From an uncultured Bacteroidota bacterium (GTDB lineage: Bacteria; Bacteroidota; Bacteroidia; AKYH767-A; JABDAW01), in NCBI GenBank assembly GCA_903911135.1, contig CAIWCG010000178.1, forward strand, positions 1 to 47,707: DNA of 47,707 nucleotides. The letters run 5' to 3'. The position numbers and the translations under genes were made by a program. A model generated the notes under the pieces. The model saw only the letters and a list, made by a program, of their open reading frames with translations. It made no database searches and was not told where the DNA came from. Within the stretch, counting starts at the first letter, position 1. Every line of letters begins with the position of its first letter. Below are positions 1 through 47,707 of the stretch, one piece after another.

Positions 1-153
1 CCTAAAACAATTGAAGCACAAACTTCAAAACAGAGCAGTTTGATTCCAAAAACCAAACTGCTGTCTGATAAAGATTTTGAAAAGATTTCATCTAAAAAGT
101 ACTTATGTTTCATACTATATATTTTTGTAAATTTAATGATTCTTGATATTTAA
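1..153 (+). CDS. possible 3' end of a gene cut by the window edge
   Basis: Frame 1 is open from the first base to a TAA at 151-153, which would be the last 50 residues of a protein starting outside the window. The first ~30 residues are rich in K, S and T and the tail is hydrophobic. Nothing in it is recognisable. A 9-bp inverted repeat (AGCAGTTTG at 34-42, CAAACTGCT at 54-62) lies inside, which could instead be a hairpin terminator for a gene further left. In such AT-rich DNA a 50-codon open frame is weak evidence. Confidence 0.2.
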   Translation, partial: PKTIEAQTSKQSSLIPKTKLLSDKDFEKISSKKYLCFILYIFVNLMILDI

Positions 154-703
154 ACCGAAAATAGAAAGTTTGAATGGTACGCAATTTGTGATTTTTTGTT
201 TCGATTGCCAAGTACTATTATTTATTGTTTTCATTATTTTTATCAGTTAATCTTATAATTATTTTTCTCTCCCTTTTTATTACAACATATGCCATTTCAG
301 CTAATTTTCAAGAAGCAATATTAGAGATTTTTTTTTTTTGCTCCAAATTTTTCTTTGAAAAATACACCTGCAAGCTCATAAGTCATTGATAATTAATCTA
401 TTAAATTTTCATTAAAAACCTATATGTTACCTTTGTTTTCCAATAATACACACATTTTTCATCGTTTATAGCCACCCCCTTTTCTTCTTATTGAGTAAAA
501 ACCTTAAATTACTTTTTTATTTTAGGGGGGCAAAACTATGAAATTTTTTTTGATTACAAACAATTTATATTAAATGTTAAAATATCTTAATAGATAAAAA
601 TTTATCTTCACTTTAAACAACAATTATAAGATTTAATTTCTTCCATAATTTTCGCTATGGAATCAAACCCAATTTTCTATTTTTTTAACAATTTGAACAC
701 GTT
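154..703. other. AT-rich intergenic stretch, nothing recognised
   Basis: About 550 bases of very AT-rich sequence with homopolymer runs (a run of T near 331, a run of G near 525). I see no convincing ORF, RNA gene, terminator or ordered repeat. It lies beyond the 3' end of the reverse-strand membrane gene. Confidence 0.5.
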
Positions 704-2089
704 TTAAAACAATGGTTTTGCCAAAGATTTAGTGGTGCAGATTTTATATCTTATGTCATTGATCGAATCCATTTCAGGAAGATAATAAATCGAATAGCCA
801 TGTTTAATAAAATCGTGCATCTCTTCTTCCCTGATGCAATAGACAAAATTAATTTTATTCCATTTGTTTAACGGGACTAATTGATTTAATACTGGATTTA
901 ACCACCAACCGGATATAATTACTGATTTAACATTTATCAAAGCAGCCTTTTTAATTATTTCATCAGTGAAATCCATACGTGACTTTCTCTTAAGATAATC
1001 ATCGATGACTGGACCGTGGAGGAAATCAAGATGTACGATTTGTCCTGACATTACCATATTGATATTCAATCTGGATGGTTCAGCTCCTCGTGTTTTATCC
1101 CCAAGATTGATCCCTAAAAAGTAGGATGAAACCAATATGCTGCATGAAAAGACATAAAAACTTATCTTGTTCAGATATTGCGCTGCCAATAGGATTACAA
1201 AAGGTATCACTGGTATAAAATAAGCCGACTTTTGTGGTAGCATAAAATATAATGCTGTGTATAAAACGATTATTAAAAACCAGACTTTGGATAATCCATT
1301 GATGAAGACTTTATAGGTTTTGTTCCTGATTACATTGATTAATACTATCAATAAAAAGAACAACAACCCAAAATATCCGATGGTTCCCCAAATGCCGATT
1401 GTTTCCTTAAAGATTACTTTTGAAAAGGATGGATAGGGGAATTGGTCATAATAATGAAAAAATCCTGGCCCATATTTATGATATACAGGGAAATAAAACA
1501 GGCATGAAAGCAGCAAAAGGGGCAAACTTAGTTTGCACAGATTATTCCATAGAGCTTTCTTGTAAAGATATAACTGTAGGACATATGGAATGAAAAAAAC
1601 GGCTGAAGTAATTCGGCACCCGACAGCAAAGGCAAGTAAAATGCCCGCAATGATAAACCGATCATGAATCAACCAATAATAACTCATCATGATGAATCCT
1701 AAAGCCCACACATAATCCATGCAATCGGTGCTATGCATATATATAATAGGAGTAAAGGCAAGCGTCAGGGCTCCAATAAATGAATGCTTAAACTTCAATT
1801 TTTCAAGAATCAAATAGAAATATAGGCAAGCGACAAGGCTAAAAATCGCCGTGATTCCATTCAATATATATATGCTGACATTATTTATTATCGCTGCATA
1901 AAAATATTCTTGTACCGGATGCCCTGGCAATCGTGAGGCCTCATAAGTCCCTGATTGGGCCATGTGTTTTGCCGTCAATCCAACTCCCCATGCATCTTCC
2001 TCAGAACCATATCCCGCATCAAGAAAGAAAATTCTGGAGATAAGTACGATTGCAGTTAATATAAGTAAAGCCCTATTCGTTGAACCCAT
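704..2089 (-). CDS. multi-pass membrane glycosyltransferase, GT-C fold (PMT/ArnT-like)
   Basis: The 461-residue protein has a hydrophobic N-terminus, about ten predicted membrane segments and a soluble C-terminal part of ~110 residues. Early in the chain, after the first membrane segment, lies an acidic loop (GYGSEEDAWG). An acidic residue in this first periplasmic loop is the catalytic hallmark of GT-C enzymes such as the PMT/ArnT/GT39 group, which use lipid-linked sugars. Role by inference: transfer of a sugar to a lipid, glycan or protein at the outer face of the inner membrane. It stands alone. A TAATTTTG box on the reverse strand (2097-2104) is only ~8 nt from the ATG, so either the mRNA is nearly leaderless or the box is fortuitous. 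The acceptor cannot be told from sequence. Confidence 0.75.
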   Translation of the reverse strand: MGSTNRALLILTAIVLISRIFFLDAGYGSEEDAWGVGLTAKHMAQSGTYEASRLPGHPVQEYFYAAIINNVSIYILNGITAIFSLVACLYFYLILEKLKFKHSFIGALTLAFTPIIYMHSTDCMDYVWALGFIMMSYYWLIHDRFIIAGILLAFAVGCRITSAVFFIPYVLQLYLYKKALWNNLCKLSLPLLLLSCLFYFPVYHKYGPGFFHYYDQFPYPSFSKVIFKETIGIWGTIGYFGLLFFLLIVLINVIRNKTYKVFINGLSKVWFLIIVLYTALYFMLPQKSAYFIPVIPFVILLAAQYLNKISFYVFSCSILVSSYFLGINLGDKTRGAEPSRLNINMVMSGQIVHLDFLHGPVIDDYLKRKSRMDFTDEIIKKAALINVKSVIISGWWLNPVLNQLVPLNKWNKINFVYCIREEEMHDFIKHGYSIYYLPEMDSINDIRYKICTTKSLAKPLF

Positions 2090-2413
2090 TGCGCGGCAAA
2101 ATTACTAACTATATTTGTATTGCTTCCTTAAACATTGGTTAAATTAATCAAGGCCATGATAATTCGAGAAGCGCACCATTTGTTTTCCTTTCAGTGTAAA
2201 TTTTTAACCATTGACTTATTTATAATTCTATTCAAGATGTTATCAATCATTAAAATTATTAATGACAAAATCGATAGTCATTAGAATATTTATGCTTGAA
2301 TTTCTTCTCAATAAAAGTTCATGAAAAAACAATTTCCATTTCCATAAATTCAATTTCTTTGTGATTATTAAGTTTACTTTGTATGGAATATGTATTAGGC
2401 TACGGTTAATTCT

Positions 2414-2453
2414 AATTCCATGACGATTAATCAGTAATAATCGTCATGGAATT
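2414..2453. other. perfect 16-bp stem, 8-nt loop hairpin (orphan)
   Basis: AATTCCATGACGATTA at 2414-2429 is the exact reverse complement of TAATCGTCATGGAATT at 2438-2453. The hairpin lies 325 bases upstream of the reverse-strand glycosyltransferase and ~120 bases from the 42-bp array. No gene ends directly into it, and the flanking T-run (TTTCTTG) is imperfect, so a terminator for a known gene is not evident. Confidence 0.75.
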
Positions 2454-2570
2454 TCTTGTCCTTTTGATAGCAAATTAATTATAAAACATTAGAATTCATA
2501 AATGAAAGGTTGTTTAATATGGGTAATAAGCAAAATAAAAGGAGCCTGATAGCTTAATATTTTATTTCCG

Positions 2571-2783
2571 ACAAGCTAAAACCAGTTCCATACATGGGAT
2601 TAACCTTTTTAAGCTAAATAAGCCCATTCCCATACATGCGATTGGCCTTTTTAAACCAAAAAACACCAAACCCATACATGGGATTGACCTTTTTAAACTC
2701 CAAAATACCAAACTCATACATGGGATTGACCTTTTTAAACCCCAAAATACCAAACCCATACATGCGATTGGCATTTTTAAGGT
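2571..2783. repeat. tandem array, 42-bp unit, 5 copies
   Basis: The octamer CATACATG starts at 2589, 2631, 2673, 2715 and 2757, exactly 42 bases apart each time. Units read roughly CATACATGGGATTGACCTTT followed by a T/A/C-rich half. The reverse-strand 70-residue ORF over this array (repeats of IPCMGLVFWGLKR) exists because 42 is divisible by three. It has no start context or homology I recognise, so I treat the array as non-coding. Confidence 0.9.
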
Positions 2784-2884
2784 TTTTATAGTTTTGATGC
2801 AGGAGGGGAGGGCTTCAACTCAAATTTAAATCGTTGCACTGCACCCCAAACGGATTCTCTGCAACGTTTTCTTGTGATATAATA

Positions 2885-2917
2885 TAAAAAGCCAGATACA
2901 TAATTACTGTATCTGGC
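2885..2917 (-). terminator. intrinsic terminator of tRNA-Pro
   Basis: On the reverse strand a perfect 9-bp stem (GCCAGATAC / GTATCTGGC, loop of nine) is followed by TTTTTATA. It begins 12 bases after the tRNA 3' end. Confidence 0.85.
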
Positions 2918-2928
2918 TTGATTTTCAG

Positions 2929-3002
2929 TCGGGGTGGCGAGATTTGAACTCACGACCCCTTGCACCCCATGCAAGTACGCTACCAGGCTGCGCTACACCC
3001 CG
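2929..3002 (-). tRNA. tRNA-Pro (anticodon GGG)
   Basis: The reverse-strand sequence folds as a cloverleaf. The acceptor stem is CGGGGTG/CACCCCG (seven pairs) with discriminator A73. The anticodon stem is CTTGC/GCAAG with loop ATGGGGT, so the anticodon is GGG (proline CCC/CCU codons). The T-arm carries GTTCAAATC. CCA is not encoded: the next genomic bases read CTG. A TACTTTTG promoter box lies upstream and a terminator directly downstream, so it is a single-gene transcript. The 62-residue ORF called across it (2786-2974) is a typical false ORF over a tRNA. Confidence 0.97.
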
Positions 3003-3075
3003 AATTTCTGGTCATCAAACAAAATAAAGAACCGATTTTAACTACTTTTATGAGTTGGAACAATACCAAAACGCT

Positions 3076-3084
3076 GCAAAAGTA
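3076..3084 (-). promoter_or_regulatory. -7 box for tRNA-Pro
   Basis: TACTTTTGC on the reverse strand fits the Bacteroidota TAnnTTTG element and lies 74 bases upstream of the mature tRNA 5' end. Confidence 0.5.
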
Positions 3085-3106
3085 AAATAAATACTTTTAA
3101 ATTCAA

Positions 3107-3114
3107 TAAATTTG
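3107..3114 (+). promoter_or_regulatory. -7 box for the TonB receptor operon
   Basis: TAAATTTG lies 53 bases before the ATG at 3168. It is arranged divergently from the tRNA promoter. No clear -33 TTTG is seen. Confidence 0.4.
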
Positions 3115-3167
3115 CAGTCTTCACTGAAACAAATTCATGCGAAACAAAACATACCCAATACCTAATT

Positions 3168-5540
3168 ATGCATAAAACCTTCAAGATATTTTTTATTTTT
3201 TCATTGGTCTTTCTTTTACGATTCCAAAGCTCCATTGCCCAAGAAAAATACACCATCAGCGGCTATGTAAAAGATGCATCGAATGGTGAAGCGTTGATTG
3301 GCGCACGGGTATTCATCAAGGAGATTGCACAAGGAACAGCCGCCAACCAATACGGCTTTTATTCCTTGACGATAGATAAGGGAAATTACAACTTAACTTT
3401 CTCATTTTTAAGTTTTAAGGATACCGTAATACCTATTATTTTAGATAAAAACATAAGACTGAACATCAATTTGTTGCCAGCAGCCATTGAGGGAAAAGAA
3501 TTTGTAGTGTCGGATAAGAGAAGCGATGAAAATGTGCATGGAACACAGATGGGAACCACCACTTTATCCATTGACAAGATTAAAACTCTGCCTGCATTTA
3601 TGGGCGAAGTGGATATCATCAAAACTATCCAATTATTGCCAGGGGTTCAATCTGCAGGAGAAGGAAATTCCGGTTTTTATGTTCGAGGTGGTGGTCCTGA
3701 TGAGAACCTTATTTTGTTGGATGGCGCCAATGTTTATAATGCCTCGCATCTATTCGGTTTCTTTTCCATTTTTAATTCTGATGCCATCAATTCCGTTGAA
3801 CTGATAAAAGGTGGAATGCCTGCCCAATATGGCGGCCGACTGGCTTCTGTTCTCGACATTACCATGAAAGAGGGCAATAATCAGGACTATCATGTAGAAG
3901 GTGGAATTGGATTGATATCATCCCGATTTACAGCCCAGGGACCCATTAAAAAGAACAAATCTTCGTTCATTGTTTCTGGCCGAAGAACTTATATAGATGT
4001 CTTGATGCAGCCGTTCATCAGCTCCAGTTCGGCATTTAAGGGGAGTGGTTATTATTTTTATGACCTCAATGTAAAACTCAATTACGAATTTTCAGATAGG
4101 GACAAATTATATGTGAGCGGATATTTTGGACGAGATGTATTTACCTATAAAAATTCCGAGACTGATTTCAGCGTAAGTGTACCTTGGGGAAATACCACAT
4201 TAACCACTCGATGGAACCACTTATTCAATGACAAACTTTTCATGAATACATCTCTCATCTATACCGATTATCAGTTCGAATCCTCATTCACAGCCAACCA
4301 ATTTGTCTTCAATTTATTTTCTGGGATAAAGGATGTAAATGCAAAATGGGACTTGAATTATTATCCTACTATCCGTCATAACATCAAGTTTGGAGCCGAC
4401 TATACCTTTCATATTTTTTCTCCAAGCAGCGTAACAGGCCAGGCGGGAAGCGTGAGTTTTAATACCGACCAAATCAAACATCTATATGCCAATGAAGCGG
4501 CAGTTTATGTGTCCGATGATTTTGATCTGACAGATAAAATAAAACTTAATGGTGGATTGAGATATTCGGCATTTCAGCAGGTAGGCCCTTTCTATCGATA
4601 TGGACATGACCAATATGGAAGAATCACCGATTCCACCTATTATGCTCCATCAAAACAGGTTTGCTTTTACCAAGGAATAGAGCCCCGTTTCTCCATCAGA
4701 TATTCCCTGGACCTTCATTCATCTCTTAAAGCTGCATTTACCATAAACAACCAGTACATGCACCTCGCATCGCTCTCCACCGTAACGCTTCCTACAGATG
4801 TATGGGTTCCAAGTTCATCAGTAATCAAACCCGAAATAGGTACGCAATATGCATTGGGTTATTTCAGGAATTTCAAGAAAGATATGTACGAAACCTCGGT
4901 GGAAGTTTACTATAAGCAGATGAAAAACATGATTGATTATGTTGCTGGCTCCACCTATCAGGATAGCTATATGGATAACTTCGACAAGTCCTTCACTCTT
5001 GGGAAAGGATGGTCTTATGGGGTTGAATTATTTATCAAGAAATCGTTAGGAAAATTCACTGGTTGGATAGGCTACACGCTGTCTTATTCCTTCCGAAACT
5101 TCCCTGCAAACAATGATTCCATGACTTTCCCTGCTAAATATGACCGCAGACATGACCTATCGGTGGTGGCAAATTATGTATTGAATGAGCATTGGACCAT
5201 GTCCTCCCAATTCGTCTATGCCACTGGCAATGCCATGACCGTAACCGTAGGTCGGTATTTTGTCGAAGGCCGCTTGGTGCCTCAATATGGAACTGAAAAC
5301 GGTTATCGTCTCGACCCTTACCATCGTCTTGATTTGTCGGTTACCTATATCCGTAAAAAGCATGTTAAATATCAATCGAGCTGGACCTTCTCCGTTTATA
5401 ATGCTTACGACCGCCATAACCCCTATTTCATCTATCCTGCCCAAACAGGCAGTATAGATTATGGCAACCTTCGACTCACCGAAAAACAGGTTTCCTTGTT
5501 CCCGATACTTCCTTCTGTCACTTGGAATTTTAAATTTTAA
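3168..5540 (+). CDS. TonB-dependent outer-membrane receptor with carboxypeptidase-regulatory-like domain
   Basis: The 790-residue protein has a signal peptide ending near SIAQ. A carboxypeptidase-regulatory-like beta-sandwich follows (~26-110, ISGYVKDASNGEALIGARV), then a plug domain (~120-230, with GFYVRGGGPDENLILLDG) and a C-terminal beta-barrel ending in an aromatic residue (WNFKF). This is the usual build of SusC/FecA-like importers of Bacteroidota that lack an N-terminal STN signalling domain. It would move a ligand across the outer membrane using TonB-ExbBD energy. The next gene starts two bases after the stop and encodes a DUF4249 lipoprotein, a pairing common in this phylum, so the two likely form one uptake unit. 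The substrate is unknown. The ATG at 3168 is kept because the signal peptide begins there. Confidence 0.9.
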   Translation: MHKTFKIFFIFSLVFLLRFQSSIAQEKYTISGYVKDASNGEALIGARVFIKEIAQGTAANQYGFYSLTIDKGNYNLTFSFLSFKDTVIPIILDKNIRLNINLLPAAIEGKEFVVSDKRSDENVHGTQMGTTTLSIDKIKTLPAFMGEVDIIKTIQLLPGVQSAGEGNSGFYVRGGGPDENLILLDGANVYNASHLFGFFSIFNSDAINSVELIKGGMPAQYGGRLASVLDITMKEGNNQDYHVEGGIGLISSRFTAQGPIKKNKSSFIVSGRRTYIDVLMQPFISSSSAFKGSGYYFYDLNVKLNYEFSDRDKLYVSGYFGRDVFTYKNSETDFSVSVPWGNTTLTTRWNHLFNDKLFMNTSLIYTDYQFESSFTANQFVFNLFSGIKDVNAKWDLNYYPTIRHNIKFGADYTFHIFSPSSVTGQAGSVSFNTDQIKHLYANEAAVYVSDDFDLTDKIKLNGGLRYSAFQQVGPFYRYGHDQYGRITDSTYYAPSKQVCFYQGIEPRFSIRYSLDLHSSLKAAFTINNQYMHLASLSTVTLPTDVWVPSSSVIKPEIGTQYALGYFRNFKKDMYETSVEVYYKQMKNMIDYVAGSTYQDSYMDNFDKSFTLGKGWSYGVELFIKKSLGKFTGWIGYTLSYSFRNFPANNDSMTFPAKYDRRHDLSVVANYVLNEHWTMSSQFVYATGNAMTVTVGRYFVEGRLVPQYGTENGYRLDPYHRLDLSVTYIRKKHVKYQSSWTFSVYNAYDRHNPYFIYPAQTGSIDYGNLRLTEKQVSLFPILPSVTWNFKF

Positions 5541-5541
5541 C

Positions 5542-6453
5542 ATGAAAAAAACGAACCTCAACATCTGCTTCACCTTTGCGCTGCTGCTTATTTCAGCCGT
5601 TTCCTTCTTAGGCTGCGAAAAAGACATTACGGTTGATTTTCCACCCGCTCCCGATTTGATTGTGGTGGAAGGCCATATAGAACCTGGCCAATATGCCTAT
5701 GTGCATCTTACCAAAAACTCCTCCTATTTCGCCCCTACCGATACGGCTACGCTTTTGAGTTATGTCATCGGCAATGCCACCGTCCTCGTATCGGATGGCG
5801 TGGATTACGACACCTTGAAATTCACCATCGATTTCCATAATTTCCCCTATTTTCCGTTTGTTTATAAAGGCAGCAAAATCATCGGTCAGGCCAATCATTT
5901 CTATACCTTGAAGGTGATGGCGAATGGGCAAACGGTTACTTCCTACACCTCCATCCCTACCCCTGTTAAGCCCGACAGTGCGTGGTTTAGGGTGCAGGGA
6001 AACCTCGACAGTCTGGGTTTTGTATGGATTCATTTCAAAGACCCCGACACCACGGGCAACTGCTACCGTTTCATGACCAAACGTATCAGCCATAGACCCG
6101 ACGGTTCAGTTAAAGACATCGATTTCTTGACCAACATAAACTCCGTTTTCGACGACAAGATATTCAATGGCACCAGTCCCGATTTCAGTTTCAATCGAGG
6201 CCATGTGCCCCATGATACCGCCATGGATTCGCACAATGTGGAGGCAGGTTTTTTCAAGAAAGGCGACACCATCATCTTCAAATACATGAACATTGACCGG
6301 CCACATTTCGATTTTTGGAGCACCGAAGGCATCGCTGCCGAAAGCAGTGGCAATCCTTTTGCCGCTCCCATCATGGTGAAGAGCAACATAGTGGGCGGTT
6401 TGGGCATCTGGGGTGGTTATGGCGCTGCCTACGATACGGTGATTGCGAAATAA
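5542..6453 (+). CDS. DUF4249-family lipoprotein paired with the TonB receptor
   Basis: The ORF track opens at 5461, inside the previous gene. The ATG at 5542 gives MKKTNLNICF with a lipoprotein signal whose Cys is in FLGCEKD, so I use it (303 residues). The mature part starts with the DUF4249 pattern (ITVDFPPAPDLIVVEGHIEPG) and continues as a beta-rich protein. Members of this family sit beside TonB receptors in Bacteroidota and are presumed surface or periplasmic partners; their biochemical role is not established. It directly follows the receptor stop and is probably cotranscribed with it. GC content is higher than in the preceding gene. Confidence 0.85.
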   Translation: MKKTNLNICFTFALLLISAVSFLGCEKDITVDFPPAPDLIVVEGHIEPGQYAYVHLTKNSSYFAPTDTATLLSYVIGNATVLVSDGVDYDTLKFTIDFHNFPYFPFVYKGSKIIGQANHFYTLKVMANGQTVTSYTSIPTPVKPDSAWFRVQGNLDSLGFVWIHFKDPDTTGNCYRFMTKRISHRPDGSVKDIDFLTNINSVFDDKIFNGTSPDFSFNRGHVPHDTAMDSHNVEAGFFKKGDTIIFKYMNIDRPHFDFWSTEGIAAESSGNPFAAPIMVKSNIVGGLGIWGGYGAAYDTVIAK

Positions 6454-6644
6454 ATCAATACCAATCTTCATCAAGATTTGGATGATTCATTCATGATGGC
6501 TCGCAAAAGGCGAAGCTATTATTAATGATTCATCAATGATTTAGAACAATCGTTTAATCCTTTCAATTTATAAATTGCTGATTTCTTGTCAAATAAATGA
6601 TAATTAATCTGCTCTTTTTCATTTGCAATGACTTTAAAGCACCA

Positions 6645-6960
6645 CGTCGCGTCGTTGGGACCCAATGCCGCTTCGTTAGGTCCTTACGCCGTTTCGTTGG
6701 GTCCTTACGCCGTTTCGTTGGGTCCTTACGCCGTTTCGTTGGGTCCTTACGCCGCTTCGTTGGGTCCTTACGCCGCTTCGTTAGGTCCCTACGCCGCTTC
6801 GTTGGGTCCTTACGCCGCTTCGTTGGGTCCTTACGCCGTTTCGTTGGGTCCTTACGCCGCTTCGTTGGGTCCCAAGGTCGTGTCGTTGGGTCCCAAGGTC
6901 GTGTAATTGGGTCCCAAGGTCGTGTCGTTGGGTTCCAAGGTCTCGACCTTGGGTCCCAAC
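6645..6960. repeat. tandem array, 21-bp unit, ~15 copies
   Basis: Units of 21 bases centred on CGTTGGGTCCTTACGCCG(C/T)TT repeat through the region. In the last units the TTACGCCG half is replaced by CAAGGTCGT. All six frames are open because 21 is divisible by three, giving several nested ORFs on both strands (92-178 residues) that I reject as genes. The right end closes with a near-palindrome (GGGTTCCAAGGT / ACCTTGGGTCCC). The array lies between the DUF4249 gene and purL and is much richer in G and C than its flanks. Confidence 0.93.
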
Positions 6961-7075
6961 ATCTCTCCGCCGAGTTATTTTGCCCCGCCAAAAAAGGCTT
7001 TTCAAGTATAAAACTCCTGAAATCGGGTCTTTTTGGTTTTTGAGTGGATTTTTGGGGTTTTATGAAAAAAGATGA

Positions 7076-7206
7076 TTCGAGGCGGCTGCCATCAATCATA
7101 GCCCCGATAGAAGCGGCAGCCCGCTGCTTTCGTCAGGAAATGGGGGTGCAGCGGCTACAGCGGATAGCGGGACGAAGATGATACGAGAACTGCACATAGG
7201 CTTCAA
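7076..7206 (+). repeat. dispersed ~130-bp REP-like element, copy 1
   Basis: It starts TTCGAGGCGGCTGCC and ends CATAGGCTTC. The core is AGCCCCGATAG(A)AGCGGCAG then CCCGCTGC, a spacer, and GCAGCGGCTACAGCGGATAG. AGCCCGCTGC and GCAGCGGCT pair as an imperfect hairpin. This is the most diverged copy. It lies 116 bases after the 21-bp array and 90 bases before the purL promoter. Confidence 0.85.
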
Positions 7207-7295
7207 AAAATAATCATGATGGTGATTTTAGTTATTTAGGCTAAAATGTTGGCTTGATTATCTTGGAATTACCATCTTACATCTCCCCAATTTAT

Positions 7296-7304
7296 TAGTT
7301 TTGC
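7296..7304 (+). promoter_or_regulatory. -7 box for purL
   Basis: TAGTTTTGC fits TAnnTTTG and lies 28 bases before the purL ATG. Confidence 0.55.
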
Positions 7305-7332
7305 AGACGAAGAAAAATAATAAATTACGATA

Positions 7333-9549
7333 ATGACAACGACTGAAGCACTTCCCACCTTTGAAACTGCAAAGAAATTAGGCCTCATAGAAGAGGAATT
7401 CGAACGGATAAAAGAGATTCTTGGCCGCAGCCCCAATTTCACCGAATTGAGCATCTTTTCGGTGATGTGGTCAGAGCATTGTTCCTATAAAAACTCCATC
7501 ACCTGGCTGAAAACCTTGCCAAAGAAAGGGCCGCATTTGCTGGTGGAAGCCGGCGAAGAAAACGCGGGATTGGTAGGTATCGGCGAAGGATTGGCGTGTG
7601 CCTTCAAGATAGAATCGCACAACCACCCATCGGCCTTGGAACCCTATCAGGGAGCAGCCACCGGGGTGGGAGGAATAAACAGGGACATCTTCACGATGGG
7701 GGCTCGCCCGATAGCGCAATTGAACTCCTTGCGATTCGGAAACCTCAACTCCGAAAAGACCAAGTGGCTACTTAAAGGTGTGGTGAAAGGCATCGGCGAT
7801 TATGGCAATGCCTTCGGAATACCTACGGTGGGTGGAGAGGTTTTCTTCGACGATTGCTATAACATCAACCCATTGGTAAACGCCATGTCGGTGGGCATAG
7901 TAGAGGTGGGCAAGACGGTTTCGGCGATATCTTATGGTGTAGGCAATCCGGTTTATATCGTGGGTTCGGCTACCGGCAAGGATGGAATTCATGGAGCCAC
8001 ATTCGCTTCCGAAGATATCAGTGCTGCCTCATCTGAAAAACTACCTTCGGTGCAGGTGGGCGATCCATTTCAAGAGAAATTATTGTTGGAGGCCACCTTG
8101 GAAGTGATTCAAACAGGTGCCGTCATTGGAATGCAGGACATGGGTGCTGCCGGCATCATCTGCTCCAACTCGGAAATGTCGGCCAAAGGCAAGCATGGCA
8201 TGAGGATAGATTTGGACAAGGTGCCTACTCGCCAGGCCAACATGCAGCCATTCGAGATACTGCTTTCCGAGTCGCAAGAGCGGATGCTGATAGTGGTGGA
8301 GAAAGGCAAGGAAGCATTGGTGGAGAAGGTTTTCGACAAGTGGGATTTGAATTGTGCCATCATCGGAGAGGTGATAGAAGGCGACCATTTGAGGTATTAC
8401 ATGCATGGCGAACTGGTGGCTGATGTGCCTGCCGATGTGCTGGTATTGGGAGGTGGAGCACCGGTATATACCAGGGAATACAAGGAGCCTGCATACATTG
8501 CTTTGAACAAGGCTTTCGACATGAATAAAGTCAAGGTGCCAAAAGATTTGGTGGCCGTTGCCAAGCACTTGACCACGCACCCGAACATCGCTTCGAAGCG
8601 TTGGGTTTATAACCAATACGATTCGATGGTAGGCACCGTGAACATGACTACCAACAGTCCATCTGATGCAGCCATCATCAACATAAAAGGAACCAATAAA
8701 GCGCTTGCACTGACGGTAGATTGCAACGCAAGATATGTGCAGGCAGACCCCGAAACCGGCTGTGCCATAGCGGTAGCCGAAGCGGCAAGAAACATCGTAT
8801 GTGCAGGTGGTGAGCCTTCTGCCATAACTAACTGCTTGAACTTTGGCAATCCTTACAATCAGGAGGTCTATTGGCAATTCGTGCATGCGATAAAGGGCAT
8901 GGGCAAGGCCTGCGAAATGTTCCAGACACCGGTAACGGGTGGCAATGTGAGCTTCTATAATCAATCGAATGATGAAGGCCCGGTGTTCCCGACGCCTACC
9001 ATAGGCATGCTGGGATTATTGGACAAGGAAAACAGGATGACGCTGGATTTCAAGAAGGCGGGAGACCACATCTTTTTGATTGGAGAATCGAGGAACGACA
9101 TCGCTTCATCGGAGTATCTTTATTCCTTTCATAATGTAAAGAATTCTCCTGCACCCTACTTCAATCTGGATGAGGAATATGACCTGCACCAAGTGGTGAA
9201 AGGCTTGATATCAAACAAGCTCGTAGCCTCTGCACACGATGTTTCTGATGGCGGATTATACATCGCGCTATTGGAATCTGGCATGCCGAACAATCTTGGT
9301 TTCGAGATAGATACCGACGATGAAATCCGCAAGGATGCCTTCCTTTTCGGTGAGGCACAAGGCCGTGTGGTGGTATCTGTTTCGGCAGAGAAGCTGGATG
9401 AATTCATTGTGTTTTTGGCTGAGTCGGATGTAGAATTTACCAACCTCGGAATCGTTACCTCTGGCGACATGCTGATTGATTCCGCTTCGTTCGGGGCGAT
9501 AGCTGATGCCAAGGATTTGTATGACAACGCCATCGAAAGAAGTTTATAA
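7333..9549 (+). CDS. purL: phosphoribosylformylglycinamidine synthase, small PurL type
   Basis: It catalyses the ATP- and glutamine-dependent conversion of FGAR to FGAM in de novo purine synthesis. At 738 residues it is the small, Bacillus-like PurL that works with separate PurS and PurQ subunits, not the ~1300-residue enterobacterial form. Visible landmarks are [10 protein letters not shown] (~48-57, catalytic His region), [21 protein letters not shown] (~95-115, ATP and metal binding), a second AIRS-like half with [15 protein letters not shown] (~502-516), and AHDVSDGGL near the C-terminus. The two-fold repeated architecture is intact. It stands alone with its own promoter; purS and purQ are not in the window. 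Confidence 0.97.
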
Positions 9550-9609
9550 AACGGACTTGGTTAACAAATAAAGCTGTTCTCATTTATTGATAATGGAGAA
9601 GCTATTTGT

Positions 9610-9861
9610 CTGTTCTTGAAGCATCGTTGGGTGTTTTTGGGTAGATAGAGTCTGTTGTTGGGACATGAGGTTCTGTTTTTGGCATATCTTGGGATGTACT
9701 TAAGACAATAGGTGTTGTTGCTGCAACTTGATGCTCTGTTCTTGAGAAATGTGTGGGTGTTCATACAAAATCAAGCTCTGTTCTTGGGAGATGATGGGCT
9801 GTTGTTGGGAAATGAGTGTCTGTTGCCGAAATAGGGTGGTCTGTTGTGGAAATGATGGTGT
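9610..9861. repeat. degenerate tandem array, 21-bp unit, 12 blocks
   Basis: Cutting from 9610 in 21-base blocks gives twelve blocks, most opening with CTGTT or GTGTT (for example CTGTTCTTGGGAGATGATGG, CTGTTGTTGGGAAATGAGTG, CTGTTGCCGAAATAGGGTGG). Sequence identity between blocks is low, yet there is no insertion or deletion across 252 bases. The reverse-strand ORFs at 9561-9764 and 9700-9936 are by-products of the three-fold period. Confidence 0.85.
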
Positions 9862-10016
9862 GTTCTGATAATGAGGGGCTGTTCTGAAAAAATAACAGAT
9901 TTTAATTTCATCATAAATTATTGGTGTTTTATTCAAGCAGGGGTGGCATTTCGGACTTTTGTGGAGCTTGTTAACCGTTATTGATAGGGTTTTGGGTGCT
10001 TGATGGTGTCTTAGAT

Positions 10017-10047
10017 GGTTGATTTATATGGGGAAGGCGAATAATTA
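10017..10047 (+). repeat. 30-bp dispersed motif, copy A
   Basis: GGTTGATTTATATGGGGAAG and on through GCGAATAATT matches 13350-13379 with one mismatch in 30 bases. Both copies lie ~105-120 bases before the start codon of a forward gene. Confidence 0.7.
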
Positions 10048-10085
10048 CCTATTGGATCGGGTGGGGTGAATTAGGGTTTTTATGG

Positions 10086-10094
10086 TAGATTTGC
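10086..10094 (+). promoter_or_regulatory. -7 box for the nuclease/MBL pair
   Basis: TAGATTTGC fits TAnnTTTG and lies 70 bases before the ATG at 10165. Confidence 0.5.
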
Positions 10095-10164
10095 GGCTTG
10101 AAAAAAGTATTATGGAAATAACAGACAAAAAAATGAGAGGTATAAATTATGAATATATTTAACT

Positions 10165-11115
10165 ATGGAAAACGATGAAATTTTAAAAGAGCTTAAACTT
10201 AAAACATGCAGCAAAAATCTACGATTACCAGATGGCATAATATTTTCAATATTTGGCAATGTTTTAAAAGTTGATTTAAAAAATGTTAGTGGAAATATGC
10301 AAGTAGATAAATATGCTTTTGAAGGTTGGATAGTTTGTCTAAAACTTTGGTTTCCTGAAATTGACAAAGTAGAAATAAATTGGAAGCATATAAAAGAAAA
10401 CAACCTACATTATAATAGATTTTTATTTAGAGTTTTACAATTCAAAAAAATGTACTCATGGTTTTCATTCTCTGAAGAAAAAAATCAAGCGATTGCCGAT
10501 TTTAAGAAAGGATTAGAAGGGACACTTTTAATGAACTATCCTGAAAAAGATAAAGTACATAAAATTAAAGGAGATGAGGATAAAATAGAGATGCTGTTTG
10601 CGAATAAATACGAAGCTCTTTTAAAGGAAAGATTACAGTTAAACTTCTTAAATCAACAACTTCCTGTTGGTGTTTTTGAAGAATTTGAAGAAGAAAAAAA
10701 GAAAAGAAGATTGTTTACTGGTGGTAAAAGTGCTATTGATTTATGGGGGATCAAAAATAATGAACTTTGCATATTTGAACTCAAATATCATAATAAGAAG
10801 CCAGGAAAGGTAGGAATAATATCCGAATTACTTTTTTACTTATCTCTAATGAATGAGGTTTTTATTACTGAAGGGATTACATACCCAAAAATTGATGATA
10901 AAGATGATAAAGTTTGGTTTAGGGGTTTTGATAAATTATATGGTAAAAAGTTTACAAGTATTAAAGGGTATTTTTTGATAGATAAATTACACCCCCTTAT
11001 TGACCAAAAAGTGGTTGACATGATAAATTTAGGTCTAAAAGAAATTGGCAGCATTTCTGTTCACATACTTAAATATAAGTACGATACTGAACTTGATAAA
11101 ATTGAACTATTATGA
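10165..11115 (+). CDS. hypothetical protein with PD-(D/E)XK nuclease-like motif
   Basis: I do not recognise the family over its full 316 residues. The C-terminal half carries AIDLWG (D192), a beta-strand, and CIFELKYHNKK (E205-x-K207). That is the D...ExK arrangement of the PD-(D/E)XK nuclease fold, with a further acidic residue in the following helix (ISELLFY, E221). The N-terminal ~150 residues are helical and charged with no known domain. Its last four bases overlap the start of the RNase J-like gene (ATGA), which implies translational coupling and a shared task. Base composition is clearly AT-richer than purL upstream, consistent with recent acquisition. A nuclease or DNA/RNA-binding role is inference. 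The Asp and Glu-x-Lys are visible, but the fold is not proven. Confidence 0.7.
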   Translation: MENDEILKELKLKTCSKNLRLPDGIIFSIFGNVLKVDLKNVSGNMQVDKYAFEGWIVCLKLWFPEIDKVEINWKHIKENNLHYNRFLFRVLQFKKMYSWFSFSEEKNQAIADFKKGLEGTLLMNYPEKDKVHKIKGDEDKIEMLFANKYEALLKERLQLNFLNQQLPVGVFEEFEEEKKKRRLFTGGKSAIDLWGIKNNELCIFELKYHNKKPGKVGIISELLFYLSLMNEVFITEGITYPKIDDKDDKVWFRGFDKLYGKKFTSIKGYFLIDKLHPLIDQKVVDMINLGLKEIGSISVHILKYKYDTELDKIELL

Positions 11116-12374
11116 AAATAATTGTTCATAGAGGCACTCGACAAATTGGAGGTTCGTGCATAGAGATTTGTACAGATCAAGCACGAATTATCTTTGATAT
11201 TGGAGAAGAATTGCCTGACAAATATCAAAAGGAAAGGGAGAAGAAATTATTGGTTGTTGATGATTTATTTGTCAATTCTAAAACTACGGACAGAAAAATT
11301 GATGGCATCATTATTTCACATAATCACGGCGACCATATTGGGTTAATTGATTCGACCAAAGAAGGCATACCTCTTTTTATAGGGAAAATATCTGCCGATG
11401 TGCATAATATTATTTGTGATTTCACAAGTAAAGGAAATAAAATAAAAGCACACAAATATATCGAACATGAAAAGCCATTCAAGATTAAAGATATTGTAAT
11501 TACTCCTTATTTGGTTGATCATTCTGCTTATGATTCGTATGCTTTTATGATAGAGAGTAATGGCAAAAAAATACTTTATACCGGAGACTTCCGAAAGCAT
11601 GGTGCAAAAGGTAAATTGAGTGAATGGTTTTATAAGAATCCAAAAACACATAATGCTGATGTTTTAATAATTGAAGGTACAAACTTGTATAAAGAGAACT
11701 ATGTTGCAGAAACCGAAAACCAAATTGGTGCAAGAGCATTGGAGTTTATGAAAAAAACAGCGGGCAATGTTTTTGTCCTTCAATCATCGGCAAATATTGA
11801 CCGTTTGGTTCAAATGTATATAGCTGCTAAACACTCCAATAGATTGTTTCTTGTAGATATTTTTACAGCAAATATCTTAGCTCAATTACCTGATAATATT
11901 CCTAACCCAAAAACATTTAAGGATGTCAAAGTATTTTATCCTTATTGGCTAACACAAAGGATGTTTAAAGAAGAAAACAAAAGTCATTTGGCTTATAAAT
12001 TCAGTCAATATAAATTGGATAATGAAGAACTGAATCAACGAACAGACTTATGTGTTTTGGTTCGAGAAAACATGTTGAGCGATATTCAAAAAAAGATGAA
12101 TTATTCAAAATCGGGAGTTATTTATTCAAAATGGGAAGGGTATAAAACTGACAAGAAAGTAGAAACATTCCTGGATTTTTTCAGGAAAAATAATTCTGAA
12201 ATAGAAAGCATCCATACCAGTGGTCACGCTGATACTGATACCATCAAGAATTTTGTTAAATATTCTAACCCTAAAAAGATTATTCCTGTTCATACCGAAA
12301 CCCCAGAAATATATTCTAAACTCTTTGGTGATATTGTTGGTAACATTAAGGATGGAATTGAATATATTGTTTGA
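11112..12374 (+). CDS. RNase J-like metallo-beta-lactamase-fold hydrolase
   Basis: The 420-residue protein has all hallmarks of the MBL fold: SHNHGDH (H70-x-H72-x-D74-H75), VDHSAYDS (H137) and YTGDFR (D159). A C-terminal HTSGHADTDTI and IIPVHTE follow, in the pattern of RNase J and other beta-CASP RNA-processing enzymes. It is shorter than housekeeping RNase J (~550) and starts directly in the MBL domain (IVHRGTRQIGGSCIEI), as in a group of accessory MBL proteins found in genomic islands. The likely reaction is metal-dependent phosphodiester hydrolysis of RNA or DNA. It overlaps the PD-(D/E)XK-like gene by four bases, so the pair probably acts together. Composition is AT-rich. Its biological role is not known to me. 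Confidence 0.85.
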   Translation: MKIIVHRGTRQIGGSCIEICTDQARIIFDIGEELPDKYQKEREKKLLVVDDLFVNSKTTDRKIDGIIISHNHGDHIGLIDSTKEGIPLFIGKISADVHNIICDFTSKGNKIKAHKYIEHEKPFKIKDIVITPYLVDHSAYDSYAFMIESNGKKILYTGDFRKHGAKGKLSEWFYKNPKTHNADVLIIEGTNLYKENYVAETENQIGARALEFMKKTAGNVFVLQSSANIDRLVQMYIAAKHSNRLFLVDIFTANILAQLPDNIPNPKTFKDVKVFYPYWLTQRMFKEENKSHLAYKFSQYKLDNEELNQRTDLCVLVRENMLSDIQKKMNYSKSGVIYSKWEGYKTDKKVETFLDFFRKNNSEIESIHTSGHADTDTIKNFVKYSNPKKIIPVHTETPEIYSKLFGDIVGNIKDGIEYIV

Positions 12375-12410
12375 TGTAATTTCCAACTTGAACCAAAACA
12401 TTCAAGAACT

Positions 12411-12995
12411 TTGCAGCAAATCAAAATAAACCTATTCGGTATTGGATGCAGGGTTATCAAAGGGGAATTTGAAGAGGGGATTTGGAAACGGTTTCACGCC
12501 ACTGCAAGGGCAATAAAAACCCCATTGGATGAGGCTATATTCGAAACCTCGTTTTATGAATCGCTAAAAATGGAGGAGTATAAATCTTTGTCTGATTTAG
12601 GAAATGTGTTTCAATATAACGGGTTGATGAATGATGCTAAAAGCCTTATTGAAATACGGATTAACAATAGAAAAAAGCGAAACATCCGTACCAATGAACT
12701 GTTTAACGAATCGGTATTGTTTCCGGTATTTCGAACGACTGTTTGCAAGGTTGAAAACTCGCCTCTTCTCCCAAATTCCTTATTGGCTGTTGAAAAGGAA
12801 ATGGGAACCATTACGAGTTATAAATTCGAGACGGGAAATTTTTCATTGGATAAACTATCCTTTGCCATTACGATTTTGAATATCAATAAACCGGGGGACT
12901 GTGTTTTATTAACCAAGATAGAATATGATGGAATGGTGCTAACGGCAACACCATCGGATACTTTGGTTACGGAGAGGTATTGCTATTTAGATTGA
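12411..12995 (+). CDS. hypothetical protein, start uncertain
   Basis: The 194-residue reading opens with TTG at 12411. The sequence just there (GAACTTTGC) resembles a degenerate -7 promoter box, so translation may begin later; the next in-frame ATG is about residue 53 (MEEYKS). The protein is a soluble alpha/beta type with no signal peptide, and I do not recognise it. It follows the MBL gene by 36 bases on the same strand and may be the third gene of that unit, although its codon use is less AT-rich. Confidence 0.55.
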   Translation: MQQIKINLFGIGCRVIKGEFEEGIWKRFHATARAIKTPLDEAIFETSFYESLKMEEYKSLSDLGNVFQYNGLMNDAKSLIEIRINNRKKRNIRTNELFNESVLFPVFRTTVCKVENSPLLPNSLLAVEKEMGTITSYKFETGNFSLDKLSFAITILNINKPGDCVLLTKIEYDGMVLTATPSDTLVTERYCYLD

Positions 12996-13349
12996 AATAA
13001 TATTTGATCCCTCTGGGGTCTGGGATTGTTGGGGATGTTTATTGCTACCAATATTTGACCCCGATAGGGTTTAGGAAGTGTATGGTGGAAAAGATTGCTA
13101 CAAACAGAACACTCTGATGGGGATTTGTTTTAATACCTTTCAGGATTGAGAAAACCTGAAAGGATGGGTGGGTTGATTTGTCTATTTTGCTCTTAATGGT
13201 GAAAGGAAATGGGTGGAAAATGATTTTTGTGGCGGGGTGGCAAGAAAATAAATGGCTGCTGGAATATTGTTGCGAGCGTAGGGACGAGGGGCTTTATATC
13301 TCTGGAAGGGCTTGGTAGCATAGGATGGGGGAAGAATTGTGGCTGTATG

Positions 13350-13379
13350 GGTTGATTTATATGGGCAAGGCGAATAATT
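13350..13379 (+). repeat. 30-bp dispersed motif, copy B
   Basis: It matches 10017-10046 with one substitution (GGGCAAGG versus GGGGAAGG). It is located 105 bases before the ATG at 13485. Confidence 0.7.
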
Positions 13380-13449
13380 GTTTTGAGAATGTTGATAAAT
13401 AATTTTGAGAATGGGAGTGTTTTGCGGGCGAAACGGATAATTATAATTG

Positions 13450-13458
13450 CATCTTTGC
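13450..13458 (+). promoter_or_regulatory. -7-like box before the 331-residue gene
   Basis: CATCTTTGC is one base off TAnnTTTGC and lies 26 bases before the ATG at 13485. Confidence 0.35.
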
Positions 13459-13484
13459 AAGACTTATAAAAATATAAAATAATC

Positions 13485-14480
13485 ATGACTACGGCACATT
13501 CGAATTATTTAAGGATGATCATCACTGCAAGGGGTGTGATGGATTATGGCGACAATCCAGCTATTTGGGATGGCAACACTTGGGTGGTGGTGGCGAAATC
13601 GGATGTTCAGACAATATTGGACCGGATACTTGCGAATGAAGGCATTACGGAAGAGGATTTGCATGGGAACACGGAAAACAAGGAGACTTTGTGGATGGAT
13701 GCGGCAAAATTGGGCGTGCACATGAACATAGGGACGAAGGTTTGGGCAGAAAACAAAACAGTTCCTGACCCTGTTTTGGCGGCGGAGATGCATTACACCA
13801 TTTCGGATTTGGACAGGGGAGCGATTCAGGATGTGTTGGTGAAATTGAATTTCATCAAGGGTAAGGTGGGTCTTATTCCTGTTTTGGATTTGCCCCATGT
13901 GAACATCACGGCGTTGGATATTTCGACCTTTAACGATAAAATCGATTCATTGACTCTTGCGGCTCCTCAATTCAGGATAAAGCAGGTGGTGAAAAGTGCG
14001 GCAGTGAGTGACATCAATGCTGATTTTAAATTGCTTCGGGAGGCGAAAGGCAAGCAGGATAGGCTGGTTCATATCTATAAATTGACGCGTGGGACTTTTG
14101 TTAAGGCTTACGATAACGGGAGTAAAATCATTGACTTGGGCAAGGGGGCGACAACGGAGGAGGCGGTGCTGCACCCGAGGGAGCATGTGGCTTGGTTTTT
14201 CAAGAAGTTTTTGCCTGGGGATACGCTGACTTTCAGGAATCATAGTGTATTGGCGAAGGTGAAGGTTTTTTTGAACGACACGACTGATGTGCCTGCAACT
14301 GGTGGGATAGAAATAGGGACTGAAACAGATTTGAAATTGGCTATTCCTACTGATTTTAATGGTGTATTCGGCCATTATATCATTGTGGTGAGTTTGAGCG
14401 ATATGGATGATGCTCATGTGACGGGGATATTGGCGAAGGGGAAGAGTGCGAGTGAGGCTGCCAGTCCGCAATTGATTTAG
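13485..14480 (+). CDS. hypothetical cytoplasmic protein
   Basis: The 331 residues have no signal peptide, membrane segment or motif I can name. The N-terminal third is mixed alpha/beta (WDGNTWVVVAKSD). The C-terminal ~110 residues look like an all-beta domain of immunoglobulin or cupredoxin type (PGDTLTFRNHSVLAKVKVFL, then GHYIIVVSLSD). No cysteine-based or catalytic signature is evident. It stands between two intergenic regions, so context gives no function. Codon use is even and the reading frame is long and free of repeats, so the gene itself is well supported. Confidence 0.7.
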   Translation: MTTAHSNYLRMIITARGVMDYGDNPAIWDGNTWVVVAKSDVQTILDRILANEGITEEDLHGNTENKETLWMDAAKLGVHMNIGTKVWAENKTVPDPVLAAEMHYTISDLDRGAIQDVLVKLNFIKGKVGLIPVLDLPHVNITALDISTFNDKIDSLTLAAPQFRIKQVVKSAAVSDINADFKLLREAKGKQDRLVHIYKLTRGTFVKAYDNGSKIIDLGKGATTEEAVLHPREHVAWFFKKFLPGDTLTFRNHSVLAKVKVFLNDTTDVPATGGIEIGTETDLKLAIPTDFNGVFGHYIIVVSLSDMDDAHVTGILAKGKSASEAASPQLI

Positions 14481-14527
14481 GGAATCAGGAATTGTGTATT
14501 ATAGATTAAAAATTAATCAAGGATAAG

Positions 14528-14959
14528 ATGATGAAAAAGATGCTGATGGTAATTATGATTGCACTGATGAGCATTAAGGGTTATGGGCAAATAGATGGAA
14601 TTAAATGTAAGAATGCAATTGATAGTTTTAAATCAAATTGGCAATATATAGATTCATTACATTATTATAAAACGAACCTGACAATTCAAGATATTAAATA
14701 TTATTCCGAATGTTTTAAAGGAATGGATTCTGTTAATGTAAAAAAAATCTTTGGTGAACCTTCTCGAAGATATAAAGGATATCAAGCAATATGTTGGGAT
14801 TATAACCTTGAAAAATTTGATGAAAAAAATCTTGAAAAATTTGATGGAGTAAATTTTTATACGGGTCTTCGTTTAGTTGTTAATGTTTATACCGGAGTTA
14901 TATTTTCTGATATAATATCAATTGCCGGACCTCTAAAACTAAAAGGGGTTTATGAATAA
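14528..14959 (+). CDS. small secreted protein, SmpA/OmlA-like fold possible
   Basis: The 143-residue protein has a clear signal peptide (MKKMLMVIMIALMSIKGYGQ). The start could be either of two adjacent ATGs (14528 or 14531). The mature part contains VNVKKIFGEPSRRYKG, then WDYNL. That recalls the 'vkkilGkP...W.Y' pattern of SmpA/OmlA/BamE-like small outer-membrane proteins, with an insertion (KFDEKNLEKFDG, itself an internal duplication EKFD/EKFD). The family assignment is a guess from this one motif. It is AT-rich and follows the 331-residue gene by 47 bases on the same strand. Confidence 0.6.
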   Translation: MMKKMLMVIMIALMSIKGYGQIDGIKCKNAIDSFKSNWQYIDSLHYYKTNLTIQDIKYYSECFKGMDSVNVKKIFGEPSRRYKGYQAICWDYNLEKFDEKNLEKFDGVNFYTGLRLVVNVYTGVIFSDIISIAGPLKLKGVYE

Positions 14960-15102
14960 TATTCATTTACCCTCTCCTATCATCTATCCAATCCCTGCCC
15001 ATGATAAAACGATGGGCATGGGCATGAGTTTCAGTTTGCGGTTTTGAAAGGCAATTAAAAATATTTATGTTTGATCATCCCTTAATGATTGCTTCTGTTT
15101 TG

Positions 15103-15110
15103 TATCTTTG
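15103..15110 (+). promoter_or_regulatory. -7 box for the toxin-antitoxin pair
   Basis: TATCTTTG fits TAnnTTTG and lies 11-23 bases before the two candidate antitoxin start codons. Confidence 0.5.
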
Positions 15111-15121
15111 CCATCAAATAA

Positions 15122-15307
15122 ATGAGAAAGAAGATGAGAAAGAGCATCATTATAAACCATAATTCGAGCCGCAAGGAACTTGATGAGGCATTGGCAAAAT
15201 TATCCAAGAAGCCTAAAGGCATCAACCTGAAAAAGTATTTCGGCAAAGTAAAGTTCAAGATGGATGGGTTGGAATATCAAAAGCAAATCCGCAATGAGTG
15301 GAGATAA
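15122..15307 (+). CDS. putative antitoxin of a VapBC-like pair
   Basis: A 61-residue basic protein; an alternative ATG lies at 15134. It has a short N-terminal strand (KSIIINHN) followed by a helix (SRKELDEALAKLSKK) and a basic C-terminal tail that would wrap the toxin. It overlaps the start of the PIN-domain gene by 14 bases, the usual antitoxin-first arrangement with coupled translation. The type fits small PIN-associated antitoxins of Bacteroidota but I cannot name its DNA-binding family. If it acts like others, the complex represses its own promoter. Confidence 0.75.
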   Translation: MRKKMRKSIIINHNSSRKELDEALAKLSKKPKGINLKKYFGKVKFKMDGLEYQKQIRNEWR

Positions 15308-15665
15308 CATTGTAGCCGACACCTCCATTTTAATAAACTTCTTTAATGGAAATGAAGTAGCTGAAAGGTGCTTGGCCGAGCGCACCATCTTTGTGTCTGT
15401 CATTACTGAAATAGAATTGTTGTGCTATCCCGGACTCACAAATCATGGAAGAAAATTGATTAAGGAGTTTCTTTCGGAGTGCATCATCATAGACTTGGAG
15501 CCCGAAATAAAAGAACTCATCATTGATATCAGATCCAAACATAAAATCAAACTCCCAGATGCGGCAATAGCTGCTACTGCCATGAAATATGATTTTCCTC
15601 TATTCACAATGGATAAGGGTTTCAATAAAATCACCAATCTTAAACCTGTAATAATTGAAGTCTGA
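15294..15665 (+). CDS. PIN-domain ribonuclease toxin (VapC-like)
   Basis: The ORF track opens at 15264, but the ATG at 15294 (MSGDNIVADTS) gives the normal PIN start and overlaps the antitoxin by 14 bases (123 residues). The four acidic PIN positions are present: VADTSILI (Asp), TEIELL (Glu), LPDAAIAATA (Asp) and FTMDKGF (Asp). PIN toxins cut RNA, often tRNA or rRNA, in a metal-dependent way, and are held inactive by the cognate antitoxin. No frameshift or missing residue is seen, so the pair looks intact. Confidence 0.9.
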   Translation: MSGDNIVADTSILINFFNGNEVAERCLAERTIFVSVITEIELLCYPGLTNHGRKLIKEFLSECIIIDLEPEIKELIIDIRSKHKIKLPDAAIAATAMKYDFPLFTMDKGFNKITNLKPVIIEV

Positions 15666-15747
15666 TACGGGGATCAATACAACAAAGCGGGTGTAGTAAA
15701 AACTGGTAGGTGATTGTTGGAGAACCCTTAATTTACCATTTTTTTAT

Positions 15748-15755
15748 TAGTTTTG
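15748..15755 (+). promoter_or_regulatory. -7 box for the T9SS protein gene
   Basis: TAGTTTTG fits TAnnTTTG and lies 24 bases before the preferred ATG at 15780. Confidence 0.5.
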
Positions 15756-15779
15756 GCTATCTTAAATCAATAAATGGAT

Positions 15780-17606
15780 ATGAAAAGAATCGTTACATCA
15801 CTAATTTTCGTGCTGCTGTCGGCACTGGTTTTTGCCAATGTGGGCGGCCCCGACATGTATGGCTACCGCTGGAAAGACAGCAACGACACCACTGGCCCAC
15901 ACTATAACTGGATAGACATTTTGCCTTTGGCTGGCGCTACGCAGGTGAAACTGCTGGGCGACGACAATGTGCGTGGTCCTTTTGGCATCGGGTTTCACTT
16001 TCATTATTACTGGGAAGACGATTCGATGTTTTGGGTCGGGTCGAATGGCTATATCGGCTTCAATGATTTCTCGGGAGGGCAGTTGGCATCTCCGTTTCCA
16101 ACGATACCGAACACCGCCAACCCACAGAACTTTCTTGCCATCATGACGGCAGACTTGACTTTTTATGGAGCTACCAATCCTGCGCTATGCTACTACTGGA
16201 GCAATGGTGTGGACACCTTGATAGTTTCGTTCTTGAACGTGCCTTTTTGGGACACTACAATTAATGGATATTCCGGCTCGAATACGTTTCAGGTCATCGT
16301 GTCTAATGTGGACAGTTCCATCACGTATCAATACAAGGAGCAGACGGGAGGGACTTTCTTTACTCCTAATTTCATGACGATAGGGATAGAGAATTATTCA
16401 GGTGTGATCGGGTTGCAGCATTCTCACAACACCTATCCTCCCATCAACTATGCCATCAAGTTTTATCATCCGCAGAATCCCACCTATACAGTGTCGGATG
16501 CCGCAGTAAACTGGAATGACAACACCTCTTCAGGCGGGATATTTCTATCACAAGGCGGCAATCCATTTACCATGACCACGAATATTGCAAATGTTGGCAA
16601 TATGCCATTGGCTTCGCTGAATGTCTTTTGTCAGGTGCTGGACCCGAACAACATCGTTTACCAGCAAGGTAATGCGAACACCTCGGCACTGACACCCGGA
16701 AGCAATGAAACGGTGAGCATAAGTTCCACTTTTACACCTGCAGTGGCCGGGAGATATGCCTTTACCACCACCATACCGAGTGACGGCATCTATACCAACA
16801 ACAGCCTGACGCAAGAGTTGGTAGTCATTGACACAACGGCACTCTTGATGACGCTTGCCTACGACAACAATGTTCCCGATCCGATAGGCATCAGCTGGCA
16901 GGGGGGTGATGGTGGTGTAGGAGTTTATTTTATCCCACCATTTCATCCCTACAAGATAAAAAGGGTTTATTATTACATCAACCAGAACCCAAGTCTTGTG
17001 GGCTTTTATGCCAAGATTTACAAAGACGATGGCAACTACCATTCGGCAGGAACCTTGCTCGATTCCATCTTCATAGACAGCACGCAAGTTACCGCTCCAG
17101 GTTGGAATACGGTTACCTTGCCTACTCCCATCTATGTAAACAGCGGAGGCTTTTATGTGGGATGGTACATGCAAGGGGTTAACATTGCCATTGCCACCAA
17201 CTCGGACTCGTTGATATGTCATCGTACCTATGAACTGTTGGGCAATCTCTGGTCCACCTACCGTAACAGCGAGACACAGAACTTCATGATTCGGGCACAG
17301 ATAACGAAGAGCATAACCGGCATTGACGAAGTAGCGGAAAACAGCTTAAATATTGGCGATTTCTACCCTTTACCAGGACATGATCAAGTTTCCATCGATT
17401 TAAATTCGAATGGTGTGCTGCAACAAGGAAGTTTCATGTTGCATGATTTGCAGGGAAGAGCTATATTGAATGAATCTTTAGGGCATATTGAAGCCGGCAT
17501 CACGACATACCATATCAATACAACACAATTATCATCTGGAATTTATTTCGGCGAGTTTCGATTTAATGAAAAAGTATTTCAACGTAAATTGATCATCGGC
17601 AATTGA
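15780..17606 (+). CDS. secreted T9SS-sorted protein with CARDB-like domain
   Basis: I start at the second ATG (MKRIVTSLIFVLLSALVFA) because it opens a standard signal peptide; the track start at 15774 adds MD. The long N-terminal beta-rich region (~20-230) has aromatic-rich strands (GIGFHFHYYWEDDSMFWVGSN). A CARDB/Ig-like stretch (~250-350) and another beta domain (~350-510) follow. The last ~80 residues are a type A T9SS sorting domain (SMFLHD-type strand, LSSGIYFGEF, then KVFQRKLIIGN). Such proteins cross the outer membrane by T9SS and are anchored or released. No catalytic motif is seen, so a structural or adhesive role is likely. Confidence 0.85.
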   Translation: MKRIVTSLIFVLLSALVFANVGGPDMYGYRWKDSNDTTGPHYNWIDILPLAGATQVKLLGDDNVRGPFGIGFHFHYYWEDDSMFWVGSNGYIGFNDFSGGQLASPFPTIPNTANPQNFLAIMTADLTFYGATNPALCYYWSNGVDTLIVSFLNVPFWDTTINGYSGSNTFQVIVSNVDSSITYQYKEQTGGTFFTPNFMTIGIENYSGVIGLQHSHNTYPPINYAIKFYHPQNPTYTVSDAAVNWNDNTSSGGIFLSQGGNPFTMTTNIANVGNMPLASLNVFCQVLDPNNIVYQQGNANTSALTPGSNETVSISSTFTPAVAGRYAFTTTIPSDGIYTNNSLTQELVVIDTTALLMTLAYDNNVPDPIGISWQGGDGGVGVYFIPPFHPYKIKRVYYYINQNPSLVGFYAKIYKDDGNYHSAGTLLDSIFIDSTQVTAPGWNTVTLPTPIYVNSGGFYVGWYMQGVNIAIATNSDSLICHRTYELLGNLWSTYRNSETQNFMIRAQITKSITGIDEVAENSLNIGDFYPLPGHDQVSIDLNSNGVLQQGSFMLHDLQGRAILNESLGHIEAGITTYHINTTQLSSGIYFGEFRFNEKVFQRKLIIGN

Positions 17607-17624
17607 AGAGATAAGAATTTATAC

Positions 17625-17648
17625 GACGGTTTAATCTACCAAACCGTC
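17625..17648 (+). terminator. hairpin downstream of the T9SS gene
   Basis: GACGGTTT / AAACCGTC forms an 8-bp stem 18 bases after the stop. It lacks a T-run and stands just before the stronger terminator. Confidence 0.4.
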
Positions 17649-17654
17649 CTATAA

Positions 17655-17686
17655 CAGAAAAGCCCTGAATATTCAGGGCTTTTCTG
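17655..17686. terminator. bidirectional intrinsic terminator
   Basis: CAGAAAAGCCCTGAAT joined to ATTCAGGGCTTTTCTG is a perfect 32-base palindrome with A and T runs on both sides. It serves the forward T9SS gene and the reverse DUF4412-like gene, which converge on it. Confidence 0.9.
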
Positions 17687-17704
17687 CTTTTATAAAGGAA
17701 TGGA

Positions 17705-18379
17705 TTAATGAGCCCCGCCCATTTGTTTCACCATTTCATCCAAAGTCATTTCTTTATATCCTGCAGGAATCTTGAATATGTTGTCATCCACTTTGTCTTT
17801 GGAAACGGACTTTACGGACATCTTCATGCCGATACCATTTTGGCTGATTACATATTCCATCGGAAATCCATCAATGCCCTTCAGGCCAGCCTTCATGGCA
17901 CTAGCATTTTTTGTTACGATGTCTTTTGTATAAAACACTATTTGCTTATCCTTCTCGCCTTCAACGGTGATTTCTGCCTTATTGCAGGTATATCCACAAA
18001 TCACCTTTGTGTCGGGCAGTGTTTTAACGGTGGTTTTCTTTTCTTTTCCCGATTGTTTTTCAAGGTCGGATTCGGTCATCTTCACCGCTGTTTTGTTTCC
18101 CATCATATCCATCAGCATGGTTGTGATTTTTGTCTTGGCGTTAAAGATGTAATCCATCGTACCCATTCCCATCTTCATATCCGTTTTGGACAAGTCGCCC
18201 TTAAAGCTCAATGACATTTCTTTTGGCATCATTGCTGCCACTTGAGGGTCTAAATCATCGTTAGTCATAGAAATTGCGTACACCACCGTTCCCTCTGTTA
18301 ACTTTGTTTGTGCCATTGCACTGGTCATTGCCATAAATAAGGCCATTACAACCATTAATTTTTTTGCCATTGATTTCAT
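17705..18379 (-). CDS. secreted DUF4412-like protein
   Basis: The 224-residue protein has a signal peptide (AKKLMVVMALFMAMTSAMAQ); MKS or the following MAK could be the start. The mature part is beta-rich and methionine-rich (PKEMSLSFKGDLSKTDMKMG, MLMDMMGNKTAV). It contains TLPDTKVICGYTCNKAEI, with two cysteines, and ends IPAGYKEMTLDEMVKQ. That end pattern is typical of DUF4412 and related GLPGLI-type proteins of Bacteroidota. The periplasmic or envelope role is unknown. A TAGATTTG box precedes it, and it shares the terminator with the T9SS gene. Confidence 0.75.
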   Translation of the reverse strand: MKSMAKKLMVVMALFMAMTSAMAQTKLTEGTVVYAISMTNDDLDPQVAAMMPKEMSLSFKGDLSKTDMKMGMGTMDYIFNAKTKITTMLMDMMGNKTAVKMTESDLEKQSGKEKKTTVKTLPDTKVICGYTCNKAEITVEGEKDKQIVFYTKDIVTKNASAMKAGLKGIDGFPMEYVISQNGIGMKMSVKSVSKDKVDDNIFKIPAGYKEMTLDEMVKQMGGAH

Positions 18380-18407
18380 TTTCTTGGTATATTATTGTTT
18401 ATAGCCG

Positions 18408-18415
18408 CAAATCTA
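18408..18415 (-). promoter_or_regulatory. -7 box for the DUF4412-like gene
   Basis: TAGATTTG on the reverse strand, 28 bases before the ATG. Confidence 0.5.
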
Positions 18416-18459
18416 AAGATATTTTTCGAAAAGAATCATCAAGGTTTCTGAACATTTTG

Positions 18460-18467
18460 TAGTTTTG
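18460..18467 (+). promoter_or_regulatory. -7 box for the DUF721 gene
   Basis: TAGTTTTG, 23 bases before the ATG at 18491, divergent from the previous promoter. Confidence 0.5.
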
Positions 18468-18490
18468 AACCATCCATTATCATTCAAAGC

Positions 18491-18781
18491 ATGAGAAAAA
18501 CAAACGAACAATCACTCAAAGACGTAATTCAAGACTTACTGAATGCCTACAAGCTGAAAGGAAAGCTGAATGAATTCAGGCTCGTCAAATCATGGGAAAA
18601 GGTAATGGGAACCACCATCGCTTCAAGAACTTCCGATATTTTCATACGTAACCAAACGCTTTTCATCAGGATTGCTTCGGCACCACTGAAAAACCAACTC
18701 TTTCTTTCCAAGACCGAAGTCATGAAAATGCTGAATGATGAAGCTGGAGAAATAATCATAACCAATATGGTGCTTTTATAA
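18491..18781 (+). CDS. DUF721 (DciA-like) protein
   Basis: The 96-residue protein opens with SLKDVIQDLLNAYKLKGKLNE, then VKSWEKVMGTTIASRTSDIF, and a basic/hydrophobic ending (LFIRIASAPLKNQLFLSKTEVMKML). This is the DUF721 pattern. The family includes DciA, which helps load the replicative helicase in bacteria lacking DnaC, and the short Bacteroidota forms are inferred to share nucleic-acid binding. The length is typical for the short form. It precedes a Vsr gene on the same strand with a 56-base gap, so joint transcription is possible but not certain. Confidence 0.85.
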   Translation: MRKTNEQSLKDVIQDLLNAYKLKGKLNEFRLVKSWEKVMGTTIASRTSDIFIRNQTLFIRIASAPLKNQLFLSKTEVMKMLNDEAGEIIITNMVLL

Positions 18782-18837
18782 TGGTTTTTTTTCGGTAAGG
18801 ATGTCTTGTCCAAAATGATTTTACGATTTCTTTTAGC

Positions 18838-19260
18838 ATGGCAGATATCTTCGACAAGGAAACACGGAGCTATGTGATGTCTCGCATACGCAGCAAAGAT
18901 ACCAAACCCGAACTCCTGGTTCGAAAGTATTTTTTCTCTCAAGGCTTTAGGTATAGATTGCATGAAAAGAAGTTGCCCGGCACACCTGATATCACTTTAC
19001 CCAAGTACCATACCGTGATTTTTGTGCATGGATGTTTCTGGCATGGCCACAAGAACTGTAAATATGCCTGCATTCCAAAAACCAGAACGGAGTTTTGGAT
19101 GAATAAAATTGCGCGCAATAAAATGAATGACCGAACGAACATCAAACTTCTCAAATCTCTTGGTTGGCAGGTGCTGGTGATTCATGAATGCCAACTAAAG
19201 AAAGATAAAATCAACAGGTCATTGAAAAAAATAGTAGAGAAGATCAATCAAAGACTTTAA
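18838..19260 (+). CDS. vsr: Vsr-type DNA mismatch endonuclease (very short patch repair)
   Basis: The 140-residue protein shows the full Vsr pattern: MSRIRSKDTKPELLVRKYFF (~15-34), the GTPDITLPKY beta-strand with the catalytic Asp (~48-57), VHGCFWHGHKNC (~62-73), a zinc Cys in YACIPKT, and W/K residues near NKIARNKMND. Vsr nicks 5' of T in T:G mismatches that arise by deamination of 5-methylcytosine. It is normally found beside a cytosine-C5 methyltransferase. None is in this window, so the gene is an orphan here, and the partner, if any, is elsewhere or lost. Confidence 0.93.
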   Translation: MADIFDKETRSYVMSRIRSKDTKPELLVRKYFFSQGFRYRLHEKKLPGTPDITLPKYHTVIFVHGCFWHGHKNCKYACIPKTRTEFWMNKIARNKMNDRTNIKLLKSLGWQVLVIHECQLKKDKINRSLKKIVEKINQRL

Positions 19261-20084
19261 TAAGGGGTTCTTTTGGTGGTTTTTATGAGTGGAATTGGTG
19301 GTTTTTATTTGGAGATTAATCAATGGAATATTTAAGGTATTTTATGGGTAGAAATCTTAAGGAAAATGGGTGTTTTTTACCGGAAAATGGAGCGCGAAAA
19401 AAGGTGAAAAACGACGGTTCATTTAACATAATAATTTAGACATGCCTTGATAATGAATAAGTTCCACCATAGAGGAGGACAGAATTGGGGATTGGAGGAA
19501 GGATTTTGCCATAGAGTTGGGGCTTTTTTACGATGAGGAGGAGGGTATTGAGAAATAGTGATAAAATGGGTGTTTTTGGTGGGTGTGGATGGGGTGGCGG
19601 GACTGACATTTTGTCATTGGGGTGTGGGTATAAGTGCATTAATGGCAAAAACTAGGGGTTTGAGGGGTGGAAATGGGGCAAGAGGGGGTAAAAAATCTCA
19701 TAGAGATGGATGGTTTTTGAAATTGGATGGAGGATATTTTGGATGAACGAAAAGGCATGAATATTTGGGCAGGGGACAGGGGAAAGGAGGGGGATGTTTT
19801 TGGGAAAATGGAATAGTTTTTTTGTGATGGGGGAAGGGATGATTTTATTTGGGTGTAGGTACATCAAAATGGCCCAAAAAGTTTATTAAAGATTAAAGAG
19901 GAAATGGGAGCCTAATTAAAATAAACGCTTGGACAGGTAAGTGGCGAAGGCATGATTTATCTTGCTGCCGATTCTCCAGATGGGCAGTGATTGTTTTAGT
20001 AGCATCGTTTAATAATTTCCAATGTAATAAAGAGTTCTAAAAAGATGAAAAACACCATCAATCTTCTTGATTGTTCATGGGACC
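19261..20084. other. intergenic, strongly G/T-skewed
   Basis: About 800 bases with strong G and T excess on the + strand between 19270 and 19860. The stretch 19563-19856 can be cut into fourteen 21-base blocks that tend to have T-runs early and G-runs late (ATGGTTTTTGAAATTGGATG, ATGTTTTTGGGAAAATGGAA). This is a possible very degenerate relative of the 21-bp arrays, much weaker than the others. The ORFs called here (61-71 residues) have no gene-like features. 19870-20084 shows nothing. Confidence 0.35.
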
Positions 20085-21458
20085 TCATAAATACGATCCA
20101 AGGAAATCTCGATACCACTTGCCAGACTCCTTGATTATTCTCTCTTGTGTTTTAAAATCCACATAAACCATTCCGAATCGCTGACGATACCCTTCAGCCC
20201 ATTCAAAATTATCAGTAAGCGACCAAACAAAATATCCTGAAATGGAATATCCATCCTGTTTCGCTTGTAGTACCTGTTCCATGTGTAATTGCAAATAATG
20301 TTTTCTGTCCTTATCATCCACCAACGTGCCAATTAGTTCATCTGGAAACGATGCCCCATTTTCTGTAATGATTAGCTTTTTAATTCCTTTGTAGCCATTA
20401 TATTTTTTAATCATCTCATACATTGCCTCTGGATAAACCTCCCAATTCATCAAGGTATGATACACTTTTCGCTTATCTGCGGGCACCAGTTTGGCTTTCA
20501 AAAATGGGATAAAGAAACTATGTTTTACCACTTCGCGAGTATAGTTTTGAATGCCTATGAAATCAAAATCAGCTTTCATCAATTCCTCGTCACCCTTATG
20601 CATGTATTTTTTGATTTTTTTCAAAAAAGGTATTTCATCTATGGGATATCCAAGGCCAAGAGAAGGTTCTAAAAAGCAATTGTTCAGCAAGGCATCGATT
20701 CTCTTTGCAGCACTTTTATCTTTTTCAGAATTGGAATACGGAGTGATATAAGAGCCTGAAAAGGTGGAACCCACTTCTGCATCCGGTTGTATTTTCTTAA
20801 TTGTTTTAAAACCGATTCCCTGGCACAATACCGCATGATGCATGGCTGCAAGAAAGTTGGAGAAACCTTTTCTGCCTGGGGCATGAACTCCGAGATAATA
20901 TCCGGCACCAGTGAATCCCAAAGGTTCATTGAGTACCATCCAGTACTTTACTTTATCCTTAAATGCATTCACGCAAACTTCTACATATTCCTTAAACCAA
21001 TGAATGATATCCCTATTCGTCCAACCACCTTTCTTTTCAAGGGCAAGAGGTAAATCCCAATGATATAAGGTAATCCATGGCACTATGCCCAATTCCAGAC
21101 AATAATCAATGACCTTATGATAAAATTCCAATCCTTTTTCGTTAATGGCTCCTACGCCTTCAGGTAAAATCCTTGACCATGAAAAGGAGAACCTGAAATT
21201 TGGAATTCCCAATTCCTTAATCAATTCGATATCCCTTCGATAGTCCTTATAAAAGTCACAGGCAACTTCATGGGTATCATTATTATGAATTTTATTTTTC
21301 TTTGAAGTGAACTCATCCCAGATCGATAATCCCTTCCCATCGATATTTATTGAACCTTCCGTCTGAAGCGCAGAAGTGGAAATGCCCCAAACGAAATCTT
21401 GGCCAAAATCCTCTTTGGTAAAAGCAATGGGAAGGTCTGAATGATTCTTTTTATGCAT
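20085..21458 (-). CDS. glycoside hydrolase family 1 beta-glucosidase-like enzyme
   Basis: At 457 residues it is normal length for GH1. Landmarks are DFVWGISTSALQTEG near the N-terminus, FRFSFSWSRILPEG, TLYHWDLPLALEKKGGW, the acid/base Glu in MVLNEPLGF (~residue 178) and the nucleophile in IITENGASFPDE (~370). The closing SLTDNFEWAEGYRQRFG binds the aglycone side. It hydrolyses beta-linked glucosides, galactosides or similar. No signal peptide is present, so it acts in the cytoplasm. It is the last gene of a reverse-strand run after a MurG-like glycosyltransferase (51-base gap) and an LpxH-like phosphoesterase. That suggests turnover or editing of a glycolipid or glycan made by the same unit; this link is inference. 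Confidence 0.93.
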   Translation of the reverse strand: MHKKNHSDLPIAFTKEDFGQDFVWGISTSALQTEGSINIDGKGLSIWDEFTSKKNKIHNNDTHEVACDFYKDYRRDIELIKELGIPNFRFSFSWSRILPEGVGAINEKGLEFYHKVIDYCLELGIVPWITLYHWDLPLALEKKGGWTNRDIIHWFKEYVEVCVNAFKDKVKYWMVLNEPLGFTGAGYYLGVHAPGRKGFSNFLAAMHHAVLCQGIGFKTIKKIQPDAEVGSTFSGSYITPYSNSEKDKSAAKRIDALLNNCFLEPSLGLGYPIDEIPFLKKIKKYMHKGDEELMKADFDFIGIQNYTREVVKHSFFIPFLKAKLVPADKRKVYHTLMNWEVYPEAMYEMIKKYNGYKGIKKLIITENGASFPDELIGTLVDDKDRKHYLQLHMEQVLQAKQDGYSISGYFVWSLTDNFEWAEGYRQRFGMVYVDFKTQERIIKESGKWYRDFLGSYL

Positions 21459-21509
21459 CCTGTTTTGACAATAATGTAAAAGCGAAGCTGATGAAAATGT
21501 TTGAAAGGA

Positions 21510-22553
21510 TTATTTATGAAATAGGTTGTAGTGCTGTGATTCAAATTCGGTATCCAACAACTTTTTTCCAGCATGGTTTTCTATAATAGTATCTACTATC
21601 TCATTAGTCTGATCGGGATAATCCACCTCCACGATATTTGTGTCATTTAGCCAATCTTCCAATTTATCATGATACTTTTCTTTTAGTTTTTTCATGACTG
21701 GAACTCCCATACTTTTTAGCATCGCTGCATTGCAATGTTGTTCATATTGAGTTTTCATAGGGATTACCAATAACTTTTTCTTCAAGAACAAGGCCTCACT
21801 TGCAGTACCGAAGCCCGCATTGCAAAGAACACCCTTTGAGGAAGCCATGCTTTTCAGAAACATATCCTTGTCAATTGGAAGTATGGTGATGTTCTGGAAT
21901 TTATAATTCTCCGTATAATGCTTGCTGAACACCACCCAATTGATATCCTTGAACTTTCGCAGATTCTTTATGATTCGTTCATCATCATAAGAGGGCAAAT
22001 AAACGGTATAATGCCCTTGATTGGTAGGTTTCAGCTTTCTCACTTCCTTGCGGATTATGGGTGTATAAATATTCTTATCGAGACTTTTAAAATGAAAGCC
22101 ATAGTTGTAGTTTGTTGGAGCATAATTGCGCAGGATTATTTTTCCCAATACATCCTTCTTTTTGGTTTCAGGTGCCAGAGGGTGTAGTGTCGCCACCTGA
22201 TTACTCAAACCGATGCAGGGCTTTTTCGCTTTTATGCAAGCCCATGATGTAACTGGTTCAAAATCGCTGATGATAAGGTCATATTGTTCCACATCCAGCG
22301 ACTTGATTTCTTTGTACAATTTCCTCGAATTTATTTTCCAATACGTTCTCCATAAATCCAATCCACCTTGCTTTCCAAAGATAAAGGAAAGTCCCCTGAA
22401 TTTGTATTTAACATCAAAAGGCAATTCAATATCATTCTGGATACCGCTAATGAGAATATCCAAATCTCCCTTTTTCTGAAGATAGGGAATTATTTCCATC
22501 GCCCTTGTGATATGGCCATTTCCGGTGCCTTGCACCCCATAAAGTATCTTCAT
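21510..22553 (-). CDS. MurG-like (GT28/GT-B) glycosyltransferase
   Basis: The 347-residue protein opens with MKILYGVQGTGNGHITRAM, a glycine-rich loop equivalent to the GGTGGH loop of MurG. The second half has VLCNAGFGTASEALFLKKKLLVIPMKTQYEQHCNA (~245-280), the NDP-sugar-binding segment of GT-B enzymes. It likely transfers a sugar from a nucleotide sugar to a lipid at the inner face of the membrane. Its ATG overlaps the stop of the LpxH-like gene by four bases (ATGA), so the two are translationally coupled. LpxH-like hydrolase plus glycosyltransferase is a recurrent Bacteroidota pair, so a role in lipid-A-like or glycolipid metabolism is plausible. The acceptor is unknown. Confidence 0.85.
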   Translation of the reverse strand: MKILYGVQGTGNGHITRAMEIIPYLQKKGDLDILISGIQNDIELPFDVKYKFRGLSFIFGKQGGLDLWRTYWKINSRKLYKEIKSLDVEQYDLIISDFEPVTSWACIKAKKPCIGLSNQVATLHPLAPETKKKDVLGKIILRNYAPTNYNYGFHFKSLDKNIYTPIIRKEVRKLKPTNQGHYTVYLPSYDDERIIKNLRKFKDINWVVFSKHYTENYKFQNITILPIDKDMFLKSMASSKGVLCNAGFGTASEALFLKKKLLVIPMKTQYEQHCNAAMLKSMGVPVMKKLKEKYHDKLEDWLNDTNIVEVDYPDQTNEIVDTIIENHAGKKLLDTEFESQHYNLFHK

Positions 22554-23428
22554 GATAAATCAAAAGTTTTATTACCCACTATTTTAAATTCACCAAGCAT
22601 CTGTTTGAAAATTTCATCATCCGACATCATCACCAAACCTTCCTCCTCTTCCTGTTCGCTCTCCTTAAAGTCATTTTCATTATATCTGAACAAAGTCCAT
22701 TTGCCATTCAAATATTCCAAAGCTGTGAGGTTCTCTATCCAATCGCCAGAGTTTAGATATTCTACCTGCCCTTTCTCCGTTTTTATGGTTTTCATTTCCG
22801 GATGGTGGATATGTCCGCATAATACATAATCATAACCATTCTCTATGGCTATATCCGCTGTGGTAGTTTCGAAATCATTCAAGAATTTCACTGCCGACTT
22901 CACGCTATTCTTTATAGTTTTCGATAAGGATATCTTCCCTCTCCCCATCTTAACCGAAATCCAATTGCAAAGGGTATTGATAAGAATCAATAGGTCGTAA
23001 CCATGCGAACCAAGCTTGGTAAGCCATTTCGAATGCTTCATTGTTACATCAAAAACATCACCATGAAATATCCAAGTCTTCTTGCCATCCAAGTCCAACA
23101 GCAATTTATTGTCTATTACCAACGAACCCATCTTGAAACCTGCAAATTTCCGAAGCATCTCATCATGATTTCCTGTGATATAATAAACCTTGGTTCCTTT
23201 GCTGATCCATTTTATCAGAATTTGAATGACACCCATGTGCGATTTCGGCCAGTAGCGTTTCCTGAACTGCCACATGTCTATGATATCGCCATTGAGAATC
23301 ACCATCTTGGGCCTTACGCTTTTCAGGTATTTCATCAGTTCTATGGCATGGCAGCCATAAGTCCCCAAATGAATATCCGATAGCACCAGAATATCCACTC
23401 TCCTTTTCTTTTTTTTAGTCTTTTCCAT
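22550..23428 (-). CDS. LpxH-like calcineurin-type metallophosphoesterase
   Basis: The 292-residue protein has a complete metallophosphoesterase set: LSDIHLG (~16), LNGDIIDMW (~45), ITGNHDE (~79), FHGDVFD (~117) and CGHIHHPE (~200). The layout matches UDP-2,3-diacylglucosamine diphosphatase-type proteins, which cleave UDP-diacyl-GlcN to lipid X in lipid A synthesis. Many Bacteroidota carry more than one relative, so this copy may have another nucleotide-lipid substrate. The N-terminus is very basic (EKTKKKKRR) and the C-terminus is an acidic low-complexity tail (ESEQEEEEG). It is the first gene of the three-gene run. Confidence 0.88.
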   Translation of the reverse strand: MEKTKKKKRRVDILVLSDIHLGTYGCHAIELMKYLKSVRPKMVILNGDIIDMWQFRKRYWPKSHMGVIQILIKWISKGTKVYYITGNHDEMLRKFAGFKMGSLVIDNKLLLDLDGKKTWIFHGDVFDVTMKHSKWLTKLGSHGYDLLILINTLCNWISVKMGRGKISLSKTIKNSVKSAVKFLNDFETTTADIAIENGYDYVLCGHIHHPEMKTIKTEKGQVEYLNSGDWIENLTALEYLNGKWTLFRYNENDFKESEQEEEEGLVMMSDDEIFKQMLGEFKIVGNKTFDLS

Positions 23429-23822
23429 AAAATAATCTTATTGGTAATTGTTCCATAGTGTATGCTGAATCGTCATTCCTGATCGGGTAATCTATCTTGT
23501 CCACACAAAACCATTCCATACTCTTAAATTCTTTGCTATCAATGTCATTCTGTAAGGAGACATTAAGGGTGGAGGATGCTTTGATGAACTGCCGAGTGGT
23601 TTTTATATGTGTTAGCGTATTTATCAAAATTATCCAATGCAAAAATACCCCTGCCATCGAAAGAAATGATTAAGCCAATGTAAATTTTATGTTAACGATG
23701 ATATGGATGATGAAATATTTCGTTCGTAGGGTCAGGGTCAAAAAGAAAAACAAGAAATTTCATGGGACCATTAATGTTCATACTTTTTACTGGCCTGACA
23801 AGTAGGTTAAGCAACTCTCCCA
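23429..23822. other. intergenic; only a doubtful 80-residue ORF
   Basis: The reverse ORF 23415-23657 overlaps the phosphoesterase start by 14 bases and ends YTMEQLPIRLFYGKD. It has no motif, promoter box or composition that would set it apart from chance. Nothing else is visible. Confidence 0.4.
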
Positions 23823-24581
23823 CTACCTCCACCGTTTATACCAAGGTTTCTTGACAACGGTAATACCCACCTTTAGCATCAATTTGATGAATTCATAAGA
23901 TGTTATCGCACTGTATGCTAGCGTTGAGCCATCATTTATGTTGTGTGTTACTATCAACATGCCTATGAATTCTTTGGTTTTTGCACTGAAAACTGGGGAT
24001 CCGGCTTCCCGTTCAGGTTTCCCTTCAAAATGAATCGTTAAAGTCATGGTTCTATTCTTAGGATCCAAAATTTCAGGCTTATCGTAATTGCCCTCCGAAT
24101 TTTCAGATACAAATTGAGCGAGATGGTTAATGCCGCCCATGCCGTGATTGGTGCAATAATATTTCTCCAAGTTATGAGAACGGATGTTCAGCGTCCTGTT
24201 TTCCCAAGAATATCTCAAAGATACATTGTCCAGCGCATCCTTCAAACTTTCACAGTAAACGATTTCATTCAAATGCTTATAGTCCTTGCAACACTGAACC
24301 GGAGCTATGTCATACGACTGGCTTAAAACAATGAATGTGATGCCTACCTCCTGATATTCATAGATGTTTTCTGCCGTGAAAGGAATGCTGAAACCGTTTA
24401 TCAAGATGAAACATTTGCAATATTTCAAGTTATTTTCCGGCTTTATCGATAGTGCGTTTACACCCTGATGGGCACAAGCAATGATGTTTTTGGTCACAAA
24501 AAAGCATTCCGAAAGCGAAGTTACCATAGGCTCCCTTTCACCTATCGCCTTATAGCTAAGTTTTAAAATCAGCCCTGTCAT
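23823..24581 (-). CDS. trypsin-like (S1-type) protein, probably lacking the catalytic serine
   Basis: The 252 residues contain ECFFVTKNIIACAHQGV, which fits the strand and His motif of trypsin/HtrA-like proteases. YDIAPVQ fits the Asp motif (DlAll). EREAGSPVFSAKTKEFIGML fits the GDSGSPvf...vGi segment. Aligning the last motif puts Ala where the nucleophile Ser should be (R-E-A-G-S-P against G-D-S-G-S-P). No signal peptide is visible, so it is cytoplasmic. It may be a binding pseudo-protease or, if the alignment is off by a position, an active enzyme using another Ser. Such single trypsin-fold proteins occur in islands with effector domains; no partner is directly attached here. It lies head-to-head with the NUDIX/helicase pair. 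Confidence 0.6.
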   Translation of the reverse strand: MTGLILKLSYKAIGEREPMVTSLSECFFVTKNIIACAHQGVNALSIKPENNLKYCKCFILINGFSIPFTAENIYEYQEVGITFIVLSQSYDIAPVQCCKDYKHLNEIVYCESLKDALDNVSLRYSWENRTLNIRSHNLEKYYCTNHGMGGINHLAQFVSENSEGNYDKPEILDPKNRTMTLTIHFEGKPEREAGSPVFSAKTKEFIGMLIVTHNINDGSTLAYSAITSYEFIKLMLKVGITVVKKPWYKRWR

Positions 24582-24892
24582 GACGTGACTTCCTTTCGTA
24601 TCAAAAACAGGATATCATAAACCATTCTTTGCTTGACCGTTAAGCCTTCTACATGCAGAAAATTCGCTTCCATAATTAGGTATCTTTTTTAACCCTGCAT
24701 AATTACATTAATTGCGGGAGGTTTAGGTAATAATCTTGAATCTGTATCCATTTATTCCAGATGTGACTCATAGTCCGTTGTGAGATGAGTAAGGTGGGGG
24801 TGATTTTTATTAATTAAATTATGTGTAATTTTCCGCACCAGAATTTGAAGACCTCTTTGAATAAATAGATATTGATAAATGTTTAATTGAGA
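24582..24892. other. divergent intergenic region
   Basis: About 310 bases between the protease-like gene (reverse) and the NUDIX gene (forward). AT content rises towards the NUDIX start. No clear TAnnTTTG box, palindrome or terminator is seen. Confidence 0.4.
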
Positions 24893-25279
24893 ATGATAAA
24901 TGTCGCATGTGCCATCATATTAAAGGATAATAAGTTTTTAGTTACTCAAAGAAGTGAATATATGAATCTGCCTTTAAAATGGGAATTCCCAGGAGGCAAA
25001 ATTGAGAAGGAAGAAACGGCTGAAGTTTGTTTGATGAGGGAACTAAAAGAGGAATTAAATATTGAAGTTGCCATTATTAAAAAACTCAACAATAATATTC
25101 ATGACTATGGTAATGTGGTGATAAATTTAATTCCATTTGTTGTGGAGTACATTTTAGGTGAAATAGTTTTATCCGAACATGCCTCATATCAATTACTGGA
25201 AAAAGATCAATTGCATTATTTGGATTGGGCAGAAGCTGATTTACCAATTTTAAAAGAATTAATTAACTCAAATATATGA
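24893..25279 (+). CDS. NUDIX (deoxy)nucleoside triphosphate pyrophosphohydrolase (MutT-like)
   Basis: The track begins at TTG 24887; I prefer the ATG at 24893 (128 residues, MINVACAIIL). The NUDIX box is complete: GGKIEKEETAEVCLMRELKE followed by ELNI, matching GX5EX7REUXEEXGU with Asn in place of the last Gly. The start (INVACAIILKDNKFLVTQRS) is the MutT/8-oxo-dGTP diphosphatase type. It hydrolyses a nucleoside triphosphate to monophosphate and pyrophosphate. Its stop overlaps the start of the helicase gene by four bases (ATGA), so the two are made together. A MutT-like enzyme beside a PLD-helicase is known from defence-type islands, so the real substrate may be a signal or a modified nucleotide. 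Confidence 0.92.
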   Translation: MINVACAIILKDNKFLVTQRSEYMNLPLKWEFPGGKIEKEETAEVCLMRELKEELNIEVAIIKKLNNNIHDYGNVVINLIPFVVEYILGEIVLSEHASYQLLEKDQLHYLDWAEADLPILKELINSNI

Positions 25280-28200
25280 ACCAAGGAATTTATGAGGAGT
25301 TAGTAACACAATTAGTTGCTACAAAATTAAATGAAATTGATAGGTCCAAATTTTATATCAAAGAAGTTAAAATTGATAAAGAAGAAGCCTCAAATATCCT
25401 TTCACAGCATTTGTCAAAAACAATAAAATATGCTCTATCAATTATTAAAGGTGACGACATAATAGAGCGTCAAATTGAAATTGCAAATAAAATTATCAAA
25501 TTATTAAAAGAGGAATTAAACCAAGTAGATTTTGATGATGATTTGGTAAGCATCGAAGGGAAAATACTAAAAGCGGTTTTCGAAAAAACAGATGCACATT
25601 TTTCCGATTTGGATTTGCATCTTAAAGAAATTACACCTTATACTAGACTAACCCATAGTGAATTATTTACAGGAGGGAACGTTGGCTTATCATTAGAAAG
25701 TGAATTAAAAAAAGAAATCCTATCATCAAACAGGATAGATTTATTGGTTTCATTTATAAAATGGAAGGGAGTTGTAATCCTTAAAAGTGAATTGGAAGAG
25801 TTTACAAAAAGAGGAGGGAAATTACGAGTTATTACAACGACATATATGGGTGCTTCGGATTACAAAGCTATCCTTGAATTATCAAAACTTGAAAATACCG
25901 AAGTGAAAATATCTTATAACAATGGAAATGAAAGGTTGCATGCAAAAGCATATTTATTTCATAGAAATACAGGTTATCATACAGGATATATAGGCTCGTC
26001 AAACTTTTCAAGGTCTGCCCTTACAGATGGATTGGAATGGAACATTAAAATAACAACCAATGAAGTAAGCCATATTATTGATAAGTTTCAAAAAACATTT
26101 GATGCTTATTGGTTGAATAAGGAGTTCGAATTATTTGATGAAATAAAAGATTCAGAAAAACTATTAGATGCACTTAAACAAAGTAAACTTTCAAAAAGTC
26201 AAAACAACACACTGGCATTTTTTGATTTGACACCACACCAATATCAAAAGGAAATTTTAGAAAAGTTAGACGTTGAAAGAAACGTACATGGAAGATATAG
26301 AAACTTAATAGTTGCTGCAACTGGAATGGGAAAAACCATTATTTCTGCCTTCGATTACAAGAATTTTCGACAAAAAAACAAATCATCAAAATTGTTATTT
26401 GTTGCACATCGAAAAGAAATTCTAACTCAATCAATGGCAACCTTTCAAGGAGTTTTAAAAGATAATAATTTTGGAGAATTATGGGTTGATGGTATTGTTC
26501 CTTCAAATTATGAATTTGTTTTCGCATCGGTTCAAACACTAAATAATAAGATTAAAGATTTATCACTTTCTCCAGAGTATTATGACTATATTATAATTGA
26601 TGAAGTGCATCATATTAAAGCTGCAAGTTATAGACCAATTATAAACTATTTTAAACCTAAAATACTTCTTGGATTAACAGCTACTCCAGAAAGGATGGAT
26701 GGAGGCGATATACTAGAAGATTTCTGCAATAAAATTGCTGCAGAAATCAGATTGCCTGAAGCATTAAATGGAAAACATTTATGCCCTTTTCAATATTTCG
26801 GAATATCTGATAGTATTGATTTATCAAATGTAGGTTGGGAGAAAGGCAGATATGTTGCAAGTGAATTAACAAAGTTGTATACATCAAATGATAGAAGGGT
26901 TAATGAAATCATTTTCAACTTAAATAAATATACTAAAGATATTAACGATTTAAGAGCACTATGCTTTTGCGTATCTATTGAACATGCGAAGTTTATGGCA
27001 GAAAAGTTTTCATTAGCTGGTTTAAAAGCAAATTGTTTGACTTCAGAAAACGATGTGGAACGCGAAGCTTTAAGAAAACAATTACAAATTAAAGAAATCA
27101 ACTATTTATTTGTTGTTGACATTTTTAATGAAGGAGTTGACATTCCTGAAATTGATACGGTTTTATTTTTACGCCCCACTGAAAGTCTAACCGTTTTCTT
27201 GCAACAACTTGGACGAGGATTAAGATTAGCTGAAGGCAAAGAAAACTTAACTGTTTTAGACTTTGTTGGGAATGCAAGACCAGAATACAATTTTGAGAAT
27301 AAATTTAGAGCATTAATTGGCAAAACAACGACCACAGTTCAGAAAGAGTTAGAGGATAATTTTCCTCATTTGCCATTGGGTTGTTCAATAATTTTAGAAC
27401 AAAAAGCAAAAGAAATAATATTGAAGAATATTATTTCTGCTACTACATTTAATAGAAACCAAATTATACAAAAAATTAGAAACTTTGAAAGCCAAACAAC
27501 CTTACCTCTCACTCTATATAATTTTTCTTCATTCTATAATATACCAATTCAAACAATTTACAGTAAATATAGAAAAGATAGTTGGAATAGGCTTCTGCAA
27601 TTAGCCGGTAAAATTGAAGCTTTTGAAAGCACTAATGAAAATCAAATTGTTTCAGCCATTCGTAATAAATGGCTTTCTACAAATTCATCTAGCTATTTCA
27701 ATTTTCTATTGAGAATTGCAAAGCAAAACTTTATTGTTGAATTAGAAAACTTTACAGAAGACGAAAAAACTATGCTTCTAATGCTTCATTATGATGTTTG
27801 GCAGAATGCAGGAGGTTTTCCAACATTAGAAGAAAGCATAAAGGAAATTGGGAGGAATAGCATTTTAGTTCAAGAGATCATTGAAGTATTACAAATTTTA
27901 TGTGATAAAATTAATTTCAAAGAAATTCATATTGAATTACCATTCAGCCAACCATTAAAACTACATGCGAGATATACAAGAGACCAAATATTAACAGCTT
28001 TCAAATTGAATACATTTGAGAATAAATCTTCTAATCGAGAAGGAGTTGCAGAAAATAAGAAAATAAATGTTGAAATGCTTTTTATTGACCTTATCAAATC
28101 AGAAGAAGATTATTCACCTACAACTATGTATGAAGACTATGCAATAAGCGATTTGCTGTTTCATTGGCAAAGCCAAAACTCCGCAAGGCCAGACAAAGGA

Positions 28201-28425
28201 AAAGGATTGTCCTATATTAACCATCTTGAGAATAATAAAATAATCCTGTTATTTGTTCGAGAAAAAGCAAATGATGAATTTGGAAGCACTATGGGTTATG
28301 TATTTATTGGAAATGCTAAAATTAAAGATTATCATGGATCAAAACCTATGAGTATAAATTGGGAATTAAATGAACCTATGCCACCTTATCTTTGGAAAGA
28401 TTCTGCGAAATTAGCTATAGGTTAA
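25276..28425 (+). CDS. PLD-nuclease / SF2 helicase / DUF3427 fusion protein
   Basis: The 1049-residue protein falls into three parts. Residues ~120-300 are a phospholipase-D-like nuclease domain with HAKAYLFH and GSSNFSRSAL; the HxK is present and the usual Asp is His, as I recall for this subfamily. Residues ~315-660 are a superfamily II helicase with Walker A (ATGMGKT), DEVH, LTATPER and QQLGRGLR. Residues ~700-1049 are a DUF3427-type C-terminus. Such proteins likely move along DNA and cut it, and similar fusions are listed among genes enriched in defence islands. It is coupled to the NUDIX gene. The strong AT richness contrasts with the housekeeping genes in the window and suggests transfer. 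All motifs look intact. Confidence 0.92.
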   Translation: MNQGIYEELVTQLVATKLNEIDRSKFYIKEVKIDKEEASNILSQHLSKTIKYALSIIKGDDIIERQIEIANKIIKLLKEELNQVDFDDDLVSIEGKILKAVFEKTDAHFSDLDLHLKEITPYTRLTHSELFTGGNVGLSLESELKKEILSSNRIDLLVSFIKWKGVVILKSELEEFTKRGGKLRVITTTYMGASDYKAILELSKLENTEVKISYNNGNERLHAKAYLFHRNTGYHTGYIGSSNFSRSALTDGLEWNIKITTNEVSHIIDKFQKTFDAYWLNKEFELFDEIKDSEKLLDALKQSKLSKSQNNTLAFFDLTPHQYQKEILEKLDVERNVHGRYRNLIVAATGMGKTIISAFDYKNFRQKNKSSKLLFVAHRKEILTQSMATFQGVLKDNNFGELWVDGIVPSNYEFVFASVQTLNNKIKDLSLSPEYYDYIIIDEVHHIKAASYRPIINYFKPKILLGLTATPERMDGGDILEDFCNKIAAEIRLPEALNGKHLCPFQYFGISDSIDLSNVGWEKGRYVASELTKLYTSNDRRVNEIIFNLNKYTKDINDLRALCFCVSIEHAKFMAEKFSLAGLKANCLTSENDVEREALRKQLQIKEINYLFVVDIFNEGVDIPEIDTVLFLRPTESLTVFLQQLGRGLRLAEGKENLTVLDFVGNARPEYNFENKFRALIGKTTTTVQKELEDNFPHLPLGCSIILEQKAKEIILKNIISATTFNRNQIIQKIRNFESQTTLPLTLYNFSSFYNIPIQTIYSKYRKDSWNRLLQLAGKIEAFESTNENQIVSAIRNKWLSTNSSSYFNFLLRIAKQNFIVELENFTEDEKTMLLMLHYDVWQNAGGFPTLEESIKEIGRNSILVQEIIEVLQILCDKINFKEIHIELPFSQPLKLHARYTRDQILTAFKLNTFENKSSNREGVAENKKINVEMLFIDLIKSEEDYSPTTMYEDYAISDLLFHWQSQNSARPDKGKGLSYINHLENNKIILLFVREKANDEFGSTMGYVFIGNAKIKDYHGSKPMSINWELNEPMPPYLWKDSAKLAIG

Positions 28426-28490
28426 ATAAAACCAGCTGCGAAGGATATGAAATCATTCGCCTACTCAATTGGATTTAAATTCTAATCAGT

Positions 28491-28553
28491 ACCATTCCAC
28501 AACCTTCTTTTATTATCCTATGTTTGCATAGCTGAAAAGGGAGTAGGCATTTT
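28491..28553 (+). promoter_or_regulatory. shared promoter/operator/leader, copy 1
   Basis: The core is TTATTATCCTATGTTTGCAT followed by AGCTGAAAAGGGAGTAGGC. TATGTTTG fits the -7 box. It is embedded in the inverted repeat CTATG-TTTG-CATAG, which could be an operator. The same ~55 bases occur before the next two genes. Confidence 0.75.
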
Positions 28554-28580
28554 ACGATTATAAAAATAAACAAATAGAAT

Positions 28581-29186
28581 ATGCCTAAATGTATTGAATG
28601 CAGCAACATGACAACTTATGAAAATTGGCTTTGTTATTCTTGCTATCAAAAGAAACAAAAAAGTCATGTTTACACAGATAATCATCCTAGTGGGCTAAGT
28701 TACAATGATTGGATATTTCATTATAACATGATTAAAGGAAGGATTGCGGAAACTTTGATTCAGGAATTATTCCTACAACTGAAATTTAATGTGTATCGTT
28801 ATGGCATGGAAAATACCATTCCAGGAATAATGGAACTGCTTAGACATGATAATTCTTCTGTTGCAAGTTCCATTAGAAGCATGCCTGATTTTGTGATTCA
28901 AAATTCAACATCAAAAGAGATACGACTTTTAGAAGTGAAGTTTCGAGCAAATGGCTCTTTCAAAATCAATGAGTTGATAAAAAACTATCCTTGGGAGGAT
29001 GCGTATATAATCTTAGTTTCGAAGGTGAGCATCAAATGCATTACCTATAAGGAACTGAAAGAAGGAGGCGAGATAACTGCAACATCTGACAATCATCTTT
29101 ATGACCGCATTGAATTCAGTAACGATAAAGCGGTAATAATTGAATTTTGCAACTTTGCTACGAGATTCTTTGCTTGTGTAAATTAA
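28581..29186 (+). CDS. zinc-ribbon plus PD-(D/E)XK nuclease-like protein
   Basis: The 201 residues begin with a four-cysteine zinc ribbon (CIECSNMTTYENWLCYSCYQK). Next comes a helix with GRIAETLIQELFLQLKFNVY (Glu of motif I), MPDFVIQN (Asp) and IRLLEVKFRANG (Glu-x-Lys), then a lysine-rich helix. That order (E...PD...ExK) is the PD-(D/E)XK nuclease core, similar to Holliday-junction resolvase or restriction-type domains. The role is inferred as a DNA- or RNA-cutting or -binding protein, probably targeted by the zinc ribbon. It lies 155 bases after the helicase gene, with its own promoter copy, so it is near but not co-transcribed with that unit by default. Confidence 0.75.
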   Translation: MPKCIECSNMTTYENWLCYSCYQKKQKSHVYTDNHPSGLSYNDWIFHYNMIKGRIAETLIQELFLQLKFNVYRYGMENTIPGIMELLRHDNSSVASSIRSMPDFVIQNSTSKEIRLLEVKFRANGSFKINELIKNYPWEDAYIILVSKVSIKCITYKELKEGGEITATSDNHLYDRIEFSNDKAVIIEFCNFATRFFACVN

Positions 29187-29253
29187 CACTGAACCTTTAT
29201 AGATTTTGCCTATGGATTATGGATTAAAATTTCTTGAGCCTTTGAAAAGTGAG

Positions 29254-29313
29254 CATTCATTAACCTTCTTTTATTATCCTATGTTTGCATAGCTGAAAAT
29301 GAAGTAGGCATTT
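29254..29313 (+). promoter_or_regulatory. shared promoter/operator/leader, copy 2
   Basis: Nearly identical to copy 1 over ~50 bases: ATTATCCTATGTTTGCATAG, then CTGAAAATGAAGTAGGC. The start codon of the TPR gene follows 15 bases later. Confidence 0.75.
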
Positions 29314-29327
29314 ATATATAGAATGAA

Positions 29328-30596
29328 ATGAAAAAATTTAAAAGCGAAGAAGCAATAAGAAAAGCAATAGAGAAAAATCCTATGGATGCTGAATTATATT
29401 TTCAGCTTGGGGTATGGATATTTGAGAACGGCAAAGCACTGGACATAAATTATAGGCATAGAGCCATGGATGAATTCGATAAGGCCAAAGCCATCAATCC
29501 ACAAGAGGGGAAGTATCATTTTCATTATGGGCTATGTTCGATTGATATGGGAAACCCGGAAGCTACCACGAATGCGAGTTTCAATAAGGCCATCCATCTT
29601 GGATATAAGGTGGAGGAATGCAAGAGGCTGATGGCGGAAGCAAAAACAAAATATGATGCGGAGTATAAAAAGGCGCATGAGGACTATTTGGATAGGCTGG
29701 AAAAGGAAGTTGACGGCGCACATAAATTTGGTCAACTGGGTTCTCATTATTACTGGAAAGATAAAAAGAAGGCGATTGCTTTATTGGAGAGGGCCTTGGA
29801 ATTTGATCCTAATGATGGCAACGCAAATGTTTTGTTGGGCAGATATTATGGCGAACAGGGGGATATGGAAAAAGCATTGGAACATTTCAAAAGGGCGGGG
29901 GCTGATTCTCTTAAATATGGTTCTGGCTATCGTGATAACCACTATGATGAAATGGCCAGCATTTATGAGAAGAAGGAGGATTGGGAAAATGCCTTGATAT
30001 GGCGAAAGAAGGGGTATGAATTGTATCCTGATGAAATTTGGAATGCGCAGCAATATGGCATTCATTTATATAAATTTGAAAAGCAGGAAGAGGCTTTGGC
30101 TGTTTTCATGAAAATTCTTGAGATGAATCCTGAAGGCAGCAATACGTTTGTTTATACCCATCTTGCCTCGTACCACTCGAACAAAGGAGACATAGAAACC
30201 ACTTTGAAATACCTGCATGAGGGTTTGAAGTACAATGCTCAAAATTGGTTCTTTCATTTTAATCTGGGGCATATCCATGAATATACGAAGCAATATGATT
30301 TGGCAGAAAAGTTTTTTCTGAATGCTGTAGTTTATCGGTTGGATGATGATGCAGCCTATATTCGACTTGGGAAAATGAATTTGAGGGAAGATTATTTTGA
30401 CATAAAGAAAAGCAGGGATTATTTTGTGAAAGCTTTGGAAATAAATTCTTTAAATATAATTGCACATGAAAAGTTGAGTGAGATCTATATGGAACTAAAT
30501 GAACCAACAAAAGCCAAATATCATCAATCGAAAACGCAAGAGCTGCGAATTCAGGAATTATACCCTAACCCCAACAGCAAGGATTTTCTTGCCTAA
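29328..30596 (+). CDS. tetratricopeptide-repeat protein
   Basis: The 422 residues consist of about nine helical TPR-type repeats from end to end. Clear ones are AMDEFDKAKAINPQEGKYHF (~45), IALLERALEFDPNDGNANVL (~150), ALEHFKRAGADSLKYG, ENALIWRKKGYELYPDE, EALAVFMKILEMNPEGSN and SRDYFVKALEINSLNIIAHE. There is no signal peptide, membrane segment or catalytic domain. TPR arrays bind peptides or hold complexes together. Codon use is less AT-rich than in the helicase. It carries the same promoter/leader as both neighbours, so it is probably expressed under the same condition and may be a scaffold for them; the link is inference. Confidence 0.88.
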   Translation: MKKFKSEEAIRKAIEKNPMDAELYFQLGVWIFENGKALDINYRHRAMDEFDKAKAINPQEGKYHFHYGLCSIDMGNPEATTNASFNKAIHLGYKVEECKRLMAEAKTKYDAEYKKAHEDYLDRLEKEVDGAHKFGQLGSHYYWKDKKKAIALLERALEFDPNDGNANVLLGRYYGEQGDMEKALEHFKRAGADSLKYGSGYRDNHYDEMASIYEKKEDWENALIWRKKGYELYPDEIWNAQQYGIHLYKFEKQEEALAVFMKILEMNPEGSNTFVYTHLASYHSNKGDIETTLKYLHEGLKYNAQNWFFHFNLGHIHEYTKQYDLAEKFFLNAVVYRLDDDAAYIRLGKMNLREDYFDIKKSRDYFVKALEINSLNIIAHEKLSEIYMELNEPTKAKYHQSKTQELRIQELYPNPNSKDFLA

Positions 30597-30610
30597 TATG
30601 GCGAACACGC

Positions 30611-30664
30611 CACCATTCTCCACATATCCTATCTTTGCATAGCTGAAAAGGGGGTAGGCGTTTG
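30611..30664 (+). promoter_or_regulatory. shared promoter/operator/leader, copy 3
   Basis: The core is ATATCCTATCTTTGCATAGC, then TGAAAAGGGGGTAGGC. It is the most diverged of the three (TATCTTTG box, CTAT/ATAG arms). It starts 15 bases after the stop of the TPR gene and 30 bases before the next ATG. Confidence 0.72.
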
Positions 30665-30693
30665 GGGATAAAAAGAAACAAATAATTTAGATT

Positions 30694-32463
30694 ATGGCTA
30701 AAAGATATACCATTGATGACATGCAGGAGTATGCCAAAGATAAGGGGGGACTGTGCATGAGCAAGGAATACGTCGATTCGATCTCTCCCTTGAAATGGCG
30801 ATGTGAAAAGGGCCATACCTGGGATGCCGACTTTGAAATCATCAGGCAGGGTGGGTGGTGCCCGCAGTGCTTGAAGAAAGAACACGACATTATCGAACGA
30901 TTTGAGAAGATAAAAGCCATTGCCATTGCAAAAGGAGGAAAATGTCTATCCACGGAATTCATTAACATGAAGGAAAAATTGGATTTTGAATGTGCTGAAG
31001 GGCATAGATGGAGTGTTGCCCCAGGTGGAATATTAAATAATAATCAATGGTGCAGCAAATGTGCATATAAAAAATTGGGGATGAATTCAAGGGACCCAAT
31101 TGAGATGTTTCAAAAAATAGCAGCCGATCATGGAGGGAAATTACTATCTCTAACCTATTCAGGAAGTAGAGATAAATTGCTTTGGGAATGCAAGGAAGGT
31201 CATCAATGGTATGCCAATGCATTTTGTATAAAGAGAATTAAAACATGGTGTCCTGAATGTTCAGGAAAACTCCCTCTAACTATTGAGGATATGAAAAATG
31301 ATGCTGCCAAGCATGGAGGTGAATGCCTTTCAACCGAGTATCTTGGTGTTAGCAAACAATTGAAATGGAAATGCTCGGAAGGGCATGTTTGGATGGCAAA
31401 ACCAAATAATATCCGTTCAGGTAACTGGTGCGACATTTGTGCACATAAAAGAATTGGAGACTTTCATAGAGACAATATAGAGACCTTTCATGAAATTGCG
31501 AAAAAACGGGGAGGAAAATGCCTATCAACAACGTATGTTAGGAATCTATACAAATTGGAATTTGAATGCTCGGAAGGTCATAGATGGAAAGCAGCACCCA
31601 TTGGAATAAAAAACATGAATAACTGGTGCCCAAAATGTGCTCGCGTTTCTTGTGGCATAAAAAACAGGGAAGATATAGCCATATATCATAAAATTGCCAA
31701 AGAACGTGGAGGGCGATGCTTGGAATTTACTTATAAAGGAAACCGTGTAATTATCAAACTTGAATGTGCGGAAGGACATAGTTGGACTATAGAAGGTCAT
31801 GCAATCAAACAAGGGAACTGGTGTTTCAAGTGTGCCCATAAACGAATTGCTGCAAAACAATTTGACACCATCGAAACATTTCATGCCATAGCAAAGGAAA
31901 ATGGGGGTAAAGTTCTGTCGAAGGAATATGTCAGTAGTCTTACAAAAATGGAATTTCAATGTTCAGAGGGACATGTTTTTTGGGCTTCGGCATCCAACAT
32001 TAAAAATAATCGTCTTTGGTGTATCATTTGCAATAAAATAAAGAGGGATAAACCAAAGAATAAAATTGAAAGATTCAAACAATTGGCGATTGAAAAAGGT
32101 GGCAAGTGTTTATCGGAGGTATGTTATAATACCCATGATAAACTGGATTGGGAATGTGCAGAAGGGCATAGATGGACAGTATCAGGGAAAGGCATAGTAT
32201 GCGGAAACTGGTGCAAGAAATGTGCTAGTAAATCAAATGCCATGAAACAATTTGACACCATCGAAAATATTCAGGAAATAGCGAAGAAGCATGGAGGAAA
32301 ATGCTTGTCGGAAGTTTATGTAAACAACACAACAAAGATGAAGTTTCAATGTTCGGAAGGGCATATTTGGATGTCTACTGCAGGCAATATTAAAAACCAT
32401 CCTACTTGGTGTGTTGTATGCAATAAGAATAACAAGAAAAAATCATTAAAACCAAAGATTTGA
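30694..32463 (+). CDS. protein built of nine treble-clef/zinc-ribbon repeats
   Basis: The whole 589-residue chain is nine copies of a ~62-residue module. Each has a short helix ending in GGKCLS..Y, a strand with C-x-EGH-x-W, and a closing W-C-x-x-C. The Cys/His plus CxxC set should bind one zinc per module. Two modules have lost the Cys in the GGKCLS motif (GGKLLS, GGKVLS). Modules of this kind also occur as single or tandem zinc-ribbons attached to nucleases; here there is no enzymatic domain at all. It is likely a nucleic-acid-binding array. A Lys-rich tail (NNKKKSLKPKI) ends it. It shares promoter and leader with the two preceding genes. I know similar repeat proteins but not a proven function. 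Confidence 0.8.
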   Translation: MAKRYTIDDMQEYAKDKGGLCMSKEYVDSISPLKWRCEKGHTWDADFEIIRQGGWCPQCLKKEHDIIERFEKIKAIAIAKGGKCLSTEFINMKEKLDFECAEGHRWSVAPGGILNNNQWCSKCAYKKLGMNSRDPIEMFQKIAADHGGKLLSLTYSGSRDKLLWECKEGHQWYANAFCIKRIKTWCPECSGKLPLTIEDMKNDAAKHGGECLSTEYLGVSKQLKWKCSEGHVWMAKPNNIRSGNWCDICAHKRIGDFHRDNIETFHEIAKKRGGKCLSTTYVRNLYKLEFECSEGHRWKAAPIGIKNMNNWCPKCARVSCGIKNREDIAIYHKIAKERGGRCLEFTYKGNRVIIKLECAEGHSWTIEGHAIKQGNWCFKCAHKRIAAKQFDTIETFHAIAKENGGKVLSKEYVSSLTKMEFQCSEGHVFWASASNIKNNRLWCIICNKIKRDKPKNKIERFKQLAIEKGGKCLSEVCYNTHDKLDWECAEGHRWTVSGKGIVCGNWCKKCASKSNAMKQFDTIENIQEIAKKHGGKCLSEVYVNNTTKMKFQCSEGHIWMSTAGNIKNHPTWCVVCNKNNKKKSLKPKI

Positions 32464-32532
32464 GATCGAATCGCAAGGAACGTTTGTCTAATTATCGGTA
32501 ATTAAAGTTTATGTTTAGCTTGAAAAAGCTCT

Positions 32533-32657
32533 TTCGAAGCAACCTGCCGTCAATCAGCCCCGATAGTAGCGGCAGCCCGCTGCTTTGTATCGGCAATGAG
32601 GATGCAGCGGATAGCGGGACTGGCCATGATACGAGAAGAAACCATAGGCTCCTTATT
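32533..32657 (+). repeat. dispersed ~130-bp REP-like element, copy 2
   Basis: It begins TTCGAAGCAACCTGCCGTCA and ends CATAGGCTCCTTATT. It lacks nine bases (CTACAGCGG) of the core seen in the other copies, as expected from slippage between AGCGG repeats. It lies between the 3' ends of the zinc-ribbon gene and the kinase gene. Confidence 0.9.
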
Positions 32658-32691
32658 AAAAATGCTAAAAGCAAGCGGGAATTGGGACGGA

Positions 32692-33534
32692 TTATTCGCC
32701 GAGATGGAACAAGGTGAGCCCGGCAATGGGTGTTTCGATGATGCGACCTACCGTAATGCCCTTTTCTTTGGCGGCATATTTCAGGATGTCGGAGAAATAA
32801 AAGGCTATCGAGCCGGTGAAATTGCAGGGAACTTCTTGGTGGCGCGAATATTTGCAGACTTGATATTGGAAGAAATCGCGGAAGCAGCGATGGATGATGT
32901 CGGAGATGAAGGGATGGTTGTGATGCCTCAACAGAAATGGAACGAAGGAGGCGAAATAGCGGTTTTGGTAGGGCTTGCCATAGTGGTCGTCCAAGAATTT
33001 CTCTCTAGTAAGCTGGTAGGTTCCGAAGAACATTTCGTGGAGTTCCTTGGGCAGCTCCTCCTCGAAATAATGCTTCAAAAAGGTTTTGCCCAAATGTGCC
33101 CCGCTGCCATCATCGCCTATGACAAAACCCAAGGAAGGGACATTCTCGAGCACTTCCTTGCCATCATAATAGCATGAATTGGAACCGGTGCCAAGGATGG
33201 CGGCTATACCTGCATCGTGGCCACATAAGGCTCGGGCAGCTCCTAGCATGTCGTGGTTGACATCTATAACGGCGTTCTTGAAATTGTTTTGCAAGGCCTG
33301 CTGGATGATGTTCTTGTTTTCATCGGAGGAACAACCGGTGCCGTAATAATGAATCTCGTTCACCGCATCTGCTTCAAGGTTTGGAACCAGGGTTTGTTTT
33401 ATTTCGTTGGTAATGTCTTCCATCGACTGAAAGAACGGACTGATGCCGTTGCTTCGTAGCTGATGTATCTTTCTGTCGTTATCCTGCAGTCTCCAATCGG
33501 TTTTGGTAGCACCGCTGTCAGCAATCAAAATCAT
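32692..33534 (-). CDS. BadF/BadG-type ATPase, N-acetylglucosamine kinase-like
   Basis: The ATG at 33534 (MILIADSGATKTDW) is preferred over the track start at 33558 because it follows the RNase Z stop by one base and opens directly with the phosphate-1 motif (280 residues). Other landmarks are IAAILGTGSNSCYYDG (phosphate-2, ~110) and GFVIGDDGSGAHLGK (~137), with GSIAFYFSDIL (adenosine motif) near the end. This fits ASKHA-fold kinases of the BadF/GlcNAc-kinase group. The likely reaction is ATP-dependent phosphorylation of GlcNAc or a related amino sugar recovered from cell-wall turnover. It forms a tight reverse-strand unit with rnz and a T9SS protein gene. Confidence 0.87.
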   Translation of the reverse strand: MILIADSGATKTDWRLQDNDRKIHQLRSNGISPFFQSMEDITNEIKQTLVPNLEADAVNEIHYYGTGCSSDENKNIIQQALQNNFKNAVIDVNHDMLGAARALCGHDAGIAAILGTGSNSCYYDGKEVLENVPSLGFVIGDDGSGAHLGKTFLKHYFEEELPKELHEMFFGTYQLTREKFLDDHYGKPYQNRYFASFVPFLLRHHNHPFISDIIHRCFRDFFQYQVCKYSRHQEVPCNFTGSIAFYFSDILKYAAKEKGITVGRIIETPIAGLTLFHLGE

Positions 33535-33535
33535 C

Positions 33536-34447
33536 TTATTCGGTTGAAAACGTTTCACCTTCTATGGCCAGCCAGGTGTTCTTGAATTCTGATTCGGCTT
33601 CTTTCAACATGGTATTCAGTTCCTTGTATCTTGCTGAGAAATGCCCGATGAGCAACTTTCCCACCTTGGCTTTGGTAGCCATCATGCCTGCCTGCTTGCT
33701 GGTGGTATGAAAGGTTTCCATCGCCCGTTCTATCAAGTCGTGAGTAAAAGTGGATTCATGATAAAGCATATCTATTCCGGTAATCTGCTCCAATATCCTT
33801 TCATCATAAAGCGTATCAGAACAATAGGCATAACTTCTGGCAGTATGAGACTGAATGGTGATTTCATTGTTCGGAATCATCTTGCCATTGAAATTATAAT
33901 CCTCCCCGCTCTTGATGGCATGCAGCGCTGAAACGGGGATGTTATATTTCTCCACCATCTCCCTAATGAGTTTCCGTGGCTTCCTCTTTTCCTTGAACAA
34001 AAAACCGGTACATGGAATGCGATGATTTAGGATGATGGTTTCTATCGTCAATTGGTCGTCTTCGAATATGACTTCACTCTTTTCGGCATTGGTATAATGG
34101 TAGATGACGGGATAGCGCAACGTGGTTTGGGAATATTTCAACTGGATATCGATTATTTCTTCCAATTCTTTGGCTGCATAAATGTGAAGTTCTTTGGTTC
34201 GGCCTTGCAGATGCATGGTGGACATGAGCCCCATCAATCCAAGGTAATGATCACCATGAAGATGCGAAATGAATATCCTGTTGATGCGATGATACTTGAT
34301 TTTGTATCGCTCCATCTGTATTTGTGTTCCTTCTCCACAATCAATCAAAAAAAACCGCTCAAGTATGTTTAGAACTTGAGCGGATGGATGTCGTTGATAT
34401 GAAGGAGATGCAGAACTGCTTCCCAATATCGTTACTTCAAAGGTCAT
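33536..34447 (-). CDS. rnz: ribonuclease Z
   Basis: The 303-residue MBL-fold endoribonuclease opens with VTILGSSSASPSYQRHPSAQ, then FFLIDCGEGTQIQM and the zinc motif ISHLHGDHYLGL (~61-72). AYCSDTLYDE (~208), the HEST of LYHESTF (~230) and GHFSARY follow. All residues for two-zinc binding are visible. It cuts the 3' trailer of tRNA precursors, which matters here because the tRNA-Pro gene lacks an encoded CCA. The start overlaps the stop of the T9SS gene by one base, and the kinase starts one base after its stop, so the three genes are likely one transcript. Confidence 0.96.
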   Translation of the reverse strand: MTFEVTILGSSSASPSYQRHPSAQVLNILERFFLIDCGEGTQIQMERYKIKYHRINRIFISHLHGDHYLGLMGLMSTMHLQGRTKELHIYAAKELEEIIDIQLKYSQTTLRYPVIYHYTNAEKSEVIFEDDQLTIETIILNHRIPCTGFLFKEKRKPRKLIREMVEKYNIPVSALHAIKSGEDYNFNGKMIPNNEITIQSHTARSYAYCSDTLYDERILEQITGIDMLYHESTFTHDLIERAMETFHTTSKQAGMMATKAKVGKLLIGHFSARYKELNTMLKEAESEFKNTWLAIEGETFSTE

Positions 34448-35202
34448 TATTTTGCGGTGACAATCATTCTTTTGGTGATGGTTTGAATGCCATTTGATAA
34501 ACTGTACATATAAATTCCTGGAGCCAACTCCTTAGAATTGATGAACACCTGGTTCATTCCAGTTTTTGCATCATAAGTTCTGTTCATCACTGTTGATCCA
34601 AGAACATTGAAAACTTTCAAGTTTACTTTACCGCTCATTGCAGATGAGTAATCTATTTCAGTAGTTCCATTGAATGGATTTGGTGCATTTTGATATACGT
34701 CAAATTTCGCTGGACCAACTAGGGTTGGCACTCCGGCATGAGATGCACTGTCGATAACAATTCTGTAGCCTCTTACTGTGTCAGCAATTGGAATTGTAAA
34801 AGAAGCATAAACCACATGAGCAGTCATTACTACTGTAAGTGGATAAGTTCCTGCCATACCATCGGTAGCTGTTCCAGAAATATGGAAACAACCAGCCGTT
34901 CCTCCTGGGAAAACACAATTGGTAGGTACACAAGCATAAGAGAATCCTGCTGGCAATCCCATTACGCTTGTCAATGTGAAATCGGTGATTGGAACTGCTG
35001 TTAATAAATAGGTGGTGTCATGTGTAACAAAGATCTGAATATCTGCCGTATATGGAATCGTAGCTACACAGATAGGTAAATTGATAGTTGTGTCAGGATT
35101 AATGTGGCTTGCAGGGCCAGTCAGGTTTGGGGTGCACTGTGCTGTAATCGTATTGCAGGCAAACGTACAGGCACATAAGATAATAAGTAGGATTTTGTTC
35201 AT
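34447..35202 (-). CDS. secreted T9SS-sorted protein of unknown role
   Basis: The 251-residue protein has a signal peptide ending near TITAQ. A cysteine-containing Ig-like region follows (~25-165; YACVPTNCVFPGGTAGCFHI). A C-terminal type A T9SS sorting domain closes it (FDVYQNAPNPFNGTTEI, then LKVFNVLGSTV, ELAPGIYMYSL, KRMIVTAK). There is no catalytic motif. It would be exported by Sec and then T9SS to the cell surface. Its tight coupling to rnz and a sugar kinase is odd and may be fortuitous. A TAATTTTG box lies on the reverse strand at 35233-35240. Confidence 0.87.
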   Translation of the reverse strand: MNKILLIILCACTFACNTITAQCTPNLTGPASHINPDTTINLPICVATIPYTADIQIFVTHDTTYLLTAVPITDFTLTSVMGLPAGFSYACVPTNCVFPGGTAGCFHISGTATDGMAGTYPLTVVMTAHVVYASFTIPIADTVRGYRIVIDSASHAGVPTLVGPAKFDVYQNAPNPFNGTTEIDYSSAMSGKVNLKVFNVLGSTVMNRTYDAKTGMNQVFINSKELAPGIYMYSLSNGIQTITKRMIVTAK

Positions 35203-35232
35203 ATCGTATAGTTTTTATTGTTTATAATGCGG

Positions 35233-35240
35233 CAAAATTA
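35233..35240 (-). promoter_or_regulatory. -7 box for the T9SS/rnz/kinase unit
   Basis: TAATTTTG on the reverse strand, 30 bases before the ATG at 35202. Confidence 0.5.
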
Positions 35241-35269
35241 AGTTATTTCTCTGAATTGACAATGAAAAA

Positions 35270-35653
35270 TTATTCCTCATCGCTGGCATTGGCCAGTTCG
35301 CGCTCCACTTCTTCCATATATATAAGGTCGGTGGCCTCCGAAATGCTTGGAACGATGGACAGCACCTTATCGAGCTGGCTGATGGTGATGATTCGTTTCA
35401 CGTTCACCTTCAATCCTACCAAAACAAAGCTGCCTTTGGCTTTCTTGCAGAGCTTGTTGCCTATCAATATGGCGCTTAATCCGGATGAATCGCAGTAGCT
35501 CACTTCGCTCAAATCGAGGATGATATTGCGTACGCCATCCTGGTTCATAGCCACTATCTGTGATTTCAAATCCGAGGAGATGAGTTCGTTCAACTTGTCG
35601 TCTTTAAGTTTCAGGATGCTGTATTTGTCTTTGTTTTCGATAGTATATTTCAT
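35270..35653 (-). CDS. STAS-domain protein (anti-sigma-factor antagonist-like)
   Basis: The 127 residues form one STAS domain: YSILKLKDDKLNELISSDLK, NIILDLSEVSYCDSSGLSAI (~45-64) and VKRIITISQLDKVLSI. The DSSGLS loop with its phosphorylatable Ser is intact, as in SpoIIAA/RsbV. Such proteins are switched by a serine kinase and a phosphatase and release a sigma factor or other target. No partner kinase is nearby. The C-terminal acidic tail (EEVERELANASDEE) is longer than in the minimal family. It stands alone on the reverse strand. Confidence 0.9.
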   Translation of the reverse strand: MKYTIENKDKYSILKLKDDKLNELISSDLKSQIVAMNQDGVRNIILDLSEVSYCDSSGLSAILIGNKLCKKAKGSFVLVGLKVNVKRIITISQLDKVLSIVPSISEATDLIYMEEVERELANASDEE

Positions 35654-35786
35654 CGTATGTTACTTTTTTGGTACTGCAATATTAAGGAATTAATTTCAAT
35701 CATCCAAAAATATTTGCATTTTTCTGCATTTTCTCCCAACCCAAGGCCTCTAAAATGCGTCTATCCTTAAGTAGTAGGGGTAAAAA

Positions 35787-35832
35787 ACGACAAGCCCTCG
35801 AATGGGTCTCACTCGAGGGCTGCTGTTTTGGA
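35787..35832. terminator. strong hairpin with U-tracts on both strands, no obvious gene
   Basis: AGCCCTCGA (35793-35801) pairs with TCGAGGGCT (35813-35821). A-rich sequence lies to the left and TGCTGTTTT to the right. It has the shape of a bidirectional terminator but lies between two divergent genes (STAS and DEAD-box helicase), where none is expected. It may mark a small RNA, or attenuate a long 5' leader of the STAS gene. Confidence 0.65.
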
Positions 35833-35959
35833 TTTGCTTTAGACCGTATCGCGTTTTTAAGCTTAAAAAATAGTAATTTAGCTTAAATCCCTTCTAATGG
35901 AAAGAAGTAATGTTGTCTTGAAGTCAAAATCTGTTTCAACACACTTTGACTCCGTTGTG

Positions 35960-36235
35960 ACACATTTTGGTTCTGTTCGAACAAACTCCGGTTTCGTTCG
36001 AACAAACTCCAGGTTTGTTGCCAACGAAACCAAGTTTCAAGGGAAGAAACGGCATTTTGTTCTCCTGAAAACCATTTTCGTTCGAACGAAACCCAACCTT
36101 GTTCGAACGAAACCAAAATGTGTCGCGACATACTTTGACGTTTCGAAGCTACATTTTGAGTTCGTTTGAACAGAAATCGCTTTCGTTCGAACGGAATCCG
36201 TTTGCGTTCGAACAGAGTTGAACTTCATTGGAAGG
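35960..36235. repeat. degenerate 21-bp array with phased GTTCGAAC palindromes
   Basis: The perfect palindrome GTTCGAAC starts at 35975, 35996, 36080, 36101, 36185 and 36206. The steps are 21, 84, 21, 84, 21, all multiples of 21, and the pair recurs every 105 bases. Intervening units keep the pattern loosely (GTTGCCAAC at 36017). Units run like GTTCGAACAAACTCCGGTTTC. The ORFs called on both strands reflect the three-fold period. The array lies in the divergent region before the DEAD-box helicase gene. Confidence 0.88.
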
Positions 36236-36421
36236 TTATTTTTCTGTTGCCATTTCTTTATTTGAAGAAATCCTTATGTTTGAGACAATTAATCAAAAGC
36301 TCCTGAAACAGTAGTCTCCATAGGACATGTGGCAGGAGGTGGCTGGGGCGAAAAGTGTTGTTTTTAAGGATATTTATGAAGGCATTTATAGAACTTCATC
36401 TAAAAATCGCTAAATAAAACG

Positions 36422-36429
36422 TACCTTTG
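36422..36429 (+). promoter_or_regulatory. -7 box for the DEAD-box helicase gene
   Basis: TACCTTTG fits TAnnTTTG and lies 28 bases before the ATG at 36458. Confidence 0.5.
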
Positions 36430-36457
36430 CGCCATTAAAAAATAAAAATATACATTA

Positions 36458-38380
36458 ATGAAATTATTTAGCGAATTGGGAGTAGGAGACGAATTGATTC
36501 AAGCCATTACCGAGTTAGGCTTCGAAGCACCTACACCAATACAACAACAGGCAATCCCTGAATTGTTGAAACTGGGCAGTCGAGACTTGATTGGCTTGGC
36601 ACAAACGGGAACAGGGAAGACGGCCGCTTTTGGGTTACCTTTACTTCAAACATTGGACTTCAACGGCTCCAAGACGCAAGCCTTGATATTGGCGCCTACA
36701 CGAGAATTATGCATGCAGATAACCAACGATTTGGTGTCGTATTCCAAATACATGGCGAATGTGAGGATAGTGGCCGTATATGGCGGAGCAAGCATTCAGA
36801 CGCAGATATCACAGATAAAGAGAGGAGTGCAGATAGTGGTGGCCACACCTGGCCGATTGCTGGATTTGATTGAAAGAAGGGCGATAGACATCACCAAGGT
36901 GGAATATCTGGTGCTCGATGAAGCGGATGAGATGCTGAACATGGGTTTCAGGGAGGATATCGATTCCATTTTGTCTAATACTCCTGATGATAAGAAGGTG
37001 TGGTTGTTTTCGGCCACGATGCCAAGAGAGGTTCGTGAGATTGCATCGAACTACATGACCGATCCCTTCGAATTGACCGTTGGCAAGAAAAACACCGGAG
37101 CCGAAAACATAGAGCATATATATTATGTGGTTCATGCACGGGACAAATACCGAGCCTTGAAACGCATCGTGGATTTCAATCCTGATATCTTCGGAATAGT
37201 TTTTTGCAGGACAAAAATAGAATCGCAGGAAGTGGCCGAGAATCTTATCAAGGATGGTTATAATGCCGATGCATTGCACGGAGATTTGAGCCAGCAGCAA
37301 CGCGATAAGGTGATGAAACGTTTCAGAGACAAGTCCTTGCAGTTGATGATAGCCACCGATGTTGCAGCTCGAGGCATCGATGTTGATGATATCACGCATG
37401 TCATCAATTATGATTTGCCTGATGAACTGGAAAGTTATACCCACCGAAGCGGACGAACTGCCCGTGCAGGCAAGTCGGGAGTTTCTTTGGCCATTATAAA
37501 CATGAAGGAAACCGGAAAGATTCGTCATATAGAGAAACAGATAAACAAAAAGTTCATCGTAGGCAGAATACCTGATGGGGTAGAGGTTTGCGAAAAACAA
37601 TTGTTCAATTTGGTAAACAAGGTGAAGGCCGTAGAAGTGAATGAAAAGGAAATAGAGAAGTATCTGCCAACCATCATGGAAGAATTGAAGGACATCGACA
37701 GGGAAGAACTCATCAAACGATTTGCTTCCATCGAGTTCAACCGGTTCTTGGAATATTACCGTAATGCTCCTGACATCAATATAGACAGCAGCAAGCGTTC
37801 GAACAGCGATGGAGCGGATGGATTCAGAAAAGGTTCGACTATTTTCCTAAGTCTTGGAGCAATGGATGGTTTCGACAAGGGAGCCATGTTGAAATATTTC
37901 TGCAGCATAACTGGAATGAAGGGAAGTGATGTGGGAAGAATAGAAGTGAAAGGTGTCTATTCCTTTATTGATGTAGAACCAGGCAATGAAAATACCATCA
38001 TGGAAGCATTCAATGGGGAAGTTTATAAAGGCAGGAAGGTTCGTGCAGACATATCAGGAAGCACCGGTGGTGGTGGAGGCGGTGGCGGGAGAAGCCGTGG
38101 CAAAAAGAGTTATGGCGGTGGAAGAAATGATTATGGTGGCGGCGGTGGTGGTGGTTATAGTTCTGGTGGTGGTGGTTTCCATCGCAAGGAAAATACCAGA
38201 AGTTATAAATCCGACAAGCCAAGTTATGGTTCAGACAAACCAAGTTATGGTTCAGACAAGCCGAGCTATGGCAAATCCGACAAGCCTAGTTATGGCAAGA
38301 AGGATTCTTCGCCAAAGCCTACCTATAAGAAAGCCGATGGAGGTGGAAAGAAGCGCAAGAAAAAGGAAAACGAATGGTAA
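36458..38380 (+). CDS. DEAD-box ATP-dependent RNA helicase with DbpA-type RNA-binding domain and low-complexity tail
   Basis: The 640-residue protein has a full DEAD core (~1-370): the Q motif (GFEAPTPIQQQAIPEL), AQTGTGKT, PTRELCMQI, VLDEADEML, FSATMP, ATDVAARGIDVDD and HRSGRTARAG. Residues ~455-535 (FLSLGAMDGFDKG, GVYSFIDVEPG) match the DbpA RNA-binding domain. The tail is a Gly/Arg-rich stretch and then in-frame heptads SDKPSYG, three to four copies, coded by 21-bp repeats. It ends very basic. Proteins of this type (CsdA/DeaD/RhlE group) unwind structured RNA in ribosome assembly, RNA decay and cold adaptation. The disordered tail may promote RNA condensation; that is inference. Confidence 0.95.
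   Translation: MKLFSELGVGDELIQAITELGFEAPTPIQQQAIPELLKLGSRDLIGLAQTGTGKTAAFGLPLLQTLDFNGSKTQALILAPTRELCMQITNDLVSYSKYMANVRIVAVYGGASIQTQISQIKRGVQIVVATPGRLLDLIERRAIDITKVEYLVLDEADEMLNMGFREDIDSILSNTPDDKKVWLFSATMPREVREIASNYMTDPFELTVGKKNTGAENIEHIYYVVHARDKYRALKRIVDFNPDIFGIVFCRTKIESQEVAENLIKDGYNADALHGDLSQQQRDKVMKRFRDKSLQLMIATDVAARGIDVDDITHVINYDLPDELESYTHRSGRTARAGKSGVSLAIINMKETGKIRHIEKQINKKFIVGRIPDGVEVCEKQLFNLVNKVKAVEVNEKEIEKYLPTIMEELKDIDREELIKRFASIEFNRFLEYYRNAPDINIDSSKRSNSDGADGFRKGSTIFLSLGAMDGFDKGAMLKYFCSITGMKGSDVGRIEVKGVYSFIDVEPGNENTIMEAFNGEVYKGRKVRADISGSTGGGGGGGGRSRGKKSYGGGRNDYGGGGGGGYSSGGGGFHRKENTRSYKSDKPSYGSDKPSYGSDKPSYGKSDKPSYGKKDSSPKPTYKKADGGGKKRKKKENEW
38206..38295 (+). repeat. in-frame 21-bp repeats coding SDKPSYG
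   Basis: Units such as TCAGACAAACCAAGTTATGG (plus T) repeat in the 3' part of the helicase gene. One copy is preceded by an extra codon pattern (GKSDKPSYG). This is a coding repeat with the same 21-bp length as the intergenic arrays. Confidence 0.85.
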
Positions 38381-38383
38381 AAG

Positions 38384-38417
38384 AAAAGTCCCGATTAAGA
38401 ATTTAATCGGGACTTTT
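38384..38417. terminator. bidirectional intrinsic terminator
   Basis: AAAAGTCCCGATTAA pairs perfectly with TTAATCGGGACTTTT around a four-base loop. T-runs lie on both sides. It serves the convergent helicase and DUF4159 genes. Confidence 0.92.
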
Positions 38418-38423
38418 TATTTT

Positions 38424-39092
38424 TTACTGGATATTTGAAGTGATGTATTGAATCAGATTGGCACCCATCTGCAAGGCTTGCTGGTGTTTCTCCGGTGGAT
38501 CCTTATGCACATCATAGCTTTCCCAGCCATCACCAAGATCACATTCATAAGAATAAAAACAAACCAATCGTCCTTGGTAGATCAATCCGAAACCTTGTGG
38601 CGCTTTGCCATCATGCTCATGTACCTTGGGCAAACCGTTGGGGAATTGGAACTTTTGATGATAAATAGGATAAGAAAAAGGAAGTTCTATCATTTCAAGC
38701 TCTGGGAACACCTTCTTCATTTGCGGACGAACAAAAGGATTCAGGCCATAATTGTCATCAATATGCAGGAACCCACCGCCTATAAGGTAGTTTCTTAGAT
38801 TTTGGGCCTCTTCAGAACTTAAAACCCAATTGCCATGGCCGGTCATGTGAACAAAAGGATAATTGAACAGGTCAGGGCTTCCTACTTCTACGATTCCTTG
38901 TTCAGGGTCAATGTTGGTTCCAAGATTATCATTGCAGAATTTGATGAGATTGGGCAAGGATGTAGGCAAGTTGGCATACCAGTCGCCACCACCATGATAC
39001 TTGAGCAAGCCAATCTTGAACGAATAGCCTCCAGGTGCGAACGATGTGGAAACGAACACCAGTATGATTAAAGGAAGAAATATCTTTTTCAT
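38424..39092 (-). CDS. DUF4159-family secreted protein
   Basis: The 222-residue protein has a signal peptide (KKIFLPLIILVFVSTSFAPG). It then shows the DUF4159 pattern: IGLLKYHGGGDWYANLPTSLPNL, FVHMTGHGNWVLSSEEAQNLRNYL, GGGFLHIDDNYGLNPFVRPQ and ECDLGDGWE. Structural predictions for this family resemble a glutamine-amidotransferase-like or flavodoxin-like fold; function is not established. In many Bacteroidota it neighbours MoxR/DUF58-type genes, but here it is alone, transcribed away from the MuiA-family gene. The GH-rich middle could bind a metal, which is speculation. Confidence 0.88.
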   Translation of the reverse strand: MKKIFLPLIILVFVSTSFAPGGYSFKIGLLKYHGGGDWYANLPTSLPNLIKFCNDNLGTNIDPEQGIVEVGSPDLFNYPFVHMTGHGNWVLSSEEAQNLRNYLIGGGFLHIDDNYGLNPFVRPQMKKVFPELEMIELPFSYPIYHQKFQFPNGLPKVHEHDGKAPQGFGLIYQGRLVCFYSYECDLGDGWESYDVHKDPPEKHQQALQMGANLIQYITSNIQ

Positions 39093-39108
39093 TGATTTTA
39101 TTTGGCTG

Positions 39109-39116
39109 CAAAAGTA
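39109..39116 (-). promoter_or_regulatory. -7 box for the DUF4159 gene
   Basis: TACTTTTG on the reverse strand, 16 bases before the ATG. Confidence 0.5.
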
Positions 39117-39172
39117 ATTAAACGGAAATACTTCACGTTCATTTTATGGAATCAGACAACTATTTTAATCTT

Positions 39173-39180
39173 TAACTTTG
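39173..39180 (+). promoter_or_regulatory. -7 box for the MuiA-family gene
   Basis: TAACTTTG, 27 bases before the ATG at 39208, divergent from the DUF4159 promoter. Confidence 0.5.
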
Positions 39181-39207
39181 TAACACATAAAAATAAATAT
39201 AAAACAT

Positions 39208-40896
39208 ATGAACAAAACGATTCTAACGATAGCCATGATGCTATTCGCAGTGGTGCTCAAGGCGGGCATACCCAGCAAACAAATTACCACTAAAGTAGGT
39301 TCGGTGACGGTTTATACCACTGGTGCACTCATTAATCAGTCAGGTTCTATTGCAGTGGAGGCCGGACAGACGAACATCATTGTCTCGGGTGTGTCGCCAA
39401 GCATAGATACCAAACACATCCATGTGGCGGCAAACAACGATGTCAAGATTGTATCGGTGACGCATGAGATAAACTTCCTCAACAAGCCGATAGAGAACCC
39501 TAGAGTCAAGACGTTGCAAGACTCCGTCAAAACCATCAATGATGATTTGGCGATAACGAACAATACCATCGATGCCTATTCGGAGGAGAGGAAGATGATC
39601 ATCAAGAATTCCAGCATAGGTGGAGCCAATTCTGGTGTAAACGTGATGGATTTGCCCAAAGTGCTTGAATTTATGCAGACCAATCTGGCTGACATAAGTA
39701 AAAAATCATTGGCTCTGGAGAAAAATAGGGACAAGCTAAACGAAAGGCTGATGATGATAAACAACCAACTCGAGGAATTGAATGTGAAGGAAAACAACAG
39801 CAACCAAGAGATAGTGATTACCATTTCGGCGCCTGCCAAGATGAACGTGAATCTGGACATTTCTTATCTGGTTCTCAATGCCGGATGGGCTCCCAATTAT
39901 GATTTGAAGGTAAAGGACATCAGCAAGCCCATAGATTTGGTTTATAAGGCCAAGGTTTTCAACAATACCGGCATAGACTGGGATAATGTGAAGCTCACGC
40001 TATCTACTGCCGACCCAAACAAGACAGCAGAGAAACCCAAGCTGACTGCGTGGACATTGAACCACGAAATAACCACCATAACAACTGCTGAAAACAACCT
40101 GCAGCAGCAGAGTTTTCAGTGGAATTCGAATGTCAATGGAAACTTGAACAACGGCTTCTACAGCATTCCGCCTGCTACCCAGAGTTTCGAGGAAAAGGCC
40201 TTGGAAAAAAAGGGGAAAAACAAGGTAATCATGAACTATTCCGAGATAAGCTTGAGCGAATTGAGCGTGGATTTCGAGATTAAGGAGAACTACTCCATCC
40301 CTTCCGACAGCAAGCCCTACACGGTGGATGTTACCAAGTATTCCTTGCCCGCATCCTATCATTATTTCGCCATTCCGAAGCTGGACAAGGATGCATTTCT
40401 GGTGGCTCGCGTTACGGGATGGGAGGATTTGAACCTTACCGACGGCACTGCCAATGTTTATTATGGCGAAAACTACATCGGCGAAAGTTTCATCAGCACC
40501 AGACAGACGGGTGATACCTTGGACCTTTCGCTGGGCAGGGACAAAAAGATTTTGGTGAGCCGCGTGAAGAAGCAGGATTTCGGTTCCAAGTCGTTTACGG
40601 GCAGCAACAGGATTGAAAGTTTCATGTACGAGCTCACGGTGAAGAACAACAACAAGGATACCATCGACATAGAGCTGCAAGATCAGGTTCCGGTGTCGCA
40701 GGAGAGCGACATAACGGTGGATTTATCCGAAACATCGAAGGCCGAACGCGATGAGTTGAGCGGCAAGCTCTGTTGGAAGCTGAAGCTGGCCCCAGGCGAA
40801 ATCAAAAAGTTCCCGCTGTCGTTTTCCGTCAAGTATCCCAAGAACAAGCCCGTTCTTATCCGTAGATTTCGCTCCGTTGCCTGTCCTAAGTTTTAG
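39208..40896 (+). CDS. mucoidy-inhibitor MuiA-family protein (DUF4140/DUF4139)
   Basis: The 562-residue protein has a signal peptide (NKTILTIAMMLFAVVLKAG). A DUF4140 N-terminal domain with VGSVTVYTTGALINQSG is followed by a coiled-coil (~95-200, with LEKNRDKLNERLMMINNQLEE). The DUF4139 beta-rich C-terminal region starts near NAGWAPNYDLKVKDI and contains DWDNVKLTLSTADPN. The family is named after a Klebsiella gene linked to capsule-related mucoidy; the mechanism is not established. The family usually ends soon after KYPKNKP. Here the last ~13 residues (LIRRFRSVACPKF) are unlike that and very basic, so a small 3' frameshift or new tail is possible. Confidence 0.87.
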   Translation: MNKTILTIAMMLFAVVLKAGIPSKQITTKVGSVTVYTTGALINQSGSIAVEAGQTNIIVSGVSPSIDTKHIHVAANNDVKIVSVTHEINFLNKPIENPRVKTLQDSVKTINDDLAITNNTIDAYSEERKMIIKNSSIGGANSGVNVMDLPKVLEFMQTNLADISKKSLALEKNRDKLNERLMMINNQLEELNVKENNSNQEIVITISAPAKMNVNLDISYLVLNAGWAPNYDLKVKDISKPIDLVYKAKVFNNTGIDWDNVKLTLSTADPNKTAEKPKLTAWTLNHEITTITTAENNLQQQSFQWNSNVNGNLNNGFYSIPPATQSFEEKALEKKGKNKVIMNYSEISLSELSVDFEIKENYSIPSDSKPYTVDVTKYSLPASYHYFAIPKLDKDAFLVARVTGWEDLNLTDGTANVYYGENYIGESFISTRQTGDTLDLSLGRDKKILVSRVKKQDFGSKSFTGSNRIESFMYELTVKNNNKDTIDIELQDQVPVSQESDITVDLSETSKAERDELSGKLCWKLKLAPGEIKKFPLSFSVKYPKNKPVLIRRFRSVACPKF

Positions 40897-41064
40897 GATG
40901 CAGGCCCGAATAAGCGGCTCCTTGTCATTTTATTAGATCTCTTTCAAGTTGAGTTCTATTTTTAAGTTTCATAAGGCCCTATAGTTCTTTTGATATGTGT
41001 TATTAGGCTTTAATTAAGAATGTAGTTCAATCAAAACCAGGTTAATTAATTGGATTAGCAGTTT

Positions 41065-41260
41065 GGAAAATGACTTTCCAAGGTGGGAAAATGATTTTCC
41101 AAGGTGGGAAAATGACTTTCCAAGGTGGGAAAATGACTTTCCAAGGTGGGAAAACGATTTTCCAAGGTGGGAAAATGACTTTCCAAGGTGGGAAAATGAC
41201 TTTCCAAGGTGGGAAAACGACTTTCCCAGTAGGAAAAACGACTTTCCAATCTATGAAATG
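41065..41260. repeat. tandem array, 21-bp unit, ~9 copies
   Basis: The unit is GGAAAATGACTTTCCAAGGT plus G. It is highly conserved, with C/T changes at one position and drift in the last two units. Each unit contains GGAAA...TTTCC, a small hairpin. ORFs in three or more frames (63-68 residues) reflect the period. It lies in the gap after the MuiA gene and 86 bases before REP-like copy 3. Confidence 0.93.
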
Positions 41261-41345
41261 AGTTTATAAGGCTGTTAAAATGATAAGACCTGTTAGAATA
41301 AAGTTCTTTTTTACTTGAGTTTTGGATGTTTAGGCTGAAAGCTTA

Positions 41346-41476
41346 TTCGAAGCAAGCTGCCGTCAAAGCATAGCCCCGATAGTAGCGGCAGCCCGCTGCT
41401 TTGTGTCGGCAATGGGAAGGCAGCGGCTACAGCGGATAGCGGGACGCAGATGGGACGAGAAGCTGCCATAGGCTTC
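41346..41476 (+). repeat. dispersed ~130-bp REP-like element, copy 3
   Basis: It begins TTCGAAGCAAGCTGCCGTCA and ends CATAGGCTTC. The core AGCCCCGATAGTAGCGGCAG and the arms AGCCCGCTGC / GCAGCGGCT are intact. It is placed between the 21-bp array and the terminator of the Omp28 operon. Confidence 0.92.
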
Positions 41477-41501
41477 AAAAAAGAAAATTTACTTTAAACA
41501 A

Positions 41502-41531
41502 AAAGAGCCAGCGGATTAATGCTGGCTCTTT
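41502..41531 (-). terminator. intrinsic terminator of the TlpA/DUF6029/Omp28 operon
   Basis: AAAGAGCCAGC pairs perfectly with GCTGGCTCTTT around an eight-base loop. On the reverse strand it lies 18 bases after the Omp28-like stop and is followed by T-rich sequence. Confidence 0.88.
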
Positions 41532-41549
41532 GTATAATGATGTTTGTGT

Positions 41550-42428
41550 TTATTTGGTGACGGTGGCCATTTCGGCTTGCACCACTTCGTAGGTGGCGGC
41601 GTTGTATATGAAGGCGACGACGTGGCAATTTTTATCAACCTTGATTTTGGTGGAACTCAAATCAAGGGAATAAGTTTTTGTAAAAACGCTATTCATGGGC
41701 TGCGAACCAGATGACAAGGTGTCTCCCCATGTGCTGTTGAGGGAGGCTCGGAGGATGTGTTTGAAAACGTAAGTAGGGTCATCGTGGGTGGTAGGATAAT
41801 AGAAATCCTGATGGTCTATCACGCTGTCTTCGGTGACCACTACGGAGAGTTTGTAGGTGCTGTCTAATGCGGTAAGATATTTAGAAGAAATTGTTGTTGT
41901 CAAACTTCTTTTTGAACCTCTGTAAACATTGGTTATTTTAATATTCATCTTATGAGGCAAGCCCAGGAAGTAAGCTGCCGTGCCTGCCCAAGAATTGTAG
42001 CTTGCAGGGAAATTACCTGGATAACCTAGTCTATTGACGCATCCTTGCGGGTTTCCTGCGGCAGACATTCCGAAATAGGTATCCCATGCAGTGCCTACCG
42101 TTGTTTGGAAATCGGTGGTGTAATTGCCAGTGGCGTCAGGCCAGGCAAAGAAGCCAGCATGAACTGCAATGGGGATAATACTGTCTCCATAAGTTTGGAT
42201 GATGGAGTCCAGTCTGTCGGCAGCATGTGGGCAGTTACCGCATTTGTGGCCGGTATAGTCTTCGATAAGGACTGTTTTGGTTGTTGTAGAATCAATGATT
42301 ATTGAGGTGATGGGTGCAGTTGTATCTACAGGAGGAGTTGAAACCGCGACGGTGGGGACTACATAATCGCAACCATGGAGGATGGCGGCAAGGATGATGA
42401 GGGCTATAAGTTTGGTTATATTTTTCAT
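41550..42428 (-). CDS. Omp28-like lipoprotein with thioredoxin-type CxxC
   Basis: The 292-residue protein has a lipoprotein signal with Cys in LHGCDYV. An ~40-residue Thr/Pro-rich linker follows. Then VLIEDYTGHKCGNCPHAADRL (~52-72) is the CxxC-bearing segment typical of Omp28-related outer-membrane proteins, and PIAVHAGFFAWPD and GNPQGCVNR come next. The C-terminal half is a beta-sandwich. Omp28 relatives are immunogenic surface lipoproteins in Porphyromonas, and the thioredoxin-like fold suggests redox or binding work outside the inner membrane. It is the last gene of a reverse operon with TlpA and DUF6029 (27-base gap), so a redox-linked envelope role for the set is plausible. Confidence 0.88.
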   Translation of the reverse strand: MKNITKLIALIILAAILHGCDYVVPTVAVSTPPVDTTAPITSIIIDSTTTKTVLIEDYTGHKCGNCPHAADRLDSIIQTYGDSIIPIAVHAGFFAWPDATGNYTTDFQTTVGTAWDTYFGMSAAGNPQGCVNRLGYPGNFPASYNSWAGTAAYFLGLPHKMNIKITNVYRGSKRSLTTTISSKYLTALDSTYKLSVVVTEDSVIDHQDFYYPTTHDDPTYVFKHILRASLNSTWGDTLSSGSQPMNSVFTKTYSLDLSSTKIKVDKNCHVVAFIYNAATYEVVQAEMATVTK

Positions 42429-42455
42429 TTGAGTGTTTTATTTAATGTAATAAGT

Positions 42456-44129
42456 TTAGAAACTGCTGGTTATGGAAAGCGTGATGCCATTGGATGCGGG
42501 TACTTGGCGGCATAATCCTCCTACACAGAATATCCCTGCCCTTTGTTTGCCATATCCTATCGCAAAGCGATTGGCATTTTTGGTGAATCCGGCTGAAAGG
42601 TTGGGATAATGAAGTTGGTAGTTCTTGTCGGGATTGCCATAATTGTAAAGATCCAATGCGGCCACATACAAATGAGGAGCGATGGTATATTCTATCAGGC
42701 CCATAGCCCAGTTCTTTTGGTCTTGCATGGTAGAGAGGTGTTGCATTTCGGTGCGGATGGTCTTTTTGTCCGTCACCTTGAAGAACATTTCGAGAACTGC
42801 AACTTGAGCATTGACGGTGCCATCGCCTGGCGCCACGGTGATGTCTCTATTGCAGATGATGTTCATGTAGGTGGCCACAAACTTGAAGGTCTTGCTCACC
42901 TTTTTGGTAACTTCCATATTGATGTCATGGAAATAAACCTCTTTACCTATTTTGAAGAAATTGGATGTGTAGCCTTTGGTGTTTTCTTTACCTACTGCGG
43001 TGCTGCTGTTGATTTGCTGACGGTCGATGGATTGAGTTTGAGAATAATTTACGTCTATGTTGGTTCCATATTTTCCACCGAGGAAGGTATTTGGTTTGAA
43101 AATATAGAACAATTCTGCCTGAACGCCCATCTCGCCATTAGCTTGAGAGGCATAAGGATAAAAGGCAGCCAAGGCATAGGTATGTTGTTTTGCAAGCACA
43201 GGCAAGAAGTTGATCATCTGGTCTATTTGTTTGGCATTTCTGTCTGCTCGAAAATCCATGTTGTCGACTCTTTCTGCAGATAAAGTGATGCCGAAACCTT
43301 TCTTGCTATAGTTCGCATTGACCAACAGTGCCTGACCATCCTTATAGATATATCCATTGCTGGCAGAAGGGTCATTGATTTTGTAGGCGTACTCACCGGA
43401 TAGGTTAAGGTTGCCTCGGATGATGTTCAATCTTCCTGCCGATGCACCGACATTTACAGGCAATACATGAAAGGGATCGTTGGAGGTTTGGTATTTGCTT
43501 ACGAAACTTCCGCCGATGATGATTTTGGTTTTGTGTTCTGCCCAAGAGCTGATGGCTTCATTCAGGTTCACCTCGCCATCAAAGCCACGGACAAGACCCG
43601 GGATAGTATAGATGGCATTGAAATAAAGTCTTTCCTTGCCAATGATTCCTTTGAAATAAACACCGTTGACAGGAGAATATTTTATTCGCAAGCCTTCCAT
43701 GGCGTTGTCATATCCAAGACCTCTTTCTTCATAAGTTCTATAGATGAGTCCACTGCCGAATTGCTCATAAAAGTTTCCTGCCGTCACTTCCAGTCCTTCG
43801 TTCTTGTAAGTGATGAATCGGTATGGTATGCCGCTGTTGTTGCTATAGCCTTGAGGAAATCCCAACAAGGAATTCATGTAGGTTTCATAGCGGAAACCGG
43901 CAGAGAAGTTATCATTGGCATAGATAAAATTTGCAAACCCGGCACCGAGCATTTTTTCATTCGGAACGGAATCGGCATAATATTTTGAGGCGGGCATGTA
44001 ATATTGTCCATTGGCTTCGAAGTTTCCATGAATGGAGCCACCACCAAGAGTTTGGGCCATGCTGCCAAGGGTGGATATTGCAATAGCCACTGCTAATGCA
44101 AAGGAGCGTTTAATGTTTTTTGTTTTCAA
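42456..44129 (-). CDS. DUF6029-family outer-membrane beta-barrel protein
   Basis: The 557-residue protein has a signal peptide ending MAQ. It then shows repeating amphipathic strands with many Tyr/Phe/Gly (GGSIHGNFEANGQYYMP, FSAGFRYETYMN, EVTAGNFYEQFGSGLIYRTYE). It ends in a short SITSSF tail with terminal Phe, as required for outer-membrane barrel insertion. The GNFYEQFGSGLI(Y/L)R.YEER segment is the signature I associate with DUF6029 of Bacteroidota. No transport motif is known. It sits between TlpA (21-base gap) and the Omp28-like gene, a conserved trio in this phylum as I recall, pointing to a common envelope task. Confidence 0.85.
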   Translation of the reverse strand: MKTKNIKRSFALAVAIAISTLGSMAQTLGGGSIHGNFEANGQYYMPASKYYADSVPNEKMLGAGFANFIYANDNFSAGFRYETYMNSLLGFPQGYSNNSGIPYRFITYKNEGLEVTAGNFYEQFGSGLIYRTYEERGLGYDNAMEGLRIKYSPVNGVYFKGIIGKERLYFNAIYTIPGLVRGFDGEVNLNEAISSWAEHKTKIIIGGSFVSKYQTSNDPFHVLPVNVGASAGRLNIIRGNLNLSGEYAYKINDPSASNGYIYKDGQALLVNANYSKKGFGITLSAERVDNMDFRADRNAKQIDQMINFLPVLAKQHTYALAAFYPYASQANGEMGVQAELFYIFKPNTFLGGKYGTNIDVNYSQTQSIDRQQINSSTAVGKENTKGYTSNFFKIGKEVYFHDINMEVTKKVSKTFKFVATYMNIICNRDITVAPGDGTVNAQVAVLEMFFKVTDKKTIRTEMQHLSTMQDQKNWAMGLIEYTIAPHLYVAALDLYNYGNPDKNYQLHYPNLSAGFTKNANRFAIGYGKQRAGIFCVGGLCRQVPASNGITLSITSSF

Positions 44130-44150
44130 AATGATTGCTGTTTTATTGGT

Positions 44151-44690
44151 TTATTTACTTTCTGGCAATGGCTTTCCGGCAGCTACGGCCTTGATCATTT
44201 CATACAGTTCCTTTTCGTTGCCTTCAGCAAAGCCGACATGTTGCCAAACGATTTCGCCGTTGCCGTTTATCAGGAAGGCATGCGGAGGATTGTTTACATT
44301 CATGGCGCGTTTGAAATCGCCGTTCGGGTCGCCATAAATTTCATAAGTCCAGCCTTTGCCATTGACAAAAGTGCCAACGCGGGCAGATGTTTTGGCGTCG
44401 TCTATGGAGATGGCTATCACCTTTACGCCGGTTTCCTTTTGCCAGTCTATGTAGTTTTCGGAGATGGCGTTCAGCTCCTCTATGCAGGGCTTGCACCAGG
44501 TGGCCCAAAACGAAATTACCATCGGTTTGCCATTGTTCGAAAACGTGGACGTGTTCACTTTTCCGCCATCGAGACCTTTCAAATCTACGGATGGAATCTT
44601 TCTTGATTTCGCATTATCCTGTGCCGATACATTCGAAAACAGCATTGAAAACAACAGTGCAGCCACTGCCAGCATTAGTTTCTTTGTCAT
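44151..44690 (-). CDS. TlpA-family periplasmic thioredoxin-like protein
   Basis: The 179-residue protein has a signal peptide (KKLMLAVAALLFSMLFSNVSAQ). The thioredoxin core is VISFWATWCKPCIEELNAIS (~54-73) with active-site WCKPC. VKVIAISIDDAKTSARVGTF and PHAFLINGNGEIVWQHVG (cis-Pro region) follow. TlpA/ResA-like proteins reduce disulfides in periplasmic partners. It is the first gene of the three-gene operon with DUF6029 and the Omp28-like protein, both of which could be clients. A TATTTTTG box lies on the reverse strand 34 bases upstream. Confidence 0.93.
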   Translation of the reverse strand: MTKKLMLAVAALLFSMLFSNVSAQDNAKSRKIPSVDLKGLDGGKVNTSTFSNNGKPMVISFWATWCKPCIEELNAISENYIDWQKETGVKVIAISIDDAKTSARVGTFVNGKGWTYEIYGDPNGDFKRAMNVNNPPHAFLINGNGEIVWQHVGFAEGNEKELYEMIKAVAAGKPLPESK

Positions 44691-44723
44691 GACTTTTAAG
44701 TTTATTTTTATTGATTATGGTGG

Positions 44724-44731
44724 CAAAAATA
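44724..44731 (-). promoter_or_regulatory. -7 box for the TlpA operon
   Basis: TATTTTTG on the reverse strand fits TAnnTTTG, between REP-like copy 4 and the ATG at 44690. Confidence 0.45.
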
Positions 44732-44787
44732 ATAAAAATGCTTTAACAAATGGATGAAAATACAAAATGGCAAATATTTCTAATTCC

Positions 44788-44920
44788 AATAAGGAGCCTA
44801 TGTTCGCTTCTCGTCCCATCTACGTCCCGCTATCCGCTGTAGCCGCTGCTCCCCATTTCCGACACCAAGCAGCGGGCTGCCGCTACTATCGGGGCTAGAT
44901 TTGACGGCAGGTTGCTCGAA
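44788..44920 (-). repeat. dispersed ~130-bp REP-like element, copy 4
   Basis: Read on the reverse strand it runs from TTCGAGCAACCTGCCGTCAA to CATAGGCTCCTTATT. The core and both arms are intact. It faces copy 5 in inverted orientation across the 21-bp array at 45001-45093. Confidence 0.93.
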
Positions 44921-45000
44921 TGAACTTTTGGCAGAAATGCCGCTCTCAAGCAAGAATTCGTTCAAATGGTTTATAAAACTACCTATTTCCGGTTTCCGAC

Positions 45001-45093
45001 CGATAGGACGGAGGTTGCGGATGATAAGACGGAGGTTGCGGATGATAGGACGGAGGTTGCGGACGATAGGACGGACGATGCGGACGATAGGTA
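45001..45093. repeat. tandem array, 21-bp unit, 4.4 copies
   Basis: Blocks of exactly 21 start at 45001, 45022, 45043 and 45064, each (C/T)GATAGGACGGAGGTTGCGG plus A with few changes, and a partial block ends at 45093. It lies precisely between two inverted copies of the dispersed element. Confidence 0.92.
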
Positions 45094-45128
45094 GAAACGG
45101 CGGTTTTCCATTTTCTGTTGAAAGTTGG

Positions 45129-45262
45129 TTCGAGGCAACCTGCCGTCAAATCTAGCCCCGATAGTAGCGGCAGCCCGCTGCTTTTTTAGGATTTAGGGAT
45201 GCAGCGGCTACAGCGGATAGCGGGACGTAGATGATACGAGAAGTGAACATAGGCTCCTTATT
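45129..45262 (+). repeat. dispersed ~130-bp REP-like element, copy 5
   Basis: It begins TTCGAGGCAACCTGCCGTCA and ends CATAGGCTCCTTATT. The spacer between the arms differs from other copies (TTTTTTAGGATTTAGGGAT). An AT-rich ATTATAAATTATGAAT follows directly, similar to the sequence next to copy 6. Confidence 0.93.
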
Positions 45263-45320
45263 GGAATTATAAATTATAAATTATGAATGGAGGCGTGAGG
45301 AGGAAAAGTTTGGGAATAAA

Positions 45321-45352
45321 AAAAGGGCATGGAAGTGAATCCATGCCCTTTT
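45321..45352 (-). terminator. intrinsic terminator of the large T9SS gene
   Basis: AAAAGGGCATGGA pairs with TCCATGCCCTTTT around a six-base loop. On the reverse strand a T-run follows. It lies 18 bases after the stop at 45371. Confidence 0.9.
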
Positions 45353-45370
45353 CTGTTAAGAGTTTAAAAA

Positions 45371-47458
45371 TTATTTGATGATGGAAATTTTCTGAGTCAT
45401 TGTGTTTTCGCCTGCCTTCAAGGTAACGAAATAGATGCCTGCAGGTAAATTAGTTCCATTAACCGCGATGGAATGATCGCCTTGAGCCATCGTTCCGCTG
45501 AATACATTCATAACCGTTTGTCCAAGAACATCGCCAACAGTTACCGTAACATTGCTTTCATTCTTCAAGTTGAAGTTAACGTTAGAGGTAGTGCTGAAAG
45601 GATTTGGATAAACATTGAAGCCAGCTACTGAGTTGCTGATTTCGGTAACGCCTGTTGGAGATAATACGCCATGATTAGAATTTACAATCTGGCCGGTAGT
45701 GGTGTTTATCAACATCACGATAGCTCTCATGTGCACTGGATTTGAACCGGCAGGAACGCTATATGCTGGGAAAGTATAGTTTTGAGTGGCTCCTGAAACA
45801 ACGGTAACAGGAATGCTTCCGGAAGTGCCAGTGTATGAACCAAGGATAGCTTCACCAACATAGTTATACCACATTTGAGCAGAAGGGATGACTTGAGGAT
45901 CGGTTTGGAAATTATGGCCAGCACCGGAAAGGGCGATGTTTTGAGATTGGAAACTGTAATAGTTGTGTTGATCCCAAGTACCGCCAGAAGTGTTATGAAC
46001 ACTATCTTCAACGATAACCAAAGCTAAATTATAAGCACCGGTAGCAGGAGCAACAGGTACGGCAAAATGAGCAGCAGCAGAAACAGTAAGAGCACGTGTA
46101 GCCCAGTTGAAGGAAGGAGTCACCGTGATGTCAGCAATTCCGAAATCGCCGATATGAGCGGTATATTCGTCGAAGATGTAAGATGGATCATCAATAACTT
46201 TACGGTCAACCTCGATAGAAGGGAAACCGGAGAATCCTGGCATGGTAGTGGCACCTGCATCATAAGCGGTAACAGTCATTGGGTCAGCATCATGAACAGC
46301 AATCAATTCGCAGTTTGCACCGTAAGATGAATGTGCGATGGAATCCAAAAAAACGAATCCACGAACGCACCATCCGCACCATGTTCCGGTTTCTTCTTCG
46401 AAAGTCACTTTATGAACCGGCATGAAATCAGCACCGGTAAGAACGGTAGCCAAAGTATCGTCGTTGTGGTTTGAATCACCTGTCAACTCAACCCAAACTT
46501 TCATGTTGTGAGGGCCAGCAGCAGGAGCATAAGCAGTTGGAATGGTAAACGCAGCATTCGCCATGCTTGCAACGGCATTAGGATAAACATAAGATACGGT
46601 AGAAACACCGTCGTTATATTTAATGGTAAGACCATTGGCAGCAATACCTGTAGAACCGATGTTCTTAACGTTTCCTGTGATGGTGATGTTTCCTGGAACC
46701 ACAGCATAGGAAGCAGAAGTTCCGGTAGTTGGAGCTATGTTTAACAGAGCCACAGAATTTGCAGGCTGAGTTCCATAGATGAATTCATAATAGGTATTGT
46801 CAACAGGAGAAGGATCTGCAGTTGTAGTTGCATTTGAGCCAATTGTTGGCGAGCCTGTTACCTGAATGGCAGTGGTAGAATTGATTTGTATTCCAAGCGT
46901 CAAGGCCAGAGGAGCATTGTAACTTCTGTGGTCAACAATATAAATCTTGTTGGTGGTTTCTTCCAAAACGAATGACCAATATGTCCAGCCAGTAGCAGAA
47001 GGGCAATCGTAAGATACGAACTGCACCCAATGCTGACGGTTTGGAGAGGTTCCAAAAGTCTTGGTTTTGATGGAATCATTGGCGCCAAAGCCGGATAAAC
47101 CCCAAACACAAACAGAATTGTTTGGAATGGCAGCATTAGGGATAGTAGCACTGGTAGAACTTGGTGCTGTACCTGCCGAAGTGGTGAAAGTCAAGATTCC
47201 GGAAGTGGACACCTTGTATTGTGTTACAGGCGCTCCATTGAAATTGAAGGTAAAAGGAATAGTAACCGTTGACGACCAGATAGGAGTGGCGGATGGATTA
47301 CAGATAGCCGTCCAGCCAGCAGTGGCAGGTTGTTCAGCGTCGTTGTTTAAACCACCAGGATTCGTTCCTGCGTTGATCCAAGGAAGGTAATAATACTGGC
47401 TAAATCCTACAAAGCTGATAGCCATGAACAACATTAAAATAGGTAATGCTTTTTTCAT
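45371..47458 (-). CDS. large secreted T9SS-sorted protein with Omp28-like CxxC domain
   Basis: The 695-residue protein has a signal peptide (KKALPILMLFMAISFVGFSQ). The N-terminal ~230 residues form a beta-sandwich domain. A CARDB/Ig-like segment follows (~240-340). Then comes an Omp28/thioredoxin-like domain with FEEETGTWCGWCVRGFVFLD (~353-372), HDADPMTV and GFSGFPSIEVDRK (cis-Pro-like). The last ~80 residues are a type A T9SS sorting domain (FNVYPNPFSTTSNVNF, LPAGIYFVTLKAG, MTQKISIIK). It should be exported to the cell surface. The CxxC domain matches that of the Omp28-like lipoprotein in the neighbouring operon, suggesting related redox or adhesive roles. The start is fixed by the signal peptide. 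Confidence 0.9.
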   Translation of the reverse strand: MKKALPILMLFMAISFVGFSQYYYLPWINAGTNPGGLNNDAEQPATAGWTAICNPSATPIWSSTVTIPFTFNFNGAPVTQYKVSTSGILTFTTSAGTAPSSTSATIPNAAIPNNSVCVWGLSGFGANDSIKTKTFGTSPNRQHWVQFVSYDCPSATGWTYWSFVLEETTNKIYIVDHRSYNAPLALTLGIQINSTTAIQVTGSPTIGSNATTTADPSPVDNTYYEFIYGTQPANSVALLNIAPTTGTSASYAVVPGNITITGNVKNIGSTGIAANGLTIKYNDGVSTVSYVYPNAVASMANAAFTIPTAYAPAAGPHNMKVWVELTGDSNHNDDTLATVLTGADFMPVHKVTFEEETGTWCGWCVRGFVFLDSIAHSSYGANCELIAVHDADPMTVTAYDAGATTMPGFSGFPSIEVDRKVIDDPSYIFDEYTAHIGDFGIADITVTPSFNWATRALTVSAAAHFAVPVAPATGAYNLALVIVEDSVHNTSGGTWDQHNYYSFQSQNIALSGAGHNFQTDPQVIPSAQMWYNYVGEAILGSYTGTSGSIPVTVVSGATQNYTFPAYSVPAGSNPVHMRAIVMLINTTTGQIVNSNHGVLSPTGVTEISNSVAGFNVYPNPFSTTSNVNFNLKNESNVTVTVGDVLGQTVMNVFSGTMAQGDHSIAVNGTNLPAGIYFVTLKAGENTMTQKISIIK

Positions 47459-47588
47459 TTTTTTTAAATTTAATTGTTATTAATTTGTTTTGAACTTGGG
47501 TGCAATATTAGGAAAAATTCAGAAAACAAAATATGGTAATAGCCACGATTCCATTTATAATTCATAATTCAATATTCCCAATTCTTTT

Positions 47589-47707
47589 AAGGAGCCTAAG
47601 GCAAGTTCTCGTATCATGGCCAGTCCCGCTATCCGCTGTAGCCGCTGCATCCCCATTGCCGACACAAAGCAGCGGGCTGCCGCTACTATCGGGGCTAGGC
47701 TTTGACG
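47589..47707 (-). repeat. dispersed ~130-bp REP-like element, copy 6 (cut by window edge)
   Basis: On the reverse strand it reads from CGTCAAAGCCTAGCCCCGAT at the window edge to the GGCTCCTT end. Core and arms are intact. An AT-rich stretch with ATTATGAATTATAAATGG flanks it, as at copy 5. Confidence 0.92.

Follow-up and report, generated by a model that had tools for sequence, protein, structure and literature searches.

The window, by which we mean the whole 47,707-nt stretch of DNA that was analysed, carries three successive genes on one strand, each preceded by a copy of the same short, promoter-like cassette (Table 1). The gene products had been described in the original prediction as unrelated zinc-ribbon nuclease-like, TPR and nine-fold zinc-ribbon proteins, and this description was confirmed, with no mutual protein similarity being found. 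The first product matches no Pfam family. It was found to comprise an N-terminal zinc ribbon followed by PD and ExK motifs that are invariant in 20 homologues, and the best matches of its AlphaFold model (pLDDT 82) were PD-(D/E)xK nucleases (archaeal Hjc, I-Ssp6803I and SPARDA), with E values no better than 0.005. When the nuclease profile was searched against PDB sequences, only ribosomal protein S4 came up, with E values of at least 0.015, and this was taken as chance. The second product has relatives of 26 to 30% identity in one genome of the genus. For the third, nine CxxGH units could be read off the sequence, each DUF4379 unit being a probable treble-clef zinc finger; literature searches for DUF4379 gave nothing of use. 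The G+C content is 34% for the nuclease gene and 38.5 and 38.7% for the other two, the latter values being near that of the backbone.

Table 1. Features of the cassette cluster and its upstream neighbours (positions in the window).
Feature	Position	Strand	Basis or remarks
NUDIX gene and type IV restriction enzyme (PLD-helicase-DUF3427), without cassette	24887..28425	+	PADLOC, Pfam
Cassette copy 1	28493..28552	+	-7 box TATGTTTG at 28519-28526, then predicted leader; serves 28581-29186
Zinc ribbon and PD-(D/E)xK nuclease-like protein, 201 aa	28581..29186	+	motifs, model
Cassette copy 2	29254..29313	+	-7 box at 29280-29287; serves 29328-30596
Tetratricopeptide-repeat protein, 422 aa	29328..30596	+	TPR_17 E=4e-19, other TPR models
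Cassette copy 3	30604..30663	+	-7 box TATCTTTG at 30630-30637; serves 30694-32463; diverged upstream part
Nine DUF4379 units, 589 aa	30694..32463	+	PF14311 E=1e-15

Homologues of the nuclease were located at 27 loci in Bacteroidota, Methanosarcina and DPANN archaea. An HsdR-group protein was present at 10 of these loci and an HsdM-group protein at 8, and representatives matched EcoEI_R_C, N6_Mtase and HsdM_N. The homologues adjoin type I restriction genes at L098, L100, L106, L097, L103, L107, L114 and L046, Methanosarcina included. The PD-(D/E)xK protein is a candidate accessory restriction factor. The homologues from Salinimicrobium and Salegentibacter have a conserved leader of their own, TATTTAC...CCCTACCG (L098, L100 and L106, upstream of position 6001); it is present in one copy per genome, does not resemble the cassette of the window, and was set aside.

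The surroundings of the three genes resemble a defence island in that a type IV restriction enzyme, a NUDIX protein (PDC-S07) and a restriction-associated nuclease stand together, and clustered restriction or nuclease genes are what characterises such islands. The NUDIX/type IV pair, which lies directly upstream of the cassette genes and has a G+C content of 30%, was recognised by PADLOC with E values of 7e-225 (mREase_IV) and 3e-47 (PDC-S07). A difference is that none of the three cassette genes matches any PADLOC 2.0.0 model. Similarity to a contig of the sister genome G002 starts only at about 32.7 kb of the window. The region is most likely a defence or accessory island assembled from several sources, and its function is probably anti-phage defence. 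Several repeats were also noted. Six Flavo-1 RNA elements (RF01705) lie in the window, at 7096-7178, 32552-32625, 41368-41450, 44819-44900, 45150-45231 and 47618-47700, one of them directly behind the third cassette gene; with dozens more in the same genome, Flavo-1 behaves like a dispersed repeat. Tandem repeats with a 21-nt period, whose sequence varies by place, were observed at 6581-7000, 9609-9845, 35941-36234, 41018-41311 and 45002-45106, mostly between genes, and also in sister genomes (L088 and L091 of G002). A nearly identical 30-nt repeat, GGTTGATTTATATGGGSAAGGCGAATAATT, stands upstream of two unrelated genes at 10017-10046 and 13350-13379.

The near-identical repeat claimed to precede the three start codons was verified. 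Over 60 nt, copies 2 and 3 were 92% and 75% identical to copy 1, respectively (sequence comparison and repeat finder). The 22-nt core CCTATSTTTGCATAGCTGAAAA has exactly three occurrences in the window; 100 dinucleotide shuffles yielded none. Behind the promoter half, the leader follows the consensus TAGCTGAAAAnnRRGTAGGCRTTT, of which the genome holds three copies. The copies end 28, 14 and 30 nt before the ATGs at 28581, 29328 and 30694, and the -7 box, which is intact and at a suitable distance from the ATG in all three, ends 54, 40 and 56 nt before them. Beyond the cassette a weaker similarity fades towards the start codon, with AAACAAATA present in copies 1 and 3. Between copies 1 and 2, conservation is even (18/21 positions upstream versus 37/39 in the -7 box and leader, p = 0.33). 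Copy 3 is alike from TATCC onwards only, with 36/39 matching positions in the -7 box and leader versus 9/21 upstream (Fisher p = 5e-5), and this unevenness calls for one of two explanations, a copied unit that was shorter or selection acting on the leader.

The front half of the cassette (TCCTAnnTTTGCA) reads as an ordinary Bacteroidota sigma-A promoter, its activity being predicted. In Flavobacterium psychrophilum the sigma-A consensus is TAnnTTTG at -12 to -5 (PMC9723704), and a TAnnTTTG motif with a -33 element has been reported for Bacteroides (PMC7366714). The TATSTTTG box, the T-rich stretch upstream of it and the distance to the ATG all agree with such primary-sigma promoters, and the context TCCTAnnTTTGCA is common in the genome. 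With up to two mismatches, TTATCCTAnnTTTGCA gave 129 matches in the same genome versus 39 for the reversed control, and a similar excess of promoter context, often as TTTTCCTAnnTTTGCA, was seen in other genomes of the family. Within the window, 7 of 8 TAnnTTTGCA sites have a gene or tRNA starting within 75 nt. What sets the cassette apart from an ordinary promoter is the stretch of about 25 nt behind the box, which three neighbouring genes have in common and which was found nowhere else. If the box is placed at -12 to -5, transcription is predicted to start about 5 nt behind it, within or just after CATAG, and the transcripts would then have CTGAAAAnnRRGTAGGCRTTT as their 5' end.

The -7 box had further been claimed to lie inside an operator, the inverted repeat CTATG-TTTG-CATAG. 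This repeat is perfect in copies 1 and 2, but copy 3 reads CTATC and has lost the loop-closing pair. Among 482 TAnnTTTG sites of the same genome, taken from 0.37 Mb, one is surrounded by an equally long palindrome, about the number expected by chance. Because of the lost pair and the chance-level frequency, the palindrome is no separate signal, and the operator is unsupported. Folding of the element with its upstream region, as RNA and as DNA, gave no structure better than those of shuffled sequences (z from -1.0 to +1.0).

The reach of the full element was found to be narrow. The 3.8-Mb genome to which the window belongs, which is 98% complete, has no fourth copy. A search of 41 other genomes of the order that allowed up to three mismatches found none, and about 85,000 species genomes were without an exact match. 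In viral contigs an exact pattern with 22 fixed bases was absent; two 20-mer matches there lay within or at the end of coding sequence and were taken as chance. A BLAST search of copy 1 against plasmids and phages gave weak partial matches only. When a profile of the three copies was run over the 42 genomes, only these three were significant, at 64 to 70 bits, with the next best match at 17.9; of the weak matches inspected, most were in coding sequence and the others had promoter context alone. By the refuting test that the original prediction had set, the complete element thus proved to be neither a strong housekeeping promoter nor the mark of a dispersed regulon, being confined to one cluster.

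Sharing of upstream sequence between neighbouring genes was also examined at other DUF4379 loci by comparing 150-nt upstream regions in 26 stretches fetched for DUF4379 versus about 1.5 Mb of control sequence. In a genome of the same genus (G001:C37), the 79 nt that end at the ATG of a DUF4379 gene are 96% identical to those before an unrelated 359-aa gene; a 168-aa gene follows this DUF4379 gene after a gap of only 9 nt, which might mean that DUF4379 was inserted between a cassette and its former gene. In another family (G494:C114), 53 nt before a DUF4379 gene, including a -7 box, recur at 96% identity before an unrelated 303-aa gene, and part of this sequence also precedes a DUF559 nuclease gene. 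A third cluster (G450:C56, L203) has 25 to 28 nt common to the junctions of three unrelated genes, with GAAATAAAAATTGTGGAGG at each of the three (7100-8660). This repeat appears to resemble the coding end ...EIKIVEG of some DNA methyltransferases and is perhaps a remnant of a coding end. Sharing among related genes was seen as well. Three paralogous DUF4379 genes of G001:C46 have 148 to 150 nt of upstream sequence in common at 82 to 88% identity; at this locus (L087, 6600-9428) the three tandem genes each have a long hairpin, CCTTCTATTGCATGACCCCGAAAAAGGGTCATATCATAGAAGG, about 110 nt before the ATG. Elsewhere in the genome of the window (contig C2), two 172-aa genes whose proteins are 30% identical are 90% identical over 86 nt upstream. 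The cassette sequence differs between DUF4379 clusters, and where DUF4379 loci lie on plasmids or in viral contigs, the DUF4379 gene was not seen to share its promoter. With one filter applied to all, 8 of 1204 control genes showed upstream sharing, in some cases apparently because of coding tails, versus 2 of 24 DUF4379 genes with the window excluded (p = 0.015), or 3 of 24 (p = 0.001) when G001:C37, whose extra matches are generic promoter, was restored. The enrichment at DUF4379 loci is modest and was noticed after the fact.

The original prediction had interpreted the three copies as a regulon under one regulator and, perhaps, as the outcome of cassette-wise assembly. That each gene has its own promoter-leader copy was upheld, while a regulon in the usual sense was not, as the search of the genome and the order found no cassette outside three adjacent genes, the promoter half is plain promoter context, copy 3 does not preserve the palindrome and no gene for a regulator was identified. 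The presence of only three copies, with none elsewhere in the order, argues against a genome-wide regulon in particular. A dedicated small regulon, in which the leader TAGCTGAAAAnnRRGTAGGC is bound by a protein, possibly one made by the island itself (even the DUF4379 array), or by a small RNA, and the three genes are switched together, was judged rather unlikely. The high conservation of the core and leader of copy 3 is what selection on the leader would give, and the pair of genes on contig C2, with promoter regions far more alike than the proteins, points the same way. Against it stand the confinement of the cassette to the cluster, an imperfect palindrome of chance-level frequency, the lack of a stable fold, the failure to identify a known regulator gene in the cluster, and the different cassettes of other DUF4379 clusters. 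The preserved leader of copy 3 leaves some limited room for a regulator confined to this one cluster. It would be highly speculative to propose that the treble-clef arrays of DUF4379 bind nucleic acid in a cluster-specific way, each recognising the promoter-leader cassette of its own cluster; if true, a cassette copied before a newly acquired gene would place that gene under the private control of the cluster.

The arrangement could also be read as a series of mobile gene cassettes inserted head to tail at a recombination site, as in an integron. Unrelated genes of differing G+C content on one strand, with one short repeat at each 5' end, do recall an integron gene-cassette array, and the 25 to 28 nt repeated at three gene junctions of G450:C56 would fit. 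This reading is nevertheless very unlikely, as the repeat in the island holds a promoter and lies at promoter distance, the array lacks a closing fourth copy, neither an attC-like structure nor any other fold exceeded shuffles, and no integrase was present among the 20 window proteins scanned. Neutral remains of duplication, of no significance for expression, would account for the even conservation of copies 1 and 2, and tandem duplicates are frequent in these genomes. The unevenness of copy 3 is not expected from plain decay of a single block, however, and the -7 boxes of all three copies, intact and suitably spaced from an ATG, likewise speak against this explanation, which was considered distinctly improbable.

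The arrangement is best explained, and with fair probability, by local copying of a sigma-A promoter together with the first 25 nt or so of its transcript, such that each of the three unrelated genes has a start of its own. Absence of the full element elsewhere implies that the copying was local. The TATSTTTG box would recruit the primary sigma factor, and transcription would begin a few bases further on, inside CATAG or directly behind it, so that the three mRNAs would have a nearly identical 5' leader and, probably, similar expression. Shared control of the three genes is plausible. By the likely route, tandem duplication, illegitimate recombination or promoter capture would have added or exchanged genes behind an existing promoter, and each gene joining the island would receive a working start. 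In other bacteria, promoter capture via tandem duplication has been documented experimentally and activates acquired genes (PMC11111574). The likeness is that an acquired gene is made active by a nearby promoter that has been copied or joined to it; the present case differs in that three unrelated genes have compact copies of promoter plus leader and the copying events themselves were not seen, there being no junction or intermediate that shows them. Cassette-wise assembly gains weight because related genomes hold clusters with other cassettes.

Since it is found nowhere else, the cassette has the look of a control element that was copied locally and not of one site in a regulatory network spanning the genome. 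The nuclease deserves attention in its own right: in Bacteroidota and Methanosarcina it is found repeatedly next to type I restriction genes, and the copy in the window has no Pfam family. The cluster as a whole offers a clear natural example of unrelated accessory genes standing behind copies of one promoter and leader. Judging by the clusters of related genomes, which have other cassettes, DUF4379 islands may gain or swap genes time and again behind a control element that stays fixed. In that case, shared leaders could flag co-expressed and perhaps co-functioning parts of uncharacterised defence clusters, the candidates here being the nuclease, the TPR protein and the zinc-finger array.
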